DNA of 64,000 nt from NCBI GenBank assembly GCA_015956445.1, contig WIUZ02000005.1, positions 2,170,001-2,234,000 on the forward strand, written 5' to 3'. The number at the start of each line of letters is the position of its first letter. Within the stretch, counting starts at the first letter, position 1. A model generated the notes under the pieces. It was not told the origin of the DNA and ran no database searches. It worked only from the letters and a program-made list of their open reading frames with translations. Made by a program: the position numbers and the translations under genes. This DNA comes from Thelephora terrestris (taxonomy: Eukaryota > Basidiomycota > Agaricomycetes > Thelephorales > Thelephoraceae). This document shows positions 1 to 64,000 of this stretch, in pieces.

Positions 1-1262
1 TCCTGTCAGGGTAGTCAGTGGAAGAGTCGACAGAAGTGTGAAGCGCGAGACGCACACATTGCCTCCCACTGAGGGCAGGGGCACCTGGAATCAGTGATTA
101 CATCTTGATTACATGGTGAGTTCATGTGCACTTTTCAATAATTGTAATCACCGATTCCAGGTTGATTACATTTCAAATGTTACCTTGACATGTAATCCAA
201 CCAATGTCCACCAATTCCATTTGAAATGTTCTCAACAAATGTTTCTGGGATGCTTTTGACCTGTCAGCAAAAATGATACTGCAATGTAATCAGCATGTTC
301 TTCAATCGTCTGAGATGTAATCTAAATGTGCTCAAAAACATGGGATGTTTTCACAATGTACCCACTGGGCACATTCAGGAAACATTGCTTGGGAACATCT
401 TGAGGAAATTTCAAATGGAGTTGGTGGCAACAGTTGAATTACATGTCAAGGTAACATTTTAAATGTAATCAACCTGGAACCAGCGATTACAATTATTGAA
501 AAGTGCACATGAGCTCACCATGTAATCAAGATGTAATCACCAATTCCAGGTGCCCCTGCCCCCAGTGTCCATACCCAGTTTCCAGACATCATGTTGCCAT
601 ATTGGCGCCGCTCGTCGTCGAATTCTTGATATGGGGCGTAGTCGATGTGGCCCTCGAGGTCTGGACGTGCGAGAAGATTCTTGATGACGTCGCGAGGGTT
701 CCGATACCAAACTTCGTACCCCGCAGTCTTCCACTCGGGAGGGCGAGTCGTTTCGGGGGGAGAACCGTTGTATTTCAAGCAGATGCTCTCCCAGCGGACG
801 TCGCCCACCTGGATTGTGTCGATCTGATGAAGGAGATCCCGGTTGTTGTTAATGGGGGGAGAGCTGCTATGGGGGACAAGCGTTGCAGCCCAAAGCTCGA
901 GGAGCTTGTTGACCTTTCGCCGAGAAAGCTCGGCGTCTGTAAACATGAACTCTGCCAGTTCAAACCCGGCTCTAGACGTGAAGGGAGACCAGTCGTTGTC
1001 TGCCTTGATGGTCGGAGCTTCTGGTGGAACGTTTGGTGAGACGAAATTTCCATGTTTATCACAGCGCAGCCCTGTGAAGGATGAGCAGAGAGTAATGGGA
1101 CATAATTTTGTACGTACCACTCAAATTTGGATGGTAAACTCTACGTAGTTCAGTTAGAGGGATGTTCAGACCGGGGTGATTCTGGTGGACAGAGTTTTCG
1201 TGTTGTCGCAGTCCGCTGGGGGTTTTGCACCTCCGATGACACTTTGTGCATGTGAGTGTCAT
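1..1262 (-). pseudogene. Plavaka transposase copy 1, 5' part, split by a MITE and running off the left edge
   Basis: This is the N-terminal part of a Plavaka-type transposase, a CACTA-related DNA transposon family of basidiomycetes. Exon 1 (1262-1118) encodes a C2H2 zinc finger (CTKC...HENSVH) ending in VYHPNLSG. A GTACGT donor and a CACAG acceptor lead to exon 2 (1071-568), which holds the family blocks FELAEFMFTDAELSRRKVNK, LLELWAATLVPH, PPEWKTAGYEVWYRNPRDV and QYGNMMSGNW. A 501-bp MITE (67-567) interrupts the reading frame directly after NWVW. The exon resumes at 66 and reaches a donor near 55; an intron then runs to about position 3. The remainder lies outside the window. The companion DUF6532-like gene starts 465 bp away on the opposite strand. 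The MITE almost certainly kills this copy. The family call rests on recognised conserved blocks; no catalytic residue is visible in this part. Confidence 0.85.
67..567. mobile_element. CACTG-ended MITE 1 (CACTA-like), 501 bp
   Basis: The element starts CACTGAGGGCAGGGGCACC and ends with the reverse complement, CACTGGGGGCAGGGGCACC. The terminal inverted repeats are about 125 bp long and include the block around TTGATTACATGGTGAG on both arms. The flanks are TCC at 64-66 and TCC at 568-570, a perfect 3-bp target-site duplication. CACT(A/G) ends with a 3-bp duplication are the hallmark of the CACTA/EnSpm group. There is no coding capacity. It sits inside exon 2 of Plavaka copy 1, a member of the superfamily that could have moved it. 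Confidence 0.9.
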
Positions 1263-1639
1263 CCTCGAAGAGAGGGGACGAGTAATAGGAGGGTTGTCGA
1301 GGGACAGATGATGAAAGAAAGATAGATGCGATATTGTTGCCAGGTCAGGGAGGGTCGAACACATGTGCGGGAGCCGAAGGATGCGTGGGGATTGGGGTTG
1401 GATTCTCTCAACACGCGGCCTCAATTTGACCCCTTATCGACCATCCTCCCACCTCTGGCGCCGACAACTCCTCACACTAGTGTCCTCCTGCTTGCGCACC
1501 ATCTCCTCCCACTCGCACATCAACCTTCTCATACGTCTTGATGCGGGGTGGTTCTAGTGGCCAAACCGCAGTAATCCATGCCTCAGCGAAGCAACGTTGT
1601 CCGCCGACATGGACCATGTTCCAGCTCCTCCTTCAGCCC

Positions 1640-1654
1640 ATAAATACCCACCCC
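1640..1654 (+). promoter_or_regulatory. TATA-type core promoter of the DUF6532-like gene, copy 1
   Basis: ATAAATACCCACCCC lies about 87 bp before the ATG at 1727. The second copy of the gene has TATATATTCCCCACCCC at nearly the same distance on the opposite strand (11224-11208). The shared A/T box followed by CCCACCCC supports a conserved core promoter. Confidence 0.55.
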
Positions 1655-1726
1655 TTCAAGCTGCTTTCCCATTCTCCTCAGTCTCGTCCCATATCTATTC
1701 ATATCCCACTCTCATCGGCTCTTTCA

Positions 1727-4055
1727 ATGCCTCCCATGAACACTCACCTCAAGAACAAGTCCACAAACCCTGGGGCTCCCGACATGACACCAGCGCAACG
1801 TGCGGCGGCTGGCCTCCCTCCTCTTAAGAAGAAGGCGCAGACGAAGGATCAGCAAATCGCTGCTCTGAGGGACGAGCTCCGTGTTGCTCAAGAAATGATC
1901 TTGAATGTAAGTTATTCTCCTTTGTGTTATTTGTTTCTGCCTTGTTCTAACGCCCGCCTGCTCATCAGAACCACTTCAACGAACCCGCCGCGCATGACCA
2001 ACGTGTGCAAGCAGCATTGGACGTCTGTTGTGACACGGAACCCGGGAGTGATCCCGACGAGCTTGAGACCGTGCCTGTCAGTTCCAAACGCCAGGCTGCA
2101 TCGTCTGTTCACGCGACGCCAAAGTCTGTCGAACGACCTTGCCCACCAGACCTGACCCCCATACTAATATCACTGGGGGCAAGGGGACCTGGAAACAAGT
2201 GCTTACATGCTGAAAACATTGTGAGACCGGGTGCACTTTTCTCACAATGTTACCACCAATTACAGATGGGAAACATTTCAAATGTTCTCTTGGTATGTGA
2301 CCAAAAATTTTCCACTGGTAACAATCAAAATGTTTCCAAAGAATGTTATTGCAATTTTTCTCACACGCAGGCAAAATGATACTGCGATGTTATGGACATG
2401 TTCTTTGATTTTTTGAGAAACAATTGAAATGTTCTCTGGCATTTAAAAAGCTATTGAAATGTTCTCTGATATTTAGAATACATTTAAGATGTTCCCACTG
2501 GGCACATCATAGAACATTTTGGAGAACATTTTCTGGAAACATTCTGAATGTTGTCGGCTTAAACATTTGGATTCCAGGTCAAGGGAACATTTGAGATGCT
2601 TCTCATCTGTAGTCAGTGGGAAAATTGTGAGAAAAGTGCACCTGGTCTCACAATGTTCTCAGCATGTAAGCACTCGTTTCCAGGTCCCCTTGCCCCCAGT
2701 GTATCTCGCTGTCAGGTTGAAGTGATCCCGTGTGATCGATCCATTCGAATCTTCGGCGATGGCCAACCCCAAAGCCACGGGTCTTGTCGATGACTGGCGG
2801 ACCAAGATCCGTTCTCCCTATGGTAGCATCCAACCTCGGTCTATGATGCTCAACCTGCGGACCCCAGACCGTCAGGGACCACCACGTTCAGCCTCAGTTT
2901 TGATGGCTTCTGTGTCGTCTTCAAGCACTTTGAGTGTAGGTTGTCGTCCCGCTGATTTCCGACCAGCTAACAACCTCCCATCTAGTTTGAGGACTTCCCA
3001 CTACCAACGTTCCTCCTCCCAAGAATGCAGAATAGAAAGAAGGTTTTTCCTGGAATCAAGGATCTGCCCGAACACATCCGCATAAACTTCCGCAACGAGT
3101 TCATCCGCTACGTCTTCAAGCAGACTGCCACCTTAGAGTTACCCTGGGCAAACCCGGAGGTGGATTCACTTCAGGTAATGTATGACGTTGTGTATCCTAC
3201 CTTCCCTGCACGGATTCGGCATAGCGATACTGTTTTCCACCCAGTAAGCATTTCTTACCCCCGCGATCATTCCACCGCTGATGCCGTTGCAAGACACTCT
3301 CGGCTATCGGGGTCCTCCACAATCACCTCGCTGCCGCTGCCATTGTGGCCATACAACAACACCTCACCGGTGTGTTCCGCAAGAAGAGGCTCAATACTCT
3401 TGATGCGAGAGCTGAGTATATCACGCAACTCTTCAAATCCAACCAGGATCATCCGATCATCTGGCGCGAGTATGTTGAGAGCGACATCCCGAACCACCCT
3501 GAAGTCGGAGGATACAAAACGGTATGTTATTTTCCTCACTTTCCCTCCAATCACTTCTAATGCTTTGCGCAGACGAGGCGTGGGGTTTTTCAGTCAGAAC
3601 CTGTCCTGCAAACTATTCTATGCCACTACTCATCGGGTGTTTTGGAGCCGCCCCCTTGCGAAGACCCGGGAATCGGAAACCGGCCGCTGGGTATCATTGC
3701 CCTTGCCGCTGCCACCGTTCGTCCCATTTTCCAATCTTCAGCATCACACTCTAATCCGGGCATACTTCAGGTCGAGTGTGCTCACAAGATGTATTCAACA
3801 GGAGATTTCATCGCCACCAACCAGCAGTTCAGTTCAGATCTCTGGGGTCCTACAACGGAAAAGTTCATGGACTACCTCGTCAAGGACCTTGCTGAGAAGC
3901 ATTGGAATTCCATTTTTAGTGCACTGACCTTCTTCTCTGCGCGACTTACCAAGGAAGAGGCCGTCCACAGCCACGATCCGGAGGAAATGGATGAACGTGT
4001 GCCGCTCCCCCTTTCCGATCCCCCCTCCCCTGGGCCCTCTACTCGTTCCGCCTGA
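1727..4055 (+). pseudogene. DUF6532-like companion gene of Plavaka, copy 1, split by a MITE
   Basis: The start ATG at 1727 begins MPPMNTHLKNKSTNPGAPDM, paralogous to MVGTRLKNKTTNLGAPVM at 11128 on the minus strand. Exon 1 (1727-1906) continues into a K-rich, coiled-coil-like stretch; the intron 1907-1968 has GTAAGT..CAG ends. Exon 2 is cut at 2170 by MITE 2. Downstream exons match the second copy: RNEFIRYVFK..LPWANPE, a domain ending in IIWREYVESDIPN, GNRPLGIIALAAAT, and a final exon starting VECAHKMYSTGDF. Intron positions are the same in both copies. The helical C-terminal half resembles DUF6532, a family common in Agaricomycetes with no known function. Frame between 2702 and about 3025 could not be followed by eye. 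The Plavaka zinc-finger exon starts 465 bp away, divergently. Confidence 0.65.
2171..2701. mobile_element. CACTG-ended MITE 2 (CACTA-like), 531 bp
   Basis: Both ends read CACTGGGGGCAAGGGGACC inward. The inverted repeats continue for about 125 bp (for example GTGCTTACATGCTGA and GTGCACTTTTCTCACAAT on both arms). The target-site duplication is TAT at 2168-2170 and 2702-2704. It is the same family as MITE 1 at the ends but the interiors differ, so it is a separate subfamily. There is no open reading frame of note. It splits exon 2 of the DUF6532-like gene. Confidence 0.9.
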
Positions 4056-4372
4056 TCCCCCGGTGCACCGTGTATTTACTGTCCATCCGCCAATCACCAA
4101 ACTCTCTCAACACTCGCTCACATTTGCCTCCTTGCTCGTATTGACCAGAATCATGGGACCCTTGTATCAACTGTAATTACCAGATTCTCGTATCAACCGT
4201 AATCACCGGCCTCTCGTTTGCCTCAGTTTCCACTCGTCTATCACCATTATCACAGAACTCTAATATTTGTCGGCTCTTGCCCATCTTCACCGTAATCACG
4301 AAACGCTCGTACTTCACACCTTCCGACTTATTTATCTAGATGATCACATCACATCACTGTCATTACTCAATA

Positions 4373-4508
4373 CACCTTATTTCGGACACTTACCTTGAAC
4401 TTTTCTTTCGGTTTTGCGGTCTCCGACTCACAACTTATATAAGTTGGGACATAGCTTGCAGAAGTTGGTACTTTTCTCTTATTTTTCGCTTTTCCTGAAA
4501 TAAGGTCA
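4373..4508. repeat. small hairpin, possible short MITE
   Basis: ACCTTATTTC at about 4373 is mirrored by GAAATAAGGT ending near 4508, separated by about 115 bp of A/T-rich DNA that itself holds a small palindrome (ACTTATATAAGT). No clean target duplication is seen. Part of the right end (AAATAAGGTCAATTAAA) recurs as a direct repeat at about 5723, beyond the transposase fragment. The stretch 4056-4550 otherwise shows no gene. Confidence 0.3.
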
Positions 4509-4554
4509 ATTAAAGTGTCAGAAAAGCGAATTGCAATGTTGCTGATGAAACACG

Positions 4555-5610
4555 TTGGACCTCGGGCCAATGCACGCACAGATCATTACCCACCTGGACG
4601 ACCTCATCAAAGATCCTGGTCTTCTCATTGGAGATCATCCGTTCCACGAGACGGGTGCCCTGTATAAAACTCAATGGGACCAGGCCATTATTGACCACAT
4701 CCAGTCTGTCCATGACGACTTTCCTCACTTGGAACAGGCCCTTGTTGCTTTTCTCCGAGGCGCTCAGGATAAATGGATTCCTTTTACCAAGGAGTTCCAG
4801 AAGGGATCAGCTATTGCGGGCTCAACTGCTGAGGAACGCCGCCTCTCATTTCGATCACCTACCAACGATCACAGCGAAGGAGCAGGTGCTGTGTGGAAGC
4901 ACTTGTCGAGACAGGCTCCTTCAATGACAACGCACCAGAAAAATGCCCGCCTTTGTATACAGCTCAACCCAGACATCAAGGCCACCTTCTGCAACCTCTC
5001 TGAGATTGACCGCGCATTCGCACGCAAAAAGGCACGAGAGATTGACGCCGCAAGGTTACCGGCCAAGGAACGCGAAGCCCAGGCGAAAGCTGACCACGAG
5101 GCAGCAGATGAAGAACAGAAAGAGGCAGACAGGCTCCGGAGAAATCGGGAAGCGAAGGAAGCTGCGGAACTTGCTATGATTAAGGATTTCCAACCGATCC
5201 TTTGTCGTGACCGGTTCTCGGCTCTCCCGCAAAGCGAACCGTCGAACGACTTCCTCAGGCGTCAGTTGGTGTGGCACCGGTGGGTAGGCGGTGACAAGGA
5301 ACTATCAGCAGGGACCTTCTCAAACATGAACAAAGCAGCGATGAAGAAACTTGTTGCTGGGGCGTTGGACCGTCGGCACCAGGGCAAGGTCACAGCCGAG
5401 CCAGACTGCGGGGATCAAGTTGAGATTGCGGGTGTTGGTATAGTTGCGGTGGATATCGAACTAGAGGACACCGAGTCAGACGTTATGCTCATTGTCGAGA
5501 GCGATACTGATCACAGCAACTTTGACCGTCGCGGTACGCCTTCTCCTCATACATCAGAAAAGGTGGCAGGGTACTTAATTTGCGGTTGTCTGTGCTTACC
5601 CAGCGAATAA
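4555..5610 (+). pseudogene. C-terminal fragment of a basidiomycete transposase-like protein (NDxxEG motif)
   Basis: An open frame of about 350 codons is preceded directly by stop codons and begins without ATG (first codon TTG), so it is the remnant of a longer protein. It contains a region ending TNDHSEGAGAVWKHLSRQ, the NDxxEG block known from the C-terminal part of a widespread Agaricomycete transposase-like family. This is followed by a charged segment rich in K, E, A and R (AKADHEAADEEQKEADRLRR), a likely coiled coil, and then FLRRQLVWHRWVGG. It lies between the two Plavaka units and may be part of a third element. I cannot give the family a firm name; a hAT-like or KDZ-like assignment is possible. 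Confidence 0.55.
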
Positions 5611-7526
5611 GCACGGATAATCTAATTGTATAACCTAGGTCACGAAATTATACAATCTCGACACATCTTATGTCAATTCCGTGAATTGTTTTTCGGGCGG
5701 TTTACGCAGTAGAAAATAAGGTCAATTAAAACTCAGATAAGACGTGGGTAAACTAGGGATAATGACGGAGTAATCAAGGAATAGGGAGCATGCAACCAAG
5801 AGATAATTGTTCGACAAGTTGGAATCAAGTACGGGCGGCTAATAACAGGGTGTCTAGATCTGCGGCTAACTACAACGAAGCGGGGGTCGGGGATGGGGGA
5901 TCTTCAAGGAGCCATGCTTCATGCTCCTCCTCTGCAACCGCTCCTGCCTCAACCTGTGCGTCGCGTGCACGAGCATCTTGGAGCCGAACGAGGGCCTCGA
6001 ATATTGCCTTCCAGTTGTCGTCAGTAAGGCCAGCTACCCTCTTGAGATACTTCTCCGTTGCTGGAAGACAGTTTGCAGACGAGAACTCTTTTGAACTTGG
6101 GACGTAATCACCACTGCGGTGCAAAATGTAACCGCGTTCAACCTGGAAGAGATTCAGTAAATATTTATTGGATCGAGAGAGAAGAGAGAGAACTCACAGC
6201 GGCGGCAGCAAGTGCGAGCACACCAGCTGGGTGCCCGAGATCTTCAGAAGGGAGTCGGACTCGGATACCGTGTGAAGAGAAGTATGTGGCGAAAGCACGA
6301 AGAACTGGGATGGACTGAAATAGGCCTCGGCGTTTCTAAGATCTGCTGTTAATTGGGCTGGGTCCACAAGAAAGACGGGGCACTTACTTCATCATAATAT
6401 CTCTCTTCACCATTGGGAAGCTCAATGGTTCCAGGCCGGAAGTATTCCCAGATGAATGGATATTGACCGGAAGCGAGGAGAGTCTCGATGTAGGCTGACC
6501 TTGCTGCCTTGGAGTCAAGCATCCGTTTGTTGTATTGCGCAGGGATGTACTCGATAGCTGCAGCAAGTCCCTCAGAACCGATCTGGTTTCGAATGACACC
6601 AAGGTCACGGTTGGTCTGTGGGGTGAAGTATGTTAATGTGGTGATGAGCTCGATGACACGAAACACTTACCAGGTGAATGACGGCATCGTTTGCTTGGAG
6701 GCGGTATGGGGAGCCGGGGTAGACGACAGAAAACTCTTGCTGGTATATAGGAAGCAGGGGGTTAGACCATGGTGACCTGCCGGAGAGAACGAGCTTGATG
6801 ATGTGTCGAATAAAGGTGTCGCGGAAGCCAACCGACAGGTTGAACGGCAGGTCCTTTTGTCCAGGAGCCTGAAATTTCCCGGTGTCGTCCTTGAGTTTCT
6901 TCACTTGAAGCGAGTAGATTGCTGGCGGGGGCGTAGCTGCTGCTTGGAAAGATTGCATGTCATCAAAAGCTTGGTGACCTTGGACGTTGTACTGGAATGG
7001 GAAAGATGATTGACCAACGAGTGGATTGATGGTATCTAGTGTGGGCGTCATAGGGTTGGGCAGGCCTGCACCCGACGCGATCGGAAATGATTCGTATTGC
7101 CAAGACATCGGACTGACAACATGGGACGAAGATGATGGCGTCGAGTATGTTGTGTGGGATGAGAGCGTTGGGGTGGGAGTGTGTGTTGGGGTGGAGAAGA
7201 GCGTTGAGGTGGGTGACTGGTGACCAAGAAGTGGGTTCGTGTTCCCAAGGACATGAGGCCAATGGTTCACGAGGCCGGATGGCTTGTTTCGAATTGTTGG
7301 CTGGATGTTGTTGAATGAGGCGTGCGCCTTGGTACGCTTCAGGGCCCTGGGTCAATAGTTGCAGCCCAGAAAATATATTTCTTCCTGTTGTTATCCACCC
7401 TCAAGGAATGAATGGTGGTGTCGGAGATTGCCATTTACAATTGCTCATTCGTTCCGTTTCAGAGTTATAAATGTGCAATCACAGTCGTTTCGCATGGTCC
7501 ATTGTTTCGGGCAGAGGGTTGGCTGG

Positions 7527-7612
7527 GCCCATCGTTTCGGACCAATGGGTAGACTGGGCCCACTGTTTCGGACCAATGGGTAGACTGGGCCCACTGTTTG
7601 GGAACAGGGGTT
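7527..7612. repeat. 31-bp tandem repeat in the left end of foldback 1
   Basis: About two and a half copies of a 31-bp unit beginning GGGCCCA and containing GTTTCGGACCAATGGGTAGA. It is absent from the right end of the same element. Confidence 0.7.
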
Positions 7613-8384
7613 GAGCTGGGCACATTGATTCGGGTCGGTGGTGGAACTGGACCCACAGTATTCCTAATGGGGATTGCAGCAGAATATGCTTATATAATCA
7701 GAAATATTGGGTTGTTTGAAATTGCAATTGAATTTCCAAAAAAGGAAATTTTGATGGCTTAGATAAGCAGGTCATGTGATTTGCTAAAAGCAATATTTGG
7801 GGGGATTATGTAAGTAGGTCATGTGACTTACCAAAACAGGGAGTTTTGATGGCTTATATAAGCAACTTAGGAAGGGTTTGGAATGAAATTACCCAAAAAG
7901 GAAATTCCTTTTTGGGTAATAATTTCCAAAATAGGAAATTCCTTTTTAGGTAATAATTTCCAAAATAGGAAATTCCTTTTTAGGTAATAATTTCCAAAAT
8001 AGGAAATTCTTTTTTAGGTAATAATTTCCAAAAAAAATTGAATTTTTAATTTTAGCAATTTCTATTTTTAGTAATTTTTTTTTAGTGGTTTTTACTTTTA
8101 GTGACTTCATTTTAGTATTACCTTTTCTTAGTATTTTCTTGTTAGTAAAATGGTTTTTTAGTAATTTCTATTTTTAGTGATTTCTATTTTTAATAATTTC
8201 CTTTTGATAATATTTGTTTTTAGTAGTTTTCATGTTCAATAGCTTCTGCTTTTAGTAGTTTCCATTTTTAGTAGTTTCTATTTTTAGTAGTTTCAAAATC
8301 ATTGTGTTATTCAGGTTACTTAATATAGCATATATCTGTTTGTGGTCCTCACTATAATCTAAAGAAGTCCACCTAACCTGACTT

Positions 8385-8665
8385 GGTCTAACATAACCTA
8401 GCCTAACCTGACCTAACCTAACCTAAAATAATCCACCTCACCTAACCTAACCTAACCTAACTTAACCTACCCTAATCTAACCTAATATAGTCCACCTAGC
8501 CCAACCTAATCTAATCTACCCAACTTAACCTAACCTAACCTAACCTAACCTAACCCTGACGTAATCCATCTGAACTAACCCAACATAGTCCATCTAAACC
8601 AACCTAACATAGTCCACCTAACCTGATCTCATGCAGTCCACCTAACCTGACATTGACTAACCTAA
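8385..8665. repeat. telomere-like CCTAA-rich tract, left arm of foldback 1
   Basis: Dense CCTAAC units interspersed with unit variants such as TAGTCCACCTAAC. The inverse tract (TTAGG-rich) is at about 9440-9785 in the right arm. The unit differs from a pure TTAGGG telomere. Confidence 0.8.
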
Positions 8666-11207
8666 CTTACTCTACAGGAGGGTTGGTCTAAACTTGAACA
8701 TAACCTGACTCGACCTCACCCAGCTTGCCAGTATATGGCTTGGGTTATTGAAACATAACATAAATTGTACTGTTTCATATTCCACATCCAACCACACTCA
8801 AGGGCACCTACTGTGCTGAACCTACAAGCTGGTGGACTTACAAGCCTGTAGATCTACAGGCTAGTGGGGATGTGTCTGTCTCTCAAACACTGGGATACCA
8901 CTGCACCCCATGTTCTGTGCTGGCTTATCCACTCAACTGGACCCGTAAGCCAGTCAACTCTTAAACTCATTGGTCCACAAATCCATGGACCCATAACACA
9001 CATAATACACCCAAGTATGTAGCCCATGGACCTATGCACCTATATCCCAACAAATATTTCTGTCACCCAAGTATTCTATGCCAGACCATAACTTGACCCA
9101 TACACTTGTCTGGCCTATTTGCCAGCTGGATATGATTTGTGGGCCAGTGAGTTTAAGAGTTGACTGGCTTACGGGTCCAGTTGAGTGGATAAGCCAGCAC
9201 AGAACATGGGGTGCAGTGGTATCCCGATGTTTGAGAGACAGACACATCCCCACTAGCCTGTAGATCTACAGGCTTGTAAGTCCACCAGCTTGTAGGTTCA
9301 GCACAGTAGGTGCCCTTGAGTGTGGTTGGATGTGGAATATGAAACAGTACAATTTATGTTATGTTTCAATAACCCAAGCCATATACTGGCAAGCTGGGTG
9401 AGGTCGAGTCAGGTTATGTTCAAGTTTAGACCAACCCTCCTGTAGATTAAGTTAGGTTAGTCAATGTCAGGTTAGGTGGACTGCATGAGATCAGGTTAGG
9501 TGGACTATGTTAGGTTGGTTTAGATGGACTATGTTGGGTTAGTTCAGATGGATTACGTCAGGGTTAGGTTAGGTTAGGTTAGGTTAGGTTAAGTTGGGTA
9601 GATTAGATTAGGTTGGGCTAGGTGGACTATATTAGGTTAGATTAGGGTAGGTTAAGTTAGGTTAGGTTAGGTTAGGGTAGGTTAGGTTATGGTAGGTTAG
9701 GTTAGGGTAGGTGAGGTGGATTATTTTAGGTTAGGTTAGGTCAGGTTAGGCTAGGTTATGTTAGACCAAGTCAGGTTAGGTGGACTTCTTTAGATTATAG
9801 TGAGGACCACAAACAGATATATGCTATATTAAGTAACCTGAATAACACAATGATTTTGAAACTACTAAAAATGGAAACTACTAAAAGCAGAAGCTATTGA
9901 ACATGAAAACTACTAAAACAAATATTATCAAAAGGAAATTATTAAAAATAGAAATCACTAAAAATAGAAATTACTAAAAAACCATTTTACTAACAAGAAA
10001 ATACTAAGAAAAGGTAATACTAAAATGAAGTCACTAAAAGTAAAAACCACTAAAAAAAATTACTAAAAATAGAAATTGCTAAAATTAAAAATTCAATTTT
10101 TTTTGGAAATTATTTTGAAAAAAAAATTCCTTTTTTGGAAATTATTACCTAAAAAAGAATTTCCTATTTTGGAAATTATTACCTAAAAAGGAATTTCCTT
10201 TTTGGGTAATTTCATTCCAAACCCTTCCTAAGTTGCTTATATAAGCCATCAAAACTCCCTGTTTTGGTAAGTCACATGACCTACTTACATAATCCTCCCA
10301 AATATTGCTTTTAGCAAATCACATGACCTGCTTATCTAAGCCATCAAAATTTCCTTTTTTGGAAATTCAATTGCAATTTCAAACAACCCAATATTTCTGA
10401 TTATATAAGCATGTGGGAATTTTTGGCAATTAAATGCCTTTTATTACATAAGCAGTCCCAGCTACCAAGCTGACCCACATCCTCGGTACCTGTATAATTG
10501 CCAGCTGTGATCTAATCAGTGAAGGGCTGATGGCCCAGACGCTCGGGAACAGCAACAAATACATTTCCTCCTGCAAGCCTACAGCACAAATATAAAGCTC
10601 AATCACCGACACACCAATTTAATTCTCAGGGATGATACAGACACAAGAATTATAAATTCTGAGCTGCAGCTGCTGCCTGGGTGAGTGAAGGGAGTGAGCC
10701 ATCAACGAAAGTATCGCTGTTCATGCGCACGTACCGGGGATCATAGGAGCTTAAGGGGATTCGCTTTCCACCCACAAATACGTACTCCTCTGTGTCTACC
10801 TCGGTTGGGGCCTCGGATCCAATGACCAGTCGGTCAACATCCTCAGGGCTACTATCTCTCGAAAACTAGGTCGTATTAGATATCAGCGAGAGGAATGCGA
10901 GTGGTTGAATCATCAACTTACCAGTGGCTCCTTTGAAACAGCGGCAGCATCATCGTCCAGATGCTCGAGTGAGGCAAGACGTGCCTCGAGTAAACAAATC
11001 TGGTCGGCCTTTGACAACGCCTTGGCTTGGCACTTCTTGGACGGAATACCTGCCTTGAGTTTAGCAGCTTCTGTCATGACAGGCGCTCCCAGGTTGGTAG
11101 TCTTGTTTTTTAGGCGAGTTCCAACCATGGAAAAAAAAACGGACTAAAGAGTGGTGAGTTGGATACCAAGATGTAGGACAGATGGAATAAGGAGAGTGGG
11201 GGATACG

Positions 11208-11224
11208 GGGGTGGGGAATATATA
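11208..11224 (-). promoter_or_regulatory. TATA-type core promoter of the DUF6532-like gene, copy 2
   Basis: On the minus strand TATATATTCCCCACCCC lies about 96 bp before the ATG at 11128 and matches the element at 1640-1654 of copy 1 in sequence and spacing. Confidence 0.5.
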
Positions 11225-11255
11225 AAAAATGGAATAGCGTGGTGATCTGCTTACC

Positions 11256-11797
11256 TGTCCCATCTTATAGTGCCACGAAAATTTGAAGCGAAGTGCTTGG
11301 CTGCAAATTGGTTGGTGGAGTTGAGCCTTCCCTTCTGTGCGCACAGACCATGCACCAGGAACGACCGCACGCGTTGGCCAGTCTTGATGCCTCCCCTACA
11401 ATCCAAGTGGTCCCCGGTCAGGTTTTGATGAGTACGTGGAGAGCCACTCACCATGAGACACGAGCAACGCCTCGTGTTCCAATCACCTGCACAACTGGCA
11501 TTGGAAACTCCGATGGAATTGAGGTCAAATTGGTTGGCGTCAAACAGGTCGTGCTGGTCGGCATCGAGAGATCCGATGTTGCTGGCGATAGGAGAGCTGA
11601 TGCCATTGATGTGGTTGAAGCCGAAAAGCTCAATGGAGTTGGAATTGGTGTGGGTGATGTTGGGAAAGTGAGCGTGGCCGTTGTCGGGGAACCCAGCGTG
11701 ACTGTTGTTGGAAAACCCGTGGCCGTTGTCAGAGAACCTAGCATGGCCGTTGTCAGGTGAGGCAACATCGTGGGCACCAAGAGCGACTCCAGCCATC
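11256..11797 (-). CDS. Asn/His/Gly-rich repeat-containing open frame, unknown
   Basis: The frame begins MAGVALGAHDV and carries imperfect repeats of the form DNGHARFS / DNGHGFS / NNSHAGFP / DNGHAHFP, then an N/S/I-rich part. A GTGAGT donor follows codon LM near 11452 and a GTAAGC donor lies near 11253, so it may be a spliced gene or an upstream part of the DUF6532-like gene. The opposite strand is also open over 155 codons (VAVVGEPS-like repeats), an expected result of a short tandem repeat. It sits between the companion gene and the Plavaka zinc-finger exon, and copy 1 has no counterpart. I do not recognise it. Confidence 0.3.
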
Positions 11798-14739
11798 ATG
11801 GCAGGGAAGACGGAAGACCAGAGGCAATGGTGAAAAGAGGGGACAGGATGGAAGACAGGAGGCCGTGCGCGTGAGTTGGGATCAGAGTGAATGAGGCGGA
11901 GAAAAAAATCACGCCAAGTCCCACAAAAGTCCCACGTCCCACACTGGTGGCATCACTTTTGCGGCTCTCCCCTCACCACCTCTCTTTGACCTTGCGCACA
12001 GTTTGCCTCAATGGCGGCTGCCCCTTTCTCTTTTTTTATCTGTGGCGAATGCGGCAAGGTCTGTAGGTCTGGCCGCGGGTTAACTCAACACAGGTCGGTC
12101 CATCGCTCACTTCCTCAGCTCGGAAATCACCACCATTTTCATCGCGAATACCACCCACTACTCAACGGTCAGTAAATTCCACCCTCACCTCCTCTGATCT
12201 ATTCTAACTCTATGTATCTGAGAAAGGGACCCCCTGTGACTATCGTGGCTGTTTTCTCCCACCAGGCGCACCGCCATCGCCGCCGCCACCGAAGCTGTCA
12301 GCGTGCTGAATTTTTAACTTCTTTTTGAACCATTTTCACACCCAACTTTCGCCCACTTTCCCTATCTATACCCCTTTCTTATCTTATCGTTTCCCTTATC
12401 ACGAACTCACACGTCATCAAGGAACACAGACAAAGGCACAGATGATATTACACACGGACGCGCACACAACGAACAGCCAACGGAGTTGAATCCGCCCGGA
12501 CTCTATGGACGAGGACTAAGGAGTACAAACCCTAGTCGTCAAGACCTGGTCTGCCAGTACTCCTCAGCACTGGCAACCTCCTCCTCCGTCCCCTCCGAGA
12601 CATTCTCGTCGACTTCCTCGTCGACCATCTCGACGACCCGAGCTTCTTCCAGACGATGAGCTGCGACCAGCTGAACCTCGGCGCGCAGGCGGTTCCTCGC
12701 TGAATCGACCGTAGTCTGATCCAGAGTCCTCTGGACTGACCAGCCCTCCACTCTCTCGGTCAGTTGAGCCACCAGGCGAACGGCCTCCGCTGCACGCCGG
12801 ACCGACAAGAGCGTAAGGTCGGTTAAGCCGTTCACGTCGACGGACTCCACTGGAATCAACTCGCCGCGATCCACGCGACACTGCAACATCGTCGCGTCGG
12901 AATAGGACAGTGGACTCAATGTCTCCACCCTGGCGGACAGCGTCTGGATTACTGGGACGCATGCGGTGTGCTGGTCGAAGCGCCCCACGATAAGGAACCC
13001 AGCGACGAGCACGAATGGAACGTTGCCCACGCACCGGAGAGATCGATGGAGGTGGGACCGGAACGGCCACCTCGTTCTCCCCCGCGTACTCCAACTCCGG
13101 AGAACTACTAGCCGGGTTGACAGCAGTCTCATCGGACGTCTCGTGGACGATCTCCTCCCCACCGTCAGTATGCGCGGGTGTGCGGTACGACCCATCGGAA
13201 GCTAAAAAGGGATGTCAGTGGACAAGTCAAATATGTCAACCGACATCCCACCTATGGGAGAAGCCATCCGATCCGGAATCGACTCGTCCCCGGACTCGTC
13301 GCGAACCGCAGCCACCGAACGAGTACGGCAGTGGCACAACCGCTCACTCATCGATTCGACCCGAGCACCCAGCAACGGCAAGGCGTCGTCCAACGTGTCA
13401 ACCTAGAAGTGGCGTGAGCTCCCTTGGATAAAAGACCAGGAGAAGTCGCACCGACCTTGGTGTCGAGCTCGTTCAAGGCCCTTCGATGACGGTTGAGTCG
13501 TCGGTCGACCTCAATCAGGTCTCGTTGGATCGTGTCGTCCCGCTCCTTCAAGGACTCGACCAACCGATTGTGTTCTTCGCGCATCGCCAGCATCTCGCTC
13601 TCGAACGTCACGCAGAGCGTGTCGTTCATCAGCAAGAGCGTCTTCTTCATGTCCAACGCCTCCGAGTACATCCTACGGGCGTCGTCCTTCGCTTCCTTCA
13701 CCTCGCGCTTCAGTCGCTCGTTCTATAAGTCCGTCAGTGTTATCCCACAAGCGGGATGCACAGACCGACTCACCGCTTTCTGTTCCGTCCTCAGAAGGAA
13801 CCAAAGGCGGTGACCAACGGCTGCTGTGTAGTGTTGGGAGCGGGTCGCTCCAGGCCACCTTCCTTCCCCGTTCCCTAAGTCGTAGATCCCCATTCGCAGG
13901 AGCCCCCACAACGACGAAGCCACAGGAGTCTCGTATGGCATCCGTAACTCGGTGTTGAACGTGACCCCTCGCATCGACTCCTGCAGCTTGTGGTCGATCA
14001 AGTTGTGGTACCACAACTCGTCGTCCATAGTCAAATAGCTGGGAGGCTTGGCTATCGTTGCCTCCAGTTGTCGAGCATCCACCTTATCGGCAACCGCGAA
14101 GATCTACGAAAGCGTTGTCAGTGGTTGCCAGCAACGGCGACGCGTGACAACGCGCCTCTCGGTAACTAGGGTACTGTCAGGAACATGGTATTTTTAAACT
14201 TTTTATAACACGCTCCTTCTTCGAACTCTTCTTATCATTTCTTATGTTTTGAATGCTTCACACTCCTTATCCTTCACACCCATCATTCAAAACACACAAA
14301 CGCGCATACATTCACGGCAATACGGAACAACTGGCTATACAATGCTTATACAACGTCCTCAAAAGTCGACTCTATCTACGGCAGGCCTCATGGTCATCAC
14401 CCTTCCATCCCGGAGATCATAGTGCTGGCCCCTCCTCGCAAGGACCTCCCCGAACATGGCGTCACCATCTTCGGCACTCAGCTGAACGATTAGTTCAAGC
14501 CGATAGGAAGAGATGCCTTCGAGCGGACCGATCAGCCGCCCAGATGTCACCGAACTCTGGAACACCTGGTCCCACATCTCCATCACCGGGTGACTGCTCG
14601 TCAACACTATCGACGTAGTCGGCGAGCGACCCTCTGTCTCCCTCGTCGGATCCCTGGGCGGAATCCTGTCTTGCGAGTCGAAGCTGGTGGCGAAGCTGGA
14701 TCTCCGACTCGACCTGTCGGTAGGGCAATAGCTGCAGCT

Positions 14740-17700
14740 GAGAAAATATATTTCTCCAGTTAACAAGCTACCTCAGAAATAAATTTCTTCCAGTTAGGCC
14801 TAAGATTTACATTTGTTATCTTGTGGCATGCCACAATTGTAAATGTGCAATCCCAACCCAACCTATAGCCCATCGTCTCGGTCCAGTGACTGAGGTGGAT
14901 CCGTTGTTTTGGAGAGGGTAGTTCCAAATTGGGCTGGTGCCGACAGTATGGGTCTGCTGAGCATTGGGGGCTGCTTACATAATAATTGATGGCTTATATA
15001 AGGAGGTCATGTGACTTACCAAAAAGGAGATTTTTGATGGCTTACATAAGCAGATCACATGACTGAAAAAAGTGGATGTTGCTTATATAATCAGATCATG
15101 TGACTGTTCAAAAAGGGAAAGTTTTGATGGCTTACATAAGCAACTCAAAAATGATTTTGACATTGAATTTCCTTTTTGGGAAATTCTGATGGCTGACATA
15201 AGCAGGTCATGTGACTGAAAAAAGTGGGTATTGCTTATGTAATCAGGTCATGTGATTGACCAAAAAAGGAAAGTTTTGATGGCTTACATAAGTGTCTCAA
15301 AAATGCTTTTGGAGGGGTCTTTCCTAAAAAGGAAATTCCTTTTTAGGATATATTTGATGGATTACCAAAAAAGGAAAGTTTTGATGGCTTACATAAGCAG
15401 CACAAAAATGCTTTTGGCAAAAATTACCAAAAAGGGAAATTATATGCTAAAAAGCTCGGAAAAATCCCAAAAAATAACAAGAAAATTCCCACACATCTAG
15501 AAAGTGCCCAAAATGGTCAATTAATTCCCAAAATATCGAAAAAATGGTTTTTCTGGCTGGATAAATCCTGAAAAATTCCGAAAAAATTACCAAAAATTCC
15601 AGAATATGTATAAATATTTTATAAAAATTATTCTAATTTTTTAGTCCATTAAATAGCCCACAATTTCGATATTAATGTATTTTCTGCCCCTCAAAATTCC
15701 CAAAAAATAAATGAAAGTTGAAAAATAAAAATAAATTTATATCTTCATTATATCATAGAGTACAGACCTGTTTGTGGTCATAATCTACCCCCAAAACCAG
15801 TCATAGAATTAACCTAACCTAACCCTAACCCTAAACCTAAACCTAAACCTGCCCTAAACCTAACCTAACCTAACCCAACCTAACCCTAAACCTAACCTAA
15901 CCTAACCTAAACTTGCCCTAAACCTAACCTGCCCTAAACCTAACCTGCCCTAAACCTAACCTAACCTAACCTAACCTAACCTAACCTAACCTAACCTAAC
16001 CTAACCTAACACAACCCTGAACCTAAACCTAACCTAAACCTGACCTAGCACAAAGCCTAAATCTAAACCTAACCTGGCCTTATCTTATCTTATCTTATCT
16101 TATCTTATCTTATCTTATCTTATCATGTCTTACCCAGCCTAAACCTAACCTAACCTAACCCAGCCTAGCCTAACATGACATAGTCCACTTAAATTAGTCC
16201 ACCACAGATCACCCAACCTAACCTGAAGTGGCCCACCTGACCAGTCTGAGGCAACTTGATTTGATCTTATCTAATCAGCTGCTATGTTATCTAACCTTAA
16301 TTCATATACCCTAGCTAACCAACATCTAACCCAATCTCACCTGGCTCACCAGCACGTAACTGGGCTACAGGAACGCACTGCGAGCTGCACCATCCATATC
16401 CTATGTCCAATCGTCACTCAAGCACAAAAACTGTGGTGGACCTACAAGTCAGTGGACCCATAAGCCCACAGGCCCACATAGACTGCTCACTCAGTGTTGA
16501 CATCTGTTGTCCAACCTCATCCACATACCACCCTCACCCTGCAGTCTGTACCAGACTGCAACTTCATCACTACTGAAATTCAACCACCTGGCTGAACTTG
16601 CAAGCCAGATTGATATAGACTACCAGTTATGCATCCATGGATTTGTAGGCCTGAGAGTACATGAGTTCAGCCAGGTGGTTGAACTTGAGTTGTGGTGAGG
16701 TTGTAGTCTGGCACAGAACACAGGGTGAGGGTGGTATGTGGATGAGGTTGGACAACAGATGTCAACACTGAGTGAGCAGTCTATGTGGGCCTGTGGGCTT
16801 ATGGGTCCACTGACTTGTAGGTCCACCACAGTTTTTGTGCTTGAGTGACGATTGGACATAGGATATGGATGGTGCAGCTCGCAGTGCGTTCCTGTAGCCC
16901 AGTTACGTGCTGGTGAGCCAGGTGAGATTGGGTTAGATGTTGGTTAGCTAGGGTATATGAATTAAGGTTAGATAACATAGCAGCTGATTAGATAAGATCA
17001 AATCAAGTTGCCTCAGACTGGTCAGGTGGGCCACTTCAGGTTAGGTTGGGTGATCTGTGGTGGACTAATTTAAGTGGACTATGTCATGTTAGGCTAGGCT
17101 GGGTTAGGTTAGGTTAGGTTTAGGCTGGGTAAGACATGATAAGATAAGATAAGATAAGATAAGATAAGATAAGGCCAGGTTAGGTTTAGATTTAGGCTTT
17201 GTGCTAGGTCAGGTTTAGGTTAGGTTTAGGTTCAGGGTTGTGTTAGGTTAGGTTAGGTTAGGTTAGGTTAGGTTAGGTTAGGTTAGGTTAGGTTAGGTTA
17301 GGTTAGGTTAGGTTAGGTTTAGGGCAGGTTAGGTTTAGGGCAGGTTAGGTTTAGGGCAAGTTTAGGTTAGGTTAGGTTAGGTTTAGGGTTAGGTTGGGTT
17401 AGGTTAGGTTAGGTTTAGGGCAGGTTTAGGTTTAGGTTTAGGGTTAGGGTTAGGTTAGGTTAATTCTATGACTGGTTTTGGGGGTAGATTATGACCACAA
17501 ACAGGTCTGTACTCTATGATATAATGAAGATATAAATTTATTTTTATTTTTCAACTTTCATTTATTTTTTGGGAATTTTGAGGGGCAGAAAATACATTAA
17601 TATCGAAATTGTGGGCTATTTAATGGACTAAAAAAATTAGAATAATTTTTATAAAATATTTATACATATTCTGGAATTTTTGGTAATTTTTTCGGAATTT

Positions 17701-18533
17701 TTCAGGATTTATCCAGCCAGAAAAACCATTTTTTCGATATTTTGGGAATTAATTGACCATTTTGGGCACTTTCTAGATGTGTGGGAATTTTCTTGTTATT
17801 TTTTGGGATTTTTCCGAGCTTTTTAGCATATAATTTCCCTTTTTGGTAATTTTTGCCAAAAGCATTTTTGTGCTGCTTATGTAAGCCATCAAAACTTTCC
17901 TTTTTTGGTAATCCATCAAATATATCCTAAAAAGGAATTTCCTTTTTAGGAAAGACCCCTCCAAAAGCATTTTTGAGACACTTATGTAAGCCATCAAAAC
18001 TTTCCTTTTTTGGTCAATCACATGACCTGATTACATAAGCAATACCCACTTTTTTCAGTCACATGACCTGCTTATGTCAGCCATCAGAATTTCCCAAAAA
18101 GGAAATTCAATGTCAAAATCATTTTTGAGTTGCTTATGTAAGCCATCAAAACTTTCCCTTTTTGAACAGTCACATGATCTGATTATATAAGCAACATCCA
18201 CTTTTTTCAGTCATGTGATCTGCTTATGTAAGCCATCAAAAATCTCCTTTTTGGTAAGTCACATGACCTCCTTATATAAGCCATCAATTATTATGTAAGC
18301 AGCCCCCAATGCTCAGCAGACCCATACTGTCGGCACCAGCCCAATTTGGAACTACCCTCTCCAAAACAACGGATCCACCTCAGTCACTGGACCGAGACGA
18401 TGGGCTATAGGTTGGGTTGGGATTGCACATTTACAATTGTGGCATGCCACAAGATAACAAATGTAAATCTTAGGCCTAACTGGAAGAAATTTATTTCTGA
18501 GGTAGCTTGTTAACTGGAGAAATGTATTTTCTC
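14740..18533. mobile_element. Foldback element 2, 3.8 kb, arms about 1.86 kb, MULE-like 10-bp TSD
   Basis: The arms (about 14740-16598 and 16664-18533) are near-perfect inverted copies around a 65-bp spacer, complementary out to the very ends (GAGAAAATATATTTCTCC and, read inward from the right, GAGAAAATACATTTCTCC). The flanks are a perfect 10-bp duplication AGCTGCAGCT at 14730-14739 and 18534-18543. It is the same family as foldback 1 (shared end motif, shared AAATGTGCAATC and CCTAA tracts). No coding potential is credible: the two 82-codon frames at 15252 and 18021 are mirror copies. It inserted into an alanine-codon run of the inner element's gene. Confidence 0.9.
15805..16170. repeat. telomere-like and CTTAT microsatellite tracts, left arm of foldback 2
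   Basis: CCTAA, CCCTAA and CCTAAA units are followed by about nine CTTAT units (16078-16125). The right arm repeats the same array inverted at about 17100-17465 with fewer GATAA units, so the arms differ in copy number. Confidence 0.8.
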
Positions 18534-20823
18534 AGCTGCAGCTGCTGGGTAGGGACGGTGGACCCGATAGCGGAACTCTCGTCCCCCACCTCGACCAGAC
18601 TGGTCACCATCCGACTCAACTGGACGCGGGTATGGGTTAGCCGACGGAGCCATGCGATGAGCAACACGGCGTCGAGAGCGTTTGCAACGCTGCCCTGTTG
18701 TCACAGGACGTACCTCAATGGCCCTCGGAACATCTTCGGCCCGATCGACTTCCATGACCTCATCCTCGATCTTCACCAGCTGACCGATCGGCTGCAGCGG
18801 GCAGCGCCGACAGTTCTCCTTGTCGGACTCGGCCAACGTAGAAGCCGGAGCCGGAGTCGGGACGGGAACCGCGTTCTCTATCGGAGGTGTCGCATAGGAC
18901 GACGGGTTAGGCGATGGGAGTACCACCTCGTCGGCGTACTCCAGCTCAAACGGAACGTCGGCAGTCCCCTGACCAACCAACTTCGGACCCTCCTTACAGT
19001 TGCAGGTCTTATCCTGCAAGGACGCGACCTGCGCCGTCAACACCGCCACCACGTCCTCGAGCTGTTCAGTCTAGAAGAACCTCTCAGTCATTGCATAAAC
19101 CTGCAAAGGCTGAAAGCACCTTTTCGTCCCTTCTAGCCAGCGCTCCCTTAATGTTGTTGTCCCTGACCTTCAGCCCGGCGATCAACTCTTGATGGTTTGC
19201 AACCATCGCCTCCAACGCTTCGTTCGTCCCCTGCTGGAAGGCGGCCAGAGTCTCCTTCATCAGAAGACCCTCCGCTGACAGACGAAGGACGTCTGCCTTC
19301 GCCTCCTTCACTTCGCGCTCCAATCGTTCAACCTAGGCAGTTTGATTAGTCGAGAGTCATACTCGAATATTCAAACAGAGAACCTACCCAGCTCTCTCCC
19401 TCTCGAACGAGCGACCACAACAGCGTAGTGGCGGCAGTGGCATGGCGGACGGCCCGAGGAACAGTTGCCCCGTGCTCCAATAGGTCCTGGTCGTAGATTC
19501 CCCTCTGCAGGGTGAACCAGAGCTCCTTCTTGATCGGGTGCTCTAATTCCCCGAACCTACCCCTCATTTGGAAAATCACCTTCTCGGCGATCATGGACCG
19601 GACCCAGAGCTCGTCGTCCCAGGTCAACCCCATCAAATGTGGGATCGTCTCCCTGAGACGTTCGGCGTCCACCTTCTTGACGACCTCCAAGATCTAGAAG
19701 CCGTTAGCTCAACGTCTAAAGCCGATGCTGTACGACCTGTACCTAGAGGAAGGTGTTAGTGCAAACACACGAAGCTCTAGACCTCCCCCATACCTGGTCA
19801 TCAGTGGTATAGGGAACCCCCGCCTCATTGGCATAGGTCTTGCGGTTGGCGGTACGGCGATCGATGCGAGAGATAGTGGAGATGCCGTTGGCGACTTTGT
19901 AGGTATGGTTGTTGGGGAAAGACATGTTGGTAAGATGATGGGGAAGTTGCTGGTGTTGCTGATCAAGGATGGCTCCAAGAAGACGTCCTTCTTATAGCCT
20001 AGATCGGTGATCCTTCACGTGACCTACCTCGACGAACCTCATTGGTCCGGGTCACATCAACTTCCGCCCCTGTACCATCATCGTTGGCTTACTACATCAA
20101 GCTGACACCTCGGCCCGCGGGACGGCCTTGGAAGAACTTCGTTCCGGAACGCTTAGAACGCGCGCGCACTAAAAATAGGTCTCAAGACCCTGATGACTCC
20201 TTTTATGACATCATGAACCCCTTTTTACGACCCCTCATGACTTTACGATTACGATCAACCCTGGACCCTGATCACACACGTGGACAGTCACATCACAGTC
20301 TCCTAACCGGAGGAAGGACTCGCCGCTATTCGGAAGCATCGCCTTAGGATCCTTCTGGTTAGCTCAGCGCATGTGGAGTAGCCGTTAGCGTGAAACGCCG
20401 GCGAATCTGTAATCCCTTATGTCCCATGAGTCTAGGCCCACGCTCCTCATGTTCGGACGCACGATAAGGTTGCCACTAGTCCGTGATGCTGTTACCGCCT
20501 ACAGACAACAAGGGATGTTGTATGGTCTCTATCTTTGGCCTCTCCAAAGGAAGCATCCAAGAAGATTCTCACCTGGCCCTTGGGTGTGATCCCCAGGTAC
20601 GAACTTTCATGACCCCATGCCCCTCTTTCTTTTAGGACTAGTGTTATCTTTACCCCTATGTTTCATGCAGACATTCCTTATCTTTTATGCAATCCTTCAC
20701 ACGCTAGTAAGGCCCTTTGTCCTTTATTCTCCCACGCGTCACCTTTGTTCGCTTCCCTTACTTAGCGTTCTCACACTCCTTATCTCCCTTTGTTCGGACT
20801 TGATAAGGGTATATTAGGGTATT

Positions 20824-20852
20824 GACGTCATGGCCACTCCTTTAGTATAAGT
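20824..20852 (+). promoter_or_regulatory. possible promoter: CRE-like site and TATA near the right end of the inner element
   Basis: GACGTCATG at 20824-20832 is followed by TATAAGTAG at about 20846, pointing away from the minus-strand gene. The outer element has GACGTCATG at 21703-21711 and TATATAGAT at about 21869 in the same order. No plus-strand open frame follows in either, so a transcript, if any, would be non-coding or reach into flanking DNA. Confidence 0.35.
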
Positions 20853-23620
20853 AGCAACTGTGGCTGCATCGTAGTACCTTAGTTTTGTTACCTCAGGAAA
20901 TCCTCTGCCCTTCTCAGCCCAGTTGCAGTTAAGGACAAGTCAGAGTTTCTTGTTTGATCCAAGACATCCCCATCTGCTCTCCCTCCCGCTCTGCGCATCG
21001 TCTGTGCCTCGTAACTATAGAACCTCAGCGTTCATCCTAGAACACCTCGAGCGTCCAGTCGATCACCTGGTGGAGTCATCAATCCTATTGTGGAGATAAA
21101 CCCTTGTGTGTTAAACCGAACGAAGTACGGTTTAGGTTGGGTTTCTCCTTAGGATCTCGACCTGACTTGTAGTGACCTCGGACAACCTACCGGAAGAATA
21201 GAGACGTGATCGTTCTCTCACAAGCTAGTTGGACTAGTGAGTACTCTGCGGAGTCGGCTCAGTGCACTGGTAGTTGTTGGGGTAGAGTGGCCCTGACAGG
21301 TACGCCACGTTGGCGTTCGGCAGGAAGTAGCCCTTATTCTGCACGGATCGAGGATCCGCGGACTCGATGGTGGCAGTGCTATTCTCAGTACGGAAGACAC
21401 GGTCGGAGATCATGGGCATGTTGAGTAGTTGGTTGGTGGGATTGTTGGTTTGGGAAGAAGGGAGTTTGATGAATCCAACGGCCGGTTCGCACTACGCTTT
21501 ATCTGACCATCGACAGCGCTCGCGTCCTATTCGCCATTGGATCGGACCATCGTTCCACCAGTCCAGACTCTTCATACATTCGCCCTCGACACTCACGCCC
21601 CACTCGGCCTTTTGTTGTCCCGATCGAACGAGCTGACGCGTCGTTCTCTCATTGGTTCGTCCTCACATGTGATATTTGTTCTTTGTCATTCCTTTCCCAC
21701 ACGACGTCATGACCCCTTTTTCGTTCTCTCACGAACCCTGACCCATTAGTCATTCTTTTATCGTTTCTATTCTATAACCCGGGCCGCTTACTGTTCCCGC
21801 TTACTCTCGGCCCTTCTTTACTCCGAGTTATTATTGGATAGGGTTATCTATATCCCGGCCACTCTCCTATATAGATACCAGTGGAGTAGCTGAGGACTCC
21901 CCATCTTTGATATCTCGGGAAGTCCTCTTCTCCTTGCAGCATCGGTGTATTTGCTGTAGGCCACTGAAGAGCTTATCGAGTAACTCTCTGAACACGTTCG
22001 CTCTCCTCTCTCTCTCAGCCTTGCGCTAAGAATCGGCGAACGCGCTTACGAAAAGGAGTTCCTTGCCGCTCTCTTTATCAAGCACCAGTTTGAGGCGCCA
22101 TCCTCGGGCTCTTATCTCTGCCCTCCGAAGAAGATAGGGATTGATCTGATAGAGGCTCGGCACTCCTGCTGTGAATTCGGACAACCTACCGGAGAACGCT
22201 CGTCCATCGCGTTTTGGACCACGTAGACTTTGGGTGGATATAGGGAAGTCGTTCCCCCTTTGCCCCATTGTTTCTTGTTGGTTGGAGTTGCGACTCATCA
22301 ACAGCACTGGTACCTGAAGGGCGAAGAGTGGCCCTGACAGAAGCCAAAAGATGACTGGTCTCCCTTTTCCTCACAAGCAGGATTTGAACTGGCCAACATC
22401 CTTTACCTCAGAGCACACCTCTCCCAGTCCCTCATCAACGAAATCCTTGAGCTCTGGAGTGCTACACTCGTTCCCCACCGCGACCTTCCCCCTATCATCG
22501 ACCATCGCGATCTCCACGCCCAGATCGATGCAATCAAATTAGGCAACATTCCATGGAGGTCTTACACCGCGCAGTACCAGTGGCTCCGTCCTGATGACGG
22601 CCCAGCACCAGAGTGGATGCGAACCAAATACCAAATCTGGTACCGCGATCCCAGACAGGTCATCCACCATCTCCTCGGAAACCCTGAGTTCACTTCGGGT
22701 ATTGACTACGTCCCACACAAAGACTTCAAAGATGGAGAACGGCAGTACCACGACTTCATGAGTGGTGACTGGTCCTGGGAACAATGCGTAAGACGGCCAC
22801 CATTTAACATTGAAGCTCGCTGACTGTTATCTACAGGATATCATTGCAGAAGACCCCACGACTCATGGCGCCATGTTTGTTCCCATCATTCTTGGCAGTG
22901 ACAAGACGACCGTCTCCGTCGCAACCGGCCAGCAAGTTTATCACCCAGTTTATCTCTCAGTTGGCAACGTACACAACAGCCTTTGACGAGCGCATAAGGC
23001 GGCTCTTGTCCTCATCGGCTTCCTCCCAATTCCCAAAGGTATTGTATTTGCCTCCAATTGTTTCACCCCAAACTGACACGACCCAAGGTTCCTGCCAGGA
23101 CGGAAAGAGTGACGTCTTCCGTGACTTCCGTCGACGTCTTTTCCACGGGTGTCTTGTGGCGATGAACGGCTCTGTCAAGGCGTATATGACCACCTGGGAT
23201 ATTGTTCGCTGCGCCGACGATCACTTCCGCCGCGTGATCTATGGCATCGGTCCGTACATCGCCGATTATCCTGAGCAGTCGACCGCTGCAGGGACTGTAT
23301 ATGGATGGTGCGTGACGTTGGTGCTCCTTTTATAATTCATTTTTATATAGTCTAGAATCAAGCCGGTGGGGGGACGCGACACGCAGGGATAATCCCGAGC
23401 GGAGAGAGAAATTTGTGATTTTTAGATCTGGTTCAAGATCTGAACTCGATCAGAGCTCGTGCCTTGGAGAGAGGTCCCCCCACCGTCTTGTGAATTTTGT
23501 ATGGGGGAGGGCTCATCACGGTCACGCGCAGTGACTGGTGACTGATGACGGCAGTTACCGGTCACGACTTCTATATTTTCCTAATATTTACGTTGCCGCT
23601 GTCGCCGTTCCTTCGACTGA

Positions 23621-26600
23621 ATGAGGCGACATCAAGAATCACATGAGGCCGCAAATCAACGAAACCTCGACCTCTTGGAGCAAGCGCGCAAGTCAAGAGA
23701 AGGCTATGATGGAGAGAATACGCGCGAAGCGTTCAGAGCCGCGGTGAAGGCAGCGTTCAACGGCAACGAGCCGCGAAAATTCCAGCTCGATGTTGCGGAG
23801 GCCATGACACTCGGCCTCGACTCAACCGTCATCGCGGGTACAGGTTCTGGGAAGACTCTCCCTTGGGCAATACCGTTACTATTGGACGAAAATAAGAACA
23901 AGGTAGTTCTTGTCATCTCGCCTCTAAAGGCATTGCAAAAAGAACATGTAACATTCTTAGTTATCCCGCCCATTCCGGGGCTAATTGATATAATAGGCTT
24001 CGTTTTTTAGGAGTTTAGGCATCGCCGCTGTACCAATCAACGGGGACACCTGGAAGAGGGAGGAGATTAGGCGGGTAAGTCACCGCACACATCCTCGTCG
24101 TTACAGGTAGGAACCGCCTAACGTTGAAAACAGAATGTCATCGAGAGAAGATATCGGGTCCTCCTTGCATCCCCTGAGATGTGTTTTGTGAACGTGGAGT
24201 TCTCAAAACTACTGCGGGACGCGACTTGGTCGAAACACACCATGTTTGTTGTCATTGACGAGGCTCACTGCATCACGCAGTGGGGCCGGGAGTTTCGAAC
24301 GCAATATTCAACATTGAACAAACTCCGGTCCTATTTTGCGCCTCAAACACCCCTCCTCCTAACATCCGCAACACTCCCTCCGCAAACTCTCTCTGACATC
24401 CGTGACTCGCTTGAGGTTCAAGACGACCGTTCGTTCGATTTGAACCTTGGAAACGATCGCTCGAATATCACGCCGATCGTCTGGCCGATGAAAGGGGGCA
24501 AGGACGACTTTGGATCTCTCAATTTCGTGCTAAGTGGCGGGGATATTCGCAGGACCGTCATCTATTTCAATGAAAAGGAGACAGCACGAAAGGCGTGCGA
24601 GTATCTTCAGTCGCTTGTTCCCACGAAGCAATCTCAAATCGATTTCGTTCATTCCAGTCGATGCTCTGGCCCGCAAAAACGGGTACTGAAACAGTTTCAG
24701 GCTGGAGAGATCAATATTCTCTGTGCAACGGAAGTCGTTGGGATGGTAAATTCCGTTTTGTCCTCGGCTTGCAGGTGCTGACCACGTCGTCAACAGGGAA
24801 CGGACCTCAAAAATGTTACCCTCGTCGTTCAATACATGGTCCCATCTTCTCTATCGGTATGGGTCCAACGTGCTGGGAGGGCCGGGAGGTCAGGTCTCCC
24901 ATCTTGCGCGGTCCTACTATATGAGCCATCTGTCGTCCAGCGGGTCAACACACAAGACGACGAAGATGATGATGTTGAAGAGGCGGAGCAAGAGTGGTCA
25001 GGAGACGACTTTAAGAAGAGAAATGTGGAGGACAGTTTGCGAGCTTATGTCATGGAAGAGGAGTGTCGTCGGGCATTGACGGACAAGTATTTCGACAACC
25101 CGCCCCGCGACAAAACTGGTACGTCTCGAGTAACCTTTGTGAAATGTGTTTTTGAGCTTCTTTTCAGTCTATTCAGTTCCATGTTGTGACAACTGTCTGC
25201 AAGCTAACGACGCCGAAGCAAAACTCTCAATTATCAAACTACTACATGCTGTGCTCGACTCCAATAAAGCTGCGACCACACCGACACTCAATGATGAAGA
25301 TGATATTGGCAATGTTGGGAACGAAGATACACTATTGGTCCCGGACGGCGAGGAGAGCATGTAAAGTCACGACATCATTGAAGGCAGTGATGACGGGATA
25401 GAAGTTGATGATCCTGAAGACGGCCAAAGTGGTACACAACAAACTTGTCGAAAAAAGCGGCAGGGGGAGCGACTTGCCGACTGTCGGGCCTTTCTCGTGA
25501 ATTGGCGACATGAATGCTGGACGCGCAACTACTGCAATCAACTGTGGGGACCCAATCTGGTCCTGCCGGATTCGCTGGTTACCAAGTTCGCAACCGGGAG
25601 TTGGGTGAAGACAAAAGAAGATGTTGCCTTCGAATTCAGCAGTTGGGTGTGGGCAGATGAACATTCAGAAGAGGTATTGAGAGGGTTGGCGAAGATTGAT
25701 GCTCGGCACGATGAAGCGAAGCAGGCGGCAGAGGCAGAGAAGCGACAAAAGAAGGCAGAGGAGCTAGTGGAACGACAACGCTTGGCAGAAGAAAAATGTC
25801 GCTCGGTTGAGAGGCGAAAGGCAGAGGCGAGGCAGCAGAAAGCCAGAGAGAAGGAAGAGGCGAGGCAGCGGAAAGTAGTAGAGAGAGAGGAGGCGATGAG
25901 GCGGAAAGTGGCAGAGAGAGAGGAGGCGACAAAGCAGAAAGCAGCAGAGAGAGGGGAGGCGAAGAAACGGAAAGCTGAGGAGAAGCTGAGGAGACAGGAG
26001 GAGAAAAAGCGACGGAAGCAAACAGAGGATGAAGACGTGCAGCATGCTGAGTCCGCGGCAGAGGAATCCAGAGAGCGCCAGTGTAGTGCAGGGAACGACG
26101 CCACATTCGGGAACGACGCCACATTCGGGAACGATGCCACAACTGCTCAAGTTCCTTCGCCAGACCCACCCCTTCCGTCTTGTCCACCTCGTCCTCGCCC
26201 TCGTCCAACAAGAAAGCTTCCACCGGCGCCTTTCCCAAACCACAACGGGCCTGGCACGGACGCCGCACTAACCATTACATCTCCCTCTCCGTCTACCTCT
26301 ACCCACCCGCCTCCACCCATGACACCTCCACCTCGTCCCCGGCCTCAGCCAACGAGACGGCTACCACCAATAACCAGCCAGGAAAATTGGATTGCACCCT
26401 CGTTTGGCATACCAACTGACAACGGGTTTGCACCAGCACAGTATCAGACACTCGTTAACATTGTGCCAGCTGCCATGTCTCCCCTTGCATCAATCTATCC
26501 ACACCCATCAGCAGTTCATCTACCTCTCAACGGATTCACTGCTGGTTCACCAATGGTCTCAGGTAACCCGCACCCAAGTGGGAACCTGCAATTCTTTGAC

Positions 26601-26789
26601 CAGGCACTCTCTCGTTACACTGGCGATGGCAGCATCTCCCATCCGGCACCAACCTCATGCAACCCAGCCACACTGGAGGAGCCAACTATGTTGCAACACT
26701 CTGTAATGTCCACCCCACCCAGCCGTTACAATAGTGGTAATCATGGTGAGTTTTTCTCAGCACTTTCTCACTGCTGGTACACCCGCTGA
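23621..26789 (+). CDS. RecQ-like DEAH helicase with long coiled-coil/proline-rich tail
   Basis: Helicase motifs in order: Walker A TVIAGTGSGKTLPW, motif Ia region VLVISPLKALQKEH, Walker B VVIDEAHCITQWG (DEAH), motif III LLLTSATLPPQ, motif V ILCATEVVGMGTDLKN (across an intron), motif VI VWVQRAGRAGRSG. A RecQ zinc-binding block (EECRRAL..VPCCDNCLQAN) follows. Then come an acidic linker, a K/E/R-rich coiled coil (about 25680-26030) with tandem GNDATF repeats, and a proline-rich tail. Likely 3'-5' DNA unwinding; in this setting it belongs to the transposon. Several introns are clear (GTAAGT near 24076, GTAAAT near 24746, GTACGT near 25120). The first intron boundary is not in phase by eye, and an in-frame TAA lies at 25362-25364, so the copy may be inactive or may encode a shorter helicase. 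Confidence 0.8.
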
Positions 26790-26827
26790 CATGTGGCGCA
26801 GTTTAATGTTGTTAGATCCATAACATA

Positions 26828-29411
26828 TCACTCTATCTCAAATAAAATGTCTTCGCTTTCGCTCTCTGACCACAACTGCTTTTCTGACACGTTGCGTTCT
26901 CGCCTCTTGTGCCATTTTTGGATTACTTTCCCACTCGCCAACGCCTCTTCACCCTTCTGGCAGATGTCAGTGAATGTTTCCTTGGATTTCCGTACCTGTT
27001 TCACATGGATTTCTGAGATGTTGTACGACGCCCGAAGAAGTGTGATGTCGTTTTCATAGGTTGGTGAGGAATGCTTGCCATATCTCAAGTAATTGTTCCA
27101 GTGATATTGGAAGTGGTCTTTGACTTTTCGTAGGGTAGGGATTGCTGCAGAGATCCGCTTGATGTACTCCCATGTGACCCCTGGACCTGCGGAATCAAAA
27201 GTGTGCTGCCAATGGGTCAGTAGCCCGTAAGCCATCTTCTTTGCCTTTACTGACCTTTATATCTCTCACGCCATGCTCTTGCCCCAGGTCAATTGGGTAG
27301 AACCCATCACGACGGCCTGAGTTATTGACAAGCCAGCCTCTCGTTCGGACAAATTCTCTGTGGGGCAGATAAGTCATTAAAACAAACATAAACAGTCCCA
27401 ACAAAAACACTCACTTTATATTGTCTGACCACTCACGATTTAAACCCTGCAACAATTCCAATACCTCAATTGCGTATTTGTTGTTCCTGCCTCCAACAAA
27501 GCGCAACAGCAACCGAGGAAGCATATCTTCTATTCTGCCGACATCCCCCATCTTGATCGCCGTGTCAAGCTCCAAGTATTCCAAGAGATCACGGTTGAAC
27601 TGTGCCATTTGCTTCAAGAGTTGATCTTGTGAGTCCTCTTCCTCACTCCTCAATTCAACGACGGCGCTTGTTGATGCAAATCCTCCATAGATCTTCTTCG
27701 CTGTCACCACCAACCGGTCTGGTTCCCAATCCCGGAGTTCATTTAACTCCTCAACCCCCGCCACCTGCTTCCACAAGTCACGGAAGCGGGCCGTCGCAAC
27801 CTCCTTCAACGCCTCCTCGAATGCATAGTGGAAAGTTCCTTGTGTTGCAGTGTTGGCCAACCCCTTCTTCCCCATGATGTCAAACGCATGCGAGAACCCA
27901 TATGAACCTTTCTTTCCGTAGTATTGAGAATGGAGTGATGTTGCAAATGCCATTTGGAGATGGAACCAGCCAAAGCTGGGAATGAGGTAATCCATTCGCT
28001 CGAACGAATTGTCGTCATGTGAACGGAAATTGACCAAGCCCTGTAGCCGTGAGACCGTGAGCTGATCACCTGCCCACACGATTACACGGTTTAGCCCTGT
28101 CTCCTTCATCTCCTCCAACGAATCGAGGCCTAGATATTTGTAGGTCTCAGATATGACCTGGTCGTTCCCTTCGTAAGTGGATTCGCATATGTGGGCGGTA
28201 GGTAGCATGTACTGAATGGTTTGATTTTCTCGACCGCAGGGTAGCTCTTGCACAGGTGGTGGGGGATCAAGAACCACTTCGCCACGGTGCTTGTAGGTGT
28301 CGACATCGAAATCAGGGGAATTGAGGAGGAAACAGAGGACCTTATACTCCATTTGTCTTGTTACGCGTTCAGCTCCAAGCATTGAAAGCTTGACAACGTC
28401 TCGTGCCGTGATGGGGTTCGCCCGTCCGATCTTCCGTTGCTCCTGTAAGGCGCGGTTGTCCAACCGCATGTTCTCCGTCCCCGGGATGAGGTAGATTGTT
28501 GACGCTGTGCCACTGTCGAAGGTAGTTTGCCGGTCAACTCGTTGTTCAAATACCCGAAACTGACGGTTGATGTTGTCATGTGAGAACAGGAAGAGGAGTT
28601 TGAGGTCATGGATTTGACGTCTCAACTCCTTGTTTGCGTGCTCGGCGAGGGTATCGATCCCTTGAAAGGCCCATTTCTGACTCATCGTGAGTCCGAGGCT
28701 TGACAACGTGTCAAGTGCTTTGGCCGGTAACCCGCATGCTTTGAGATAGACGGTGAGGAACTTGTGAAACTGGTTTGCGTTGTGGTTCCTCGAGAACGCC
28801 AGCTGACATATCATAAAAACCAATCTCTGTGATTGAAACAATGAGTCCAGAATTCTTGTTCGTCACGATAAAGATACCTTTCTCCGGTCAGATTTGTTTC
28901 TTTTCTCCTGCTGACCGGTTTGTGACGCTGTCTTCAAAATTTTCCAAAGAGTCGGGGCTGCGGGTTTCAGCTTCAACACCATCTCCTCTTCCGTGACCGA
29001 GGCGAGGTTATCTTCAGTGAGGTCTTCCCCAGCACAACGAAGGTGGTCTACAACCATGTCCATCTCTTTCTTGATGAGACCGCCGACAGAATTGAGGGCG
29101 TGGGTCTCCAGCCTGGTGCGTGCTGACTTCGACTTCTTCCATCTGTCGAGGATTTGCGGAAGCTCAACGCTATTCATCAACAGGCTCCTCTGGTACTTTG
29201 CCACACTATCTTCCGTTACGGCGCTACACCCCTAACTCAACGCATCCAAGAAGATAGGTAGGTCCAGCCCAACCTCGTCAATGCACTTCAAAACCGCCGA
29301 GACTCGTGTTTTCAGGTCATCGTCGCCTCCTATCGCGTTGCGTCGATTCGTCATGTGCGCCTGTACCCCTTTCGGTTCGTCGGGTTTGGCGCCGGGTTCG
29401 TCGAGGTCCAT
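26828..29411 (-). CDS. DUF6589 domain protein, candidate transposase of the RecQ element
   Basis: Exons run from the ATG at 29411 (MDLDEPGAKPDEPKG) to the stop at 26828, with introns near 28827-28877, 27357-27413 and 27187-27253. Typical DUF6589 blocks: SLLMNSVELPQILDRW, VFMICQLAFSRNHNANQFHK, FLFSHDNINRQFRVFEQ, LNRVIVWAGDQLTVSRLQGL, FGWFHLQMAFATSLHS, DGFYPIDLGQEHGVRDIK and WEYIKRISAAIPTLRKVK. The conserved aspartates in HDN and AGDQLT, with a later glutamate, could be an RNase-H-type triad; this is my inference, not established here. It is convergent with the RecQ-like gene (38 bp between stops) inside one transposon. An in-frame TAG at 29232-29234 stands where relatives usually have tryptophan, so this copy is probably not fully functional. 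Confidence 0.75.
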
Positions 29412-31815
29412 AGTGTGTTAAAATTCTATTGTGATGGGAAACATAGTTTATTTGGAACAAAATAAAATAAAATTCATTTTTCGTCGAAGAACGAGTTTAG
29501 GGTTTTTTGTATTTCCGTTCTGGGACGTTTCTGATTGATGTGACCGTGATGGGCCGTCTCCCTAACAAAGTTCCCCAGACAGTCCGGAGTACTCACCCTG
29601 AGCGCAGCGTGTGAGAGTTTTTCAAAAAAAAATTGAAACCCGAACCGTCTGGATCGAGACTAATTTTTATATATTGACCCATGTCCTCAGGTGTGATGCA
29701 GACCCCACGGACCTCGATGGATCACTTGCCGAGCTTCGCACGCTCAGCCAGTTCCTAACGCTGCTTGAAACCGAGGATGAAGACTCCCTATGGTTTGGCC
29801 ACGGCATTGTGCCTGACTTCCTGGTTCGTCCCGCGCTGCAGCAGATCAGCAGCCGACTAACCATCAACTCCAGCCATTCACCACTAAATTTCCGCGCGCA
29901 GATATATATGAGCTTCTCACCCCAGATCTCCTCCATCAGGCCATCAAAGGAACGTTTAAAGACCACCTTGTTACGTGGGTTGAAGATTACCTCAAGTTGA
30001 CGTACGGCGCATCTCGGGGGTTAGAGATCCTTAACGAGATTGATCAAAGGTTTGATCTCTCGTTCACCACCCACTCACTGCATCTAATGTCTTTCTCAGA
30101 ATTGCTCTGGTCCCCCTATTCCCCGGCCTTCGCAGATTCAAGCAAGGGCGAAACTTCCAACAGTGGACCGGAAATGATTCCAAAGCTTTCATGAAGGTGT
30201 TCGTCACCTCGCTGGAAGGTTTCGTTGCTGTCGACATCACCAAGGCTCTCACAGCCTTCCTGGAGTTCTGCTACATTGCGCGCCTCGACACCGTCACTGA
30301 AACCTCACTTCATGCCCTCGACGATGCCCTCAGGAAGTTTCACCACTACCGCAAGATCTTTCAGGAGAGTGGTGTACGTCCGACTGGATTTTCCCTCCCT
30401 CGCCAACACGCCCTCACACATTATCATCATCACATTGAGAAATTTGGTGCCTTGAACGGCTTATCCTCTTCTATCACGGAGTCGAAGCATATCGCCGCCG
30501 TCAAGATACCTTGGCACCAATCAAGTCGTTATGAGGCTCTCAACCAAATGCTTACCATCAACAGCCGGAACGACAAACTCGCTGCCGCACACACTGACTT
30601 CTCCACACGTGGCATGTTGAATGGCACCTGTCTCGGTGAGGCGCTCAAGCAGCTTCGCAGCTCCCTCGAGGATGACACCAGTGTGGAGGACGACGACGAT
30701 CTGGACGGCGACGACGGCCAAGACCTTGACGCCGACGAGGATGAGGAACCAACAGGTCCAGTTGATGGGCCAGCTACATCGAGTGATGTATCTCTCGCCC
30801 ACAAACGAGGTAGGTTTTGTTTCTCTTATGTCTTGAACTGTTTCTCATGACAGCACAGCACGCGGGTATCCCCTCGCTTCATTCCAGGCGCTCGGCCGAC
30901 ATATAAAGCAGGAAAATCTTGAAGCCCTTGTCCGGGTTTTCCTGTTCTATCAGGAAAACCCTGCCTTCGTTGGAACCCCTCCCCTCACTACCTGTCCAAC
31001 CCTCGATTCCGTCGAAGGCATATCTGTCTTCCATTCTGCCAAGGTCACCTTCTGTGCCCCAAGCAACAATTCCGGCACGGGTGGGTTGTATCGTGAAACC
31101 ATCCGTTCCACCTCGAGGTGGCTCACTAGTGGTATCATGGCTCCCCGTCGGGATTGCATCGTCATTGCCACCGGGTCAGATATAGCTGGGGTAAGGGGTC
31201 TGGATGTTGCGAGGGTCCATATGTTCTTTTCGTTCGTGTTCAGGGATGAGCTGTTTGAGTGTGCCCTTGTTCATGAGTTCTGCAAGACCTTCACTGACCC
31301 GGACCCGGACAACGGCCTGTGGGTTTTCGAACCGGACTACAGTGCAGATGGATCCAGGATCATGTCTGTCGTACACATTGACTCCATCGTTCGTGCCGCG
31401 CATCTGTTGCCTGTTTTCAAGGACAGCACTCCCATTCCGAGGGAGATCAACTTCACCCATACGCTCGATATATTCAGGGCCTTCTACCTTAGCAAGTATA
31501 TAGATTACCACGCTTTTGAAACTATGTGCTAGGCTTTTGTTGTTTGTACCCCATTGACCCCGAATCTTATTTTCTGGTTGCCGATCATTTTATTTCTTCA
31601 TTATCGTGCACGTTTTCGAGTGAATTTGAGTGAACTCAACCACCGGCAATTATCATAAAATAAGTATAAAAAAATCTGCACAAGTTCGAGTAATCAAAAT
31701 AAGTGAAAATAAACGCGAACAACTAGCTGCCTCTTTTACTGATGTAACGAGTTTTCCCTTCGGGCTGGACTCCTCGGGAGCCCTCGCGTTGTACTGGTTC
31801 ACCGTAACTCCGAAA

Positions 31816-32830
31816 CAATGGACACAGGGGCCCAGTCTTTCACTGTCCATTCTACTCCACTAAGACACTCCAAACAGTACCAACAGTCCTTGGAGCGGTC
31901 AAATTTCCCAGTCGTCCTGCTTGCCATCGCGGGACATCATCTAGTCGTGTCGACTGCCATTTCTACTGACTCCGTCTACGCCAACGAAACCTTCTCTGTG
32001 AGCCTCCGTGTGTCGACCCACGTTGCGGACGATGTCCTCCGCGTTGCGGGTGTGTTCATGGCGTTGAGCAAATGTATGAAGACGGTACAAGTTCTTCAGC
32101 CGAAGTGCCGAGGAAGTCCCACTAGCTAGAGTCTTATGGCCAAATACACGGCTAACCCGTCTGTGCCCAATGGAACGGAGAAAACCTTCACGTCTTTTCC
32201 AAATTGGACCGCCATGGTGAACCGATCAACCAGGGCGGCCTCAACGGTGAAGCCAGGCGACATCTGATGTATCTCGCGACGATACGAGCCGGGGATGACT
32301 CCGAGGCCACGGTTGTTTTGGTCAAACTTGCGGCAAAGTACAATGAAGATGCACATCACCTCCTTGCCGGGCAAGTTCCCCCCTCGCTCCGAACCTCCAT
32401 GCCTGCGTCCGTGTCATCGGTGACATGTCCATGGTCGTCATGCAATACATATCCCCTTCTGACGGCATGGCCCTTGCCGATATTCTACCACCCCGCCCTA
32501 ACATATCTCCCAGGCTCTCGATTTACTCCACTCAAAGGAATTTGTCTTCGGTGACCTCCGGGAACAGAACGTGCTGCACCTGTCGGATGGTCGCATCCTC
32601 CCTCATCCTCCTCGCCGACTTCGATGGCGTTGATGTGCATGAAACCAGCAGGTACTCTGTTTGTCTCAACCCTGAAGCGGGGCTCGGTGTCCGCAGGAAT
32701 CAAATCATGGAGAAATCACATGATCTCGCGAATTTGGAGAGACATGGGGCGAATTTCTGGGGAAGAGGAAGGAGATTGGGGTCTATTTGGTGTCATCGGA
32801 GATAAAGTGCTGTAGCAAAAGAATGTCAGT
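31816..32830 (+). pseudogene. Broken 3' copy of the Crinkler-type kinase gene (fossil)
   Basis: This stretch repeats the last exon region of the gene at 33007-35025, starting at the same place within its last intron (shared CATTCTACTCC and ACCAACAGTCCTTGG) and ending in the shared 3' flank (CTGTAGCAAAAGAATG). It lacks all upstream exons and carries several breaks, so it is a fossil of the kinase-like part only. The direct-repeat arrangement about 2.2 kb from the whole gene points to a tandem duplication followed by decay. Plavaka copy 2 ends 284 bp upstream. Confidence 0.75.
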
Positions 32831-32954
32831 ATAACCTGACCAGGCAGGGCCTCAAGTAATAATTGTTCCTGAACCAGAATTTCAATTTCGACAAAGCTCG
32901 GTCACGTTACTGGTGGGAACGCTGCCATTGATATCACGTGACGAGGAACTCGCC

Positions 32955-32966
32955 TATATAATATAT
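32955..32966 (+). promoter_or_regulatory. TATA box of the Crinkler-type gene
   Basis: TATATAATATAT lies about 50 bp before the ATG at 33007, downstream of a CACGTGAC motif near 32936. Confidence 0.5.
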
Positions 32967-33006
32967 GTGGCGTTGGTCCTCCCAATCATGACCATCAACT
33001 TCTGTC

Positions 33007-35025
33007 ATGTCCCGTTTTTACTGGGTCGCATTCCCCCATCCCTCCGTCGAAATCGACAACCAGGTCACGGCGTTGGAATTAACACCTGAGGATCATCTTC
33101 ACCACGTCCGTGCGTGGCTCCAGAAGGCCCACCCAAAGTGCTCTGATGATTTGGCGACTGCCTCATACTACAAGGTAAGGCGTTTCTCAACGCCCCAGCC
33201 TTCACCCTTACCGACGTTATGCAGGTTTCAAACTTCGCCCTTGATCGTTACTCCTCGCGAGAGATGTATGAATTGATCGGGAAAAGAGATGCGGATGCTC
33301 GACTAGCGCAGCGTCATCCGATGCGAACCCTGTTTCCTGAAGGCGCTCAGTCACCCGCATGCATCGAAATTGTGGTCGTTACCGATGAAAGCAAGTGTCC
33401 GCCCGTTGGTGCCCACCCCAGCGATTAGACTAACGGGCCATCATTCAGTCATAGAACAAGCGGATACTCTGGGAGATCCGTATGGTAACCTGCGCCATAT
33501 GAAAGGTTAGCGTCCTCTTCGTCTCATGCCCCTGCATATGTTCATCCCCTGCAGCACGAGCAAAATCATCCAGAGCCGCAGGATCAACCCGTTCGCCATC
33601 TGACAGTGTCAAGTCCTTCGCTGCAATTAAGAGCATTGTACTAGATGCCGGTGGACTATACTATGGCCGACACGACCGCTTTGGACCCCACACTGCTCTC
33701 TTCAACAAGGAACTGGCCCTCTTGAAGTACGAGATTGATCACCCTGAACGGTTTATTCCAGATGAAAATTTAGCGGACGCGATTAAGTTCGTCGAGACGG
33801 CCGCTAAATTTTTCGACGCCGAGAATATCAGAGAATCACGAATTCATCCTATCCTGGAAAGTCTTCTCGGGTCCAAGGGCAACTGGCAACAGCCCACCAA
33901 CAGTCGATCGGCCAAGCCAGACGTGGTTTGGTCAGAAGAGGGCTTCGCTTGTCTCATCGCAGAAATTAAGAACGAGCAGGGTCTAGGCGGTGACCCGTTT
34001 CTCCAGAGCTTGGTTGTGTACAGGAAATTTATCGGAGAGCAGAAGGTACCAACTCCCCACCCTGTCTTCATTCTACTCCGCTAAGACACGTCAAACAGTA
34101 CCAACAGTCCTTGGGGCGGTCAAATTTCCCAGTCGTCCTGCTTGCCATCGCGGGAGATCGTCTAGTCGTGGCGACTGCCATTTTTACCGACTCCATCTAC
34201 GCCAACGAATTGTTCACTATGAGCCTCCGTTTGTCGACCCACGTTGCGGACGATGTCTCCCGCGTTGCGCGTCTGTTCATGGCTGTGAAGCAATGCATAA
34301 AGCAGCTTCGCGGGCTCTACCAGCACCTCACCCGAAGCGCCGAGAGCGTCCCACCAGCCAGAGTCTTATGGCCAAATCCCACGGCCGATCCGTCTGTGCC
34401 CAATGGAACGGAAAAGATGAAAGAACTACACCTTGAGTTCTTTTCCAAATTGGACCGCCATGGTAACCCGATCAACCAGGGTGACCTCAACGATGAAGAC
34501 AAGCAACATCTGATGTATCTCGCGACGATGCGAGCCGGGGATGACTCCGAGGCCACGGTCGTTTTGGTCAAGTTCGCGACAAAGTACAATGAAGGTGCAC
34601 ATCGCCTCCTTGCCGAACAGGTTCCTCCCCTTGCTCCGACCCTCCATGCCTGCATACGTGTCATCGGTGACATGTTCATGGTCGTTATGCAATACATATC
34701 CCCTTCTGACGGCATGGCCCTTGCCGATATTCTACCACCCCGCCCTCACGCAGACGTGGTCCGCCCGCATATCTCCAAGGCTCTCGATTTACTCCACGCC
34801 AAGGAATTTGTCTTTGGTGACCTTCGGGAACAGAACGTGCTGTACCTGTCGGATGGTCGCATCCTCCTCGTCGACTTTGATGGCGTTGGTGTGCATGGAA
34901 TCAGCAGGTACTCTGTTTGTCTCAACATTGAAGCGGGGCTCGGTGTCCGCAGGAATCAAATCATGGACAAATCACATGATCTCGAGAACTTGGAGAGGCT
35001 CATGAGGCGACTTTCTCCGCAATAG
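33007..35025 (+). CDS. Crinkler-type effector-like protein with PD-(D/E)XK-like and kinase-like domains
   Basis: The gene looks whole, with about five exons: 33007-33174 (MSRFYWVAFPHPSVEIDNQV), from 33225, two short exons to about 33510, one to 34045 and a last one 34099-35025. The N-terminal ~110 residues resemble the ubiquitin-like header of Crinkler proteins. The middle has KPDVVWSEEGFACLIAEIKN, a D..ExK arrangement of the restriction-endonuclease fold, then GLGGDPFLQSLVVYRKFIG. The C-terminal domain is kinase-like: VVLVKF (ATP-binding lysine), FVFGDLREQNVLYL (catalytic loop with D and N) and ILLVDFDGVG (DFG-like). Header, nuclease and kinase in this order are known from published Crinkler-type effector architectures of fungi and oomycetes; secreted or intracellular conflict roles are proposed there. 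No signal peptide is seen. One intron may use a GC donor near 33394. Substrate unknown. Confidence 0.7.
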
Positions 35026-35404
35026 GAAGCATGTTAGGTTTTTCTGGTGTCATTGGAGATGAAGTACTGTAGCAAAAGAATGGCAGTCCGGCTCACTCAC
35101 AGAGTGTATTCTGGTGGATTGGTAGCAGCGCAAATGGCAGCAGGCTCCCATCATGTCATGTTACTCGCGACGCGTATGCATCTCACAATTAAGAACTGAA
35201 TGAATGCACTCCACAGTCAGTTTGAACAAAGATGCTGAAGAGGAATAAATACGATAAAAAATCATGAGGTACAACCGGATCGGAGTTCGGTATGGTCGTC
35301 GGTTCCCAACGATAGGTGAGTGAATATAAGAACGCACTGGGAATAGAAAAATGGTCCCGACCGTTGTAAGAAATGAGTTTCTTTCAAGGATATTTCTGGC
35401 CCCG

Positions 35405-36711
35405 TCATATTGGAACTTGTTCAATAGCATTTCTATCCCTGACACCATGCTCCGCGGGAGTCTCTCCGCCCACCTCCCTCGAAATCTCTGGATCCCCAGA
35501 GTCAGCAGAGGCTCCGTTGCCATTGGTCGAACCTCCCTGGCCATTAAAATGAATCGAACCGGTTATGTCCCCGATGGAGACGTCCCTGCTCGTCAATGCG
35601 GTCCAGTTGGCGACTCGTATAGTGATGAGGAACGGAGCGATGACCTGTTTGTGGCCGGGGTTAGATGGAAACTTTCCAGGGGCTGTGGTATGTGGGGGAA
35701 GGGACGGTATCAGCACGAACCTGAGTCATGCTGAGGGGTTTTAGGAAGACGCCAGGCAGGACGCTCCAGCGGACATACCACGATCCAAGATACAGTAGAG
35801 AGTTGGCGGCGTAAAGGGCAGAAGACTCGACCAAGATGGTGACGAGGGTCGTGTACAGCCTGTCAGCCCTGACCAGGGGACCCAATGCGCCCCGGATGTC
35901 CCTACTGTGTAGGATGAGTCGGGTGGCAATGAGGAGTGTGAGGAGGACATTGAGGGAGAGAGAAATCGCGTAGAATGGAGTGCCGGGGTTGAAGGAATCC
36001 CAGCTGTCAACCGGCTGCGAGACCTGGTAGATGAGTGTGATACCCATAGCTGTACCGATGACGTTAGCAGAGTGCTGCTATGAGCTTGTGGAGTACATAC
36101 CTACAGATGCAAGATACATTAGGCACGGGACGGCGATGACCCAGTGGTTCATGGCATAGATAATAAAGCAACGATAGAGCTAGAGGAATGGGTCCAAGTC
36201 AAACAACCGGGTAGCTAGGTTCAAGACGGGGCTCACCAGAAGGGCATCGGCTAGCCAGACGTTCACGAGGACCAGAGTGTTGGCAACCAGAGTGACCGCC
36301 GTGCGGTAGAGGACGATCTCGTACGCGACGGGCCCATCCTGATCGTAATCTCGGTCATCGATATAGCAAATGGATTGAATGTGGAGGCCCATCCCAACGT
36401 ATATTGTGGCAAACGAGAACATGGCCACAGTATGGGCTACGAGTCCCCACTTGATGCTCCTCCTCGTGCGATCGAGAGGATTGAGCAATGCGCTCATACA
36501 TTGGAAAAAGAGGGCGATGACCACCCCTGGGGATAACGAAAAAAATAGGGGAAGTAAGCGCGGATAAACGGACGCATGGGGTCGGTGTACCATAGAGCAA
36601 CGCGTCGATAAATGTTCCCGCGAAACTGGCCTTATCTTTGTGGTACAGATAAGAGACGATTCGTGGAGCGTTAGGATTATCTGACCAAGCTTTTGCCGGT
36701 TGCTCAGACAT
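35405..36711 (-). CDS. Seven-helix-type membrane protein of an Agaricomycete family, paralogue 1
   Basis: The start MSEQPAKAWSDNPNAPRIVS at 36711 was chosen because the paralogue at 50422 starts MSDSSEQPWSNSPDAPQIPS. Exon 1 ends LLYG and is joined to VVIALFFQCMSALLNPLDRT. Hydrophobic segments follow: VAHTVAMFSFATIYVGMGL, TAVTLVANTLVLVNVWLADA, a WVIAVPCLMYLA exon, MGITLIYQVS, SLSLNVLLTLLIATRLILH and a segment near VTILVESSALYAANSLLYL. The last exon begins VIAPFLITIRVANWTALTS and ends in a polar tail. About six to seven membrane spans are likely. The family is widespread in mushrooms and has no known function. It lies downstream-to-downstream with the Crinkler-type gene. The reading frame looks intact across about five short introns. 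Confidence 0.75.
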
Positions 36712-36879
36712 GGTGGCGACGTGGGCAACTGATGGAGGACGAGAGGGGGGCGGAGTCTGATGAGAGCAAGTGAAGGGTTGTCGTATACAAATACCTTTGG
36801 GATTAATGGGGTCCGAATGAAAACGTAAGTACATGCGTGATGCACGATCATAATTACAGACGGGGAAAAGAACAAACAA

Positions 36880-39461
36880 GCGTTTGTTTATTGTCTGGAA
36901 AGATCAACTTTTAGGGCCGCCGTTTCTGATTCAGTGTTCAGAATTCAGTGTTCACTGCGATATCTGCAGAACCCCGATGTCAGCCCGAGCTGCAAATCCG
37001 ACAGAACGGTCAGAGATATACGCGCATGTTCTACGCCCTATTTTTTTCCTTTTTGGCTCGCGGGTGGGCTGGAAACGTTCTGTAACATCCCTCTCGGAGA
37101 TGTTCCTTGTCTACGGAGTGTACACAGTCAGGAGGCACAACCAATGTAAGGTTCCCTTCCGCTTCAGTGCCACCGTAGACGTCATCTTCTCCGAGCGTGG
37201 CGGGGAATGGAAAATCCAGCTCAGTGGCGAAGTATAAGCGCTAATCCCCGAACGAAACGGTTCGGATGATGCCGAGTGTACATCGGCGTCTGACTCCAGC
37301 ACAACCCTAGGGTTACAGATCCAGCCGTGCAGCGCAGGAGTGGCACTTATCTATCAGATCCTCTCCGCAGGCATCCAGGTCCTCTGATCAACGATAACGA
37401 TTTCAGCTCCGCTCGGCTTCAGTCAGGTGTCTGTGCTGGCTTTGCGCGAGAAGAAAAGACAGTCGGATGCACGCCAACAATGCGGGTCCAAAGCGATGCA
37501 CGATCTGCGTGGGTCCCTGCCAGGGACTGAAGTACTGATCATCAAGGGTTCAAGAAGGGGAACTCTTCTTCGGCATAGATTGCGCGTACGCTGAGCGGCG
37601 ATTGACAGACCCGAATGCAATAATAGACAGTTCCTTTCGTGGACCGCGCAGCCTGGTGAGACAATCAGGATCACCGTCGTTGATCCGAGGATCCGTTGTT
37701 GGCTGTGATGGTAGATAGAAACACGTCGGGCTTGTTGAGTTCTTGAGGCACTGAGTACTGTCGAGTTGGACAAAAGAGCAAGGGTGTGTCTTACATTACC
37801 TGAATCGAGATTGAGAGCTAGATGGCTCTCCCGGACAACCAGACCTGAGGTTGAAACGTGAAATGAGTGTGCAGGAGGGAGAGAGTTTGGAGGTTTCAAC
37901 AAAGTCGCTTTGTAACCCTCGGCCATCACTCATGCGATACATCTCAGTTCGCTGGACACCGCTGCAGAAAACTCCAAGAGTGGGAATGAGCGCGTTGAAC
38001 CGCTTTTTGCCCACGAAGTACGCCGAATGGCCCATTCAAGAACGCTATGAGTTAAAGGCCTCGGAAACCCAGTAAGATTCTGAGAGCACGGATTTTAGCG
38101 AACGAGCCGACGTAGAAATTTTACGAGGTGCTAGCGGGTTGAACGGGGAATGGAAAATGACATTGGAAAAGCCCGTGGTCTAAATTCTGCGTACCAAGTC
38201 CATCTTCGTACTCCTGAGGACGATGTCAAAAATGGATGCTTGCCGCTCACAGTGCTCGCATACATGGGTAGGTTACGAATAATTGCTTATGAAATACATC
38301 CAGGATATGTGTACAGGTTCCTGATATCGTTCTGCTGTTCCAGTTGTGTTCACACATCGCCTCGATCTGATTTTACCTGGGGCTGGACGTTATTCCCCGG
38401 AAGCAAGGGAAACGAGAGATGGACCTACGGCTTCTTCGCTAGAAGTGGCGCCTTCGAGAATTTCCTCCGTGAAACGTTCAGTTTTGACTTTGACCTTGGA
38501 TCCAGCTTCGTCAGCAGGCGGTTCCTCAGCATGAGAAAGCCTGCATGGATGAAGGAGTTGGCTCACGAGTATCAGAGGAATCGGGCGCAAGGGGTCCTTC
38601 GATAGACTCTCGCTCATATGTGGCTTCGCGGCTCCCAACTCTGTCCTCCGCGGAGTACCGCGATTTGACGTACTTGACAGTCCTTGAGACGAGAGCTTCC
38701 GGAGTGTCACTGGATTGGTCAGCCTATAGTTGGTTCGTTTGAGATTAAGTGTGTAATTTTGTGGGCGGGGTACCACCCACTTTTACATTAGCCTCGGAAG
38801 AGGTAGCAAGGCTTTCGTTCCAACCCGGCGCTTCATGAATGGGAGTCGAAGTCAGATGTTGCTTTTGGGCCAGGTTCCTTTGCTTTTCGATTTCGAGCGT
38901 GTCAGGATTGTTATCGTGCACCGTGCTAGTTCTGTGCGTTAGAACCTTCCTGTTCGCTCTCACGGATGAGCACGGGAGTGTGATGATACCTAGAGTAGAG
39001 CCTTGCAACGGCGCGCTGAGAAACTAGAGAACGTTTTGGAATTGAACGGGCAGAGAGGGAGAGCATATCGTTATCGGGCGTGGAGACGAGAAGAGATAGA
39101 GGTTTATTGCAAACCGACAATGTTTATCTTTATACTATAACTTATAGGGGCGTAGGAGCAACACGATTTCAAAGCCACTAGGAACCACAGGGTGATGTCA
39201 TTTGGCGCGGGAGGCGCGGGTAATCATGCTTAAGTAAAGAAAAAATGGCATGTGTCAACAAACACGCGGGGGCCACGAGGCAAGAAAAGCGTTGAGTCTG
39301 TCGGTCACAGTTGAGACTGGGTGAGTGTTTCCTGAGCGTTAACGGCGATTCATTCTCACATGTGTGATAACTCGTAGGGAGTTGGACCTCACCCAATGTT
39401 CTCCCAGATCTATTAAATCGATTCCTTACTTCATTTTCACACCTCGCTTCGCACACGAGCC
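36880..39461. other. intergenic, no supported gene
   Basis: Open frames here (for example 37423-37929 minus and 38150-38605 plus) overlap on both strands, have no recognisable domain and no convincing splice pattern. The stretch 38380-38560 is open in three frames with S/T/E-rich translations and could be a decayed gene. The last few hundred bases should hold the promoter of the coiled-coil gene. Confidence 0.5.
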
Positions 39462-42167
39462 ATGTCGTCCTTAAGGCTTTTCCTAGATTACCTTTGGCCC
39501 CCTCCTCTGTTCTCTCACCCCATGGTCGTCTCCCAGCAGCGCGATAGCTCCGACAACCTCCCCTTCTTCATGAACCGCCACGACCTCATCCAGTACTCGA
39601 CCCACCCCTTCCAGGTCCCCACCGTGGTCAGGCATCGCACCCTCCGTCGGAAACGCGCAGAAAGCGTTGATTGTGCTCAGCAGGGTCCTCTTTCCGCGTT
39701 CTCTGACCCCATTTCCTCCTCGCCAAGGCAGAGCCCAGACCCGGCTGATACCCCGCACCCCAACCTTCGGGAACTTCGGGACCGTCGCCGCGCCGATGAG
39801 GATCCCGCTCTTGCCAAAGGTTTCGGGAGGCGCATCCACGATCTAGACATCTCCTATAATGAGCAGCGCAAACTCGCAGAGGATAGGCAACATCGAATAT
39901 CTTTCTTGGAGAAGGAGAACGTCGATCTGCGAGCCAAGCTAGATTCTACCCAGAAACGTCTCCAGGTTCTTCAGAGCGCAAACACCTCCTTCGCTTCGAA
40001 CGTGACCAAACTCGAACGCGAAGTACAGGCGGTCAGGACCCAACATGCATCTTGCAAAACTAGGATATCTTCCGCCGAAACTCGTTATACTACGCTGCTG
40101 GCAGCTAACAACGTGTTGCAGAATTCCTATAACGACCTTCGATCTTCTCATCAGGCTTTGCAATCAGCTTCCACTTCGGTCCAGCTGTCCCATTCCGCAT
40201 TGCTCTTCAGTACCTCTACGCCCTATACCCCCCCACTACCTATTCCTCGGCGATTGACTCCTCCCCCACCGAATTCGCCCATCGATAGACCTGCGATACC
40301 CCCTGTACCACCAGTCCCAACACCTGTACCATTACCAGCCCCACCAAGACCGCAACTTCAGCTTAAGCCAAAACAACTAGACGTCATCACACCCCCAGTC
40401 ATCTCTCGCGAATCGTCCACTCAAACTTCGCCCACCTCAGCTGGTACCACCTTCTCCCGTTCCTCTGACGACTCGCATGTCTCTCGCTTGAAGACTCTCC
40501 TCAACGACCGGACCTCTGAATTAAACACTCTCCAAGCTTTCTTGTCGAAACACGATGAGTGGTCTGGCGCTCAAGTCGTCGAGGCAGTGAACGATCTCAA
40601 TGGCGAACTTGCAAGATTAGCATCTGCTGTCAGCGAGTCCTTCGTCGTTGGATCAGATATTGACTCCGACTGTTCGGATAACGCGAGTGTAGGCACAAGG
40701 TCTTCGCTTAGTCTTCCAATCGACAGATCCGTTCAAGAAGTACACGGCCGACTGAAGGAAGCTCTGGGGTCCACCTTCTACCACCTCGTTTTCACATCTC
40801 CCGACCCGCCATCTGATCCGTCGATGCTCGTCCAGTACGCCATTCAGGCGTGGGAGGTCTGGTGTTGTTCGCAGATCCTTGATGGTTTCTGTTTCGGTCT
40901 CCCCAGTGAAGTAGAAAGACTACTCACTGACGTTTGGGAGAACATGAAACGTGAAGGTACATCACTTTTTCTCCATTCCCTTATTCTCCGATCTTGGCGC
41001 TGAGCCACTGACGTTTCTCTTTCTCCGTGTGGGCTGCGAACAGAGCTACAACCCATGAGTTCTAGATGGAGAGGGCTGACGCACGAATACCTCCGTGGTG
41101 TCTTGGCCGCTCCGACTCCGAGGTCTTCCCAACTTCCTACCCCACCCGCTTCTCCGTCGATCTCCGCGCTTTACAGGTCTCGGTCTAACGAACCTCTATC
41201 AATCAGAACTCTTCGGGAAAGGGAGCTGTTCGATCTGAACGTTCGTGGTATCCTCGCTATCCTCTCAGGGGTTGGCCTCGAGGTTGACCAGGGTCCGCTA
41301 CCTCCCCCCACGCGTCGATCTCCTGCATCTAGAGGCAGCTTATCTACAGTCCCCGACGGGAACGCAATCAACGCTACGAAGGTCGTCGACCAGTTTGGCG
41401 AGGCCCTGAAGAGGATCCAGGAACAAGCGATAGAACTCGGAAGAGTCACTAAAGAGGGCGTGATGAGCGGCTGGTTTGACGTTACGAGTGTTCCTGGAGC
41501 CGTCGCACTGCCCGCTCCTGCATCCCCACCTTCCCCTTCCCCTTCTCAACACGTTTGGACACCCCAAGTGAAGTCACCGCAGAAAGGAGCTAGGCGAGCT
41601 ACTGTTGATATCCCGCCGAGGAGACCCGACAGCGCTGCGGGGGATAGGAGGATGAGCGAGTCTTCCTTGGCCCTATCCCCATCCTTGCTCCACACTTCAC
41701 CACAGCCGAGCCGGAAGGCGACACCCTCACCCAACCCTGACCGCACACCAACCCACACGCCAAACATCAGTCGATCTCCTAACCTCGATCGCCCTTACCC
41801 ACCATCGCCGTCGTCACTTTACGTACCCCAGACTCCACCCTCCCGCCCTGGCTCCGCCAGACCCAGAGACGGGAAGGCGATAGTGAGGAAGTTTGACCCT
41901 GATACCATGGACAACGTGTTTAAAGGGTTCGTGTCGGAGGACGCGGAGTCCGTGGTGATGTGCACGGTCGAGTTCGGGTTGGATTGTATGAGGAAGGTCG
42001 TGTCGGATGAGGATCTTGGGGTGGTGTTCAGCCCTATTGATTCGCCGGTCACGCTTCCGGGATTGGGAACTTCCGAAAGGGGGGCGAGTCAAACAGAGAC
42101 GATGGAGAGGAGGACGCTTGTGAAACCCAAGGTGTTGTTGGAGAGCGTGATTGAGTTCATGGGTTGA
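39462..42167 (+). CDS. Large coiled-coil protein with Pro/Ser-rich linkers, unknown function
   Basis: Two exons (39462-40956 and 41044-42167) are joined by an 87-nt intron with GTACAT..ACAG ends; the joint reads MKRE-ELQPMSSRWRG in phase. About 870 residues. Residues ~120-250 form a coiled coil (for example FLEKENVDLRAKLDSTQKRL, VTKLEREVQAVRTQHASCK). A proline-rich part follows, then a short helical segment (LKTLLNDRTSELNTLQAFLS). A globular region contains TFYHLVFTSPDPPSDPSMLV and AIQAWEVWCCSQILDGFCFG. The second exon is Pro/Ser-rich with a conserved-looking end (VMCTVEFGLDCMRKVVSDED). Such a layout suits a scaffold or cytoskeletal adaptor but nothing proves it. No signal peptide or membrane span. 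I do not recognise the family. Confidence 0.7.
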
Positions 42168-42813
42168 TTTCTCGTGGGGGTTTGCGTGCTGGGTGCTGCA
42201 TGGTCCCCATTGTTCTTCGGTTTCGCGTGGACGCCACCGCCTGTTGTGCGTGGTGGAAAAAAAAAACTCACACAGTATGCTGTCTTTATTTTTTTTGGAT
42301 TGTATTCGGGGCCCCCCTTCCGCATTGCGTTATAATGTGTAACTTCCTTCTCGGTATGTTCAATGTTCTTGTTAGACGTGTACTCACGACGTTTCTTCGT
42401 TTCCTGCTTTCTTGTATGAGTCCTTCCCCTTGCTTCCCCCCCCCCCCCTCCCCAGTTCAAGCATAAAGTTTTCGCTTCCCCCATTCGCTCTATTCGTCGC
42501 TCTGTTCTTTTTCATAACTCATCCCGCAAGCAAAATCGCATCCCACCCCCATTCAATGCTCTTGACGCTCAAGTACTCAAATCTTATGTATTTTAAGGAC
42601 CCCATCGCCTTGTGCGTTTAATATTTATACCTTACTTAAGCTTTCGCAATAAAACTTTTTCTACTCTTTCACCATCTTTGCTTCTTCATTTCGGAAGAGT
42701 ACGGCTTTTTGAAGGATAGGAGTTGTATTCAGCCACCGGTGAGTTTATGTGTAACGTCCTGTGTGCATGCGGGGGAGGAACAAAAACGATGAATGTATTT
42801 CGTGATTACCCGT
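42168..42813. other. convergent intergenic region
   Basis: Lies between the stop of the coiled-coil gene and the stop of CWC2. It holds a run of about 11 C (near 42437), several A- and T-runs and an AATAAA at about 42647, consistent with 3' ends of both genes. No open frame of note. Confidence 0.5.
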
Positions 42814-44147
42814 CTAATCGTCCTCGTCGCTTCCATAATCGCCCAACGATATGCCCACGGGGGTCGTGGTTGGTTTTGCCGTCGCGACTGTCGGTCCGCC
42901 GGTACGTTTCCGGATCTCGGCAAAGTACTTGAGACCTTCCAGAGTGTCCGAACTTAGTAGTCCCATCGGCGCAGGGGGTTGTGGTTCCTGCGGCGGAGGC
43001 TCGATTCTCCGCCTCTTCGCATCAGGCGAACCGTCGTCCTCTTCCTCGTCCTGGGCGTCTACCTCATCCGCATCTCGCACATCATAATCCTCATCAACGT
43101 CCTCGAGGACCAACCCGTCCTCCAAAGCTTTGAGCCGTCGTTCCGCTTGAAGGATCTTGGGGTCCATTCTCGCTTGAATGGCCTCCCGGCCCATCTCTTC
43201 CAGCCTTCGCTTCTCGGCTACTTTTGAGGTGGGGTTTGGGTCTTCGGTGGCCCAGCGGACGTTGAGGATCTCGTCGTTGTCGAGGGATTGGCAGGCCATG
43301 GCTTCTTTGGCGAATTGAGCGTTGTATTCGTTGATGTAAGTCACGAACGCTACGCTTCGGTATTGAAGGACGCGGACTGCGTGCGATTGGGGAGCAAGCG
43401 AACGTGAGGAACGGCAAACGATGAAGAGAACCCGGAGATTCTGACGCACTTTTCTCGACTTCACCCCATTCTTTGAAATGCCTCCGCACTGTTTCCTCGG
43501 TCTCCTCACCGGTCCCGACCTCCTTGATCCTCCCGACGTATAAGGTCCTGTTCTGCCTCGTGAAAGTGCCGACGCCGCCCATATCGTCGCGGTAATCCGA
43601 GAACTTCTCTCGCGCGAAACAGTCTTTGGAGTTATCCGGCAGCAGGGTAGCGTCCGTCGGCAGGGTGTGGAGGTACTCGCATTCGTATCCGTACGGACAG
43701 CACCCTCGGGAGAAGAACAGACAGTAGTATTTCATTCCTGTGATGTCCGCTCGTGTGAGGCCCGCATCTTTTTTTATGTGGCACCGGGTTTGGGACTTGG
43801 TTTTGCTTGAGGATCGGGAGGGGGTAGGTTTAGTTCTTGGTCAGCGAGCCGTTGTGGCGAAGGGGCTAGACCGTTTTGGACGTACTTTGAGTAGCTGTCT
43901 TCTCTGTCGCCACCGGCCCATTTGTTATACCAGATATCTGTTCGGTACGGCGCGTCGGTGAGCGACTGTTCAAGCATTGCTGGAGGGTATCGGACGTACT
44001 ATATTCTTTCCCTGTTTGTGGTGCCTCCTTCTTCTCGACTTGGCCCGGAGCGACCTGTTTCCGCGCAGGTTTGAGTTTCTTTTGCTTCTTGACCGCTTGT
44101 TGTTGCTGCTGTGGCACAACGGCGGTTTCTGTCTCAGTAGATGCCAT
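42814..44147 (-). CDS. CWC2: Pre-mRNA-splicing factor CWC2
   Basis: A component of the NineTeen complex that contacts U6 snRNA and the pre-mRNA in the catalytic spliceosome. The start at 44147 reads MASTETETAVVPQQQQQAV. Splice joints in phase give KEY-NIWYNKWAGGDREDSYS, then K-SQTRCHIKKDAGLTRADITG, the CCCH finger FSRGCCPYGYECEYLHTLP, the DCFAREKFSDYRDDMGGVG block and the RRM (RNP2 RTLYVGRI, RNP1 RSVAFVTY, split by an intron). The end of the RRM region reads LDNDEILNVRWATEDPNP, followed by an acidic tail ending GDYGSDEDD. Introns lie near 43935-44004, 43806-43885 and 43380-43455. Length of about 370 residues fits the family. Neighbours are convergent on one side and divergent (about 600 bp) with the unknown gene at 44764. 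High confidence because domain order and motifs are all present. Confidence 0.93.
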
Positions 44148-44763
44148 TAGAACGGGCGTTAATTTGAGGGAGGTGGGACCGGTGAAGGAGATGGGTGACA
44201 CGTGATCGGCAATTGATCAGCGATCCTCATGTTCGTCGACGCCCACGTCGAATCTGACCTGCGATCCTGAGGGAAGCCTCGACGGTTTGGAAACTAGAGT
44301 GCTGTGCTATGACGTCTCATGGGCTTTGTGCTAGCGCTTCGGAAGAAACGCGGAATGACCACTTAGCGTTCAATGCGTAGTTTTTGACGTCAGCTGTTCT
44401 GGTAGAGGCTTTGCGTTCTGGCGTATCCTGCGGTCCGAAGTCTCTCTCCGTCTGCTAGCTACGGCTGTGGATACTGGCTCCTACGGAAGCTCGGGATGGT
44501 CTGTGGGATGGTCTACGATAGCCCCGGAAAAAAAATACCGTCCATTCACCATCGGTGTCTCCTCGGCTTCAGGTATTTTTGGTCCCGGCATTAGGATAGT
44601 TTGTTTGCTCCCGACGGCCCCGTTTCTTCCGGTCTCCAAACTGCCTCTTTCGAGATTGGTTAGCTTCGTTTGCCAAAGAGCTTAAAAACTCTGCGTCCGT
44701 TTGAGACACCCACAAACCTCGCCTCTCCCTCCACCACACTTGCAAACCCCCCAATCTATCACA

Positions 44764-45631
44764 ATGTCTGCTCCTATGTCATTGAATGCGGTGGAGATCG
44801 CACCCGACTACCAAATCCCATCATACTTCCACCTCCTTAAAAGCCTTGATGCTATCTACGCTTCCGGCATGTTTTGCCACATCGCCAAGCCCGGGCGAAA
44901 GAGGGACCAGCAACTGCGGCTAGTCTGGGCCGTAGAACAGATGCTGTCCAAACTTCAGGAGGTTCGTGAGGAAAACCTCCAGTTGAGATCTCCTTTCTTC
45001 CACGCGAAGAGGTATGTTACCCCTTTTTATTGCGTACGTCTAGAGAACAAACGCTTACACATTCTCCCCTTCCCTTTCTAGATCTGCTAAACGCAAGATC
45101 TCTTCGCAATTTAAAACTGTCGAGGGAGAAATACCCCTTGATGATCGCCTTGCGCGTGAAACAAAGCTATACAAACAGGCCAGAGAGAGGTTGAGACGAG
45201 GCAAACCACTCCGTTTCGTCCCAGACTATGACAACCTCACCAAAGTCCATCGCCAACTTTCCGCGAGTTTACAATTCTTCTGCACCGCGATGTGTTGGAC
45301 GAGGATGCCGAAGTGGAGAAAACCATATCTCGACTTCGAGTGGGCCCCTCCTACCCCTACCCCTACCTCTTCCTCTACTTCACTACCTCCTGCGCAATCA
45401 GTTGACGATGCCACTTTTGGCTCGCGTGATGCGCAGGTGGTGAAGACCCCCAAGTTGAAACGAGCGGATTCGGAGAGACCGTCCGTCGCGGACTCCGAGG
45501 CCACCCTTGTCTCAGACCCACCCGCAGACAAGGGCCCGTTGGAGAGTAGCTGGAGCACACGCAGCTTCAGCTTGATCCAAAGCCTTTGCTCGTTCATCTC
45601 AGATCCCGGAAATCTATCTGTTGCTGTATGA
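44764..45631 (+). CDS. Unknown 265-residue protein
   Basis: Two exons (44764-45011, 45082-45631) with a 70-nt GTATGT..TCTAG intron; the joint HAKR-SAKRKISSQF is in phase. The N-terminal half is helical and basic (YFHLLKSLDAIYASGMFCHI, LRLVWAVEQMLSKLQEVREE). The middle has GKPLRFVPDYDNLTKVHRQL and a short hydrophobic stretch with a WTRMPKWRKPYLDFEWAPP motif. The C-terminus is Ser/Thr/Pro-rich, with LVSDPPADKGPL and a final FSLIQSLCSFISDPGN. No known domain. The start is preceded by a pyrimidine-rich leader and ACA before ATG, a good fungal context. Conservation outside this window cannot be judged. Confidence 0.65.
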
Positions 45632-46606
45632 TCGTCTTTTACAACCCCCTCTTCGCTTCCACGCTACTCCTCCGCTTTCCTGCATGTGCCTTTGTATGTC
45701 CACAGTGTATAATACCAACGACTTGTGCATTTCTCTTTACATAATCGAGACATTTACGAACTTCGCCTCGAGGACCGGGGACATTGTCCCTGCTTTGATC
45801 TGGGTTGGCTGATCGGTAGTGGCGGCAATCTCACCGGCGGATCCCATCCTTTGCATTTGAAACCTGCTTGCAGTTGCTTCACCTTCCCAGCATGTTCAAT
45901 CGAGCCTGTCGCTGCCTGCATCGGAAACATCGTCACTGTCGATCCGAGCGATAGTGCTGAGGATTTTCCAGCGCGCGGTTCCCGTTCTAGCGCTGGTCTC
46001 CGGCGACATCCATATCCGAACAGAGACCGCGGCGGGGAGCACTCACCTTGAACCGTAATGAACTCAGGTGATTCCACCAATTCACGCATCCGCTCTTCTA
46101 TATCTTGCGACAGAACCACCCCTCCTGGCCTACGACACCTTCGGCACACCTTATCTAAATATCTTGACCCCACATCGCCACCCTTTGGTAATCTTCCCAG
46201 GCTACTGCCTGCAATGCCACCTGCACGCACCCTTGCCGAACCATACCCTCGTGTCCGTTTCTCATTTCGCCCTTAGCGTCGACGACACATCAAGTTCCCC
46301 CCCATTCATTTCCGCAGTGTCTCAGCGGCCACGACCAAGCCCTGCGGTCAAACTCGAGCCGTAACCCTCCTGGTGGGAATGAGCAGTGGGTTCGTGGTTA
46401 TAAGCTCCTCATAGCCTCTTTGTCCCCCCTGCGCTCATATTTCCTCTTAGAACCCCGTCAGATCGTAATCCCCGCGGCCGTAACCCCCGACTGTTCGCAT
46501 CGCATCTCATCTCGCTCTCGGGCATCATCCAATCCCATCCCGCGATTTCACCGATAACGGATAGCTTGCCGGCGCTAGTTTTCTTTTTAGTCAAACACAC
46601 TTCGAC
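45632..46606. other. intergenic, weak open frames only
   Basis: Open frames on both strands (45754-46230 minus, 46068-46364 plus) overlap. The minus frame has a possible GTGAGT donor near 46045 and a basic start (KVCRRCRRPGG), but no domain and no clear end. I leave it unannotated. Confidence 0.4.
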
Positions 46607-47830
46607 ATGTCGACCACCGCGCCCCAATTCGACGCCTACGTCCTCCCACCTCACTACAGAAACAAACGTTGTACCATCCTGTGAGTGCACAAATCATTCA
46701 AAAAAAAATGACACCGAGTCGGTCCTCATTGTTTCTCGAAGGGTGACGGGTGCAAGCTCATCCGCGAAGACTGCCGTAAGTTGGAGTAGTCGCTACCCGA
46801 TGTGATAACGAACAACTTTTCTTTTCCATTGTAGTTTATCAACGCTGCGACACAGTCGGATGAACTTCAGGTCGAGAATTCGTTCATAGAGGAATCGGAG
46901 GATCCGATACGTTCCAGCAACCCGTTTGAACTGGACAGCGGACACATCGTCACCCTACTCGACGTCTCTCTTTCAAAGGACAAGAGTGCGGAATTGCAAG
47001 AGTTCTTCAATACACAGTACGCACCGTTGATCTGACGTGTTTTCGTTAAACCTTACCACGTATTCAGATACCAAAACGGCGACCTCACCACCGGCATCAT
47101 CTTTCTCCACCCGCTGGCCGATGACGAAAGTTCCGGAAAGACCACCAATTTTCGGGCCCTGAAACACCTGTGTGGGGAACAAGCTCTACGGAATACCGTG
47201 ATCGCAACCACAGACTGGGTCACCGACCCGCCAGAAACGAGGAAAAAGCAGGAGCGTTGGGAGAAGAAATTATCTAATACACTCTTCGCTTCCGCGATCG
47301 CCAAGGGGGCCAGGGTATTCCGACACAAGGAAAACACGACGGCAGCCGCTAGGAAGATAGTCAAAGCGTTGCTCGGAAGGCCACCGATTTTGGTTGGGGT
47401 CCAGAAGCAGTTGGCGGATGAGGCCCTTCGGCTGCAGAACACGGATTCAGGTGGCATTTTTCTCGGAGATATCTCCGTCGAAGGCGGAAACGGCGTCCAT
47501 CCTGGGATGCAGACGGAGGAAGAAGATCACGGTGCGCACGACCGCTCGGAGGGCACTATGACGAGTGTTCCCCAAAGACACTTCATCGCACCCCGGCCGT
47601 CGTTGAAGAGACAAGGGAGTGGTTACGTGACCGGCGCTGGACCCAGGAGGGCGGCGGAGCAAAAGCGAAAACTTAAGCAGTGGAAAAAGCACCAGGAGGA
47701 TCGCGCCCGTAAAGCGGCGCGGGAGAGGTGGGATCCTGTGGAGATGGTCGCGTGTGTTTGTTGTGGTGCTGCGCTTTACGCGGTCCTCACTCTTTTTAGA
47801 GCGCACGGGACGTATCTTGTTGGACTTTAA
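46607..47830 (+). CDS. G-domain-like (AIG1/Toc34-type) protein with degenerate P-loop and C-terminal membrane span
   Basis: It belongs to a fungal GTPase-like family. The exon ending at 46775 encodes VLIVSRRVTGASSSAKTA, continuing FINAATQ after a 59-nt intron; the position matches GxxxxGK(S/T) but reads GASSSAKT, with alanine for the last glycine. The exon 46835-47016 includes the stretch before FELDSGHIVTLLDVSLS, where the family has its DxxG region. The last exon (47068-47830) has the family blocks IIFLHPLADD, LKHLCGEQALRNTVIATTDW and WEKKLSNTLFASAIAKGARV. A basic segment follows, then a hydrophobic C-terminal stretch (MVACVCCGAALYAVLTLF), a likely tail anchor. The 5' end is uncertain: the exon from ATG 46607 does not join the next exon in phase. 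Probably weak or no nucleotide hydrolysis. Confidence 0.6.
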
Positions 47831-48200
47831 TGTGGACGTTTGGCTTCTCCTTTCGGTTTGGATGTGGACTGTATGTCTAGGCAATATGTATCATATGTGT
47901 ACGCTGTGTAATTAGGATTTTCTGTATGTGGTAGGCGAGGAAATCGGAGGTTGCCTGGTGCGACCGTGCCTTCGTGCTTGTTTTTGACGTTTTGTTTGAT
48001 CTCTTGAGACCAGGAGATGGGATGGAAAGGTCCTCACGCTGCCACCCATGTGGGAAGCAACTTGAACGAGTAAACAAAACTTTTCACTTCCTCCTCCACG
48101 AGTAAATACCCCGGACAGCGTAAACTACTATTTGCATAGCAGTTGATCCAACATTATCGGATCGGACACACTGCTAGCCCATGATCACGAACGGATTTGG

Positions 48201-49686
48201 TCACTTTCTCTTTGCTAAAATTTTGTGTTGGATGACTTTGAGAGTCGTGTAAAGAGCCTGCAATCTGAGAGGTGCCGTGAGAACGTGCGGGACCCGAGAC
48301 GAGGAACTTGGGGGAATTACCTCGGAGCAGGTACTCCAACTTCCGCCGCTTTCCTCACGATCTCACCAAAGATTACCTCCACCTCGATAGGCCTGTTGGC
48401 TTCTAGATCGACCAGCATCGACGGCTTGAAATCGCTAGGCTTCGTCCGTCGAATGATACCGACGGCCTCGTCTTCCAGTAAGGTACCGGTGTGGATACCG
48501 CTCGTTCGAGCGATGAGGATGATCTCATCAAAGATCCCCCTGATGGTGCCGTTCACGAGTTCGAGGTTTGGAGGCGCTAAGAGCTCCCCCATGGTAGCCC
48601 GCGATGTTGTGCACAGGCCTGAGTACGCGGCATTCCTGAGATTACGGTTCGGTTAGAATGATTGTGACCCCGACGGAAGCCTTGCCCTCTGAGCTTACCA
48701 CAAGACTTTTCTCCAGCGTTGAGCTACGATGTCCGATTCTGGTTCGGGCTTCGTGCCTCCTTTGAGGAGAAGGTCGGTCAGGAGCTTTACGGATCCTTCC
48801 TCAGGTTCTCCGTCTGGAAGGGGATGAGTTCCCAGAGTAACGTGTTCCTGTATCACGGTCGAATCAGGGCGAATGCGATGCTGAACAAGACACTTACAAG
48901 GCCGTATTGAGTCAACAACCTTCCATTCTCTACGATGGTAGCATCGGCCCACGAGCAGCCGGAGATGATTGTGGCGGTTGGAAGCCTGCGCCGAAGCTCA
49001 CGCTCGACCCCGACCCCGTTCTGAATCAGCACGAAGGCATCGGCGTGGTTAAGCAAGGGACCGAGGATATCCGGAGTAGATGTCACGTCTGGAAGGGCCC
49101 TGTGGAGTCGTCGGTATGCTGTTGGTTGGTTAAGATATAGAAGCATAGTTTCCACCTACTTGAATGAGCATATAACAAATCGGTATGGTCGGTCTGCAGC
49201 TTCCTGCGTTGAGGCCGCGACTGGGTGGAATCAAATCGGGAAGATGGGTGGGCACGAAACTGCGTTTTACTGCGGGGACCGACCTCTGTATGGTCGCCAT
49301 GCTTCGTGCTTCCCGAGAACGTTTGAGTCGATATTCAACCCGTGATCTTGATTTTGTTGCGATTCCGGATCCATCAATCCAGAGGTCACGTCGTAGAGAC
49401 GACTCTGTAGAGAACTCACAGACCTTTTATCACTTCGTAGTTGGATCTGGGTAGATGGTATTAGGAGACCACCCACACAAGGGAAAGGGGCTACATACTC
49501 ACCGACAAACGGCCGTGACCTGCGTCTGGCCTGACTTTTCGAGGGCAAAGGAGTAAAATGACCCCAACGCTGGAGGTAGACATCCGCGACCCGGAGTCAG
49601 TGGGATTACGCCAGGCTCGCGTACATGTATCGTTGGAATTTTGTGGTTTCCTCACCTCCAAAGCCGACGACGCAAATATCCAACAT
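48201..49686 (-). CDS. 2-dehydropantoate 2-reductase-like protein (ApbA/PanE family)
   Basis: NADPH-dependent reductase family whose founding member makes pantoate for coenzyme A. The start at 49686 gives MLDICVVGFG-ALGSFYSFALEK across a first intron, the GxGxxG-type dinucleotide site (here GFGALG). In-phase joints then give VTAVCR-SNYEVIK, GLNIDSNVLGKHEAWRPYR, EAADRPYRFVICSFK and ALPDVTSTPDILGPLL, followed by FVLIQNGVGVERELR and IISGCSWADATIVENG. The C-terminal domain has KVLW-NAAYSGLCTTSRATMG (substrate-binding lysine and asparagine), SMLVDLEANRPIEVEVIFG and a last exon ending VIQHKILAKRK. Stop at 48201-48203. About eight short introns. Intact by eye. The family includes broad-substrate paralogues in fungi, so pantothenate synthesis itself is not certain. 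Confidence 0.85.
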
Positions 49687-50421
49687 TTGACTAGAAAGGA
49701 GAAGGGGGTGAAATCTTTTCGCTGTATCCCGAGCCGAGTTTGCAGGGTGGAGTTAAGGATTAAAGTGCAAGAATCGCGGAAAGCAGCGGGGCTGCCCGGT
49801 GATGATGTGAGTCGAGGCCGGCCAACGATCTCAATCGCGCTCAATTGGTCTGAGCGTTCAAACGTTCACAATCCAGCGGGTAAACGTTAAACGATCGTAC
49901 CCCCGCACAGTTCACCTTCCGAGGTTCGTGATGACCGTCTCCGAGGACTTCTCATCCTGCTAAAGCGTCCAGACAGCTCCAAGACCTTCTGATGCTCATT
50001 GACCACCACCTCTTCTTATTCGTGGACTAGCGCTCAGGGTCACCGCTCATCTTTTGCAACTGACACTGACAACGGAACCTATTCTCGGAGTCTCAACAGT
50101 GGATCACGCCGAACGATTGTGAGCTTTGAATTGTTCGCAGACTCCGGCCGCATGTGTCTCGTAGCTCGAGCCGTAGGTGTACCACACTGCAGACGCCAAG
50201 CGGCGAAGCGGAAGAAAAATCAAGAATAGGGGCGGACTCGCGGCTACTGTGGCGGTGCAGGTGATTATGACGTTCCCCGTTTGATCTTCGGTCCGTATCC
50301 TCGGATGTTTATAATCCTGGTGGTTTTTGACGCCCTGCTCCCACGCACCGCGCTCCTAGGCATCCCTCCGACTGTACCCCAGCTCCGCTCCTTTCTCATA
50401 ACTCCCTTCTCCCGGCTGTAC
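49687..50421. other. divergent intergenic region between the reductase and membrane protein genes
   Basis: No supported gene. It should hold both promoters. A frame open upstream of 50422 (from 50281) is in phase with the membrane protein but lacks conservation with the paralogue before MSDSSEQ. Confidence 0.5.
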
Positions 50422-51745
50422 ATGTCTGATTCGTCGGAGCAACCTTGGTCCAATAGCCCTGACGCTCCACAGATCCCAAGCTCACTGTACACCGATGAAA
50501 AGGGAAATTTCGTCGGCTCTCTCATTGGAGCTATACTATATGGTAAGTACGGTGGCCTACGCGTCCGTGTACTCGTGCTCACCTTGACCGGTGGATTTGG
50601 ATTCTAGGTGTTATCGTCGCTTTATTCTTCCAATGTATGGGAGCGTTGTTCGACCCCGTCAACCGCCCGACGGGCAAGATAAAGTGGCCGCTCGTCGTAC
50701 ACACCGTGGTCATGTTCTCATTTGTGACGATATTCACCGGGATGAATCTCGACGTTTTATCCATGGCCTTTGTCGACGCTAGGGATTTCCCTGGTAGCAA
50801 CCTCTTACCTCCCGGGCCTATCGGATACCAGTACGTCGTCACCACCAAGGCTCTTGGTGTCGTCCCCGCGGCGTTTCTCTTCATGAATAACTGGTTAGCC
50901 GATGGCCTTTTGGTGAGTTCCGCGTCAAATTAGGCCGTCCGCGCAACTAGTAATCAGGGTCGCTCCATAGCTCTATCGTTGCTATGTCATTTATGCCATG
51001 AGCTACTGGGCCATTGCCTTCCCAGCTTTAATGTACCTTGCCTCTGTGTGTGCGTGATCGAGCCTCCGCGATTCGAAAGCGATTCTTTTTTTCTAACAGC
51101 GCCGCGACAGCTATGGGTATCGCGTTTGTCTATCAGATCTCGCGACCAGACAGCATCACACGGAACTCTCTCTCCGTGGCCCACTTCGGCACTCCGTTCA
51201 TCTCGATTTCCCTTGCGCTCAACCTCGTCCTCACACTCATGATTGTGGTACGACTCGCCTGGCACAACAAGAACGTTCGAGAAGCCATGGGCGCCTCGTC
51301 CGGAATCGGTGGAATATGCAAGGCCGTCGCTTCAATACTCACCGAGTCGTTCGCCCTTTACGCCATCAACTTTATTCTGTACATTCGACCGTACGGTACC
51401 GCCAGCGTCTTTCAGTTCCTTTTCTGGCCACTCCTCGCTGAGACACAGGTTCGTGTTACCATCTTTCCATTGCACCGCAAGCTGAGGGCCGTTGCCGCGC
51501 GATGTCAACAGGTCATCGCCCCGTTCCTCATCACTATACGAGTCGCAAAGCAGAGAGCGCTGACGAGCGAGGCCATCGTCTCTGGGAATCCCGGCTCGAT
51601 TCACTTTCGGAGTCGGGGGGAGTTAACGGTCGATAGCTCGACCCTTTCTTGTGAATTCCCCATGAGTTCTATGGGCGCCCACGAGGAGTTCCTCGGAGAG
51701 TCTAGTACCGGTGGTGATACCACTATCGACGAGACTCCACGGTGA
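50422..51745 (+). CDS. Seven-helix-type membrane protein of an Agaricomycete family, paralogue 2
   Basis: Paralogue of 35405-36711 with the same exon plan. Exon 1 is 50422-50542 (MSDSSEQPWSNSPDAPQIPS..ILYG); exon 2 is 50608-50912 (VIVALFFQCMGALFDPVNRP..NNWLADGLL); exon 3 starts at 50971 (LYRCYVIYAMSYWAIAFPAL); exon 4 runs to about 51448 (AMGIAFVYQISRPDS..LLAETQ); exon 5 is from 51512 to the stop (VIAPFLITIRVAKQRALTSE, polar Ser/Thr-rich tail). Six or seven hydrophobic spans. Function unknown. All joints are in phase, so the gene looks intact. It is divergent from the reductase gene and in opposite orientation to its paralogue. Confidence 0.78.
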
Positions 51746-53430
51746 CGGGACCCGAAAGGGCTCTCGGAAACTTGGCGCCTCGCCGCAGTCAGGGGCTCTT
51801 TTTTTTCAATGCCATTCTAGGGGCCTCTGCATCGCGCCCATTTGTTGTCGGGCGCTCTGGCGCTTTCGCACACAACAATAATCAATGGTTCGGTGCTGTG
51901 CCGGCTTCGAATTCCACCTCGCCGCTATCATAGCCACAAGCTCCAACTGTTGTATACCGCCGTATTCTCGGATAGAGCCAAGTTTTCCCGTCAATGCTGA
52001 TTTACAGATTGCTGCTATAGTCGGACCTCTTTTGTATCTCTCGCCATAAAGCTCCTCTGTCGACTTCAGGCTCTCTACTGAGGGCTTATAGACCTTGCTT
52101 CCTTGTTCGGGATGATTATGGATCAGGGATTGGTTTTGCTCTCCTGCCTACGAACACGTAATCTCCTCCAGTTGTAGTGAATCTGGGCCTTGTGGCAATT
52201 CACTGTCATGTTGCGTGCTGGGAGGTTGCTCTACTTGTCCAACGTTGCTTGAGGATCTATCCATGGACCGTTGTATTGAGCTGTGTCATGTAATTGATGC
52301 GAGTGGGGGGGTACTCCTTTTAATCTCCTGTTTGATTGGGGAGGCTTTTATGGCTAGTCGCTGCCCTGCGTGAAGGCCGTGCCTTGGATTATCAGAATTG
52401 AACTGGGAATGACAAGTTCTATTACCCATCTCTCTTGTTCATTGCGGGCGAAAACTGAGGCTCTCTGAACGTTTCTACCTTCATCTATGGTCTCTGTGGA
52501 TTGTGTGCCTAATCCCTGTGTGGTGAATTCATCGCCAGCACCTGGTTCGCCTTTTGGAGTCGACGCAGACCTCTCCTAGTCATCCTGGCCGGATCCCTAT
52601 TCGTCGGTCAGAGATTCCGTACTGACTCCGGTAGTGATGGGCAGCGGATCGACACGACTGCATACTATCATCTCTACGCATCTGTAAGTCGTGGTTGGCT
52701 CGCCCTACGTGGGTAATTGCCCAGGCGTGTTCACGCAGTCTGCAGGCGAGAGGTTCTTGACGCGTTGGTTGCGTGTTTCTCAGGGAAAGTAACATACAAC
52801 TTCCCGCGTAGCCAAGGCTGGAACTCAAAGGTCGACGTACTGAATCCCGACACGCTATAAGCCACCGGGTGATAACAGCGCTAACTGTTCCGGATTGTAA
52901 GCCTGCTCCCTTGTCGTGTTTTATTATTATTATTATCTTTCGCCCTGTGTGTTATACGTCGCTCCAGTCGAACCTGATAGTAAATGTCGACTACTTATTT
53001 CCCATGTTGGTGTCAACTGTACACCGCGCCGCAAGCCCCCGGTTGATCCAGAAGCATTTGTGCGATGCGATGATGTCATCGTCGTGCCAGGGGTGGCACG
53101 CGATCGAAAGTGCGCGCGTTTATGGCATCTAGACGATTGCGAACGGCATCTTCACCTACATTTCGTTCACCCCTGTGTCCCGGATCTTCTAACTTGGGTA
53201 TCTGATAGTACTTATCTCTTTAGTACATCATTGCGTCATCAATTGCTTCATCGAGGCTGTTGGAGGAGCTGATGGCTCTGACATATGATATCAGAGGGCG
53301 CTATCCAGTGGATACGCCCAACGGGTATATATATATTTTAACTTGAAGGAAAGGAGGAAACTCCTCTCCCTACGACCCTCTGCTCTCACCACAGCTTACC
53401 CAGCCGAATCCACTACTCCAACCAGCAAAA
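51746..53430. other. intergenic, with a TTA microsatellite and a TATA box
   Basis: No supported coding region. TTATTATTATTATTATC at about 52920 is a short microsatellite. TATATATATA at about 53326 lies roughly 100 bp before the next ATG and is the likely core promoter of the HSP31-like gene. Confidence 0.55.
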
Positions 53431-54493
53431 ATGACCAAGATTTTGATGGTTTTTACTTCCGCCAAGGAGACCAAGACAGGAAAGCCAGCGGGCTACTATC
53501 TGCCAGAAGCAGCGCACGTTTGTGGTTCAGCCACTATTTTCTTTACCGTGGAATCTGACGCCCGGTCCGTGGCGATCTGCAGCCATACTACGCGTTTGTT
53601 CAAGCTGGCTTCCATGTCGATTTCGCATCGCCCACTGGTCCTTATCCTCCTGTCAGCGAGAAAAGCGTTAAAGTTCGTTTGTCGAGCCCCCCTATTCATC
53701 CCAAAGAGTATGATATTAACGCACGCTTGCCCTACAGGATTTCAGAGATGACGAAAGTGTCAAGTTTTTGCAAGACCCAGATGTTAGCAACAAATTCTCG
53801 AACTGTGAGGCGTTGTCGGACGTGAACCCGAAAGATTATGATGCGGTCTTCTACGTCGGAGGTAGGGTTTTGATTTCCCGTTGCCGAGTGATTGTTTCTG
53901 GGAGTTCTAACAGCACACAGGGCACGGACCGGTCATCGATCTCTCGAAGGATCCAAAAAATGCGGAGCTTGCTTCGACGGTGAGATCACCACAACTGCTT
54001 CATGCTCCTCAATTACTCTGATATGCTGACGATTGAACACGTGACTCTTAAAGTTCTGGAAGGATGGAAAACTTGTCTCTGCCGTTTGCCACGGTCCAGC
54101 GTTAGTGCTCTGTGCTTCCTGGAGAATGTTCTACAGACAAATAATCGGGATTAATTTAGTGCCCTTGTCCAAGCCAAAAGTCCGAATGGAAAGTCCATCT
54201 TTGAGGGAAAGAAGTTCACCGGATTCAGCAACGCCGAAGAGAAGGCACAAGGGCTCCCGGTTGAGGTGGGTAGATGCGGTCGCACCTGCCGATGCGAATA
54301 GGTATTAACGAGCGTCATCGTCTAGGATATCGGCTTCTTGTTGGAAGACAAGATAAAGGAACTCGGAGGAAAATTCGAGTGCGCAGAACCTTGGGCGCCG
54401 TGCGTTGTGGTCGACGGCAAGCTCTACACTGGCCAAAATCCCGCTTCCGCCAAGCCGTTGGCGGAGAGGATCGTTAAAGATCTGAAGAAATAG
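53431..54493 (+). CDS. DJ-1/ThiJ/PfpI family protein, HSP31-like (glyoxalase III type)
   Basis: Seven exons, all in phase: 53431-53517 (MTKILMVFTSAKETKTGKPA..LPEAAH), 53583-53672 (PYYAFVQAGFHVDFASPTGP), 53738-53861, 53921-53979 (HGPVIDLSKDPKNAELAST), 54054-54100, 54160-54265 and 54326-54493. The nucleophile elbow is AVCHGPAALV (Cys of the class I amidotransferase fold), split by an intron. A conserved glutamate sits in GYYLPEAAHPYY, and HGP supplies the histidine region. The ending GKLYTGQNPASAKPLAERIV is typical. About 225 residues, the usual length. Relatives convert methylglyoxal to D-lactate without glutathione and act in stress survival and as chaperones. Cytosolic, as no targeting signal is visible. 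A TATA box lies about 100 bp upstream. Confidence 0.88.
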
Positions 54494-56447
54494 TGATGCT
54501 ACAGGCTGGAGGTCATGCGTTTTCCCTGTATACGTTGTATAATAATTGTACTTGGTCAATCAAATGGAAGTTAGTTGCGGCTACGTCGAGGTGTATGCAG
54601 TTCATCTAAGTAGTAGATCGTCTTTACAACCTCCCTCTTTAGCGCAAACAAACGGCGAATCGGGTGGCCCCGAGAATTTCCCACGTCTCTTCTTTCGAGC
54701 CCAACCTCCAGCAACGACACAAATAAAAGCCCTCGCATCATTACTACTAGGTGCCAGTGCCTATGTAACCTGTCTTGTCCGAGGGGTTGCATTACTTTCC
54801 GCGCGAGTTTGGCATCGGACGCGTGCCAGAATCCGGGAACGTTCCCTGCGGTACACCCATCTTCTGCTACCATGTTTCCCTAGGATGTCGTCGACATGAC
54901 CTTGTCGACGGCCTACCGGCATCCCGCTTGTTTTTTTATCGCTGATACATACCACCCTCCCTCATCCTCATGACACCTCCTCACCCAACTGCCGGCCGTG
55001 GTAAAAAAAACGAGGAGAGTTGGTGGTCTGGTTTCACCCAGGGTACTCACAACCTCGCTCGCCGCATTCTACATTAATCCACCGCATAAAACATCGTTCT
55101 GGAACTTGGTATCGAGTGCCTTGACATCGCTAGCCTTGTCCCGGGGAGTCGACGGTGCCCCTGTTACTTCTTACAAGCTGTCCCGATGCTCCACCCCGGA
55201 AATGGTTAGTGGGTCACCTGGTCTGTAGCCTTCGAATCCATCCTGCGAGATAGGCGACTCTCCGCCAGCGGGCCTGAAAGAAACGGAGTCTTGGAAAGTA
55301 TATTACGCGCTACGTGACTGCAAAGTCCGTGGGACGCGGATGGACCGATTCCAGCTATTCGTCGTGTAATCCATTCCGGAGAGACCGAGTCGCCAACTGT
55401 CGGAGCGGACGACCGCTCAGGGGATCGCCGGTTATCTCGGATTCGTGGGACCAATCGGACTCTGTCAAGTGCTGACCAAGGCGCCAGAATGCGTGGTGGA
55501 ATCAGCGCAAAGACCATAAACTGTTCTCGACACAAGACATGTACGTGAATATCTACTCGTGCGTTAATTGCCGGCGACCAGACAGGGAAACCGAGAAGTG
55601 GACGGGGGAACTAAGCATTTGGTATCTCTATCATTTGGGGAGCCGAAGGAACGAGAAATCTGCGGCGCGACCCTGGTTGTCGCTCGTGATCTATGCTCAC
55701 ACATTAGTAGGACATGGTGCGCCAGTGTTTCAAGCAGGGTCAATCACCCCTTCATCCACCCCTGCCGCTCAGGCCCCTTCCTCCAGCTGATCTAGTAAGC
55801 CATATCTGGCCCTTCGCCAGAGCCTTTGTCTAAAGACCCTAGCGCTCCCAGCGATCGCGTACGTCTCGGCGTGGCGGGGACATTGGAGGTGCCGTGGGTC
55901 CCAAAAATGGGCCCGATAGTAGATTGGATAGTACGGCTACGTATACTCAATGGTTCGGAAACCCGGGCACGACGCGCGTCTCTCCTGTCCCTTGCTTCAA
56001 TTTCCGCTGGATCGTTGACATTTCCGTGAAGCACGCATTGCTCTTGTAGACGTCGACGCCATATCTTGCTGTAAGAACAATAAGTACCTACTAAAATCAA
56101 GCCGATTCGTTTCATCTTTCAGGTAGGCGCCACTCTCAGCGCCCACACCGACTCAGTTTTTTCTGGTTCGGTTCAGCCGGAAATGACTGAAGCCGTCTTT
56201 TGAATGAGTTGAATTTCACCGAACTTGAGATGCAGAATCCTCACAACGCTACATATCACCATCGCTACCCCAATGCCGAGCCCTGCGAAATGGAAAGTGA
56301 GACCATGGAAGAAACACAGGGTTTGGGCGAGGCGCAGGTCGGAGTGGCCATTTATCTTAGAGGGGCTTCTCTGGAGAAAAAGAAGGGGGGCTGTGGGTCA
56401 TGACTCAAAGCGCACAGCTCAGGAGCGCCTTTACAGAACAGAAAAAA
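54494..56447. other. intergenic, no supported gene
   Basis: Open frames are short, overlapping and unrecognised. A 35-codon frame from ATG 54970 (MTPPHPTAGRGKKNEESWWS) is the only one with a protein-like look, and it ends at 55077 without clear splice partners. Confidence 0.5.
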
Positions 56448-56521
56448 TGATTCGGCCCGGGCTCGAACCGGGGACCTTCTGTGTGTTAGACAGATGCGAT
56501 AACCAACTACGCCACCGAACC
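56448..56521 (-). tRNA. tRNA-Val (anticodon AAC)
   Basis: On the minus strand the gene begins GGTTCGGTGGCGTAGTTGG and ends GGCCGAATCA. The acceptor stem GGTTCGG pairs with CCGAATC (one G-T pair). The D-arm is GGCGTAGTTGGTTATCGC. The anticodon arm is TCTGT-CTAACAC-ACAGA with AAC at the anticodon. The T-arm is CCCGG-TTCGAGC-CCGGG. There is no intron. A run of T on the minus strand (AAAAAA at 56442-56447 on plus) directly follows as the polymerase III terminator. Confidence 0.93.
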
Positions 56522-56888
56522 GCTTGAATGAGCGTTCCGCCCCACGATCATGGGCAATCAAGCATCAGATCCAGTATCTGGCTGTTGTCCGGTTCACCAG
56601 CTCGCAAAAATACAGAAAATCTGAGGCTCCATAAACAAGGCGGGTGGGAGGAAAGAGTTGTAACCAATGAAGAGAAGAATAAAGCTATAGCGAGTTAGTT
56701 CGTTCATGTTTATAATACAGAGTTTAAAACGTCTCGACTAGATGAAATGCGCCTCAACCGCGAGTCTACGTTCAACGACTGTGGGAGGTGCAACCCGAAA
56801 AGACTATAGCCATAGAAAAAACGTGTCCGGTGGAGAGATATCGAGGATCGGCTAAATGACCCCTCGACACAGCATAATTTCCATAATT

Positions 56889-58961
56889 TCAAGCCCACTC
56901 GGTGTTCGACCACCAGGTTTTCTCAGCACCCTTGATCCGATATTCTACGATGCCCTTCGAACTTGCAACATATACGTGGGAACCTGTAGGGTCGAAACAG
57001 ACGCCTGCGAGATCGAGGTTGTCTTCTGGTTTTGATGACTCCTCGATCGGCGTCTCTGGTCGCCTCGCCCGGCTTGCATTCGCAAGGGCACGCAGGGTCG
57101 TCATAGAGCTGGTCGTGACTGGGTTTATCGTCCGCATTCCTCGTGGGCGCCGCCCAACGTATGGTGGTCCGGGGGATAGGGTCGGAGTGGTAAGTGAGGG
57201 GGATGAGAAGGTGTGTGATGGAGGAGTGTAAGTCGGCGATGCAGCCCTCGATCCAGCAGCAGAGCTCAGGCACTCCGTGTCCAACTCATCAACTTCCATG
57301 TCATCTCCCCGATCTCCTTGTTCGTCCACATCGGTCATTTCCATGTCCCCATCTCCGTCTTGGTGGGACTCCGACCGTCTACGCGCGGGCCTGAGTCTCG
57401 TTCGGGTCGTGCGCAAACCGTGCCTGCGTAGGAGCCTACTAACGTCCTCTTCTTCCCTGGTAGACCCCAGCCTAGGAACGACAACCACACCACCATCGTC
57501 CAACTCCTCGTCAGAAGTAAAGGGCCCGTCCATAAGATGCAAGCCCATAGAGTTGGTCGTAGGAAGGGCTGAGATGGCAGACTCGGATCTGGTGGACCGA
57601 TGGCCAGGTCTACCGGAATTCTGGAGGCAACTTATGGTCGGATCGGGTACCCGGACTATCTGTTCGGTTTCAAACGTCCGGGCGTCGATCAAATGCAGCA
57701 GAGATGTGTGCTGCAAGGTTCCATTGTCAGCGGATCAGGTAGAGAACGAGAGATTGGAAGAAACCCACCTCAGTGAAAACGAGTACTTCCTTGCCATCAG
57801 CGCCTTCAGGAGAGAACTTGATGCTTCGAATACCCCATCCCGGTGCCCGTGATCCGCCTCGACTCCAATCCCAGAGGTCTTCCTCATACATGTATCCACT
57901 AGCCTCCCCTGTAGCCCTTCTTTCCTTCCCCCGCGTGCGATCAGTTTCGAGGACCTTGAGTGGCTTTGAACTGCGAACATCCCAAATAACCGCTACGCCT
58001 TCTTGACTTGCCACGGCAAACTTCATTCCATTTGCCGAATACGATGTCGAAAACGAGGCAGGTAGGGAGGGTTGAGGGTACTGGGGAGAGTAGTATTGAT
58101 GGGTGAAAACCGATGGCGTATATGGTACAAGCGAGTATTTCGCAATTGATTCGAAAGAGAGACGGGAGGAGCCGGATATGTGGTGGAGGTACACTTGCGG
58201 TGAATCGCCAACTGACAAAAGGGTTCGGCCATCAGGAGATACAGACGCTGATGGATCGTTATGAGATGCAGCCGGTCGCATGTTTGGAAAGTGACTCACA
58301 GTGGTTCACGGGAACGTCTATCCGCAGAACTCCAAGGTCCTTTAACCTGGAAGCCGTGGGGGAGTTGTCCGACGATCGGATGTTTACCTCGAAGAATTTG
58401 ACTGAACAATCGTTGTTGCTGACTGCAACTCTCGGTTCGACGCTGCTGATGTTGGCCTTAGTCAGGCTCAGCGAAGTCAACATAACAGAATTGTTAATAG
58501 AGCCTTGAAGTTGAGTTTGGTACTGCCAATGAGGGCGAGAGGACCGGTGATGGGGAGGCGACGAAGAAGTGGATGAGGATGGGGACGAAGAGTGTAGAGA
58601 TAAGTGGAGTTCTGCATCTTGTCCACCCGCTGCAAGGAGTGTCGTTGTGGAGTCGGGGAGGCGCAACGATGAGAGGGTGTTTGGGGTGAACGGGAGGCTC
58701 GCGATCGCTCGCTTCGAGCCCGAACGGAAAAGATTCTGCTCTAATATTGAACGGCCTTGCACATAATTCACTACGCCACGTTCGTGAGGGCAAATAAGTA
58801 AATCTCGGAGTTGACTTGATGGACGCGGAGGACATCGACGTGAGCGGAAGGCGATTACAGAGGAAGGTGAGGGCAACGTACACATGACCAATCGTGATTT
58901 CTGTAGAAACCGAAGATGTGGGGGTGGGAGGTGAGAGTAGAGATGGCCTTTGGACAGTCAT
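56889..58961 (-). CDS. WD40 repeat protein with DUF2415 domain
   Basis: The start MTVQRPSLLSPPTPTSSVST at 58961. Exons read LRDLLICPHERGVVNYVQGR, then SLRLPDSTTTLLAAGGQDAE and NDCSVKFFEVN (beta-propeller strands). An exon 58247-57769 follows (VSPDGRTLLSVGDSPQVYLH, GMKFAVASQEGVAVIWDVRS, GWGIRSIKFSPEGADGKEV). The last exon (57710-56889) opens with HTSLLHLIDARTFETEQIVR, the DUF2415 signature, then a long acidic, Arg/Ser-rich insert and a final propeller strand (LAGVCFDPTGSHVYVASSKG). About 600 residues. DUF2415 proteins are conserved in fungi with no settled function. Joints are in phase; the first intron boundary is the least certain. The tRNA-Val lies 370 bp beyond its stop. Confidence 0.82.
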
Positions 58962-61374
58962 GGTTGGTCGGAAAGCATATAGGTGTAGGATCGATCTGTT
59001 AGTACTGGTCGCTCTCGAAAGTTTCGTGGATCTGTAGCTGGCTGTGAGTTCACTGGTTGCCGGGAACGAGGAAGACGGGGAAGCGACAGGGCGACGCTGG
59101 TTGTACCCAAGGATATCTGTCGGGCAGAAGAGGGCAACTGACCTTGGAGAGGTTCAACGGGGACCTGGAGGAGGCGATGGAGCTCTTGAAATGGGAGATA
59201 CCGAAGTCGAGGGTGGGTTGGCTTGCCAAGGCTGCAGAAATAGGCGGAGAGGGAAGGTGGGTTTACGGTGGTTGGGAGACGACGCAAGGTGGATTGATCG
59301 AGACTGACTTGAGCACGACACGTCCGACTCCGCCACTGTCACGAACTTGATCTCGACCCACCAGGAGAACGACCACACCCAACCTAGACATAGGTTATAT
59401 ACCACGCGGTGTCAACTACTGGCTAATATTACTAGCTGGCGCGTACATGCTAAATTCACTATTCACGATTCATGATGCACAACGCACAAGGAAACCAAAA
59501 TGGGCGCAGCAACGAATGGATTTCTTGATCCACTCGGATCAGGTTCCGGAGTGGGTTGACCCACCAACCAGGTACACCATGCGCAAATGTACTACGTACA
59601 GATCGATATTCGATATTCGAGAGCACCGCTATCTTGAGCCTCGAACGTCCGCCAGCTTCAAGTTCACCGCAGAGGTGAGAAGAATTCCGATCAGAGCGGT
59701 TTCACCGTTGGGAATGCCCTGACAAATGCACGCCTGCCAAGGGCGCCACGCGCAGGAATGGTACGTTGGCACTGGGAGGCCAATTCAAAGTCCACATTCT
59801 ACGGTCCCGCCACACCTGGCCCAGTCGAGGTGAAGCGGGAGGACCCCTCGGCAACAACCGATTTACTTACTTTCATCTCGGACGGCGACTAGCGTCTCCC
59901 AGCACCGCCCTTTGGTCATAACCCTTTTCTCCCTGGGGGGATACATAAACTGCGCCCGACCTCTTCAACGCTCGTCCTCCGATTTCGTATTACCGCAGAT
60001 ACGATACAACCCCAGAATTCAGATACTGCCCTACACCAGAACGATTCAGTTACCGCCCCGCCCCGTATATTTTCTCCGATCACGGGTGGGCAACTATGGC
60101 TGCCAGCTCAAGAACCGAGGTCCTGGGCGCCATCATACGCTTCTCTCAAGCCGCTTACGGCTTGACAATCAGGTTGGATCCGAAATCAACGAGCCAGTGC
60201 AGGGCGAAGCCGAATGGCAATCCTCACTGAAAGTGTCACATTAATAGACGTGCCCTCATTTCCGAACGGTCTTGCGGGATACAACCGGGCAGCATGCCAA
60301 CGTGCCGCGGTCACCTGGTGCCACTGACAATTTTCTCGTTGGAAAATCGAGGGTTTCATGAACAAGCTTTGGATCAGCTTCTTCCAAGAGAAAGGCGAAG
60401 AGATCACCGCGATAAAATAGGCGGGAACCTTTCCACTGGGTGGCGTTGGGGTGGCGTGTGCTGTAACTTAACTTCTCCTCCACTCTCTTTATTGTTTATA
60501 TCCTCTTTCAAAATTCATGATCAATTCAAGATCCAAAGAGCAAACATTTCGTTACGTGAAATTCGGCTCGCGAAAAGATATGAGACAAAGGCATTCCCCG
60601 ATGGGCTGAAATCCAGCCTCAATTCCAGAGCAGAGGGGGATCTCCAGGGACTCATTTCCAAGCTCTGGTTTTGCGTCTTCCTGGAATTCGAGGTGCCCAG
60701 ATTACACGAAACTCCAGATTGGTTCCCCACCTGTCTGTCTCCGACATCCAGGATGCATGTGAGGGGCTCAGGCCGCATAGTACTCCCACTGTGAGATCTG
60801 CATGCGGGCTGCACGTATGCTAAATAAAGCTCTTTTCAATGAAAGCGCGGGGTTTTATCATCCTCTTTGCTGGCATTGGCAAGGAAATCATAAGCTTTTC
60901 ATTCGGGGTCAAATGCCACAGCGGCCAGGTACAGTCCAGGTTCTGCGATCGAGACCACCGATACTCATTTCTCCTTTACTGCGCAGAATGTGCCCCCTAA
61001 AATAGGACTTACAATGCCTCCACGCTGTCTATGCGTGAAAGCGAGCAGTTTCTTTGACATGTATCACGCCCCCGATGATCCAACTCGGTACACCCCTCCA
61101 CGTGGTGTGCACGCTGTTTGTAGTGTTCACAGGGCAGCACCATGGGCTCAAGCTACTTAAGCTGGGACTTAAGATAAGGACGAAACAACTCCGAGTTTCC
61201 GTCTAAGTCCGAGCTCTCAGTCTTGTCGTATCGTCAATTGGCCCGTCACCACACTCCCGGGCCCTCCATTCGAGCTGGTTCTCCATCGCTTTATTCTGAA
61301 TTCACATCCCGGAACGCCTACCCAGTACAAGGCCAAGACGAGGAGTGACAGACAAACGAAAGGCGGAACGTTCC
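58962..61374. other. intergenic, no supported gene
   Basis: Several frames are open just upstream of the WD40 gene (59000-59400), which may include its 5' leader. The rest to 61374 has only overlapping short frames without domains, including the 166-codon frame at 60294. I see no transposon, RNA gene or repeat array here. Confidence 0.5.
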
Positions 61375-63659
61375 ATGATGCTGCAGGGTAAGACAACCTC
61401 GATCCTGCTTGAACACCGCAGAATCTCCCGCACCAAGGGAGGGATTTGCAGGAACCATTTCCGTTCTTCCTCACTCACCCTCGAACCACTCTTTAGTTTC
61501 AGTATCTATTATTGGACTGCTCCTGGTTTTCCTCAGGGTTGCATTGGCTTTCGATGCCACTCGCAACGACAACGTGAGTGACGCCCGTTCTTAATCGATA
61601 AGCAATTGCATCTGCGTTTCCCCACGCTGATCATCATTTCATTCACAGCTCGCCGTGTACGTGCAACGTGCGAGCGCTCCGCTTCAGGTGTCCTTAATAA
61701 CTCAAACTTACAGGTACTATGGGCAAAATTCATACGGGGCCACGAGTAAATCCTCACTCAATCCGATCCAATATGGTTCCATGCCTGACCTGATTGATCA
61801 GACGCGGCTGACCGAGCTAACTGGCAGCAAGGATTGTCGACCTACTGTCAAGATGACACGATAGATACATTCCCCCTTGCATTCCTTACGTCTTTCACTG
61901 GACAGGGCGGCCTTCCATCACTGGACCTCGCAAATGTAAGTCTCAGTTCTTGGCAGCCCTCCGCAGCTTCCTGGGCTTACATCTTATCCAAGACTTGCAG
62001 CGGAACCACTGGCCTCTTTAATGGAACCGCCCTTCCGAACTGCCAATTCATGGCGGCCGACATCATGTCATGTCAAGCCAGCGGGAAACTAATCACACTC
62101 TCGCTGGGAGGAGCCACGGGATCCGCAAGTTTCACCTCTGATTCAGATGCGACTACTTTTGTGAGCCATCGCTACGGAGGCGCCTTGTTTTCCCTAACCT
62201 GACATTGGTCCCTTAGGCCAACACCTTATGGGATCTGTTCTTTGAAGGTAATTCTTCTACCAGGCCATTTGGCACCGCCGTTTTGGATGGGTAGGCCGAT
62301 CTTATCCCCGGACTATGTCCTTTCGTTGACCCACCGCCAGCGTTGACTTGGATATCGAGGGCGGTTCCACCTCGTGAGCAGTTTTCGAGTCCCTCGACGT
62401 TAACAACGACTCGACCGCACGTTCAGCTATTACCAAACCTTCCTCGATACGCTTCAAACGCATTTCAAAAGCGGAAGCAAGAGGTACGCGGAAATTTTGA
62501 TCGCGGTTTCTGCATGCTTCTGAGCCGGAAAATAGGTACTACACCACGGCCGCACCACAGTGTCCTTTCCCGGACGCATATCTGGGGAATGTCATCAACT
62601 CTTCACCGTTCGACGCTGTCTACGTCCAGTTCTGTTCGCCGTCACATATCTTACCATCAGTGAAAACGGCTAACCCGTGACGATAGATAACAATTTCTGT
62701 GGGGTCACCAAGTTCAACAATTCCAATGCTTGGAATTTTGGTCAGTGGGATAACTGGGCCAAAACGCAATCCCCAAACCCGAACGTGAAAGTCTACATCG
62801 GCGCCCCGGGTGGCCCCATGGCCGCTAACCAGGGCTCCTACGTTGACGTCAATACGTTGGGAAACATTGCCATTCAAACCCGTCAGAATTATTCGTCATT
62901 CGGCGGCATCATGCTTTGGGATGTCTCTCAGGCTTATGGTGAGCGAGGTTTACTTAGCTTGTGATTGTTGCACTTCTCATTCGCTTCGCCTTGAAAGCCA
63001 ATAATCGCTATGATCTTGCTATCAAGAACCTGATCACTGGTGGATCACCCCCCGCTACTACTACGCCCCTCTCAACCACCACCACGCGTCTGTCGACCAC
63101 CACGAAGCAATCTTCCTCCGCTTCTACGAAGCCACGTTCAACCAGTACCACAAAGCCACTTTCCACCGCCATCCCGTCTCCATCAAACACCACGAGGACC
63201 TCGTCGAGCACCAGGAAGTCATCCTCCACTACCATCAGTCCAGTTCCAACCCCCGTGCCGACCGTCAGTTGTGTCGGGGTCAGCGCTTGGGTTACCGACA
63301 TTCCTGTGCGTGTCCATGTTTTTGATGGTTTCAGATAGAACTGATTCCCGTTGATAAATAGTATGTCGGGGGCAATCAGGTCGTGTACAAGTGAGTAGAC
63401 TCCGCCTGCCTCTGATGGGGCAGTCGCTGATGTCGGGTGTCAGTGGCCATCTATGGACAGCTAAATGGTGGTCGTACGATTCAGTTCCAGGAGGTAATTT
63501 CGGAGTAACCTAGTTCATAGGACTGTTGCTGAGCGCTGAGCACTGATCTACTCAATAGGATCTGCCGGGGACTGGACAGACGATGGACCTTGTCCATCGG
63601 ATTCAGGATTTGCGGCTGCGCAGGGACAGACTCGGTACTGTTTCCTCAGTCTACGGTGA
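61375..63659 (+). CDS. GH18 chitinase (class III type) with C-terminal chitin-binding module
   Basis: Secreted endochitinase-type enzyme. A likely start is ATG 61375 with an intron GTAAGA..CGCAG; a hydrophobic signal segment ([17 protein letters not shown]) follows. In-phase exons give [54 protein letters not shown] and [16 protein letters not shown]. The catalytic [11 protein letters not shown] follows (DxxDxDxE, glutamate as acid). Later exons have [46 protein letters not shown] and [12 protein letters not shown] Thr/Ser-rich linker (about 63045-63260) leads to a CBM5/12-type module across three introns ([49 protein letters not shown]). Stop at 63657-63659. About eleven introns; looks intact. 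Roles in such fungi include wall remodelling and chitin use. Confidence 0.9.
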
Positions 63660-64000
63660 TCCGTCCCTCGGGAAGGCCTCAAACGTGGCGCCACCACGTT
63701 TGATGTATCGACCGGCAAGGCAAGGAACACGAAACATCGGAGGGACATTGGTGTATGAGTGTGTCAGTTGTTGGGATCAGAGTGTACTGTCGGGTGGCAC
63801 AGCAACCTGTTACGGCGAGTTGCAAAACGATAGACGTGTTTTTGAAAAAACAGGACGGTTTTCTTTTGTTTGTACCGTGACATATAAACAAAGATGTTTG
63901 AATTCAAAATTGGACGGAGATCAAACCCGGGTGTCTACCGACGGTGCCGTGAGACGGCAAACCGCGGAGAGCATTCAGTTGAGTGGCCCTTGGGCTCAAA
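63660..64000. other. 3' flank of the chitinase gene, nothing further recognised
   Basis: No open frame with a domain, no RNA gene and no repeat. Likely the 3' end region of the chitinase gene. Confidence 0.5.

Follow-up and report, generated by a model that had tools for sequence, protein, structure and literature searches.

What kind of mobile element unites a RecQ-like helicase gene with a gene for a DUF6589 protein (Pfam PF20231), and which of the two proteins would move it, is the question raised by a 6,315-bp segment lodged in a Plavaka intron of the agaricomycete Thelephora terrestris. The segment lies in the window (the whole 64,000-nucleotide stretch of DNA analysed here) on contig C45 (2,530,842 bases) of a genome of 40.6 Mb in 60 contigs. 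Our results probably place it in the AcademH lineage of DNA transposons, with DUF6589 as the predicted DDE transposase and the RecQ-type helicase as a putative helper. Coordinates of the features discussed below are collected in Table 1.

Table 1. Features of the Thelephora terrestris element, related insertions and an associated repeat (window positions unless a contig or locus is named).
Feature	Position	Strand	Remarks
AcademH-like DNA transposon (likely assignment), 6,315 bp	23348..29662	.	ends and duplication; empty site
Left copy of 9-bp target-site duplication	23339..23347	.	ATTTTTATA
Right copy of 9-bp target-site duplication	29663..29671	.	ATTTTTATA
Left terminal inverted repeat, imperfect	23348..23365	+	TAGTCTAGAATCAAGCCG
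Right terminal inverted repeat, imperfect	29645..29662	-	TAGTCTCGATCCAGACGG, read inward
Plavaka intron harbouring the element	23308..29690	+	59 nt when empty; GT at 23308, AG at 29690 (by hand)
RecQ-like SF2 helicase gene, with introns	23621..26789	+	3' end approximate
Helicase landmarks	ATG 23621; GTGSGKT 23837; DEAHC 24257; QRAGRAGR 24866; CDNC 25185	+	
DUF6589 (PF20231) gene, predicted DDE transposase	26828..29411	-	BJ322DRAFT_1107483 (P0007)
Predicted catalytic Asp 1	28575..28577	-	SHDNIN, strand beta-1
Predicted catalytic Asp 2	28065..28067	-	AGDQLT, end of beta-4
Predicted catalytic Glu	27276..27278	-	DLGQEHGV
Insertion 1	window element		6,315 bp; duplication ATTTTTATA
Insertion 2	C12:2421045-2426936		5,892 bp; duplication GGATCCTAG
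Insertion 3	C56:1084055-1084948		894 bp; duplication GCAGATCAT
Insertion 4	C4:718097-718881		785 bp; duplication GTTCTAGCG
Insertion 5	C45:52689-52894		206 bp; duplication GCCTCGAGG
Insertion 6	C34:833492-833736		245 bp; duplication GGATGCAGG; left end starts TATTCT
Copies of the 248-aa repeat frame	L046 8986-9729; L043 8615-9358; L045 1776-2519; L047 7208-7783		

The inverted ends (TAGTCT...) agree at 12 of 18 positions by hand count and are similar, not identical. With the element removed and one copy of the duplication retained, the host intron measures 59 nt. Two reading frames of the left flank match Plavaka PF18759 in a Pfam scan, and the two frames scanned on the right (30056-30850 and 30837-31532) match no Pfam family. 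An empty site was found at C23:1588213-1588442, an uninterrupted Plavaka copy identical to the joined flanks at 230 of 230 bases (100%) with a single copy of the duplication; the left flank matches C23 at 99% identity over 448 bases, and a second uninterrupted site, C56:633733-633960, shows 93% identity to the joined 230-bp flanks. This direct comparison of filled and empty sites suggests a recent insertion.

The genome contains six independent insertions with both ends, each flanked by a perfect 9-bp duplication (6/6) and all six duplications differing in sequence. The one on C12 came from a scan for inverted ends that had to be flanked by perfect direct repeats 8-10 bp long, the other five from the ends themselves, and pairs sharing flanks (C45:52689 with C12:1555327, and C34:833492 with C28:33272) were counted once. 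Scanning the genome with the end pattern gave 17 matches versus 1 for the reversed control. Five ends (C60:657336, C3:138502, C5:799033, C59:1400487 and C45:311892) have no visible partner within 1.5 kb, as judged by perfect duplications at L058, L061 and L070 and by end patterns only at L063 and L068; C7:478038 and C8:663407 consist of right-end sequence only. A candidate pair of ends on C59 (426031/440670) was left uncounted, with one mismatch in its 9-mer and a poor second end. Taken together, the empty site and the six insertions confirm what the initial annotation had read from a single copy, namely a 6,315-bp segment with similar ends and a perfect 9-bp duplication in an intron of normally 59 nt, and the TAGTCT-like ends and perfect duplications common to all six bear out its view of the segment as one transposon unit.

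The second full-length element, on C12 (3,455,736 bases), carries RecQ on the plus and DUF6589 on the minus strand in the same convergent order as the window element. Both of its gene models are open (RecQ, 811 codons; DUF6589, about 835 codons), the annotated DUF6589 protein, P0001, has 817 residues, and its RecQ is 58% identical to that of the window; BJ322DRAFT_1000129 is a DUF6589 protein on C12, as BJ322DRAFT_1107483 is on C45. The window copy is probably not autonomous, as the first exon of its DUF6589 gene contains an in-frame TAG (29232-29234); an in-frame TAA in the RecQ frame (25362-25364) may lie inside an intron. The short forms with similar ends were likewise inserted precisely with 9-bp duplications. 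One of them, a 206-bp derivative containing neither gene, matches the window element's ends at 100% over 128 bases and 98.7% over 78 bases, and is so nearly identical that the window family was likely mobilised recently.

As to gene content, a helicase with PF00270 and PF00271 (SF2, DEAD/Helicase_C) converges on DUF6589, and the seven element reading frames scanned contain no further Pfam family above cut-off and no XPG domain, in keeping with the earlier description of these two as the sole genes. For the first 627 of the 811 residues of the C12 helicase, the top NCBIfam model is recQ_fam (E 3.5e-49, yet below the curated cut-off) and the best PDB matches are RecQ and BLM (E 4e-32 to 1e-27); with the DEAHC and CDNC motifs, the latter followed by a K/E-rich tail in the window gene, these matches argue for a RecQ helicase core. 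Pfam RQC, HRDC and RecQ zinc-binding domains gave no match in the same 627 residues or in the whole of P0128 and P0151; RQC and HRDC are not present in every RecQ member. PADLOC matches of the N-terminal part to DpdF and Cas3 probably reflect the shared helicase core.

For DUF6589, AlphaFold models of two proteins (pLDDT 88.6 and 91.5) both match DDE transposases best, with the P element, Hermes, Transib, RAG1 and Tn5 in the top VIA rows, and thereby predict an RNase-H fold. Three acidic residues are conserved in alignment A1 (P0001 numbering): D264 in 55 of 58 sequences, and D434 and E681 in 58 of 58 each. Their placement, judged by the model strands and the VIA end-points, is compatible with a D/D/E site, which they are predicted to form; the HDN and AGDQLT aspartates singled out in the initial annotation would be two of its three members. 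Fold matches and predicted catalytic acids thus make DUF6589 the likely transposase of the element, as had been proposed. When PDB sequences were searched, the DUF6589 profile matched nothing up to E 10; in BFVD its best match is a hAT-like Pandoravirus protein (E 0.0045). At least 306 relatives of PF20231 were found in one search; one scan of IMG/VR gave 70 pattern matches, 0 confirmed, and a search for longer proteins fusing DUF6589 to a helicase or nuclease gave 14 matches, in none of which precomputed Pfam domains added anything to DUF6589. At 1286 aa, P0247 of Mycena venus is unusually long, and it is diverged as well; the domain (593-1061) is preceded by some 590 N-terminal residues that match no Pfam family.

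If the two genes form one unit, they should travel together. The T. terrestris genome has DUF6589 matches at seven places and RecQ-like matches at ten (query, an exon of the window's helicase gene). The initial annotation, which would fall if the two genes were usually unlinked, largely survives this test: six of the seven DUF6589 loci have a convergent RecQ at a distance of up to 50 kb and five at up to 30 kb, but only three at up to 10 kb. If the ten RecQ matches, with hand-entered positions, are simply placed at random, 0.043 of 7 are predicted at 50 kb and 0.009 of 7 at 10 kb. Nested repeats separate the two genes on C59. C12 and C16 each contain a second, diverged DUF6589, with three aligned pieces 97-99% identical, and the distant convergent RecQ matches of these contigs show 96.3% identity over 794 bp; since both genes are near-identical between the contigs, they were copied together, either within an element that later took up insertions or as part of a larger duplication. 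Around the diverged DUF6589 loci we also observed dispersed repeats, about 78-94% alike, bearing a 248-aa frame (TEELENVVAVLTAQV...CNC...; 192 aa in L047), of which the two copies scanned (L043 and L046) match no Pfam family. One RecQ match, G000 (C7:197162-197797), 48% identical to the window's, lies on a contig without any DUF6589 match; it may be a remnant left on its own or a copy that has been domesticated.

In other genomes, at least 19 of the best 88 RecQ matches (P0121-P0208) share a contig, as called by eye from equal contig sizes and not from genome maps, with a DUF6589 protein among the 127 listed. This is a lower bound, since the main search listed 120 of its 306 DUF6589 matches and the number of candidates was capped. 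Locus tags are visibly consecutive in just two pairs, PAXINDRAFT_12087/12088 and NLJ89_g10340/10341; on contigs of 5-8 kb the two genes are probably adjacent. Across 20 pairs, RecQ and DUF6589 distances are correlated (r 0.874; 0 of 9,999 permutations), a correlation to which host phylogeny can add, and the nearest neighbour is the same for both proteins in only 10 of the 20. These comprise the 19 same-contig pairs minus P0006/P0121, dropped since half the helicase is missing from P0121, plus two Thelephora pairs; P0046 was used in a pair where P0049 was equally possible.

Three of the features that mark AcademH are found in the element: a 9-bp duplication and an SF2 helicase, with XPG, the nuclease of AcademX, absent from the frames scanned. 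AcademH was reportedly defined by Kojima in 2020 (Mob DNA 11:15). According to later accounts, AcademH comprises low-copy elements of Basidiomycota, Ascomycota and Mucoromycota, and DEAD and Helicase_C domains are attributed to AcademH, KolobokH or Helitron elements (PMC10799480); our element likewise encodes a helicase, makes 9-bp duplications and is present at low copy number in a basidiomycete. It is therefore likely an AcademH member, by comparison with published descriptions rather than transposase sequences. Fungal Academ copies with PF00270 and recQ_fam, often annotated as host genes, have been described (PMC6416283) and resemble the present case in that a transposon gene passes for a host RecQ/DEAD helicase, whereas their transposase domain is not called DUF6589 in the passage concerned. 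KolobokH also joins a RecQ helicase to a fungal transposon (PMC9587614). RecQ is thus an established transposon gene already in print for Academ/AcademH (PMC6416283, PMC10799480) and KolobokH (PMC9587614), and the initial annotation's notion of newly seen cargo falls away. What is added here is a likely function for DUF6589, the kind of transposon itself probably not being new. The term DUF6589 was not found in the literature searched, and the fungal transposases of Kojima 2020 are possibly DUF6589 proteins that do not bear the Pfam name.

The element entered the Plavaka intron precisely, with duplication of 9 bp of target. By analogy with cut-and-paste DDE enzymes, DUF6589 would bind the TAGTCT ends, cut them and join them to the target at a 9-bp stagger, and RecQ would unwind the element ends or repair intermediates. 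Such a role of the helicase may explain why duplications are long in AcademH (9 or 10 bp) and shorter in AcademX (3 or 4 bp), which bears a nuclease; the difference has been related to helicase versus nuclease (PMC10045372). Cut-and-paste and replicative movement are both compatible with the data, and nothing separates them.

Could DUF6589 instead define a superfamily separate from Academ, a P/hAT-related DDE transposase whose partnership with RecQ is independent of AcademH? The best fold matches are the P element and Hermes, with which DUF6589 would share, according to the models, the RNase-H fold and an insertion of helices that precedes the final acidic residue; its conserved His after beta-5 (GWFH) recalls hAT transposases, which have a CxxH motif. 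The scanned DUF6589 proteins are tied to no other Pfam family above cut-off, and no non-fungal name occurs among the matches listed, although the protein search finds only relatives sharing exact words and 120 of 306 matches were listed. Identity to the P element and Hermes is about 9% in structural alignments, P element and hAT duplications are 8 bp, and no RecQ is known from either group. Against a separate superfamily stands the occurrence in a fungus of a RecQ/DEAD helicase together with a 9-bp duplication, a combination published for fungal Academ/AcademH elements. We therefore regard a separate superfamily as unlikely. A bolder version, in which such a P/hAT-fold superfamily is bound to a dedicated RecQ that sets the 9-bp offset or allows replicative transposition, seems quite improbable; if it were true, its two halves would be represented by hundreds of fungal proteins now called 'hypothetical' (DUF6589) or 'Bloom syndrome'.

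Assignment to AcademH with DUF6589 as transposase must also be weighed against an accessory role of DUF6589, the transposase being RecQ-associated or supplied by another element. The transposase activity of DUF6589 rests on prediction, and the 206-bp derivative has such ends with neither gene; against this stand the predicted fold and D/D/E placement, and among the seven frames of the element that were scanned none matches another nuclease family. Helicases, to our knowledge, do not join DNA ends. An accessory role is accordingly very unlikely. A KolobokH element, suggested by RecQ helicase and fungal host, has a negligible probability: KolobokH makes 4-bp TTAA duplications and its transposase domain is followed downstream by RecQ (PMC9587614), whereas here the genes converge and the 9-bp duplications vary in sequence at six insertions, on which ground this option was rejected.

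With DUF6589 as the likely transposase of an AcademH-like element, PF20231 gains a testable function; a RecQ or Bloom-syndrome label on a fungal gene calls for caution, since many genes so annotated probably belong to transposons. Why a DNA transposon should retain a helicase could be studied with the open C12 element and the short derivatives with similar ends. In Agaricus bisporus var. burnettii, subtelomeric RecQ helicases that lack extra domains have been described (PMC7473861); telomere-linked RecQ genes of fungi may perhaps descend from such transposons. Finally, the window also contains two long, near-perfect palindromes, at 7686-10412 (2.7 kb) and 14730-18543 (3.8 kb), the latter with outer arms of 913 nt (100% complementary) and inner arms of 521 nt (97%), which are perhaps foldback-type elements or inverted duplications.
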